A stretch of DNA of 30,653 nt from a virus. The notes below the pieces were generated by a model, which was given only the letters and a program-made list of their open reading frames with translations, had not been told where the DNA came from and did no database searches. The stretch lies in IMG/VR virus record IMGVR_UViG_3300030012_000071, positions 332-30,984 of that record; one strand, given 5' to 3'. A program made the position numbers and the translations under genes. The first letter of the stretch is position 1. Every line of letters starts with the position of its first letter. Below, in pieces: positions 1 to 30,653 of this stretch.

Positions 1-205
1 CCTCTGACTTTAGCTCTTGGAATGCATTAGTCTCTTCAATCTCTTCTGAGAACCAATCGAGGCTAACACAGTTATCAATCTTAGATTCCATCTCTGAGTG
101 TGCTTCCTCGTAAGTATAAAGAACAATGCTCTCTGCCTTGCTCTCGATGTATCTTGTTAAAGGTCTTAACAACCTTGCTTTAATTTTTTTGAGTGTGTTT
201 TTCAT
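1..205 (-). CDS. Hypothetical protein, N-terminal part (runs off the window)
   Basis: A leftward open frame begins at an ATG at 205-203 and stays open to the window edge, giving 68 residues that start MKNTLKKIKARLL. The N-terminus is basic (KK, KAR, R) and the rest is acidic and helical (EEAHSEMESKID, SEEIEETN), so a helical or coiled-coil protein is likely. I do not recognise a family. A purine-rich AAGGA lies well upstream of the ATG and is too far for a standard ribosome site, so initiation may be weak. A 14-bp direct repeat flanks the start codon. The gene diverges from the rightward late operon and is probably the first gene of a leftward early or replication operon. Confidence 0.6.
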   Translation of the reverse strand, partial: MKNTLKKIKARLLRPLTRYIESKAESIVLYTYEEAHSEMESKIDNCVSLDWFSEEIEETNAFQELKSE

Positions 206-222
206 ATATTTTTGAGTGTGTT
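186..222. repeat. 14-bp direct repeat flanking the leftward start codon
   Basis: The sequence TTTTTGAGTGTGTT occurs at 186-199 and again at 209-222, a 23-bp spacing. The ATG of the leftward gene (205-203) sits between the two copies, one in the 5' untranslated part and one inside codons 3-7. This may be a simple duplication, or a binding site for a repressor or translational regulator of that gene. The match is seen directly; the role is inference. Confidence 0.5.
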
Positions 223-332
223 ATATCCTTATTAAGTTAAGGACACTTCGATCCGTAACAGAGTTGGCCATTTTGTCAATACCTAAATGTACCCCAAAAG
301 ATACCCCCTAATATATGTAGCAAATTCTGGTA

Positions 333-354
333 AGAACTTGTCGAGAACTTGTCA
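333..354. repeat. Two tandem copies of an 11-bp motif
   Basis: AGAACTTGTC occurs at 333-342 and 344-353, one base apart, so the period is 11 bp, about one helical turn. Just upstream TACCCC occurs at 290-295 and 302-307, a 12-bp spacing. Copies spaced by about one turn would let a protein bind repeatedly on the same face of the DNA, as operator or iteron sites do. Two copies alone are weak evidence. Confidence 0.4.
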
Positions 355-527
355 GCAAAAACTGGAAGGATTTTTTGCGGCAATCCCTTTCAGCCGACCC
401 AACAATTTCATCAGGTGAATCGACCAAGATTCATTTGGGTAAATGAGAAAAAAGTCGGCACTCATATAGTATGGGGAAAATTCCACGAGAAAACCCTAAT
501 AAAAGTTAGCACAAAGTATCTGATGGT

Positions 528-583
528 GGGCGAGGGGGGGCAACCACGACCCGGTGGTGTCTGTATATATCATAAACTCGCCC
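528..583 (+). ncRNA. Candidate GC-rich nested hairpin RNA
   Basis: GGGCGAG (528-534) is perfectly complementary to CTCGCCC (577-583), a 7-bp GC-rich closing stem in an AT-rich region. Inside it, ACCAC (543-547) pairs with GTGGT (554-558) around the six-base loop GACCCG. The loop CCC could also pair with the G-run at 534-540. The size (56 nt) and the absence of D and T arms rule out a tRNA. A run of A rather than T follows, so it is not a plus-strand terminator. It could be a leader element, a small RNA or a DNA structure. No known family was recognised. Confidence 0.35.
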
Positions 584-624
584 TTAAAAAAATATAAAGC
601 TCAAAGGGCTTCGTATAACTATTA

Positions 625-729
625 TGGTGTATACTTAAGTACACTCTCTTTTGGTAAGAGAGTAGCTACCGACTACCAAATACTTATGAATAGGAGCATC
701 ATTATGTACACTGAATGAAGTATACATTA
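625..729 (+). ncRNA. Candidate structured RNA with pseudoknot, upstream of the late operon
   Basis: An outer stem pairs TGTATACTT (628-636) with AAGTATACA (718-726) and extends outward by two G-U pairs and one U-A pair. Inside, GTACA (639-643) can pair with TGTAC (705-709). ACTCTCTT (643-650) forms a perfect 8-bp hairpin with AAGAGAGT (656-663) around the loop TTGGT. That loop is complementary to ACCAA at 675-679, giving an H-type pseudoknot. TAAGTA (636-641) could alternatively pair with TACTTA (681-686), so switching is possible. The element ends about 45 bases before the small-terminase start. A leader riboswitch, a regulatory RNA or a packaging signal are all possible. I could not match it to a known class. 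Confidence 0.4.
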
Positions 730-737
730 ATATTATC

Positions 738-766
738 TTGACTGTCAAGCAAAAAGTGTAAATAAT
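738..766 (+). promoter_or_regulatory. Putative sigma70-type promoter and overlapping palindrome
   Basis: TTGACT (738-743) lies 17 bases before AATAAT (761-766), a reasonable -35/-10 pair. The -35 sits in the palindrome TTGAC-T-GTCAA (738-748), which could be an operator. The predicted transcription start falls within a few bases of the ATG at 775, so a transcript from here would be leaderless or nearly so. That agrees with the lack of any Shine-Dalgarno before this gene. Confidence 0.35.
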
Positions 767-774
767 TATTCACA

Positions 775-1317
775 ATGGAGAAGGAAGAGCTTATAAAACA
801 AATAAGGGAAGCCATAAGTGAGGTGTCTGAGAAGAAGATAGGACTTCACACCAAGAGTATTAGTACTTACAATCCAGAAAAGGTGGCCAATATATTGTAT
901 TTGTTTGCTACAGGTAATACTCAGACAAGGATTATAAGGAAGTACAAGTATGATCGTAACAGTGTAGTCAGTGTATTGGTAGACTATGCAGACTACTTCG
1001 GTAAGTTCAAGGAGATGGCAGGTCAGATAGCCGCCAAAAACTATCTACAACTGAGTAGTTTAGAGGAGGATTTAGTAGAAGAGGTTCGTGGTAAGATGGA
1101 AAGGGGCGAGCTAGATGTTACATTTAGGGATTTGAAGGAGCTTAGTATAGCTAAGGCCAATGCAGGTAGAGAAGCATTAACTGCTAGGGGTGAGGCTACA
1201 CAGATAACTGAGGACAGAAAGGTGTACACTCAACAAGATTACGAGGATACATTAAGTGCCGCAAAAGCTAGGTTAAAGAAAATAAAAGGTGAAGTAATAG
1301 ATATAGATGGCGATTGA
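775..1317 (+). CDS. terS: Putative terminase small subunit
   Basis: A 180-residue protein directly before the large terminase, where small terminases normally lie. Such subunits recognise viral DNA, form rings and regulate the ATPase and nuclease motor. Residues about 30-70 (VANILYLFATGNTQTRIIRKYKYDRNSV in outline) look like a helix-turn-helix, followed by long charged helices (about 90-145) suited to oligomerisation and an acidic C-terminus (EVIDIDGD). Family identity rests on position, size and the HTH-like segment, because small terminases diverge quickly. The start has no clear ribosome site (TTATTCACA precedes the ATG). It overlaps the next gene by 11 bases. It may alternatively be another DNA-binding regulator. 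Confidence 0.65.
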   Translation: MEKEELIKQIREAISEVSEKKIGLHTKSISTYNPEKVANILYLFATGNTQTRIIRKYKYDRNSVVSVLVDYADYFGKFKEMAGQIAAKNYLQLSSLEEDLVEEVRGKMERGELDVTFRDLKELSIAKANAGREALTARGEATQITEDRKVYTQQDYEDTLSAAKARLKKIKGEVIDIDGD

Positions 1318-1561
1318 TAGTGATTACGATGATTTGTTTGATAGGGTTCGTGGCAACTTAGGCGAACACTTTAGTAACTATATGTTTATAGTCATGGATG
1401 ATGATGGTGATTTATTCTATGATTATAGTAATCATAAGGTAGGTAGAATGTTATTAAGAGAGACCAAAGATGATATGGAGGGCAAAGAAGATATCCTTGA
1501 TATTATTTGGGCTGAAGAAGAACTAGAAGAAGAAGACGAGGATGGAGATACGATTTACTAA
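1307..1561 (+). CDS. Small acidic hypothetical protein
   Basis: An 84-residue, very acidic protein, rich in Asp and Glu throughout and ending in a Glu/Asp run (EELEEEDEDGDTIY). It sits between the two terminase genes, overlapping the end of the small subunit by 11 bases and the start of the large subunit by 20, so the three are probably translationally coupled. No family is recognised. Its charge and position suggest a packaging accessory or a DNA mimic that moderates terminase or host DNA-binding proteins, but nothing in the sequence proves this. The frame looks genuine because both neighbours overlap it in the compact style of the operon. Confidence 0.6.
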   Translation: MAIDSDYDDLFDRVRGNLGEHFSNYMFIVMDDDGDLFYDYSNHKVGRMLLRETKDDMEGKEDILDIIWAEEELEEEDEDGDTIY

Positions 1562-3200
1562 CCACCCTATCCTCAAGCCCCCAAGTGATGAGGAGATAGT
1601 TCTCTTAGGTGAGAAAGACCCAAATCTGTTGGTTGATTTGCACAAAGCCCATGAGGGTAGGATAGAAGCATCAATAGATGACCCAATCAGATATGGTTTT
1701 GATCTCAATGGTTGGAATAGAATCCGGGATGGGTTGGGTGAATTTGATGAGTGTTTAACACTAGGGGGTAACAGAAGTGGTAAGACTACAGGTTGTGCAA
1801 AGATAATGATGCAGTCAGTCATGGAGAATAACAATGGACATATTGTTTGCTTTTCGCAAAATGCTGATACATCTGTAAAGGTACAACAAGCTGCGGTATG
1901 GGAGATGATGCCCAAAGAGTTTAAGAAGAAGACCAAAAGTATTGAGGGATATATAAACTTCTCTATGCAGAATGGGTTTACAGGTAGTAGCTTTATCTTT
2001 CCTGATACCAAGACTAGAGTAGACTTCAAGACTTATACACAGTTTAGTAACAATCAGACTATATTGGAGGGTTTTGAATTTGGGTTCAAGAACCCCAAGA
2101 CTATAAACCTTGGCGCATGGTTAGATGAATACTTGGGTGATGCTACCTTGGTAAACACTCTTAGATTTAGATTAGCAACAAGAAACTCTAAGCTACTCAT
2201 AGGATTCACACCGATTGATGGCTATACACCATTTATATCAGAATATCTAAAAGGAGCAGAAACACTAGAAACAAGAGAAGCTGAGTTGTTAAATAATAAG
2301 TCATTACCTGTGAAGCAGTATAGTAGCGAGAGAGATGCATCCATAGTTTATTTACATTCAGACGAAAATCCATTTGGGGGATATGAACGAATAGCAAAAG
2401 ACCTAAAGACTGCACCAGAGGAAGAGATACTAGTTAGAGCATATGGTGTGCCAGTCAAGTCAATGACTACATTATTACCATTGTTCAATACTGAGGTAAA
2501 TGTTTTGGGCGACAAAGAAAACAAGTATGGCATGAAGTTCCCAGATATATCTGAGAAGAATAAGTATACTTGTTATATGGTAGTAGACCCAGCAGGTGCT
2601 AGAAACTATACTGCTATATGGGCAGGTGTAGATGAAGATAAGAATGTATTTATCAGACAAGAGTTCCCTGATAGGAATAGATATGGAGAGTGGGCAATCT
2701 TTGGTGATCCAAAGTGGAGATATGGGCCAGCGGCAAAAAAGATAGGGCTAAATGTTGAGGGGTATGTAGAGTTGTTCAAAGAAGTAGAAGAAGACTTGGG
2801 CATAAATATTTTTGAAAGAATAGGTGACTCAAGATTCTTTGCAAAAGAGAATGAGAACAACGATGACCTATATAGAGCATTCGATGATTATGGAATGAAC
2901 TTTCTTGCTAGTGATGGTAGAATAGAGGAGATGGGCATCAATGCCCTAGATGAATGGTTTAACTATAATCCTAATATTCCTATTGATGAAGCTAATAGAC
3001 CTCAATGTTATATACATGAAGACTGTGGTAACCTAATTGATTCACTGATAAACTATGGAAGTAATGGAAAAGCAGACGAGGCACTGAAGGATTTTTTTGA
3101 TGTAATAAGATACCTACGAATGATGAATGGAGGCGAAGGGCCAGACCATGTAAAAAAACGAACATTAAATACAACAATGCAACATAAAGGGGGATATTAG
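1542..3200 (+). CDS. terL: Terminase large subunit
   Basis: The 552-residue ATP-driven DNA packaging motor and nuclease. The ATPase domain has a Walker A motif GGNRSGKT (75-82), a hydrophobic Walker B ending in Asp-Glu (GAWLDE, 191-196) and a coupling motif GFTP (221-224). The RNase H-like nuclease domain follows from about residue 340, with acidic metal ligands at D349 (in MVVDPAG), D429 (in RIGDS) and D520 (in FFDVIR). Length and motif order are normal for the family. It works at the portal vertex, pumping and cutting genome concatemers. The start overlaps the acidic gene upstream, and the TAG stop shares one base with the GTG start downstream. Confidence 0.93.
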   Translation: MEIRFTNHPILKPPSDEEIVLLGEKDPNLLVDLHKAHEGRIEASIDDPIRYGFDLNGWNRIRDGLGEFDECLTLGGNRSGKTTGCAKIMMQSVMENNNGHIVCFSQNADTSVKVQQAAVWEMMPKEFKKKTKSIEGYINFSMQNGFTGSSFIFPDTKTRVDFKTYTQFSNNQTILEGFEFGFKNPKTINLGAWLDEYLGDATLVNTLRFRLATRNSKLLIGFTPIDGYTPFISEYLKGAETLETREAELLNNKSLPVKQYSSERDASIVYLHSDENPFGGYERIAKDLKTAPEEEILVRAYGVPVKSMTTLLPLFNTEVNVLGDKENKYGMKFPDISEKNKYTCYMVVDPAGARNYTAIWAGVDEDKNVFIRQEFPDRNRYGEWAIFGDPKWRYGPAAKKIGLNVEGYVELFKEVEEDLGINIFERIGDSRFFAKENENNDDLYRAFDDYGMNFLASDGRIEEMGINALDEWFNYNPNIPIDEANRPQCYIHEDCGNLIDSLINYGSNGKADEALKDFFDVIRYLRMMNGGEGPDHVKKRTLNTTMQHKGGY

Positions 3201-3577
3201 TGGCAAAAAAAAGATTATCAGAAATAGCAAAGGAATATGAAATTCCTTTTGAGCAAGCTAGTGACATAGCATTCAATGTTCTTACAGAAGAATCTATATC
3301 AGGAAAAGGTAGAAACACTTGGATTGACGAAGTAGGTCAAGACTTACTTGATGACAATATACCATTAGCTATTAAAAAAGCTAGAGTATATCGTGGTAGA
3401 GTAAGAAACCTAGCCCCAAATCCTAGATTTTGTTTCGTTTATATTAAAGAAAAGAATGGTTGTGTACCTGTAAAGATACCACCAAAACATAAGAGACATG
3501 TAAGAAGAGGAGCATTTATTCATGTAGAAGAATTGGAGGATGACCATTATGAAATGATTCCCCCGCAAATAGTTTGA
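3200..3577 (+). CDS. Small protein with IF2-N/HTH-like N-terminus
   Basis: A 125-residue protein starting with GTG, whose first base is the last base of the large-terminase stop. Residues 1-25 (RLSEIAKEYEIPFEQA) resemble the short helical domain at the N-terminus of initiation factor IF-2, a winged-helix-like fold that also occurs in DNA-binding proteins. The C-terminal half is a basic, beta-rich region (PPKHKRHVRRGAF). Its place between large terminase and portal suggests a packaging or head-assembly accessory, or a small nucleic-acid-binding protein. The resemblance is by eye and no function is assigned. The AAGGGGGATATT before the start is a plausible ribosome site and supports the GTG. 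Confidence 0.5.
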   Translation: MAKKRLSEIAKEYEIPFEQASDIAFNVLTEESISGKGRNTWIDEVGQDLLDDNIPLAIKKARVYRGRVRNLAPNPRFCFVYIKEKNGCVPVKIPPKHKRHVRRGAFIHVEELEDDHYEMIPPQIV

Positions 3578-3600
3578 ATCAAATGATACAATAGTAAGAT

Positions 3601-5685
3601 ATGGCAGATACAGAAGAAATCTCAAAGTCGCTAACATATATATCCAAAGAACCCAATGTAGATCATCTACGACATGCCTACGAGCAAACTGTAAATGAAC
3701 TAGAACCATACTTTGATTTATGTCGTGACTCCTATGATAATAGACGAAACTATTGGAATGGCAAAAGTCGTGACCTTAGAAAACATGGAGCAGATGCTTT
3801 CCCTTGGGAAGGTGCATCTGATATTGAGTCCCATGTCATTGATGAAAGAATACAAAGGATTGTAGCAATGATGATGTCTTCGCTCAACAGAGCGAATGTA
3901 TCAGCATTCCCCGTTGAGGTTTCTGATTTACCTAGAGCAAAGATTGTCTCAGGGTTTTTGAAGTGGATGATTAGTTCTGGTTACATTACTAGGTTTACTG
4001 AGGAGATGGAACTAGGATGTAACTATTTGTTGGAACGAGGAATCTTAGTTACACATGTTGGTTGGCAAAGAGAAGATAGAAAATTTTTACAAGAGTTAGA
4101 TTTAGCTCAGATTGCATTAGTAGAACCAGAAGTTGCAAAAGCAATTGAGGTAGGAGGCAATGAGCAAGATTTAATATTTATGCTTCAACAAACATTTGAA
4201 GGAGTAACAGAAAAGCGAGCAAAGCAAGCAATCAAGGAACTAAGAAGAGATGGTAAAGCAACATTGCCAATCGTAAGACGAGCAGTCAATGCACCTGAAA
4301 TCAAAACACTTGCACCTGACTTTGACTTTTTCTTTCCACCATATGTGACTGACCCACAGAAAGCACCATATTGTTTTTGGAGAAACTTCTACACCCCACA
4401 AGAACTAGAACTAAAAGTTACTACAGATGGTTGGGATGCAGACTTCGTTCAAGAGATGATTGAAAACTACAGAGGAGTTGATGTTCTTGACATTGAGAAA
4501 CAACAAGAAGGTAGACGATCAAATCTAATACAGGATTACGGATACGAAGCTGAAGAATTAATAGAGCTTGTTTATGGATACCAAAGATTAATTGACCCAG
4601 AGGATGGTTCAGAAGGGATTTACTATACAGTATTCCATAAACAATTCAGTGGTAATGAGAATGCTCCAGCATTTGCAATACATGAATTACTTAATGGATA
4701 TGAAGATTATCCTATCGTAGTTACAAAGTATTCGGAGGATTCTAAAAGACTATATGATACAATGACTGTTCCTGATTTATTGAGGGGCATTCAGAATCAA
4801 GTCAAGGTGGAGAGAGATTCTAGGATTGACAGAAATAGTTTAGCGACAGTTCCACCAATCTTACATCCTGTAGGACAAGCTCCTACTGACTATGGGCCGG
4901 GAAGATATATCCCATACAGACGAAAGGGAGACCTTGAGTTTGGCCCTACTCCACCACCACCAACTGGTTCTGTGGAGATAGAGCAAACATTGCTACAACA
5001 AGCAGACAGACTTATGGGTCTTGATGAATCAGCAATGAGTCAGCTTAAGCTACAGTTCTTGGTAAATAAATTTTTAAAACACAGTTCAGAAGTTATTAAA
5101 CTTGCATACAAGTGTTTCCAAAGGTTTGGCCCTGATAGTATATTCTTTAGAGTAACAGGTTCTCCAGACCCACAAAATTTCGGTAAAGGTAATCCAAATG
5201 AAAACTTTGATGTTACCATTTCCTACGATGTTCTTAATACTGATCCTGAAACACAAGAAAAAAAATTAGCTCAGATACAAGCATTAACTCAACTCGATAG
5301 GAATGGTCGCATCAATGTAGATAATTTACTTACAGTAATAGCAAACTCAGTAGACCCAGTGTTAGCTGACCAAATATTACAACCAGTAGAAGCAGCACAA
5401 GACCAAGTAATCAAGCAAGTAACAGATGACTTAGCTAAGATATTTGCTGGTATTGAAATGCCTGCGAGACCTAATGGAGCGCAGATAGCTATGAATGTAA
5501 TTGAGCAATATACATCACAACCTGATGTACAACAAAGATTGGCGGCAGACCAAGCATTCGCAGCAAGAATGCAGAAGTATGCAGGTCAGTATACATTCCA
5601 AATGCAACAAGCACAGAATGCTCAGATTGGTAGAATAGGTACAGAACCTGCCCAAATGGGTGGAATCCAAACTCAAGCACTATGA
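3601..5685 (+). CDS. Portal protein
   Basis: A 694-residue protein with the features of podovirus-type portals: an N-terminal helical region rich in aromatic and charged residues (about 20-60), the segment FPWEGASDIESHVIDE (67-82) seen in portals of many environmental phages, and a long Gln/Ala-rich helical C-terminus (about 590-694) matching a barrel-like extension. The portal is a dodecameric ring at one capsid vertex through which DNA is packaged and ejected, and on which scaffold and terminase dock. Large size and a place right after terminase fit. It overlaps the next gene by four bases (ATGA type). Confidence 0.87.
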   Translation: MADTEEISKSLTYISKEPNVDHLRHAYEQTVNELEPYFDLCRDSYDNRRNYWNGKSRDLRKHGADAFPWEGASDIESHVIDERIQRIVAMMMSSLNRANVSAFPVEVSDLPRAKIVSGFLKWMISSGYITRFTEEMELGCNYLLERGILVTHVGWQREDRKFLQELDLAQIALVEPEVAKAIEVGGNEQDLIFMLQQTFEGVTEKRAKQAIKELRRDGKATLPIVRRAVNAPEIKTLAPDFDFFFPPYVTDPQKAPYCFWRNFYTPQELELKVTTDGWDADFVQEMIENYRGVDVLDIEKQQEGRRSNLIQDYGYEAEELIELVYGYQRLIDPEDGSEGIYYTVFHKQFSGNENAPAFAIHELLNGYEDYPIVVTKYSEDSKRLYDTMTVPDLLRGIQNQVKVERDSRIDRNSLATVPPILHPVGQAPTDYGPGRYIPYRRKGDLEFGPTPPPPTGSVEIEQTLLQQADRLMGLDESAMSQLKLQFLVNKFLKHSSEVIKLAYKCFQRFGPDSIFFRVTGSPDPQNFGKGNPNENFDVTISYDVLNTDPETQEKKLAQIQALTQLDRNGRINVDNLLTVIANSVDPVLADQILQPVEAAQDQVIKQVTDDLAKIFAGIEMPARPNGAQIAMNVIEQYTSQPDVQQRLAADQAFAARMQKYAGQYTFQMQQAQNAQIGRIGTEPAQMGGIQTQAL

Positions 5686-6341
5686 TTGAACTAGCAACAA
5701 TGATGTTGGGTAGTCAGCCAAAAACTGACGATAGGTCTTACGAGGATATATTTGTAGATAAATATCTAGCTTTCAATGAAGGTACAGAAGCTCATAGTAG
5801 CTTAGAAGATAATACTACAACACATCCATATGGCATTAAGTTTATAGAAGAAAAATATAAAAATCTACCATTTAGAGACCAAGCAGTCTTGATGACAGGT
5901 GATCAAATTCGTGCAATAAAAAAACAAATTGGTGAAAAGAATTGGAACTCATTACCACAAGAGCTACAGTTTGCGGCATCTGATACATATTGGAACTCAA
6001 AGAGTTTATTTAAAAATTTTAAAACAAAACTCATAGAAGGTGATGCACAAGGTGCATTTATGGAAACTCTTGACATTGTTACAGGTAGGGATAAAAGAGA
6101 TGGCAAGAAGTATATTTACGGAGGTCATGCCAACAGAAGAGCTAGAAACTATAATGCATGGGCTAGAAAAAATGGAGAACCATTGTTCAAAAGTTATAAG
6201 TTTGAAAAAGCAAAAGATGGGGGTACAATATTAAAATATAATTACACTGGTGGTAAAGAGCCAGAAGTTCTTAGAATTAATAGACCACTTCGTAAAGGAA
6301 CTGAATATAGAGAGTATCCTGTAATAAATTATGAAGATTAA
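5682..6341 (+). CDS. Putative lysozyme-like peptidoglycan hydrolase
   Basis: A 219-residue protein whose pattern suggests the lysozyme superfamily. Residues 31-51 carry E33-G followed after about 13 residues by THPYGI, like the catalytic Glu and the T-x-YGI strand of GH24/GH108 enzymes. Near 146-160 the segment GGHANRRARNYNAW resembles the G-x-x-NRR-A helix that closes T4-type lysozymes. No signal peptide is visible, so it would need a holin or work inside the virion. It lies between portal and scaffold, far from the holin-like cluster at 13.6-16 kb, so a virion-associated cell-wall enzyme is as likely as an endolysin. Catalytic spacing does not match GH24 exactly, so the call is tentative. 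Confidence 0.5.
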   Translation: MIELATMMLGSQPKTDDRSYEDIFVDKYLAFNEGTEAHSSLEDNTTTHPYGIKFIEEKYKNLPFRDQAVLMTGDQIRAIKKQIGEKNWNSLPQELQFAASDTYWNSKSLFKNFKTKLIEGDAQGAFMETLDIVTGRDKRDGKKYIYGGHANRRARNYNAWARKNGEPLFKSYKFEKAKDGGTILKYNYTGGKEPEVLRINRPLRKGTEYREYPVINYED

Positions 6342-6552
6342 TATTTCACTAGAAGAATCAATCCAAACACTACAACACCACGAGACTTTCGCAGTCTTTA
6401 TTAACAATATACATCAGCTTAGAGAAGAGGCTATATCAGAACTTCACAAAGCAAACTATGATGACTTACATCAAATTAGTGGGATGATTCTTGCATATGA
6501 CCACATACTACAGATAGCAAATCACGAAGATATCAAAAGACGATTTGGGTAG
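6331..6552 (+). CDS. Small helical hypothetical protein
   Basis: A 73-residue, mostly helical protein (LREEAISELHKANYDDLHQISGMILAYD in outline). It overlaps the lysozyme-like gene by 11 bases and comes last before the capsid promoter. I recognise the general form, small helical proteins between portal and scaffold genes in marine phages, but know no defined function. A head-assembly factor or portal-associated protein is plausible. There are no membrane segments or cysteines. Confidence 0.55.
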   Translation: MKINISLEESIQTLQHHETFAVFINNIHQLREEAISELHKANYDDLHQISGMILAYDHILQIANHEDIKRRFG

Positions 6553-6554
6553 TA

Positions 6555-6563
6555 TGTTATAAT
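6555..6563 (+). promoter_or_regulatory. Extended -10 promoter of the capsid gene cluster
   Basis: TGT-TATAAT at 6555-6563 is a consensus extended -10 element (TG-N-TATAAT) in one of the few true intergenic gaps of the operon (6553-6605). The position of a 17-base-spaced -35 holds AAAAGA, a poor match, but extended -10 promoters tolerate that. It would start transcription near 6570 and give a short leader before the scaffold gene at 6606. With the terminator at 9269-9300 it frames a scaffold/capsid/decoration transcription unit. Confidence 0.55.
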
Positions 6564-6605
6564 GAATTTATCGCAATCGCTTAGGCGCAAAGAAAGTGGA
6601 TAAAT

Positions 6606-7703
6606 ATGACAGATGAAATCAAAGGTGCAGTCGCTGAGGCACTAAAAGAAAATCATGCGGGACAAAACATTACTCCAGCTCAATTAGCAGCTAGGAGATT
6701 AGGGCAACTTCAACCAGAAGCTCCTCAAGAGGAGTCAACGGAAGAGGTTTTAGAACCAGTAGAGGAAACAGAAGTAGAAGAACCAGTTGCTGAGGTACAA
6801 GAGGAAACTCAAGAAGTACACGAAGAATCTGAAGAAACTACAGAAGAAACTAATACTGACGATGTTCTTTCACAGTACAACTTAGATGATATGTCTGAGC
6901 AGGATTTGAGGGAACTTTCCGAAAAACTTGGAAGTAAAGCTGTTGCTCGTTTTGGCGAGTTGACTGCTAGACGAAAGCAAGCAGAAGAAAAGTTAGCTAA
7001 ACTAGAGGGCGAGCTAAGTAAACAAAAGAATGACATACTTAACTCAAAACCAAAGGTTGCGAATAACCCTTACTCAAATATCAAATCATTAGAAGGTATT
7101 CAAAAAAAGTCAGAAGAGATTAATGAAATCATTTCTTGGGCTGAGGATACATTATTTGAGGCAGACGGATATTCGGCTGAAGATGTAGTTACTGAAGTAG
7201 AAGGTAAAGAAGTTACGAAAGCACAAGTTCGCAAGAGTTTATTGCAAGCTAGAAAAGCTAGAGATACTTATTTGCCAGACCAACTTGGTAAGATACAAGC
7301 TACTGAAAATGGAAAGCAACTTAAAGAAGCATTCAGTACAAGAGCCAAAGAAGAATTATCTTGGCTAAGTGGTGAAGATAACGATACTCGATCACAATAT
7401 GAGGCAATGATAAATGATAAACGATTCATTGAATTGCAAGATAATGTTGACCCTGATATCGCAGCACAACTCCCATATATTATTGCTCATGCAGCTAATA
7501 GTATTTATGGAAGAAAGCTAGTATCTGACACTCCTAAAAAGAATGTAAACTTAAATCCTCCAAAGACAGGAGCTACCGCAGCGCCAGCATCGGGTCGTAC
7601 TAACAAAAGTAAAAAAGCCTTGGCTGACCTGAACAGTCGTTTTAAATCTTCGGGAACTAGAGATGATTTCATCAAACTTCGTACAAAACAACTCACAAAG
7701 TAA
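6606..7703 (+). CDS. Scaffolding protein
   Basis: A 365-residue protein directly before the capsid gene. Residues about 35-95 are extremely Glu-rich with scattered Val/Thr/Pro and presumably disordered. Residues about 100-150 form a charged coiled coil, and the C-terminus (about 320-365) is basic (NKSKKALADLNSRFKSS and TKQLTK). Acidic, helical, low-complexity proteins with a basic capsid-binding tail are typical of internal scaffolds that guide procapsid assembly and then leave. No protease signature is evident in it. A modest purine-rich site (AGTGGA) precedes the ATG. Function rests on composition and position rather than a conserved motif. Confidence 0.75.
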   Translation: MTDEIKGAVAEALKENHAGQNITPAQLAARRLGQLQPEAPQEESTEEVLEPVEETEVEEPVAEVQEETQEVHEESEETTEETNTDDVLSQYNLDDMSEQDLRELSEKLGSKAVARFGELTARRKQAEEKLAKLEGELSKQKNDILNSKPKVANNPYSNIKSLEGIQKKSEEINEIISWAEDTLFEADGYSAEDVVTEVEGKEVTKAQVRKSLLQARKARDTYLPDQLGKIQATENGKQLKEAFSTRAKEELSWLSGEDNDTRSQYEAMINDKRFIELQDNVDPDIAAQLPYIIAHAANSIYGRKLVSDTPKKNVNLNPPKTGATAAPASGRTNKSKKALADLNSRFKSSGTRDDFIKLRTKQLTK

Positions 7704-7725
7704 ATTAAATAGAAAGTAAAATAAA

Positions 7726-8754
7726 ATGGCAATCTCAGATACATTCAATCCAGCAGCACCTAGTGCTACTTCTGGACAAGGGTCTGCTGTTTCTAATCGT
7801 GAGGATTTGACTGATGTCTTGACTATCCTTGCTCCTGAAGAAACACCAGCTCTTTCGTCTGCCAACAAACAGAAGGCATCTTCTACATTTGTTGAGTGGA
7901 CTGTCGATTCATTATCATCTCCTGTTACCACTGGTATCAGTGAAGGTGCTGATGTTACAACATTCACAGACCAATTCGCATCTCGTGCAAGACTTGGCAA
8001 CTATATTCAAAAATTCCGTAGAGACTTCTTAGTTTCTGACTTACAGGAAGCAGTTGATTCAGTTGGCCCAGCTAAAGTAGCTCAAGCAGAAGCTAAAGCT
8101 ATTCGTGAACTAAAACGAGATGTTGAGGCAACTCTATTATCCGACAATGATCAGCAAGCTGAAACAGGTGCTGTTCCTTACAAGATGAGAGGTCTTGGAG
8201 AGTTCATCAAAAATGGCGCTCAAACAACAAACCCAGTTCCTGCAGAATATCGCACACCTTCAGCTTCAATTCAATCTGGTGGTGCTTCATTAACTGAGTC
8301 TAACTTCAACACAATCATTCGCTCAATCTATCGTGCAAATGGTGAAGCTAATAATCTTACACTTATCGCTGACACAAGTCTTCGTAAAGCTATTGCAGAT
8401 TATGCTCGCTTCGGTGCTGATGCAGCTAATGGTGCAAATCCAGGTGTTCGCTCAGTGAACTACAATGGTTCTGATTCAACTATCAAACTATCTGTTGAAG
8501 TATATCAATCAGACTTTGGTATTGTTTCTATCGTAAACATGAATCCAGAAACTAACCCTGATACAGTTACAGGAGCTAATGCTTCTCATGCTCGTGGTTA
8601 TTTAATCAATCCTGACTACTATGGTATTCACGAATTGATTCCTATGGGTTCTTCTCGTCTACCTAACATGGGTGGTGGAGAAAGAGGTTTTGTTGACTGT
8701 GCATTAACACTTGGTGTATATGCTCCAGCGGCTCATGGTAAAATAACTGCTTAA
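7726..8754 (+). CDS. Major capsid protein, SU10/DUF5309-like HK97 fold
   Basis: A 342-residue protein after the scaffold. The N-terminal segment DLTDVLTILAPEETPALS (27-44) and the following region up to about residue 120 resemble the SU10-type capsid family (DUF5309, an HK97-fold group). The family forms the icosahedral shell of podoviruses and some other tailed phages. Length is normal. The upstream 25 bases are A-rich with no GGAGG-like site, odd for what should be the most abundant protein, so initiation may rely on an unstructured A-rich leader. It is followed 20 bases later by the candidate decoration protein. Confidence 0.88.
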   Translation: MAISDTFNPAAPSATSGQGSAVSNREDLTDVLTILAPEETPALSSANKQKASSTFVEWTVDSLSSPVTTGISEGADVTTFTDQFASRARLGNYIQKFRRDFLVSDLQEAVDSVGPAKVAQAEAKAIRELKRDVEATLLSDNDQQAETGAVPYKMRGLGEFIKNGAQTTNPVPAEYRTPSASIQSGGASLTESNFNTIIRSIYRANGEANNLTLIADTSLRKAIADYARFGADAANGANPGVRSVNYNGSDSTIKLSVEVYQSDFGIVSIVNMNPETNPDTVTGANASHARGYLINPDYYGIHELIPMGSSRLPNMGGGERGFVDCALTLGVYAPAAHGKITA

Positions 8755-8774
8755 TAGAATAGGAGGATAATAAC

Positions 8775-9254
8775 ATGGCATTAGTATTAAATAAAATCGG
8801 AAACCTAGAAACCCTTGCACAAGGCTATACTCACGAAGTAGAGTTTGATGCAAGCGAACTATCAGCTTCAACAGGCGCTCAATCAACAGCAGTTCAGTTC
8901 CCATCTGGGACTGCACTTACAGGTCTTATCGCTAAAGCAAGCATTGAAGTTAAAGAGTTAGTAACTGCATCAGTATCTACTGGTTCAGCTATCTCTGATG
9001 CAACAATCTCTTGTGGAGATGACGATGTTGATGGATTTGTAGCAGTAACAAATTGCTTTACTGGAGACACAAACAATCAAGGGTATGTAAACACAGGTGC
9101 ATTATTAAATGGTGCAACTTCTTCATCTCATGTGGTTTCTCAGTTCAATGTATCATCTAATGGTACAGGCAATGGATTCGGTAATGCAACAAAGGGTAAA
9201 TTCAAACTCTTAGTAGCTTACTATCCAACTGCAGGTTCAGGGCTTACAAGCTAA
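8775..9254 (+). CDS. Putative capsid decoration or head-associated protein
   Basis: A 159-residue, Ser/Thr/Gly/Val-rich, beta-type protein with no charged coil, ending in SGLTS. It immediately follows the capsid gene, has the strong ribosome site AGGAGG about ten bases before its ATG, and is the last gene before a strong terminator. High expression and position point to a cement or decoration protein on the capsid surface. There are two cysteines (in ISCGDD and TNCFTG). The family is not recognised; the role is inferred from context. Confidence 0.5.
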   Translation: MALVLNKIGNLETLAQGYTHEVEFDASELSASTGAQSTAVQFPSGTALTGLIAKASIEVKELVTASVSTGSAISDATISCGDDDVDGFVAVTNCFTGDTNNQGYVNTGALLNGATSSSHVVSQFNVSSNGTGNGFGNATKGKFKLLVAYYPTAGSGLTS

Positions 9255-9268
9255 CAATTAATTCAATA

Positions 9269-9300
9269 GGGTGGTAGGCAGTTACCTGCCACCCTTTTTT
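9269..9300 (+). terminator. Rho-independent terminator after the capsid genes
   Basis: GGGTGG (9269-9274) pairs with CCACCC (9289-9294), and CAG pairs with CTG inside, around the loop TTAC, leaving a small bulge. The stem is GC-rich and followed directly by TTTTTT (9295-9300). It is the clearest plus-strand terminator in the window. Downstream genes must be reached by readthrough or another promoter, so it should lower their dose relative to capsid proteins. Confidence 0.85.
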
Positions 9301-9303
9301 ACT

Positions 9304-9612
9304 ATGAATATATTACATTATAAAGATAAACCAATTGACGAAAAACAGCATTGCCAAGCATTAGCTGATCATATCAATAATGCAGTTCTTCAAGAAAAAA
9401 TGAGCGAAGCTCATCGCACAGACATAGCTCGTAAAGAAGCTAGTGAACTAAAAGGAAAGACTCATCCTACACTTGGTAAATGTGTAGCAACTATACCAGC
9501 TAGAGAATACTTCAGACTAGTTGATAAGTATGGCTCAGATGTGGTTTTATCCAAAGAATTTTTACAATACTTTAACAAGAAACACTCAGACCTTTCACCT
9601 AATAAAGCATAA
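9304..9612 (+). CDS. Small hypothetical protein
   Basis: A 102-residue soluble protein. I start it at the ATG at 9304, just after the terminator T-run. A GTG at 9271 would extend it into the terminator hairpin and is unlikely. It is helical and basic/acidic mixed, with the segment HPTLGKCVATIPAREYF in the middle. The gene ends in TAATG, overlapping the next start by one base. I do not recognise it. Its place between capsid and neck-type genes suggests a head-completion or morphogenesis role. Confidence 0.6.
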   Translation: MNILHYKDKPIDEKQHCQALADHINNAVLQEKMSEAHRTDIARKEASELKGKTHPTLGKCVATIPAREYFRLVDKYGSDVVLSKEFLQYFNKKHSDLSPNKA

Positions 9613-10643
9613 TGGTAAACAAAAGTCCAGCAGCCCTTTTCTTATTAATAAAATCATTAGCAGGTGTTAATGACTTTACTTCAGAAGAAGAAACTAATTT
9701 AAAATCATTAGCTGAACGAAGACTAAGAATGGCTTACAATCTTACTCCTATGTGGGAAAGATATGTTGTAACTTCTGAAGAAAGAAAACTATGCTCATAT
9801 AAAGTAAGTGGTCTTGTTGATTCTAGTATTTATTATGAAGTTGATGGAGGTTATTATAAATTAGGATCAAATAGTGCAGGTACAGAGACTTACTATATAC
9901 AAGCTAAACATGATTATGGAAATCCACCAATTGTCTTATATAAAACAGCAACAGACAAGCGATGGGTTTTTGTAAAATCTACATCTCTTACTGTCGATGA
10001 CGATGGGGTGGTTTCTATTACTAGCAATCCTCCTGCGATAACACAAAAAGCTAAAGCTGATGGTACTTATACAGATTATTCTAGTCCTGCTAAAGTAAAA
10101 CAATGGACTATAGTGGATGGAAATATTAGTGGTTTTCCTGTAATAGATGAAGTGAGTTTGGTTCAATATGATGAAACATATTTTTTCTCTTCTTTAACTT
10201 TAAGTGGTAAAACAGCTAAGGACACTATACAAGACTTTATAAGAATACATAGTAATAATGCATTTATGAAGAATAGTGCTACTGAATATGATTTTTATGT
10301 AGCTGACGATGGCGCTAATGTTATTAATGCAGGCAATGAATCCTCTGTGTTTGTTACTTATAAAAAACCATTAGTATTTCCAAATCCATCAGGAAGTTCT
10401 AATGATCTTTTATTACCTTTCAATAGCCAATATGAACAAATACCATTAGAATTTTTTAATTATACTGCTCATGGAACTTATGCAGATTTCTTAAGAATGG
10501 ATGGTCAGCATGACAAAGCAGCCTTTGAAGAACAAAAGGCAGATATGTTCTTAGCAACTGAGCTTGAGCGCATTGATATAATAAACAATAACAACTCTTT
10601 AAATCATAAGTTTTCAACTTATGTAAACAGATCAACAAGATAA
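9612..10643 (+). CDS. Putative neck/head-tail connector or structural protein
   Basis: A 343-residue protein. The N-terminal 50 residues are helical (AERRLRMAYNLTPMWERYV in outline), the middle is beta-rich and aromatic, and the C-terminal 60 residues return to helix (DFLRMDGQHDKAAFEEQKADMFL). That helix-beta-helix form and its position after the capsid genes fit an adaptor or neck component joining portal to tail, but no motif settles it. It is coupled to the gene before by a TAATG overlap. It may instead be a minor head protein. Confidence 0.4.
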   Translation: MVNKSPAALFLLIKSLAGVNDFTSEEETNLKSLAERRLRMAYNLTPMWERYVVTSEERKLCSYKVSGLVDSSIYYEVDGGYYKLGSNSAGTETYYIQAKHDYGNPPIVLYKTATDKRWVFVKSTSLTVDDDGVVSITSNPPAITQKAKADGTYTDYSSPAKVKQWTIVDGNISGFPVIDEVSLVQYDETYFFSSLTLSGKTAKDTIQDFIRIHSNNAFMKNSATEYDFYVADDGANVINAGNESSVFVTYKKPLVFPNPSGSSNDLLLPFNSQYEQIPLEFFNYTAHGTYADFLRMDGQHDKAAFEEQKADMFLATELERIDIINNNNSLNHKFSTYVNRSTR

Positions 10644-10649
10644 AATATT

Positions 10650-10991
10650 ATGCCTAATTCAAATGTAGTCAATTTATACCCTGTTCCTAATGGAACAATA
10701 GGAGACAGAGTTTTAACTGTTGCTGACTCAGCAGTAACATTACTTACAAGTGCAAGTCTCTCAGGGAATACTTCCACTTCTTTTGATGAACTAACAAGAT
10801 ATATCGTACTCGATGTTCAAGATGCAGATGTAAGAGTAACCTATGATGGTGTCGCTCCTTCTGCTACAGTTGGCCATCGCTTGTTTGCTGGTCGCTCATA
10901 TACTTGGGCAAAAGAAACAGCAGAGAAAGCTAAGTTTATTAGAGTAGGTGGTACATCTGGTAAAGTTCATGCCTCAGAATTTACTCAATAA
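10650..10991 (+). CDS. Small beta-rich structural protein
   Basis: A 113-residue beta-rich protein. The stretch DVQDADVRVTYDGVAPSA followed by LFAGRSYTW resembles small surface or joining proteins found in many phage structural operons, in which a compact beta-sandwich presents short loops. There are no cysteines or membrane spans. It is coupled by TAATG to the lectin-domain gene that follows and may be its partner or chaperone, or a head-tail joining or decoration protein. Assignment to the virion is inferred from context. Confidence 0.45.
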   Translation: MPNSNVVNLYPVPNGTIGDRVLTVADSAVTLLTSASLSGNTSTSFDELTRYIVLDVQDADVRVTYDGVAPSATVGHRLFAGRSYTWAKETAEKAKFIRVGGTSGKVHASEFTQ

Positions 10992-13390
10992 TGTCATCAG
11001 AAATACTAGGTGGAGCAGAGAACCTTCTTAAAGGTAATCTAGGTGGTGCTTGGGATATAAAGCATGGCTATGCTGATGCTTATACTGATTTAGGGATAGC
11101 TGGTAGATTTGGTGGTTCGGCAGCAGCTTATTCATTGCGAGACATTGGTGCAATGAATGGCTCTGTAGTAAGAGTTCGTAGAGAGCCTCACGATACAGAT
11201 GCTACGATAAATGACGAAGAAAACTTTTCAGCTAATCAAGTTTCTAGTGGTGCATTAGAAGATTGGGTAAATGGTAAACTAGAGACTGCATTACCTTGCA
11301 ATGTGGGTGGTACTAATTTTACTAGTGGTTCTTTTGTTGTAAGTAATTCAAATAATTCAAATGTAAATGGAACTTATACTTTTAATTCATCTAATAGCAG
11401 ATGGGAAAAAAGCTCAATTATTTATTTTCATTTAGATAGTTCTACTTGGACTTTAGTTGTAAGTTCTAGTAATATAGCCGCTACAACAAATGGAGAATAT
11501 CCTTGGACTTCTGTTTACTCTTTAGTATCATCTAATATTTCTTTTGACATACAGTTTAGCTCAATTCTTTTTTCTACAGCCTCAGCTGCTTACAGTCTTC
11601 GTAAGGTTAATAATGGTTATACTGGTAGTGCAGTTCGTATTCGTAGAGGCTCAGATGACATTGAGGTAAATGTAGCTTTTGATTCAGAAGATAAAGTAAG
11701 TGCTAGCTCTTCAATCCTAAATACAACTGAAGTAGGTGGAGAAAGTGGACGGACAACTGACACTACCCTTGGAGGTTTTTTAAATGAAGTTCTAACAGTA
11801 GGTGTAGCCGTAGAAGGAGGATCTTCAGCTTCAGATAGACCAGACTCTTTTACTAATGCTACTAACTCTAGTTTTACTGCTACTGTAACAGATGCAGCTG
11901 GAGGATATTTTCCTTACCTAAGTGATCTTAACGATGTTATTGTTGTATCCTTTGATATTGTTCTTACTGGTGGTGCAAGTCCATCTTTATGCACATCTGA
12001 TGGAGTAAACACAACTCAAAATAGGTCAAATAGTATAACAATAAATTCCTCTGGTAGTTATACAAAAACACTTACTTGTGACCAAAATACTGGAACTGCA
12101 ACACATATAAGATTTGCAGATAGTGACGATGGAACTTTTGCTGTAACTAATTTCAGAGTAGTATCTCATACACATTCAGCTTTTGTTCACACTTGGTACG
12201 ACCAAGCTGGTTTTTTAAACAATGCAGTTCAAGAAACTGCTGCTAACCAACCAAAGATTGCATCAAGTGGAACACTACTAAGCTCATTGGATTATTCAGA
12301 TGGTGGTAAATTCCTTCAGCTTAGTTCAACTGTTTCAGTCGGAGAAGATGTAAGTTTATTTGGTGTAGTTACTAAATCAACTGGAACTGATATTTTATTT
12401 GATGCAAGAACTGGGGCTGGTGCTGGATTTAGAGTATTTGAACAAAGTAGTGTTCAAAAGTTCAATTACGATGCTACCACAGTATCATCTTCAGTTAATC
12501 CAAGTGCTGGTAATAATTTTTTAATTACAGCTATACAAGATGGTTCTAATGCAAAAATAGGAGTCAATGCAAATACTTTTGATACAGCGGCTGAGACTAC
12601 TGTAGAATCAGTGACTCCAACTCCAGTTATTGGAGGTAAGTCATTTACTACAGTTGGTGCAGATAATTGGGAAGGTACAATTTCTGAAATAATATATTAC
12701 ACTTCAGACCAAACAGACAATCGCTTCAGGATTGAGTCCAACATCAATAACTATTATGGTTTATATACTTTTCAAGGAGATGGTTTTGTTGAAACTTTGT
12801 ACGATCAAAGTGGTAATGGCAATGATGTATCCCAAACAACTGCTGGAAGCCAACCAAAAATTGTAGATAGTGGTTCTCAAGTAAAAGTAGATGGCATTCC
12901 TTCAATAAAATTTGACGGGACTGATGACTTTTTAGAAAGAGCAACTTACACTCAAGGTGATTTATCTCAACCGAATACTGCATTTGCTGTAGCTAAATTA
13001 AGGGTATATGTAGATGATAATCAAAAAATATTTGATGGTCACAATAATCCCGGGAGAAATATGATTCAATTAAATACAGTTGGAAACGGACAGTTTGCAG
13101 CTTTTGCTGGTGTAGTACAAGCGACTGGAGAGGATGCAGATGCTGACCAACACTTATTTGAATCAAGATTTAATGGATCTTCATCAAGATTTATTATTGA
13201 TGGGGTAATTAAAAATACAAACAGTCCCGGCACACAATCTATGGTGGGCATAAATATAGGTGCAAATCACGATAGTGGTACAAACTTTTGGGATGGTGAC
13301 ATTCAAGAAATCATTATCTATAACTCTGATTTATTTGATGACAGAGCCGATATAGAAAATGATATAAACAATTATTATACAATTTATTAA
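10991..13390 (+). CDS. Structural protein with duplicated lectin-like (concanavalin A-type) domains
   Basis: A 799-residue protein with two kinds of duplicated module. Near residues 42 and 194 start related segments (AAYSLR... then G-S-(A/V)VR(I/V)RR). From about 397 to 593 and 598 to 799 lie two related domains. Each opens with a W/L-YDQ motif (TWYDQAG, TLYDQSGNGN), continues with (N/S)QPKI, and closes with an E-I-I-(Y/I)-Y-x-SD segment and an INNYY helix. That pattern is typical of concanavalin A-like lectin/LamG folds in phage receptor-binding or decoration proteins. It probably binds host surface glycans. A fibre or capsid-surface adhesin are both possible. Confidence 0.65.
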   Translation: MSSEILGGAENLLKGNLGGAWDIKHGYADAYTDLGIAGRFGGSAAAYSLRDIGAMNGSVVRVRREPHDTDATINDEENFSANQVSSGALEDWVNGKLETALPCNVGGTNFTSGSFVVSNSNNSNVNGTYTFNSSNSRWEKSSIIYFHLDSSTWTLVVSSSNIAATTNGEYPWTSVYSLVSSNISFDIQFSSILFSTASAAYSLRKVNNGYTGSAVRIRRGSDDIEVNVAFDSEDKVSASSSILNTTEVGGESGRTTDTTLGGFLNEVLTVGVAVEGGSSASDRPDSFTNATNSSFTATVTDAAGGYFPYLSDLNDVIVVSFDIVLTGGASPSLCTSDGVNTTQNRSNSITINSSGSYTKTLTCDQNTGTATHIRFADSDDGTFAVTNFRVVSHTHSAFVHTWYDQAGFLNNAVQETAANQPKIASSGTLLSSLDYSDGGKFLQLSSTVSVGEDVSLFGVVTKSTGTDILFDARTGAGAGFRVFEQSSVQKFNYDATTVSSSVNPSAGNNFLITAIQDGSNAKIGVNANTFDTAAETTVESVTPTPVIGGKSFTTVGADNWEGTISEIIYYTSDQTDNRFRIESNINNYYGLYTFQGDGFVETLYDQSGNGNDVSQTTAGSQPKIVDSGSQVKVDGIPSIKFDGTDDFLERATYTQGDLSQPNTAFAVAKLRVYVDDNQKIFDGHNNPGRNMIQLNTVGNGQFAAFAGVVQATGEDADADQHLFESRFNGSSSRFIIDGVIKNTNSPGTQSMVGINIGANHDSGTNFWDGDIQEIIIYNSDLFDDRADIENDINNYYTIY

Positions 13391-13392
13391 TT

Positions 13393-13641
13393 ATGAGCGA
13401 AGAAACAATTAACTACTTAGTATACGACACAAAGGCTGATGCGATTGCAAGAGCAGACACAGAGGGTGCTAGACGAGGCTATGCTTACCATAGAGTAGGT
13501 AGTGGTACTCGTTATCATACTTACCCAAAAGTGACTGCTAACAGCAAGTATGCTCTTGTCGTAGACGGATACGAACTAACAGAAGATGAAGAGTCAGCGA
13601 TCACAACGACTGTCACCTTCCCATCAGCAGAGGAAGAATAA
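13393..13641 (+). CDS. Small hypothetical protein
   Basis: An 82-residue soluble protein, with a compact mixed fold suggested by YLVYDTKADAIARADTEG and a Tyr/His-rich middle (YAYHRVGSGTRYHTY), and an acidic tail. It follows the lectin-like gene by two bases and precedes the membrane-protein cluster. It may be an assembly chaperone or accessory of the structural protein upstream, a common arrangement, but no family is recognised. Confidence 0.5.
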   Translation: MSEETINYLVYDTKADAIARADTEGARRGYAYHRVGSGTRYHTYPKVTANSKYALVVDGYELTEDEESAITTTVTFPSAEEE

Positions 13642-13642
13642 T

Positions 13643-13798
13643 ATGGAAGACATAGTACAAAGACTATCAGCATCTATGTTTGGTACTTGGGCTAGTTTTA
13701 GCCTACAGAGTGTTGATTCTTTGGCATCTATAACATGTTCATTCTTAGTAGCTACATTAACTGTTATATCAATATATAAAATACTAAAGGATAAATAA
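13643..13798 (+). CDS. Small single-span membrane protein, holin-like
   Basis: A 51-residue protein, with the ATG at 13643 taken as start because an upstream in-frame ATG overlaps the previous gene. The N-terminus is soluble (MEDIVQRLSAS) and residues about 25-46 form one hydrophobic helix (LASITCSFLVATLTVISIYKI) ending in the charged tail LKDK. A short N-terminus, one span and a basic tail fit the class of small holin or antiholin proteins. It begins a run of membrane proteins and lies a few bases before the larger holin candidate. Confidence 0.5.
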   Translation: MEDIVQRLSASMFGTWASFSLQSVDSLASITCSFLVATLTVISIYKILKDK

Positions 13799-13801
13799 TG
13801 T

Positions 13802-14284
13802 ATGTTTGGTTTAGTAACAATGCTTCTCTCTACATTAGGAGCTACAGGCATGGGTTCTATGCTAAAGATTATTGGGGGGATATTTCAAAGCGCTAATGAT
13901 GCACGAGAGTCCAAGGCCAAAAGAGAACTCATCAGAGACATGTCAATGTCAAATGCTAATGCAGAGTTTCAGAAAGCTGTATTCGGTGAAACAGATAAGG
14001 ATACTTCTATATTCACTCGTGCTACTCGTAGGCTTATTGCTCTTATTGGGATGCTCAACTTCGCGGCAATCTCAATATGGTGTACCCTCTACCCCAACAT
14101 TACACTCGTTACCTTCACCCCACCAGAAAACAAAGAAAATTGGGACATCTTATGGGGACTTATATCATTTCCATCTGGAAGCGATATTACCACATCAATT
14201 AGTACAGGACACATCTCTTTAGTAGCAATAACCACACTAGGGGCTATAATTGGCTTTTACTTCACTCCGGGAGGAAAACGATAG
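13802..14284 (+). CDS. Holin, GTA-type three-transmembrane family (putative)
   Basis: A 160-residue protein with three hydrophobic segments: residues about 1-27, 79-97 and 137-154. The FTRATRRLIALIGM element just before the second span resembles the arginine-rich motif of the holin family of gene-transfer agents (3TM type). Between spans 1 and 2 lies an amphipathic, charged helix (about 30-55). Holins sit in the inner membrane and open it at a set time to release endolysin. Position beside other holin-like genes supports a lysis role. Family identity is from memory of the motif. Confidence 0.6.
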   Translation: MFGLVTMLLSTLGATGMGSMLKIIGGIFQSANDARESKAKRELIRDMSMSNANAEFQKAVFGETDKDTSIFTRATRRLIALIGMLNFAAISIWCTLYPNITLVTFTPPENKENWDILWGLISFPSGSDITTSISTGHISLVAITTLGAIIGFYFTPGGKR

Positions 14285-15181
14285 ATGGATAAGAAAGAAG
14301 CAAAGAAACTCCTTGTAGAGCATTCTAAGGCTCTTAATACACTTCTAAATAATGAAGGTGTATCAGAGACTAATGTAGATGCTGAAGGCACTCTTGGTTC
14401 TATTGAAGAAAGAGAAGAGCATTTGTCTTTTATACAGAAGATGATTAAGAAAGCTCAACAAGTGCCTGTAGTAGAAACCTTTTCTAATTTAGGAGTAGCA
14501 GGAAGTGTGGCAGTAACATCTGCGGCAGTTACTCAGACAGAGATTGCAAAGGATGTAACTGAGACTTTTGTAGCTGAGGTAGCTAATGATGTTGTAGAAA
14601 GACGAGTAGAAGTACCTCAGTTTGTAGATAACTTTGTTGACTTTGATAATATCAACACATGGGGTGAGATAGTTATCGCTAGAAAATTTATTGAGGCACA
14701 AAGTGTTGCCGCTAATGTTTCTTCTGAAATTCAGAGCAAGATTGAGAGTGGCGAGATTCAGGTTTCCGAACCACAACAGACTTCTCAATCAACTGGTGAG
14801 ACTTCGGACACCACACCTGAATCCTCTGCTTCTTCCAATAGTTCTTCCTCCGAAAAGTCCTCTCGAACTGATCAACCCTCACAAACTGAACAATCGTCAG
14901 AGTCACAACAAAAAGAGCAAGAATCAAAAGAAGATAGTTCATCAAAGGAGTCTAAAGATAGCGAGCAAGAAAAAGGTAAGTCAGATAAGCAAGAGCAGCC
15001 CCAAGAACAAAAAGCTGAAGAACAGAAAGAGTCTCAAGAAAAATCATCCTCTGAAACTAGTACACAGTCAGAAGAAGTCAAGTCAGAACCTACCCAACAA
15101 CAAACAACAACAGAGATACCAAAGGTAGAAACACCTATAGATTTTGGTGGAAGTCTAAGACAAGTATCTCCAACTAATTAA
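14285..15181 (+). CDS. Low-complexity Ser/Gln/Glu/Lys-rich protein
   Basis: A 298-residue protein with three zones: a charged N-terminus (1-55), a middle with one weakly hydrophobic stretch (about 62-82, VETFSNLGVAGSVAVTSAAV in outline) and helical acidic segments to about 155, then about 120 residues of Ser/Gln/Glu/Lys/Thr low complexity ending in a more ordered tail (DFGGSLRQVSPTN). Biased, probably disordered tails of this kind occur in cell-surface or periplasmic spacers, and it lies in the lysis-like cluster. A spanin-like or periplasm-spanning role is conceivable but unproven. It starts right after the holin stop. Confidence 0.5.
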   Translation: MDKKEAKKLLVEHSKALNTLLNNEGVSETNVDAEGTLGSIEEREEHLSFIQKMIKKAQQVPVVETFSNLGVAGSVAVTSAAVTQTEIAKDVTETFVAEVANDVVERRVEVPQFVDNFVDFDNINTWGEIVIARKFIEAQSVAANVSSEIQSKIESGEIQVSEPQQTSQSTGETSDTTPESSASSNSSSSEKSSRTDQPSQTEQSSESQQKEQESKEDSSSKESKDSEQEKGKSDKQEQPQEQKAEEQKESQEKSSSETSTQSEEVKSEPTQQQTTTEIPKVETPIDFGGSLRQVSPTN

Positions 15182-15183
15182 TT

Positions 15184-15351
15184 ATGGAATTTTTTAAATA
15201 CATCTTTAGCAACTACTCAGGAGACCTTAGTAAGATGCTCCTTGCATATATTGGTATAATATCAATAGTGCTTATCTTTTTTCCTTTTAAGAAAATTGTG
15301 GCATTTATAAAAGAATTATTAGCAATCATAGGATCGGTGTTTAAAAAATAA
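15184..15351 (+). CDS. 55-residue membrane protein, holin-like
   Basis: This short frame starts at the ATG at 15184 and ends in TAA sharing one base with the next ATG. It has a short N-terminus (MEFFKYIFSNYSGDLSK), one strong hydrophobic stretch (about 18-33, MLLAYIGIISIVLIFF) and an amphipathic C-terminal helix (KKIVAFIKELLAIIGSVFKK). Size and shape fit a small pinholin or holin partner. No known family is assigned. Confidence 0.55.
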   Translation: MEFFKYIFSNYSGDLSKMLLAYIGIISIVLIFFPFKKIVAFIKELLAIIGSVFKK

Positions 15352-15635
15352 TGGTAGGAGATATATTAAATTTTGTAGAACAAATAGGAATCCCAATTAC
15401 AAGTGCATTGGCAGTTGGTTGGTTTCTTTTCATTATTCTTAAGTTCATACTACAACAAGTATCGGATCGCATTGGTGGATTATCTAGTTCTTTGATTTCA
15501 TTAGAAAACAAAGTGGATAACATGAATAATGATATAATTAAAATAGATGCACACTTCTCTTGTGCATTTAACTGCGAGCCAAATCTAGATAGGATGGCGG
15601 CAAGTGAAGGCAAGGAGGATTGTAGAGACGACTAA
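15351..15635 (+). CDS. Small membrane protein, BhlA/UviB-like holin candidate
   Basis: A 94-residue protein with one N-terminal hydrophobic span (about 11-34, IGIPITSALAVGWFLFIILKF) followed by a heptad-rich coiled coil (about 38-66, LSSSLISLENKVDNMNNDI) and a C-terminal charged tail with three Cys. This N-terminal anchor plus coiled coil arrangement is that of BhlA/UviB-type holins and other small phage membrane proteins. It is coupled on both sides by one-base stop/start overlaps. Confidence 0.5.
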   Translation: MVGDILNFVEQIGIPITSALAVGWFLFIILKFILQQVSDRIGGLSSSLISLENKVDNMNNDIIKIDAHFSCAFNCEPNLDRMAASEGKEDCRDD

Positions 15636-15916
15636 TGAGTGGTTACGAATTTCAACATTGGGCAGATATGATAGCCAAGTTTGGCTTTTCATTAATTGCA
15701 CTTATAGGTCTTGGTTTTTTTGTGTGGCACATATGGAAGTGGGTGACCAATACAGTCAATCCAGCTTTGGATGATTGTGGTAGCTCACTAGGAAAGCTTA
15801 AGAAACAAATACAAGCATTAGACAACGACATGATTCGCCTTAACATGAAGTTAAAAATATTAATACAAGAAAGGCATATAATAGATAAAAATAAACAAGA
15901 TGAGTCACGAACTTGA
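15635..15916 (+). CDS. Small membrane protein, paralogue-like to the preceding holin candidate
   Basis: A 93-residue protein with the same plan as the one before: a span at about 17-37 (FSLIALIGLGFFVWHIWKW), then a coiled coil (about 50-80, LGKLKKQIQALDNDMIRLNMKLKI) and a basic tail. The coiled coil could zip with the neighbouring protein to give a hetero-oligomer, as holin/antiholin pairs do. The end overlaps the next gene by 17 bases. Confidence 0.5.
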   Translation: MSGYEFQHWADMIAKFGFSLIALIGLGFFVWHIWKWVTNTVNPALDDCGSSLGKLKKQIQALDNDMIRLNMKLKILIQERHIIDKNKQDESRT

Positions 15917-16280
15917 ATACCCTGAATTAGTAGTAGAACCTGATTATTATTGGGATGATACTATATCAATTAGCAATTTTAATTACTTTAATGTACCATC
16001 TATACCACAATGGGCATATAGCGAATATGATGGTTTATACTACGAAGGAGTCCAATACAGTTGGGACGAAGTAGATTATAGACTTACAATAGATTATAAT
16101 AGTGTACCAGAACCTGCGGATGCAGGATTATTAGTGAGTATTGCACTAGGTGGATTTATTTTATATAAAATATTTATGAAAAAAGGAACAACACAAATGA
16201 AATGTAGTATATGTAAGACTAAGGATTCTATCATTAGTTTTATTAAATCAATATATAACAAACTAACAGGAGGAAAATAA
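15900..16280 (+). CDS. Membrane protein with PEP-CTERM-like tripartite signal
   Basis: A 126-residue protein. The first 65 residues are acidic and Tyr/Trp-rich with no signal peptide. Residues 69-95 hold VPEP, then a hydrophobic helix (AGLLVSIALGGFILYKIF) and a basic end (KK), the three parts of a PEP-CTERM exosortase sorting signal. In canonical proteins that signal is the C-terminus and a signal peptide precedes it. Here 31 more residues follow, including a Cys pair (CSIC) and an amphipathic helix. An internal ATG at residue 100 has AAGGA nine bases upstream and may start a separate 27-residue product. It is the last of the membrane cluster. The match may be coincidental. Confidence 0.55.
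   Translation: MSHELEYPELVVEPDYYWDDTISISNFNYFNVPSIPQWAYSEYDGLYYEGVQYSWDEVDYRLTIDYNSVPEPADAGLLVSIALGGFILYKIFMKKGTTQMKCSICKTKDSIISFIKSIYNKLTGGK
16197..16280 (+). CDS. Possible internal-start 27-residue peptide
   Basis: In the same frame as the PEP-CTERM-like gene, an ATG at 16197 is preceded by AAGGA (16183-16187) at a good distance of nine bases and would give a 27-residue peptide: a Cys pair (CSIC) near the start, then an amphipathic basic helix (IISFIKSIYNKL). It shares the stop with the longer form. If used, the cell would make two products from one gene, as dual-start holin genes do. It is only a candidate. Confidence 0.25.
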   Translation: MKCSICKTKDSIISFIKSIYNKLTGGK

Positions 16281-16281
16281 T

Positions 16282-16362
16282 ATGCCAAGAGGAAAAGGAA
16301 CATATGGAAGTAAAGTAGGTAGACCACCTAAGAAAAAGACTATGAAGAGGGGTAAAAAATAA
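16282..16362 (+). CDS. 26-residue basic peptide with AT-hook-like core
   Basis: A tiny gene with a strong ribosome site (AGGAGG about ten bases upstream) opening the run of eight basic micro-genes. The peptide is MPRGKGTYGSKVGRPPKKKT plus a lysine-rich end. GRPPKKK resembles an AT-hook, which grips the minor groove of AT-rich DNA, suiting this AT-rich genome. I recall very similar micro-proteins in other environmental phages, annotated only as hypothetical. The stop overlaps the next start by one base (TAATG). Confidence 0.6.
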   Translation: MPRGKGTYGSKVGRPPKKKTMKRGKK

Positions 16363-16475
16363 TGCCATTCAGCAAATATAGTCCAAAGCAAAAGAAATTA
16401 GCCCAAGTAGCAGCACCTCGTAATAAAATTACTGGTGCTGACTTCAAGGCTTTGAAGCGAAGAAAGGTTAAATAA
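16362..16475 (+). CDS. 37-residue basic peptide
   Basis: The second micro-gene, starting and ending in TAATG overlaps. The sequence has an N-terminal KYSPKQKKLAQVAAP segment and a C-terminal FKALKRRKVK. The KITGADFKAL segment is of a type that recurs in small phage proteins. It is strongly basic, with no cysteine. It probably binds DNA, RNA or acidic virion surfaces. No proven function. Confidence 0.55.
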   Translation: MPFSKYSPKQKKLAQVAAPRNKITGADFKALKRRKVK

Positions 16476-16588
16476 TGCACAGAAAACTTATATCAGTAGC
16501 TAAAAAACTAGACAAAGCAAGTAAAGCCCATGCTGGTCAATCTAAGACATTGAAGAGAATGGCTAAGAAAAAAGGAGGATGCAAGTAA
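16475..16588 (+). CDS. 37-residue basic peptide with C-terminal cysteine
   Basis: The third micro-gene, coupled by TAATG on both sides. It is lysine-rich and helical (KLISVAKKLDKASKAHAGQS, then KTLKRMAKKK) with one Cys next to the end (GGCK). Its plan resembles short helical DNA-binding or virion-internal peptides. No family is assigned. Confidence 0.55.
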   Translation: MHRKLISVAKKLDKASKAHAGQSKTLKRMAKKKGGCK

Positions 16589-16752
16589 TGGGTAAACTAT
16601 GCGCTAGAGGTAAAGCAGCCGCTAAAAGAAAGTATGATGTATATCCATCAGCTTATGCTAATAGCTATGCAGTAAGAGTATGTAAAGGTCAAGTTAAAGG
16701 GCCAGATGGCAAGAAACGAACTGCTAGTGGTTATAAGAGAAAGAAGGTATGA
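16588..16752 (+). CDS. 54-residue Cys/Lys-rich protein (marine phage micro-gene family)
   Basis: The fourth micro-gene. It has KLCARGKAAAKRKYDVYPSA at its start, then SYAVRVCKG, and a basic tail (GYKRKKV). The paired cysteines lie about 28 residues apart. The LCARGKAAAKRKF/YDVYPSAYAN pattern is one I recognise from small conserved proteins in many phages (DUF-type, no known role). A structured, DNA- or capsid-binding micro-protein is likely. Its TGA is in an ATGA overlap with the next start. Confidence 0.6.
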   Translation: MGKLCARGKAAAKRKYDVYPSAYANSYAVRVCKGQVKGPDGKKRTASGYKRKKV

Positions 16753-16988
16753 GTCTTAGAAGATGGCATCAAGAGAAGTGGGTAGATGTAAAGACCGGGA
16801 AACCTTGTGGCAGAAAGTCTGCTAAAGGAAGTAAGCGAGCCTATCCAGCTTGTAGACCATCTAAAAGAGTTTCATCAAAGACACCGAAAACTGCATCAGA
16901 GATGTCTTCATCTGAGAAAGCAAAATTTAAAAGAACCAAAACAAGTAGTAAGAGAATCCCTTACTCACATAAAAGAAAAAAAGCATGA
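16749..16988 (+). CDS. 79-residue basic protein (DUF5872-like)
   Basis: The fifth micro-gene. The front segment WHQEKWVDVKTGKPCGRKSA followed by YPACRPSKRV holds a pair of cysteines about 15 residues apart, a pattern seen in small environmental phage proteins. The rest is Lys/Ser/Thr-rich (TKTSSKRIPYSHKRKKA). Highly basic and possibly metal- or disulfide-stabilised. Coupled by ATGA overlaps on both sides. Function unknown, though nucleic-acid binding is the simplest reading. Confidence 0.6.
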   Translation: MSLRRWHQEKWVDVKTGKPCGRKSAKGSKRAYPACRPSKRVSSKTPKTASEMSSSEKAKFKRTKTSSKRIPYSHKRKKA

Positions 16989-17137
16989 ACAAAGGAATGC
17001 CAGTAGAGACTGCAACAAATAAAAAAGGCAAGAAACCTGTAACGGGTCGGATTGGCTACAAGGAAAGTGAATACAAGCCCATGGGAATAGTTATTAAGGA
17101 TTACAATTCAAATGATTACAAAAGAAAACCTATATGA
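16985..17137 (+). CDS. 50-residue basic hypothetical protein
   Basis: The sixth micro-gene, between ATGA overlaps at both ends. The sequence is MNKGMPVETATNKKGKKPVT, then a less charged central portion (YKESEYKPMGIVIKDYNS) and a short basic end (YKRKP). It is less basic than its neighbours and looks partly beta. I do not recognise it. The dense coupling is the main evidence that it is a real gene. Confidence 0.5.
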   Translation: MNKGMPVETATNKKGKKPVTGRIGYKESEYKPMGIVIKDYNSNDYKRKPI

Positions 17138-17370
17138 GAAAAGAACATAAGTCAAAGAAAGGTGGACTAACTGCCGCGGGTAGAGCTTACTTCAAAAGAA
17201 AGACTGGTGCTAATCTAAAGCCACCAGTTACTGAGTCTAAGCCTACTGGCAAGAGAAAGGCTCGTAAGAAATCTTTTTGTGCTAGAATGTCAGGAGTAAA
17301 AGGGCCAATGAAGGATTCAAAAGGAAGACCTACGAGAAAAGCATTAGCCCTTCGTAGATGGAAATGTTAA
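17134..17370 (+). CDS. 78-residue basic protein (DUF6321-like)
   Basis: The last micro-gene. It opens with GGLTAAGRAYFKRKTGANLK, continues PPVTESKPTGKRKARKKS and closes with SFCARMSGVKGPMKDSKGR then ALALRRWKC. This pattern is recognised from many environmental phages as a small conserved domain of unknown function. Two Cys lie in the second half. It ends right before the nozzle-like gene with no gap. Confidence 0.6.
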   Translation: MRKEHKSKKGGLTAAGRAYFKRKTGANLKPPVTESKPTGKRKARKKSFCARMSGVKGPMKDSKGRPTRKALALRRWKC

Positions 17371-19791
17371 ATGTCTAGATATGATAAATATGGAGCAAGG
17401 GACGATAGAACTCTTGAGGATTTAGATGCAGGTTTTGTTGGATTTAACAACAGACTTAGACCCGACCAATTACCTCAAGGTGTTTTAGAAGTTTCTAGGA
17501 ATGGAAGGTGTGATAGGAATGGACAATGGTCTATTCGTTTGGGCGCTGATGTAAAAGCATCTCCTATTGTCGTTAATGCACAAGCTCTTACTTTACCATT
17601 TTTCTTAGGTGATGATAATACTTGTACTGTTACTCAAAATAGTTCTACACAATTAACTATAACTAATTATCAATTTGCAGCTGATATACCAAACACAGGG
17701 TTTATAAGAATATCAAATGCGGGTGATGTATCTGGAGCAGATGGAACTCATGAATACACAGTAAGTGGATCAAATTTAATTGTAACAGGAACTGGATTTG
17801 GAGCAGGAACTGATACAAGCTCAAGAGTGGTTTTCCCTGTTGTACAAGATACTGCTATCACAAATATTTATGGGTCAGGAACTTTTTCTGATCCAAACTC
17901 TGCTGATAATGAAAGCTACATATTGTTAGCTTCAGACACATCTCTAACTGCTGTTAAAGTTAGCTCATTTACAAGTGGTCAAACAATTAACCCAACATCA
18001 TATACAATACCTTATGAAGCAGGAACAGACATTAGTGAAAATGTAGAAATACTTCAAGCATTCAATAAAGTTATAATATTTAACAAGGGTCAAACTGCAC
18101 TAGAGTGTGATTTATCAATTAATAAGATTGATGCTAATACATCTGCCGATGTGGCTAGTACAGCAATAGTTGCAGGAAGAACATATAAAATTCAAACAAC
18201 AGGTGATAGTGATTTTACTACAATAGGTGCTGCTACCAATACTGTAGGTGTAGTATTTGTTGCACATAAGTCTACAACAGGTACTGGCACAGTAAGAGAA
18301 CACCCACAGTTTACACCAGTACCTAGTGGTGTTTACACACAAGTTGAATCAGTTTCATCTACTAGTGCATCATCTGCTGCGGATAAAACTATAACTATGG
18401 CAAGTGTTAGTTATGCTAATTTAACTAAGTTAAAAGTAGGTCAAGAACTTACAGTAACTTCAAGTAACATGACAGGACTAGCTGTTAATGATAAAGTAAA
18501 AGTAAGTTCGATAGATTTACAGAATGAGAATTTTAAATTCTTTGCTGATGTTACTGCTAGCCAATCATCAAAACATATTACTGTAGAAACTCCATTACCA
18601 CAAGGATTAGGATTTATACATATGCCTGCACCAGAGTTTGGTATTTTACACCAAAGAAGGTTAATAGTACCATATCAGTATGACCCCGATAGTAGCAATG
18701 CCTCTAGAAATGTTTACGATGAGCTTATAGTATCAGACATATTAGACAACAATACATATGACAAAATATATGCATCATTTAGATTCAATGCAGGTAGCAC
18801 AGATTTTACTGTAGGGATTGTATCATTTACAGAAGACTCTATATTAATATTCAATAAGAATAGTATTCATAGAGTGTCTGGAACAACTAACCCATTGAAT
18901 GCTACATCCCAAATCCTTACCGATGAAATCGGTGCAACAGCTAGAAAATCAATTGTACAAGTTGGTAAGAATGTATTCTTCTTATCAGATAATGGAGTAT
19001 ATTCCTTAGAGTTCTTAGACGAATACAATCTTCGTGGAACTCAAACACCTTTATCGGAATCAATACAAGCAACAATTGATAGAATCAATAGAAGGTTATC
19101 TAATAAATCAGTTGCTGCTTACTTTGACAACAGATACTATCTAGCAGTACCACTTGATTCTTCTCCCGGTGCTGATGATGCTGATGTTAATAATGCTTTA
19201 TTAGTTTATAATTTCCTAACACAGTCATGGGAATCAATAGACCAAATTAATACTAGCCCAGTATTTGAGTACACTAATTTAGTCATAGCAGGTAAAGGTG
19301 ATAGAAGAGGGCTTTATGTAGTTAATAATGATGGTGGTGTTCACCTTATTGCAGGCAATGAAGCTGAGTTTTCAAATAATGCTAGAAATGGTAATGATAC
19401 AGTTATCACAGCAATAGGGCAGACTGATTCAACTTCAATATTGATAGATGGTGAAATGAAAACTAGGATGTATGTATTTAATGACATTGACCGAAAGAAA
19501 TTTAATTCATTTGAAATACAATCTCAATCCCCTTCATTTGGCCCTACAAATTATCAAATAGATTTTGAAACAGAGAACATAGATTCCGAAGTATCATTGG
19601 GAGTTTTGCGAACTTATAATAATGGTTCTGGTCTAGCTGCAAATGAAGATATTGCCATTCGTGGTAGAATAGGAAATAAAAGGGCTTATGGTGGTCAATT
19701 TACAATTACAAATTTAGAGGGAAAGCCAAGCATAAGGGCTATCAAGCTATCAGCGGCACAAACATTTAGATCAACAAACAAAGCAACATAA
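17371..19791 (+). CDS. Putative tail nozzle / tubular-type protein
   Basis: An 806-residue, beta-rich protein. The C-terminal half (about 480-720) reads like repeated blades (NVFFLSDNGVYSLEFL, VAAYFDNRYYLAVP, NALLVYNFLTQSWES), which suits the beta-propeller or nozzle of T7 gp12-like tail proteins. Around residues 259-305 a separate module (AGRTYKIQTTGDSDFTTIGA, then TGTGTV) appears inserted, of a type seen in many phage structural proteins. No signal or membrane span. Position before the fibre supports a short-tail component. I infer the family from the repeated pattern rather than from a definite motif. Confidence 0.55.
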   Translation: MSRYDKYGARDDRTLEDLDAGFVGFNNRLRPDQLPQGVLEVSRNGRCDRNGQWSIRLGADVKASPIVVNAQALTLPFFLGDDNTCTVTQNSSTQLTITNYQFAADIPNTGFIRISNAGDVSGADGTHEYTVSGSNLIVTGTGFGAGTDTSSRVVFPVVQDTAITNIYGSGTFSDPNSADNESYILLASDTSLTAVKVSSFTSGQTINPTSYTIPYEAGTDISENVEILQAFNKVIIFNKGQTALECDLSINKIDANTSADVASTAIVAGRTYKIQTTGDSDFTTIGAATNTVGVVFVAHKSTTGTGTVREHPQFTPVPSGVYTQVESVSSTSASSAADKTITMASVSYANLTKLKVGQELTVTSSNMTGLAVNDKVKVSSIDLQNENFKFFADVTASQSSKHITVETPLPQGLGFIHMPAPEFGILHQRRLIVPYQYDPDSSNASRNVYDELIVSDILDNNTYDKIYASFRFNAGSTDFTVGIVSFTEDSILIFNKNSIHRVSGTTNPLNATSQILTDEIGATARKSIVQVGKNVFFLSDNGVYSLEFLDEYNLRGTQTPLSESIQATIDRINRRLSNKSVAAYFDNRYYLAVPLDSSPGADDADVNNALLVYNFLTQSWESIDQINTSPVFEYTNLVIAGKGDRRGLYVVNNDGGVHLIAGNEAEFSNNARNGNDTVITAIGQTDSTSILIDGEMKTRMYVFNDIDRKKFNSFEIQSQSPSFGPTNYQIDFETENIDSEVSLGVLRTYNNGSGLAANEDIAIRGRIGNKRAYGGQFTITNLEGKPSIRAIKLSAAQTFRSTNKAT

Positions 19792-21116
19792 TGACACAGA
19801 GATTTACAACAGGTAAAGCATTTAGCACAGGAGAACAAGTTACAGCACAAGACTTGGAAGATATTGTAGAGCAGTCTACTCCATTAACAGCACTAACTGA
19901 TGATCAAACACTTACTATTAATAATGGTCAAGTAATAGTAAAGGATGGTAGTTCTACAAATGGTGTCCCTCTTACTAAGATGAAACACATTGCTGCTAGG
20001 TCTGTTATTTGCAATACAGGCTCTTCGACTGCTGCTCCTACTGCATTAGCAATAGCTGATAACCAAGTTCTTAAAGGTGGTGCTTCAGGATTAGAAGTAG
20101 GTACTATAGATAATGATAATTTAACTAATAATGGTATTAGTATAGATGCTGACAGTGGTACTACTCATGAAATAGATTTAGGCGAAACATTAACTGTTAC
20201 AGGTGGCGAGGGTATGGATACCACAATTGCCGACAATACACTTACTGTTGCTGGTGAAGATGCTACAAGTAGCAATAAAGGTATAGCTAAATTTAATACA
20301 GATAATTTTTCTGTCAGTAGTGGTGATGTAACAATTAAAAATGGTGGTATCAATAATGATGAACTCGCAGGTAGCATAGCTAATGGTAAACTTGCTAATA
20401 GTTCATTAACTGTTACTGCAGGTACAGGTTTAAGTGGTGGTGGTTCAATTGCTCTTGGAGGTAGCGCAACACTTAATGTGGGTGGCTTAACTAATTCCGA
20501 ACTATCGGGGAGCGCAGGAATTACTAATGCTAATTTAGCTAATAGTGCAGTTACAGTTACCGCAGGCACAGGATTATCTGGAGGTGGTAGTGTAGCCCTT
20601 GGAGCTAGTACAACTATAAATTTAGATTCAGCAATACCTAATAACTCTACTACTAATACACAATCAGTCAGCGATAACTCTACTAAATTAGCTACCACTG
20701 AATATGTTGATAGACAAGTAGAAGAAGGAACACCGAATAATAGATTGAGGATAAAGATGCCTCCTGCTGATTTCAAGAGATCAGATTATGTTAGTACAAC
20801 TGGTAGTTTTATAGATACTGATACCAATCAAGGAGTTAGATATGTAGCTAGTTATGATATTCCAGATGGGTATAAGGTTACTCATATAAGTGCATCGGGT
20901 GATGATATTGACTTTATAATTTACAGAAATGAGTTAGAAGATGGCTCTACTGGCACACAAGAAGCAAGTGGTCAATCAAATGCAGGCGCATTTGTGACTG
21001 TCGAACTTGATAACCATATTACAGGTAGTAATACCAATTATTGTACTGTAAAAGTATTTGATGGTGGTGGGAATGGACGATATTATGGTGGATTCCTAAC
21101 ATTAGCTAAAGCCTAA
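19791..21116 (+). CDS. Tail fibre protein
   Basis: A 441-residue protein of fibre composition: rich in Gly, Ser, Thr, Asn and Ala with repeats and a folded C-terminus. The start (MTQRFTTGKAFSTGEQVTAQ) is a likely virion-attachment part. Residues about 200-280 hold two copies of a Gly-rich repeat (TVTAGTGLSGGGS... with NLANS or KLANS before it). A linker with LATTEYVDRQV follows, a segment common in phage tail fibres. The last 130 residues look like a globular tip that would contact the host. It probably trimerises at the tail end. Confidence 0.72.
   Translation: MTQRFTTGKAFSTGEQVTAQDLEDIVEQSTPLTALTDDQTLTINNGQVIVKDGSSTNGVPLTKMKHIAARSVICNTGSSTAAPTALAIADNQVLKGGASGLEVGTIDNDNLTNNGISIDADSGTTHEIDLGETLTVTGGEGMDTTIADNTLTVAGEDATSSNKGIAKFNTDNFSVSSGDVTIKNGGINNDELAGSIANGKLANSSLTVTAGTGLSGGGSIALGGSATLNVGGLTNSELSGSAGITNANLANSAVTVTAGTGLSGGGSVALGASTTINLDSAIPNNSTTNTQSVSDNSTKLATTEYVDRQVEEGTPNNRLRIKMPPADFKRSDYVSTTGSFIDTDTNQGVRYVASYDIPDGYKVTHISASGDDIDFIIYRNELEDGSTGTQEASGQSNAGAFVTVELDNHITGSNTNYCTVKVFDGGGNGRYYGGFLTLAKA
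20394..20621 (+). repeat. Intragenic 84-bp tandem-type repeat in the fibre gene
   Basis: Positions 20394-20477 and 20538-20621 are related copies offset by 144 bp, encoding ANSSLTVTAGTGLSGGGSIA and ANSAVTVTAGTGLSGGGSVA. Similarity is clear in the protein and partial in the DNA. Such units lengthen or shorten fibre shafts by recombination. Confidence 0.6.
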
Positions 21117-21117
21117 T

Positions 21118-21582
21118 ATGCTTGCATCATATGTTAAGAAATGGATTGAAATTAATGGTATACCTAAAGAGGTAGAAAAGATTGTGGGATATTGTATTAA
21201 GAAAGAAAATGGTAAAGTGTTTGATGATTGGGGTGAAGATATTATTACCACAATGGTTACTTACCATATGATGAAAAAAACAATATCAGTAGTATATGAT
21301 GGTGATGAGGTTGTGGGTGTACATATGTGGTACAATTGTAATTATGACGATGGATGGGAATTTATTCGTGATTGGGAGGAAGATAGAAAAGATGGAGATG
21401 CAATATTCTTAGCTTTTTTATTTGCAGAAAACCGAAAAGTATTAAAGCAACTAACATTAGATTTATTAGCAAGAGAGCCAGATGTATTGATAAAGAAACT
21501 AATAGGTATTAGACATAGATATGGAGTTCCTACAAAAGTAGATTTATCAACCAAATATTTTAACAAGTTACTTAAAGCATAA
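21118..21582 (+). CDS. Small hypothetical protein, possibly GNAT-like
   Basis: A 154-residue soluble protein. The segment SVVYDGDEVVGVHMWYN followed by a Trp/Asp-rich part (WEFIRDWEEDRKDGDAIFLA) is loosely like strands 2-4 of a GNAT acetyltransferase, but the acetyl-CoA loop is not evident. It sits between the fibre and a large internal protein and is coupled to the next gene by TAATG. It may be a fibre or head accessory. The enzyme idea is weak. Confidence 0.35.
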   Translation: MLASYVKKWIEINGIPKEVEKIVGYCIKKENGKVFDDWGEDIITTMVTYHMMKKTISVVYDGDEVVGVHMWYNCNYDDGWEFIRDWEEDRKDGDAIFLAFLFAENRKVLKQLTLDLLAREPDVLIKKLIGIRHRYGVPTKVDLSTKYFNKLLKA

Positions 21583-23096
21583 TGGGAGGAAAAGGAAGAA
21601 CAACAATTAATCAGCCACCACCAATTGATCCGGGAAAGGCAATGGGTGAATATTTATTTGGTCAAGACTTTGAAAGTTTTGGTGGTGTTACTGACCCTGA
21701 ATTGCAAAATAGACTTTTACAAGCTGAGTCACAGTTTAGACCTCAGTATACTGCCCTAGAGTTAGCTGACCAAGAAGCCGCATTATTTGGTCAAGGAGGT
21801 CAAGAGGGTTTACTTGCAATGCAAGGTAGAGCCGCTGAGATTGCAGGGCAACAAGATACTGCACAAAAGCAAAGAGAGATGGCTCAACTTGAACAGTTTG
21901 GTGGTCAGTTTACAGATGCAATTAGAGCCGCTGACCCAGAATCATTTGAAGCCGCTCAAGCAACAAGAGGATTAGCTGATACATTTGCCGAAGATAGGGC
22001 AGGTGTCATGGGTGCAGTGGGAGATATAGAAGATTTTACTGCTCGTGCAGAGACTGCATTTGATGAAGATGTTGCAGGATTTAGGCAAGATAGGGAAGAA
22101 TTTAAGGATTTACAAAAAGACTTTCAAGCTGAAGCAGATAAACTAGGTGCAAATGTTGAGAACCTTGACCCAAGGATTGATATGCTATCTCAACTATCAG
22201 CAGATGAAGCACAACGATTATCGTCAGAAGCAAGTGTAGATGACCCAAGATTAACTAAGCTACAAGCATTACAACAAAAACAAGCAGAAACTTTATATGC
22301 AGAATCAGAAGGTAGACTATCTTCTGAAAGAGCAAGAGAAGCAGACCAAGCTGCTAGAATGGCAGGTGCTGCTCGTGGTCGTGTAGGTGATGCTTCTACA
22401 TTAGCTCAAGAATTACTTGGTCGTGAAGCTACTAGGTCTGGACTTAGAGCAGAAGCACGAACTGCAGGAGGTCTTGCATCTCAGCAACAAGGTCTAATAG
22501 CTAATCAAAGGTCTCAAAGAGCTAGAGATGCTATGGCTGCAGGTCAATTAGGATTTGGTATGCAACAAGGTGCTGAAGCCATACGACAAGGTCGTAGAGG
22601 ACAAGCAATGCAAATGGCTGGTTTAGGACTACAAGCTGGTGGACAAGGTATGCAAGCTGGAAGCCAAGCTATGAGAGGAACTCAAGCTGGTATTGGCGCA
22701 GGTATGCAAGGTAGACAGATGGGCTTGGGTGCAAGACGATTAGGCTCACAATTAGGTCAAGCACAACAAGGTGCATTAGGTCAAGCATTCAATCAGTTTA
22801 GAGCTACAGGTGGTGACCCTACTGCATTCTTATTTGGTAGACCATCTTTATCAGGTTCATTAGGAACACAAGCATATGGACAAGCATTTAATTTAGCGGC
22901 TCAACAACAAGGGCCACAATTATTTGACCCTAATATGGGAATCAATATGGCTATGCAACAAAGGTCTCAAGATATGAATTTATTGGGCGCACAAGCACAA
23001 GCTGATGCAACTCGAAGCTCAGGTCTAGGAGGTATGGTTGGTAGTGTTCTTGGTGGCCCATTGGGTGGTGCGATAGGAGAAAGGATTTTTGGTTAA
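21582..23096 (+). CDS. Putative internal virion/ejection protein (Ala/Gln/Gly-rich)
   Basis: A 504-residue protein very rich in Ala, Gln, Gly and Arg. The middle (about 60-250) is charged coiled coil. The later part (about 300-430) has repeated GMQ, AGLGLQAG and RGQAMQMAG units. The end is a glycine-zipper-like stretch (GGMVGSVLGGPLGGAIGE). It resembles core or ejection proteins of podoviruses, which leave the head with the DNA and form a channel through the envelope; the C-terminal glycine zipper suits membrane insertion. No catalytic motif is seen. Confidence 0.5.
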   Translation: MGGKGRTTINQPPPIDPGKAMGEYLFGQDFESFGGVTDPELQNRLLQAESQFRPQYTALELADQEAALFGQGGQEGLLAMQGRAAEIAGQQDTAQKQREMAQLEQFGGQFTDAIRAADPESFEAAQATRGLADTFAEDRAGVMGAVGDIEDFTARAETAFDEDVAGFRQDREEFKDLQKDFQAEADKLGANVENLDPRIDMLSQLSADEAQRLSSEASVDDPRLTKLQALQQKQAETLYAESEGRLSSERAREADQAARMAGAARGRVGDASTLAQELLGREATRSGLRAEARTAGGLASQQQGLIANQRSQRARDAMAAGQLGFGMQQGAEAIRQGRRGQAMQMAGLGLQAGGQGMQAGSQAMRGTQAGIGAGMQGRQMGLGARRLGSQLGQAQQGALGQAFNQFRATGGDPTAFLFGRPSLSGSLGTQAYGQAFNLAAQQQGPQLFDPNMGINMAMQQRSQDMNLLGAQAQADATRSSGLGGMVGSVLGGPLGGAIGERIFG

Positions 23097-23098
23097 TT

Positions 23099-23803
23099 AT
23101 GGCATTTCAAGCAGGCAGTAGAGTAGACCCAAGATTATTAGATTATAGTGGATATGCACAAGGAATGACAAATGCCGCGGCTCTAGAGGCTCAAGCGATG
23201 ATGCAACTTGGTGAACAAATATCAAGTGGTGTGCAAGCATTTCAAAAGAAGCGACAAGCCAAGAAGTTAGACAATGCCTTCATGCAGAAACTTCAAAACA
23301 ATCCAGAGATAGCTATGACTGTCTTAGGAGAAGCCTACACAGATGAGGCAGGTAAGGCATTCGTTAAAGATATGAGAGAAGGTTTAGGAGAGGAGGCTTA
23401 CACTACTGTTGTTGGACAAGTATTGTTTGGTGATTTACTCAAAGAAAAGAAAGAACCTAAGAAACCATCTTATAATACATATTCTTCAGTTTTAGATATC
23501 ATTGCTGAAAGTGATGATATGGAGTTCCAAAATAGAGATGGCAAGAAAGTATTAGTAAGAAAGTTTGATGGAGAAGAATATATCATGACTCCAGATAGTC
23601 CATTCTTTAATCAGTTTGAAGGAGGAGAAGCTATCGCAACCATGATACTTGGTGACCCTGAAGGACTTTACATGGATAATGAATTGATGCCATTTGGGAA
23701 TGATACAGTCAGTGCATTAGAAAAACCAAGGACAGTACGACCACTCACTAAAGACAAAGAGAGAACTATTTATAATTACGGGATGCTTCCTCCTTCGTTA
23801 TAA
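23099..23803 (+). CDS. Putative internal virion protein
   Basis: A 234-residue, helical, charged protein starting MAFQAGSRVDPRLLDYSGYA, followed by an Ala/Gln helix to about 75. It comes between the Ala/Gln-rich protein and the 1844-residue protein, the usual place for a set of two or three ejection proteins. No domain is recognised. The run of three in one direction with tight spacing is the main support. Confidence 0.45.
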   Translation: MAFQAGSRVDPRLLDYSGYAQGMTNAAALEAQAMMQLGEQISSGVQAFQKKRQAKKLDNAFMQKLQNNPEIAMTVLGEAYTDEAGKAFVKDMREGLGEEAYTTVVGQVLFGDLLKEKKEPKKPSYNTYSSVLDIIAESDDMEFQNRDGKKVLVRKFDGEEYIMTPDSPFFNQFEGGEAIATMILGDPEGLYMDNELMPFGNDTVSALEKPRTVRPLTKDKERTIYNYGMLPPSL

Positions 23804-23818
23804 TATTATTGTAAACTA

Positions 23819-26800
23819 ATGGCGAGACCCACTCCAGAAACTATAGAGTCTTTCGCAGCAAGGGTACGAAGAAAAGACCCTGAGACTTATGCTAATGTGG
23901 ATGACAATACTTTAGTATACAAAGTATTAGATAAGCATCCACAGTATCAATATAGATTTGATGAGTCAGTAAGACGAGGCAATGCATTCGTTGAGTTATT
24001 TAAACAAGGACTCCTTGGATTCTCTGAAACATTCGGTAAAACATACGAGCAAAGTGCTAGAACATTTGGTGACCTCATTGCTAGAGAAACAATGAGCGAA
24101 GAAGAATACTATGCACAACCTGATAGAACAGAGAGAGGCAGAAAGATATACAGAGCGCCATACGAAGATTATGTAAAAAGAAATGAAGAGAAGCTCGCAG
24201 AACAAGAAAGAGCATTACTTCATGCTCAAGATATGGGTAGATTCTTTGATGAAAAGTTACCTAAAATGTTGGATGCTGATCCCAACTTTGGTAAAAGTGG
24301 ATTAGGTCTTATTGCTAGTCAAGTGGCTAGAGGTCTTGGTCAGTTTGCTGGATATGGTACTGCTGGTTTTACTGTTGGTGGTGCTACAACATTAGCTACA
24401 GGTAACCCAGTATTAGGTGGTATGGCAGGTACAGGTGCAGTTTACTACACTGCATTCATGAACAGAGCAGATGAGTTTGTTGCTGATGCAGAGAAAACCA
24501 TGAATAAGTCATTGCTTGAAATGAATCAAGAAGAAAGGGACATGGTTACAAATGGTTCAATGATTCATGGTGGTATTGCAGGTGCTTTAGATGCTACTGT
24601 ATTTAAGTATGTAGCAGGTGCGCCTAGCTTCATAAACAAAACTCTTGGTACATTAGCTAGGGGTGGCAAAGTTTCTGAGAAGGCTGCCAAGACTGCATTC
24701 AGTGTTGCTGCAAAAAATGCACTAGGCAGAGGTGCATTAGAAGGAACACAAGAATCTATTGGAGATGGTATGGTACTAGATTTAATTGCCAAGAATCTCT
24801 ATGATAGTGACAGAGAATTTATTACAGGAGAAGCCCTTGGTCGAAGAATCATGGAGTTCACAGTAGGTGGACTAACTGGTGCTATAGGTTCTGTAGCAGG
24901 TGACACTACTAGAACTGCACTAGGTCAAGATATTACATTGACTGACGAAGAGAAGAAACTCCTACAGAAAGAAGGTAAGGATGTACAGATAGCTATTGAT
25001 TCATCAACACCTAACCTTGATTTTGGTAAAGCAATAGAAGATTTCGATAGTAATCAAGAGGGTGAACCAACCATGATAGAGGTGTTCGACAGAGATGGTA
25101 ACACTACTATTGTTGAGATGACAGGATACACCACTGACCCTGATGGCAAACAAACTATTACATACAAAGACCCAAATAGTTCTGACCCTGATCAATCATT
25201 TACACTAGATGGGCTTGGTGCTTTTTATTCAAGAAACCCCAAAGCTAAAGACTTTAAGTTATCCACAGTAGATAAAACAGTTGGTGAACTTACAGACTCA
25301 GAAGTAACAGATAATATACTTGGCCTACAAAAGAAGATAGAACAAGGTTCTGAGAACCAAGCAGAGATAGATGCCGCTAACCTTGACTTACAAGCATTGC
25401 TTGTTGAGCAATACAGAAGAAGCCGAAAGGAAGAAACTAAAGAAGACAAGAGAACACCAATCAAAGGTGACACTAATGCAAAGACAACATACACCTTTAA
25501 GTATTTCTCAAAGCAAACCGGGGAGCAAGTGTATGGTACAGTAGAAGCTGACTCAAGGGAAGAAGCTGAGGCTGAGTTCAAGAAGTCATACAAGAATTTA
25601 TATTCTTCTGATGCAGGTTATACACTTGTAGCAGATAGCGAAACAAAAGTAGATACAGATACTCAGCAAGAGGAAGAGGTAGAGACTGAAGCAGAGGTAG
25701 AGACTGAAGAAGAAACAGAGACAGAGACAGAGGAAGAGGTAGAAACTGAGACTGATGACAATCCATTTACTGAAGATGATCTTAACACTCAGGTTCAACA
25801 AAAATTTAAGGGTGTACCTTTGAAGATAACAGAAGATGATGGCACTATTACAATAGAGTTAGACAAAGACAAAGGAAACAAAACAGAAGGTTCTAAATTT
25901 GGCAAAAAAGTAAGAGAGTTAGTGCTAAATTATGCTGATGATAAAGCTAAGAGAATAGTATTCAAAGGCAACTTTGGATTAAATCAACCCGGCTCACTCC
26001 CTAGTAATGGTGCATTAAACTTTTTGGGATTAAACTCAATCGGAGATCAAGAAAGGGTTGGTATATTCTTAAATAGAGATAAGAATATATACGAAAGCGA
26101 TGTTGGTTTCAGAAGAAAGCAACCTCTCAAAACAGACTTGGAGTTAGACCCAACCCCAGAACCAGACCCAATAACAGAGCTAGAACATTCAGGTCTTATA
26201 AGCTACCTTGAGAAAAAGTTTAGAAACATAACAGAAAACAAGCTACTTAAAACCAAGAGGGGTCAAAAGTTAAGAGTAGAATACAGACCAAGAAAAGGCA
26301 GAGAAAATGCTATGGGTTTTTACAGTCCTGATGAACACATGATTGTAATTAACTTAGACACATTACTAGATGGAGACAGAAGAACTACATCTGCTAGAGC
26401 CGACAGACTAATGAGGCATGAGTTACTTCATGCTATGACTAGAGTAGCATTAGAGAATAGATATGGCACTGAGGGATACCAGTCTAAGATGGAGTCAATG
26501 TCTAAGAGGCTTACTAATAAACAAAGAAAAGTATTAGACGAAGCATATGGTGGTAAAGATTATAAATTTAAATCACCTAGGCATTTGATGAGAGGTTATG
26601 AATTAACTCGGGCAGTTATGGAAGAGTTTTTCTATGGTATGACCTCCGAACAAGAGACGAACACTAAAAGTAATTTAGATATCAAGCAAGATACAGATGG
26701 TATTTTTAGAGAAGGAGAAGTTTTCAGAACTGCTAAATTATTTATCAAAGATGTCCAATCATATATAGCAAATATATTTGGCAAAGAAGTATTAGCTGAC

Positions 26801-29353
26801 CCAACACTAGCACAACTACTTCTTGATTCAGCGGCATTGATGAAGGAGTTAGACCCTAAGGCTAGACCTGTAAATCAAAAACTAATAGACCAAGTTCAAG
26901 AGAGAATATCTCCTGTCACTGGTGAGCTTTACCTAAATGTAAATGATGTGATTGGAGACCCCGTTGCATCACCAGCAGAAGCTATCGAAAATGCAGAGGA
27001 GACAGCAGAGCAAGAAGGCTCAACGAAAGAAGTTGGTTACATAGAAAGTTTCTTAGTACCAGTAGGTCAGTTGCTAGAGAACATACACCCTGAGTTAGCC
27101 AAAGCATTTAATACATTCATAAGAGATAGAAACTTTAAGATATTACAATACCAACAAGTGGGTATGAATATGGCTAAGGCTCTTAACAAAGTTAAGAAAA
27201 AGAATGTACGAGAGTATCGCAGACTTGCCGCACTTATATCTTTCAGTCCTAGAATGGATCAAGAAAAATCTAGGTACACAGAAGAAGAGGCTCAAGAGTT
27301 ATTTGCAGAAAGAGATTCATTACTAAGAAAGTATGGTATTCTAAATGATTACTTTGCAGTTCGTTCAATGCTTGATGGATTACATACTGAAGCTACAAGA
27401 GCAGGACTCAAGATGGAGTTTACGAAAAACTTCTTCCCTAGATTTGTTGATGGCAAGAAAGGACTAGAGGGCTTTGCCAAGATGTATGGCATACAAGTAA
27501 AAGATATTAAGAGTGCTATTGCTGCTGAGAACAAAAGACGAAGAGAAAACAAAGGTACTGCATATAGAATTTTAGTAAATGGCCAACAAGTTTTCTCTAC
27601 CAACAATAGGAAACTAGCCAATAGAGTATTTAAACAAAGGCAAGCCAGGCATGGTGAAACTAGTGTTGCCTTTGCTGAAGATAAGGATGCACCAAAACCA
27701 CTACCACCACTGCAACCAAACTCATTTGAGGAAGAAATATTTATACAAAAGATTATCAACCAAAGATTCCAAGGAAGGGGCAAGCCGAGTCCATTTAAAA
27801 CTCGTGTTAAGGAGTTGATAGATGATAGTGAAGTAGACCTCTACATAAGTCCTTCAGAAGCATTAGGTAGATACATTACCGAAATGGTTACAACTATTGA
27901 AACTGCTAAGTTTACTGGTGTATCACAACCGACTATAAGTAATGATGGTGGTAATGTAAGGGTACAATACAATCCTAATTCCACAATAGGTCGTGTAATA
28001 CAAGCATTGACCAATGACCCTAAATTACAAAACGAAGTAGATCAAGAGAAACTATATAGTACATTCCCTCAAATCTACAATGCATTGATGGATAGAACTG
28101 CTAGGGAAGCTCCACTATTAGTTGGCCTTAGACAATACAGTTACTTTAATTTATTGGTAGAGTTTACATCAACACTATCTCAGCTATATGATTTACCATT
28201 CATCATGTATGATAATGGATTCTTACCTACCCTTCAATCAATGATTGGTAATAAGAGATATAAGGTACAAGAATTTTTAGACAACGATAAGTTAGTTGAA
28301 GAAAGTTTCCAAAGCAAAGACAAAGGACTAGCATCTATTATTAGCTATGGTCTTACTGCCACTGGGTTCAAAGCATTAGATAAGATAATGAAGAACACCA
28401 CAATGGATGCTAACTACAACAGATACAAGAAGGCTGCCAAAGCATTCAATGGTGATGGTACACTCAAGAAACAATACGAAAACAATAAGAAGTATAAGAA
28501 GATACAATCAGAGATTAACTTACTTCTTAGTGATGAGATAACCAATCCGGGAGAAAATGGTAGATTTTGGCGAGCAATGAAAACTCCTGCGGAACAAAGA
28601 GGTCAAGCAGAGAATGAGTTAATTGGATCAACATTAGTACAAAAACTATTTATCAATCAACCTTTGACTGAACTTCGTATGCCTTTGGTTGCGAAGCAAA
28701 ACCCAAATGCTCGTATGTTGTATACCATGAAGTCATTTATGATTGTACAATTAAATACTGCTAGAAACTTATCATTCAATAAGATTGCTAGTGGTGTACG
28801 AAATGGTGACTTTGAATTATTCAAAGAAGGTATGGGTGCATTAGTTAAATTAATGTTCTACTTCATGCTAATGGGTATGCCTGTTGATTTAGTCAAAGAT
28901 GTTTTATCAGGCAGACTTGGATATGTAACAGACTACATGTTCAACTCAAGTGTTCGTATGCTTGGTATCAATAAGTACTTCTTATACAAAGGACAGATCG
29001 AAGGATATGGAGATGCTATGGTTGACTTCTTTATGCCAGCACCAGTGTCAACTACAGTTGATGCATTCAATAGATTCTTTGATATCATGGAGAAAGATGG
29101 TAGCTTGAGCGAGAGAGTTATTGAATCAAGATTCATGACTACATTACCACTGTATGATACTATGCATTACATAGTACCAGAGATGAGAAAGTTCAAACAA
29201 GATAGACAAAGAAAGTTCATGAGAAAAAGAATGAGACAAGAGGGTGAACTCTTTGGATTACCTGACCCATTCCAACAGAACTACAATCTATTTGGTCTAC
29301 CAATAGAAGGTCGCAAGCCAATCAATATAACTAGAGAAACCTTGGGTATATAA
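23819..29353 (+). CDS. Giant internal virion/ejection protein with zincin motif
   Basis: An 1844-residue protein, the largest in the window and the last of the late operon. Residues about 155-215 and 345-370 are Gly/Ala-rich and hydrophobic. About 612-648 is an extreme Glu/Thr/Val tract. Residues 867-871 are HELLH within RLMRHELLHAMTRV, an HExxH metallopeptidase motif; a possible third ligand is E935/E936 in VMEEFFYG. The C-terminal 350 residues (about 1490-1840) are helical, with a hydrophobic stretch (GALVKLMFYFMLMGMPVDL) and features like LPD38-type domains of large polyvalent phage proteins, from memory. It is likely carried in the head and ejected with DNA, where the protease could cleave a host or virion protein. 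Confidence 0.6.
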   Translation: MARPTPETIESFAARVRRKDPETYANVDDNTLVYKVLDKHPQYQYRFDESVRRGNAFVELFKQGLLGFSETFGKTYEQSARTFGDLIARETMSEEEYYAQPDRTERGRKIYRAPYEDYVKRNEEKLAEQERALLHAQDMGRFFDEKLPKMLDADPNFGKSGLGLIASQVARGLGQFAGYGTAGFTVGGATTLATGNPVLGGMAGTGAVYYTAFMNRADEFVADAEKTMNKSLLEMNQEERDMVTNGSMIHGGIAGALDATVFKYVAGAPSFINKTLGTLARGGKVSEKAAKTAFSVAAKNALGRGALEGTQESIGDGMVLDLIAKNLYDSDREFITGEALGRRIMEFTVGGLTGAIGSVAGDTTRTALGQDITLTDEEKKLLQKEGKDVQIAIDSSTPNLDFGKAIEDFDSNQEGEPTMIEVFDRDGNTTIVEMTGYTTDPDGKQTITYKDPNSSDPDQSFTLDGLGAFYSRNPKAKDFKLSTVDKTVGELTDSEVTDNILGLQKKIEQGSENQAEIDAANLDLQALLVEQYRRSRKEETKEDKRTPIKGDTNAKTTYTFKYFSKQTGEQVYGTVEADSREEAEAEFKKSYKNLYSSDAGYTLVADSETKVDTDTQQEEEVETEAEVETEEETETETEEEVETETDDNPFTEDDLNTQVQQKFKGVPLKITEDDGTITIELDKDKGNKTEGSKFGKKVRELVLNYADDKAKRIVFKGNFGLNQPGSLPSNGALNFLGLNSIGDQERVGIFLNRDKNIYESDVGFRRKQPLKTDLELDPTPEPDPITELEHSGLISYLEKKFRNITENKLLKTKRGQKLRVEYRPRKGRENAMGFYSPDEHMIVINLDTLLDGDRRTTSARADRLMRHELLHAMTRVALENRYGTEGYQSKMESMSKRLTNKQRKVLDEAYGGKDYKFKSPRHLMRGYELTRAVMEEFFYGMTSEQETNTKSNLDIKQDTDGIFREGEVFRTAKLFIKDVQSYIANIFGKEVLADPTLAQLLLDSAALMKELDPKARPVNQKLIDQVQERISPVTGELYLNVNDVIGDPVASPAEAIENAEETAEQEGSTKEVGYIESFLVPVGQLLENIHPELAKAFNTFIRDRNFKILQYQQVGMNMAKALNKVKKKNVREYRRLAALISFSPRMDQEKSRYTEEEAQELFAERDSLLRKYGILNDYFAVRSMLDGLHTEATRAGLKMEFTKNFFPRFVDGKKGLEGFAKMYGIQVKDIKSAIAAENKRRRENKGTAYRILVNGQQVFSTNNRKLANRVFKQRQARHGETSVAFAEDKDAPKPLPPLQPNSFEEEIFIQKIINQRFQGRGKPSPFKTRVKELIDDSEVDLYISPSEALGRYITEMVTTIETAKFTGVSQPTISNDGGNVRVQYNPNSTIGRVIQALTNDPKLQNEVDQEKLYSTFPQIYNALMDRTAREAPLLVGLRQYSYFNLLVEFTSTLSQLYDLPFIMYDNGFLPTLQSMIGNKRYKVQEFLDNDKLVEESFQSKDKGLASIISYGLTATGFKALDKIMKNTTMDANYNRYKKAAKAFNGDGTLKKQYENNKKYKKIQSEINLLLSDEITNPGENGRFWRAMKTPAEQRGQAENELIGSTLVQKLFINQPLTELRMPLVAKQNPNARMLYTMKSFMIVQLNTARNLSFNKIASGVRNGDFELFKEGMGALVKLMFYFMLMGMPVDLVKDVLSGRLGYVTDYMFNSSVRMLGINKYFLYKGQIEGYGDAMVDFFMPAPVSTTVDAFNRFFDIMEKDGSLSERVIESRFMTTLPLYDTMHYIVPEMRKFKQDRQRKFMRKRMRQEGELFGLPDPFQQNYNLFGLPIEGRKPINITRETLGI
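25669..25752 (+). repeat. Glu/Thr/Val-coding degenerate repeat
   Basis: Units resembling GAGGTAGAGACTGAA recur about 25676-25690, 25694-25708 and 25738-25750, with GAAACAGAGACAGAG between. They encode the acidic tract of the giant protein (near residues 615-645). Such repeats change length easily by slippage and probably act as a flexible linker between the N-terminal and protease-containing parts. Confidence 0.55.
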
Positions 29354-29385
29354 AAAGCCCCACTTGCTGTACAAACAAGTGAGGC
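29352..29385 (-). terminator. Rho-independent terminator of the leftward operon
   Basis: GCCCCACTTG (29357-29366) and CAAGTGAGGC (29376-29385) pair with one mismatch around a nine-base loop. On the minus strand the stem is followed directly by a T-run (the A-run 29352-29356 on the plus strand). On the plus strand no T-run follows, so it mainly ends leftward transcription, just past the stop of the late operon. It stops the replication-side transcript from running into the giant gene. Confidence 0.7.
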
Positions 29386-29472
29386 ACACACATTCGAGGA
29401 TTCAACTAGGCCAATATGAATTTAACCTTGTGGGCATTACTGTTACCACTTACCTCAAACATAAATTATACA
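29386..29472. other. Short non-coding gap between convergent operons
   Basis: About 87 bases between the leftward terminator and the end of the coiled-coil gene. I see no gene, promoter or further hairpin in it. It is probably part of the 3' untranslated end of the leftward message. Confidence 0.4.
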
Positions 29473-29649
29473 TTACTTATCAAGCTCGACTAGTAATGAC
29501 TTAAAATGATTCTTCTCTTCTTGTAGCTCCTTGCGGCGCTCTTCAAGAATGGCTATACGATGTGATATCGTTCTTGATTCTTCACGAATCATATTGATTC
29601 GAGTGTTCAACCTTTCGGATGTGTTTGCTCTGAGTTCTTCTGCTGTCAT
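29473..29649 (-). CDS. 58-residue coiled-coil protein
   Basis: A short frame starting at the ATG at 29649, overlapping the stop of the upstream nuclease-like gene by four bases (ATGA), and ending at TAA. It is helical and charged (RIAILEERRKELQEEKNHFK, then SLLVELDK), with heptad spacing of Leu/Ile that suggests a dimeric coiled coil. No family is recognised. It is the last gene of the leftward operon, before the terminator. Confidence 0.6.
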   Translation of the reverse strand: MTAEELRANTSERLNTRINMIREESRTISHRIAILEERRKELQEEKNHFKSLLVELDK

Positions 29650-30077
29650 AGTGGTACTGATATATATTTAACACCATCATGCCATTGTTTGATTTCTTTA
29701 CCAACAATGGAGTTAGCGATGTCTTTCATTGTTCTAAATATAGGTTTACTATCTTTGAAGCAAAAGACAACATAAAAATCACATTGATGTGAAAATAAAT
29801 TATCAAAGTTACTGTACTCTACGAAGTCATGTAGCTTTAGATTGTTGCTGCCTTTCACTTGACACCAAGCTAGGTCATCATCTATCTCAACGAGATAATC
29901 GGGCAATGACCTAATAGTTGGGTGTACTTTCCAAAAGTTTGCTACTGGATTTAGGTGGGAATCAAAGCCAACTCTATGATACTTAATACCTTTTGTCTCG
30001 CAATAATTCTCAAACAAGATTTCACCTGAATCAGTGCAATCTTGGCGCTCAATGTATGTGTGTTTACCTGTTGTCAT
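29646..30077 (-). CDS. Putative PD-(D/E)XK-like nuclease
   Basis: A 143-residue protein. N-terminal acidic helix (SGEILFENYCETKG, E19/E23), then LPDYLVE with D60 and, on the next strand, WCQVKG with Q73-x-K75: the order E...PD...(E/D/Q)xK of the restriction-endonuclease fold, with Gln in place of the usual Glu/Asp. The K and D are kept, so activity is possible. This fold includes Holliday-junction resolvases, restriction and phage recombination nucleases. It lies next to an adenine methyltransferase, overlapping its gene by 14 bases. The substrate is unknown. A phage resolvase/endonuclease or a nuclease paired with the methylase are both open. Confidence 0.5.
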   Translation of the reverse strand: MTTGKHTYIERQDCTDSGEILFENYCETKGIKYHRVGFDSHLNPVANFWKVHPTIRSLPDYLVEIDDDLAWCQVKGSNNLKLHDFVEYSNFDNLFSHQCDFYVVFCFKDSKPIFRTMKDIANSIVGKEIKQWHDGVKYISVPL

Positions 30078-30489
30078 AAATTATCAAAGCACTAGGGAAG
30101 GGAGCAGAGTTTTTTGAAGAACCAAACTTCAACCTACCTCTTATAAATTCTATCTTACTAGCTTTCATTGCATACTCATGCCACCATTTTGTATCAGTTC
30201 TTGATGGAACTAAACATACTACTGTAGCGCCAGTCAAATAACTTTCGTATGCTTTCTTCATCCACTTTATAATCTCACGACCATAAGGTGGGTTCATCCA
30301 TACTTTACCTTTCCATTCTTTAGATAGACCATCGTCTTCTTTAGTGTAATAAACTTTTGCCTTTGCATTGTATTCATCAGCACATGGGTCTAAATCAAAA
30401 GAACCAAATCGTTTTTCCATTGATTTGAAAAACTTTATTGGTGTTGCCCAATCATCTGTCTTAGAACTAAAATGAACATCATTATTCAT
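30064..30489 (-). CDS. dam: DNA N-6-adenine methyltransferase (phage Dam type)
   Basis: A 141-residue enzyme that transfers a methyl group from S-adenosylmethionine to N6 of adenine in DNA. The motif order is that of the small phage Dam family: DDWATP (12-17), DLDPCA (32-37, SAM-binding loop) and the catalytic NPPYG (66-70), followed by VPSRTDTKWWHEY (94-106). Length is near the usual size of the family. It is coupled to the upstream gene by a one-base stop/start overlap and reads into the nuclease-like gene. It probably marks the phage genome against host restriction or against the phage's own nuclease. Confidence 0.92.
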   Translation of the reverse strand: MNNDVHFSSKTDDWATPIKFFKSMEKRFGSFDLDPCADEYNAKAKVYYTKEDDGLSKEWKGKVWMNPPYGREIIKWMKKAYESYLTGATVVCLVPSRTDTKWWHEYAMKASKIEFIRGRLKFGSSKNSAPFPSALIIYDNR

Positions 30490-30653
30490 TAGAAGAACCT
30501 CCCTTGCTTGTAATAAAATTTAAAGTAATCTCGCACACCTCTCTCGCCCTCTCTGTTCTTGGCGATGAGATAGTTAATGTGCATGTATGGCCCAAACTTA
30601 TCAGTACACTTAGCTAGTTCAGGGTCATTCTCTTTGCAGTTCATTATCAATAC
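30489..30653 (-). CDS. C-terminal end of a probable replicative helicase (DnaB type)
   Basis: A leftward frame enters at the window edge and ends at TAA (30491-30489), giving 54 residues. The segment YLIAKNREGERGVRDYFKFY followed by KQGRFF resembles the end of DnaB/RecA-type phage helicases, where KNR-x-G precedes a beta hairpin and an aromatic end. It shares one base with the methyltransferase start (TAATG). If correct, this operon carries replication genes. The short fragment leaves the call uncertain. Confidence 0.5.
   Translation of the reverse strand, partial: VLIMNCKENDPELAKCTDKFGPYMHINYLIAKNREGERGVRDYFKFYYKQGRFF

Follow-up and report, generated by a model that had tools for sequence, protein, structure and literature searches.

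Phages of Gram-positive bacteria carry LPXTG/sortase proteins, in which a phage protein is addressed to the C-terminal envelope sorting machinery of the host. The locus described here would be comparable in this respect, but signal, enzyme and envelope are different, and the protein is encoded within a three-gene membrane cassette in a late region of lytic type. Its closest counterpart is the PEP-CTERM/exosortase system (EpsH; PF07589, TIGR02595; PF09721), with which it shares a C-terminal [VI]PEP motif, a hydrophobic helix and a basic end, a motif predicted to be periplasmic, and diverse cargo poor in basic residues. Haft et al. (2006) placed PEP at the interface between periplasm and membrane, beside the EpsH active site, and about 97% of PEP-CTERM proteins have a signal peptide (PMC1569441). 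Exosortases are said, in recent work (PMC12188702), to traffic PEP-CTERM proteins to the cell exterior; the purpose of this sorting is still poorly known. The phage genes differ from the host system in that they come from lytic-looking phages, occupy a single slot where hosts have many genes, include a family without signal peptide, and show motif variants. Choice-of-anchor proteins (NF041539, choice_anch_R) are similar in that an exported domain is followed by an exchangeable anchor. No report of phage-borne PEP-CTERM/exosortase clients was found in PMC full text, which does not include subscription papers, and the initial annotation of this DNA appears right in calling such a signal unusual for a phage. 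The sorting system is known, whereas its carriage by phages in a co-inherited cassette appears to be new.

The window, i.e. the whole stretch of DNA analyzed (30,653 nucleotides), forms part of an IMG/VR virus record 30,984 bases long, and also carries terminase, major head protein (PHROG_1328) and tail genes. The nearest named relative is phage C75C1 (OQ984151), whose major head protein is 64% identical; it has the head and small-gene module seen in the window, but no EQ-tm55-PEP cassette (described below) was found in it. On the forward strand, the ORF at 15900–16280, hereafter the PEP gene, encodes a 126-aa protein with an acidic, Tyr-rich N-terminal domain, the VPEP motif (V69-P70-E71-P72, codons at 16104–16115), a C-terminal membrane helix with lysines K90, K94 and K95 (16119–16184), and a fused tail. 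The helix was recognized in a hydropathy test and covers residues 72–94 in the AF2 model of the window protein; the pTM of the family A model (see below) is 0.27. Read from the sequence, residues 1–68 include 14 acidic residues and a single Arg, there is no signal peptide, and approximately 30 residues lie beyond the lysines. The initial annotation had described VPEP, helix and basic end in this order, with no signal peptide and with extra residues past the basic part, and all of this was borne out.

A direct search with the window PEP protein gave no relatives in viral contigs or GenBank phages. Relatives were reached through phages carrying a related head protein or the 78-aa DUF6321 neighbour, by comparing the same region, and a profile-based scan yielded 53 loci; family A, to which the window protein belongs, comprises 42 distinct proteins from marine phages. 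Loss of VPEP in close homologues, which the initial annotation had named as evidence against a sorting signal, was not observed: Pro-Glu at the helix mouth is conserved in all 42 homologues, despite a diverged helix, and the third Pro of the motif is retained in 37 of them. Column entropy in the alignment is 0.36 at residues 69–72, versus 1.83 in the helix. Where the third position varies, it gives PEF, PEA, PES or PEQ (PEM or PEL in family B, described below). Thirty-seven of the 42 proteins end 19–29 residues past xPEx, like PEP-CTERM proteins; in the window and in L193–L196, 44–54 residues follow, and the extreme C-terminal location is not seen there. A basic C-terminal flank with at least two K/R is present throughout the family. 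Typical ends are VPEPSTYALLAGFAVLIFTMIKRRNK (L233), VPEPSFYGLVLGFSLLLLTMIKRRK (L230), VPEPAFVGLFMGLCLLALTLIKRK (L214) and VPEPADAGFIGAVLVGIFVAFCYFKNKGK (L203). In the N-terminal domains, acidic residues average 13 and basic residues 2; these domains include the invariant residues P33, G45, Y53, W55, E57, Y60 and R61, and lack a signal peptide in every case. Purifying selection is seen, with dN at about one tenth to one fifth of dS in the sampled pairs.

The window copy has no match to PF07589 or TIGR02595, and aligns to NF033554 with E=0.084 over the tail end of the model only. Being weak in all models, this single sequence might have matched by chance, and the doubt expressed in the initial annotation was justified. 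At the family level, the proposed PEP-CTERM-like sorting signal is supported. L233 scores above the curated cut-offs of both PF07589 (21.8 versus 20.7 bits) and TIGR02595 (21.4 versus 16); the window copy is a divergent family member. At E≤0.1, 15/42 family A proteins match PF07589 and 12/42 match TIGR02595, and 11 of the 12 NCBIfam families with matches represent PEP-CTERM or exosortase-dependent models; most members, that of the window included, lie below the curated cut-offs. A tail profile derived exclusively from five PEP-CTERM tails in one Opitutae genome was run against 6665 distinct ORFs, taken from both strands of the window and of 241 phage loci. Its first 13 matches were family A members, led by L233 (E=1e-9), indicating a likeness to real PEP-CTERM tails; the window copy was not among the best 60 matches listed. 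Among ORFs with a C-terminal helix in the hydropathy test, xPEx stands at the helix mouth in 65 of 67 distinct cassette ORFs and in 0 of 99 others from the same phages. The chance tests (models, profile, helix mouth, dN/dS) use overlapping sequences and are partly dependent, and they all point in the same direction. A chance match for the VPEP tail, which had been offered as one possibility, is ruled out by the motif conservation, the Opitutae profile and the helix-mouth test. Since family A lacks a signal peptide and the window copy is sub-threshold, we describe the protein as working like a PEP-CTERM protein rather than filing it as a standard member.

In other phages, the same slot is occupied by an unrelated protein of 205–206 aa (family B; 25 distinct sequences), with a signal-like N-terminal helix followed by a cleavage-like site AW[SG], a predicted beta-sandwich, IPE[PML], a helix and a basic end. 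The family B model has a mean pLDDT of 62, and its matches by fold, to CBM35-like and further jelly rolls, are weak (E about 0.01). One of the 25 sequences matches NF041539 weakly (E=0.0016), and other members that were scanned singly do not; the likeness to choice-of-anchor proteins is thus limited to this single weak match, and the family A cargo is unrelated to them. When family A protein L022 is compared to family B protein L015, only a 25-residue tail aligns, from IPE to the basic residue, with 64% identity. Judged from these alignments, a tail swapped between unrelated cargoes, with its boundary at the motif, is how a sorting module is expected to look. The tail could alternatively be an inner-membrane anchor only, with Pro-Glu serving in folding or in binding to EQ or tm55 and with no exosortase involved. 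Such a function would agree with the absence of a signal peptide in family A, the many sub-threshold scores, the five members with residues past the basic end and the strict coupling to tm55. It leaves unexplained why xPEx is missing at the helix mouth of the 99 other C-terminal-helix ORFs, why L233 passes both curated models and the Opitutae profile ranks the family first, and why an unrelated, exported family shares only the tail from IPE onward; we consider it fairly unlikely. Separately, the 198-aa viral protein BFVD A0A516MBN4 shows structural likeness to the family B model (E=1.3e-7, 19% identity), and could represent a further phage protein of this predicted design.

The PEP gene is preceded by two further cassette genes on the same strand. 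EQ (14285–15181) has a basic helical N-terminus, a weak membrane segment and a long acidic, low-complexity C-terminal part, while tm55 (15184–15351) encodes a 55-aa single-helix protein with a basic amphipathic C-terminus. None of the three has a functional Pfam or PHROG match. In 100 comparable loci, defined as those that cover the region according to two neighbouring marker genes, the three genes are all present in 72 and all absent in 28, and the PEP gene was never seen alone; since numerous loci in this set are related, or are records that overlap on one contig, fewer independent events are represented than the 72/28 split suggests. The genes are also coupled: in all 53 family A loci outside the window, the PEP start lies in an ATGA overlap with the tm55 stop, and in all 26 family B loci it lies 24 bases before that stop. 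In the window phage, tm55 and PEP are separated by an inserted tandem pair of PHROG_18771 membrane proteins (15351–15916, forward strand); in L187, L189, L193, L195 and L196, PHROG_18771 proteins are found 3' of PEP. The cassette mostly follows a gene for a 135-aa membrane protein, precedes it in L102 and L106, and lies 3' of the DUF6321 gene in three loci (L135, L233 and L240); it changes place as a unit.

The cassette usually lies beside late-region genes for small and multi-helix membrane proteins, its three products all appear to be membrane-bound, and no other spanin was recognized. These features would suit a lysis set in which PEP pairs, in spanin-like fashion, with EQ or tm55 as the outer-envelope component, exosortase being optional. 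We regard this as unlikely, given that the whole cassette is missing from related phages (28 loci), that neither its members nor the 135-aa neighbour have a Pfam or PHROG lysis match, and that it also occurs away from that neighbour in L135, L233 and L240. A holin assignment for the 135-aa protein was rejected for want of family support; it belongs to PHROG_38283, a family without an assigned function. A phage lysozyme (PF00959, E=4.9e-8) is encoded 5' of the head genes in sister phage L164 (5320–6042), and its counterpart in the window (5682–6341) has no lysozyme match. In the cassette-less L056 (14334–15083) and L058 (12567–13385), a protein judged by eye to be glycosyltransferase-like is encoded between a small membrane protein and the 135-aa PHROG_38283 protein. 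Between PEP and the tail gene, the window encodes very small, strongly basic proteins of 26–79 aa (16283–17370). The last of these is the DUF6321 protein (17134–17370, E=1.5e-29), which is very well conserved in relatives and has 596 confirmed relatives in viral contigs.

A head-protein scan of 84,980 species genomes identified just two bacterial bins with a sister phage. One is an Opitutae MAG, which carries two exosortases and no fewer than 14 PEP-CTERM proteins; the other is a Rickettsiales MAG that has no exosortase and no PEP-CTERM protein. In the order of the Opitutae MAG, exosortase is present in 264/344 genomes, and head-protein matches at E≤1e-10 occur in 9/372 genomes, only one of them (G001) close; the Rickettsiales order gave matches in 1/32 genomes. 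The sister-phage contigs in both bins stop short of the cassette region, and no EQ-tm55-PEP cassette was present on the contigs fetched for head-protein matches. Family B was likewise absent from the 344 genomes, in a search run without a positive control. The G+C content of the cassette phages is 32–38%, versus about 50% for the Opitutae MAG loci. The best CRISPR spacer match in this order (1395 spacers from 89 arrays, some counted twice because loci overlap) covers 18 of 34 bases, which is chance level. A phmmer search of forward ORFs with one Opitutae exosortase gave no match to a phage-encoded enzyme. The two sister phages, L163 and L164, are of the same group and come from the Rickettsiales and Opitutae bins, so that at least one of the bins is probably wrong; unreliable phage binning, contigs that end before the cassette, the G+C gap and the lack of a spacer match all argue against taking the Opitutae MAG as the host.

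The explanation that we favour, and consider probable on the basis of these sequence comparisons, is that the cassette places cargo into the host envelope by means of a PEP-CTERM signal, probably read by a host exosortase. The PEP protein, third gene product of a membrane-protein cassette, would consist of a cargo domain and a PEP-CTERM sorting tail. The cargo, either the acidic N-terminal domain of family A or the signal-peptide beta-sandwich of family B, would lie on the periplasmic side, held in place by the C-terminal helix, whose basic end would face the cytoplasm, as predicted by the positive-inside rule. With this N-out topology, Pro-Glu would be at the periplasmic surface of the inner membrane, close to the residues proposed to be catalytic in exosortase. 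The host enzyme would then most likely recognize and cut the tail, and the cargo could enter the PEP-CTERM envelope pathway of the host during infection, most likely altering the surface of the infected cell, for instance against further phage or for release. Counted against this explanation are the missing signal peptide in family A, the sub-threshold scores, the long tails in five members and the motif variants, as well as the G+C gap, the lack of a spacer match and a Rickettsiales bin without exosortase. More broadly, we judge the balance to be even, from the same comparisons, on whether this is a mobile cassette with exchangeable, exosortase-routed cargoes that are the first viral clients of the system, some of them periplasmic without a signal peptide.

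The initial annotation had suggested that the protein might mimic or jam the sorting system of the host. The sharing of one tail by two unrelated cargoes is better explained by cargo delivery. In its explicit form, the jamming proposal has an abundant, small, PEP-CTERM-tailed phage protein acting as a decoy that ties up exosortase and keeps host surface proteins from being sorted, in keeping with the small size, conserved tail and simple family A cargo; the fused tail of the window copy could also hinder release. A decoy needs no cargo, yet the family A N-terminal domain has invariant residues and family B a conserved beta-sandwich, and the partnership of three genes would be left unaccounted for. 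We therefore find it very unlikely. If cargo delivery is correct, phage-borne clients would indicate which host envelope process is important in infection, and sorting-tail piracy would join the means by which phages remodel a Gram-negative-type envelope. The proteins would also provide a small natural substrate for exosortase tests and a sequence clue to the hosts of marine phages.

The extra C-terminal tail of the window protein (16188–16280, forward strand; MKCSICKTKDSIISFIKSIYNKLTGGK) is an amphipathic helix with a CxxC motif. Residues well past the basic end, 20–30 in number, occur only in the window and in L193–L196 (5/42), and the window copy may be anchored rather than cut. An internal start had also been proposed, and an ATG at 16197 is indeed preceded by AAGGA nine bases 5', which could yield a 27-aa product (MKCSICK..., 16197–16280, forward strand). 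The equivalent start codon is absent from L193, L194 and L196, the relatives inspected, so that a second product would be at most specific to the window. The window tail resembles stand-alone proteins of 31–32 aa (e.g. MKCCICKTKD...) in L052, L084, L086 and L101, phages that carry no EQ-tm55-PEP cassette; its simplest reading, from this resemblance, is a fused small gene. The stand-alone CxxC peptides (MKC.ICKTKD...) are cationic and amphipathic, and are encoded at 11103–11201 in L052 and 3467–3565 in L084, with further copies at 3531–3629 in L086 and 5810–5905 in L101.
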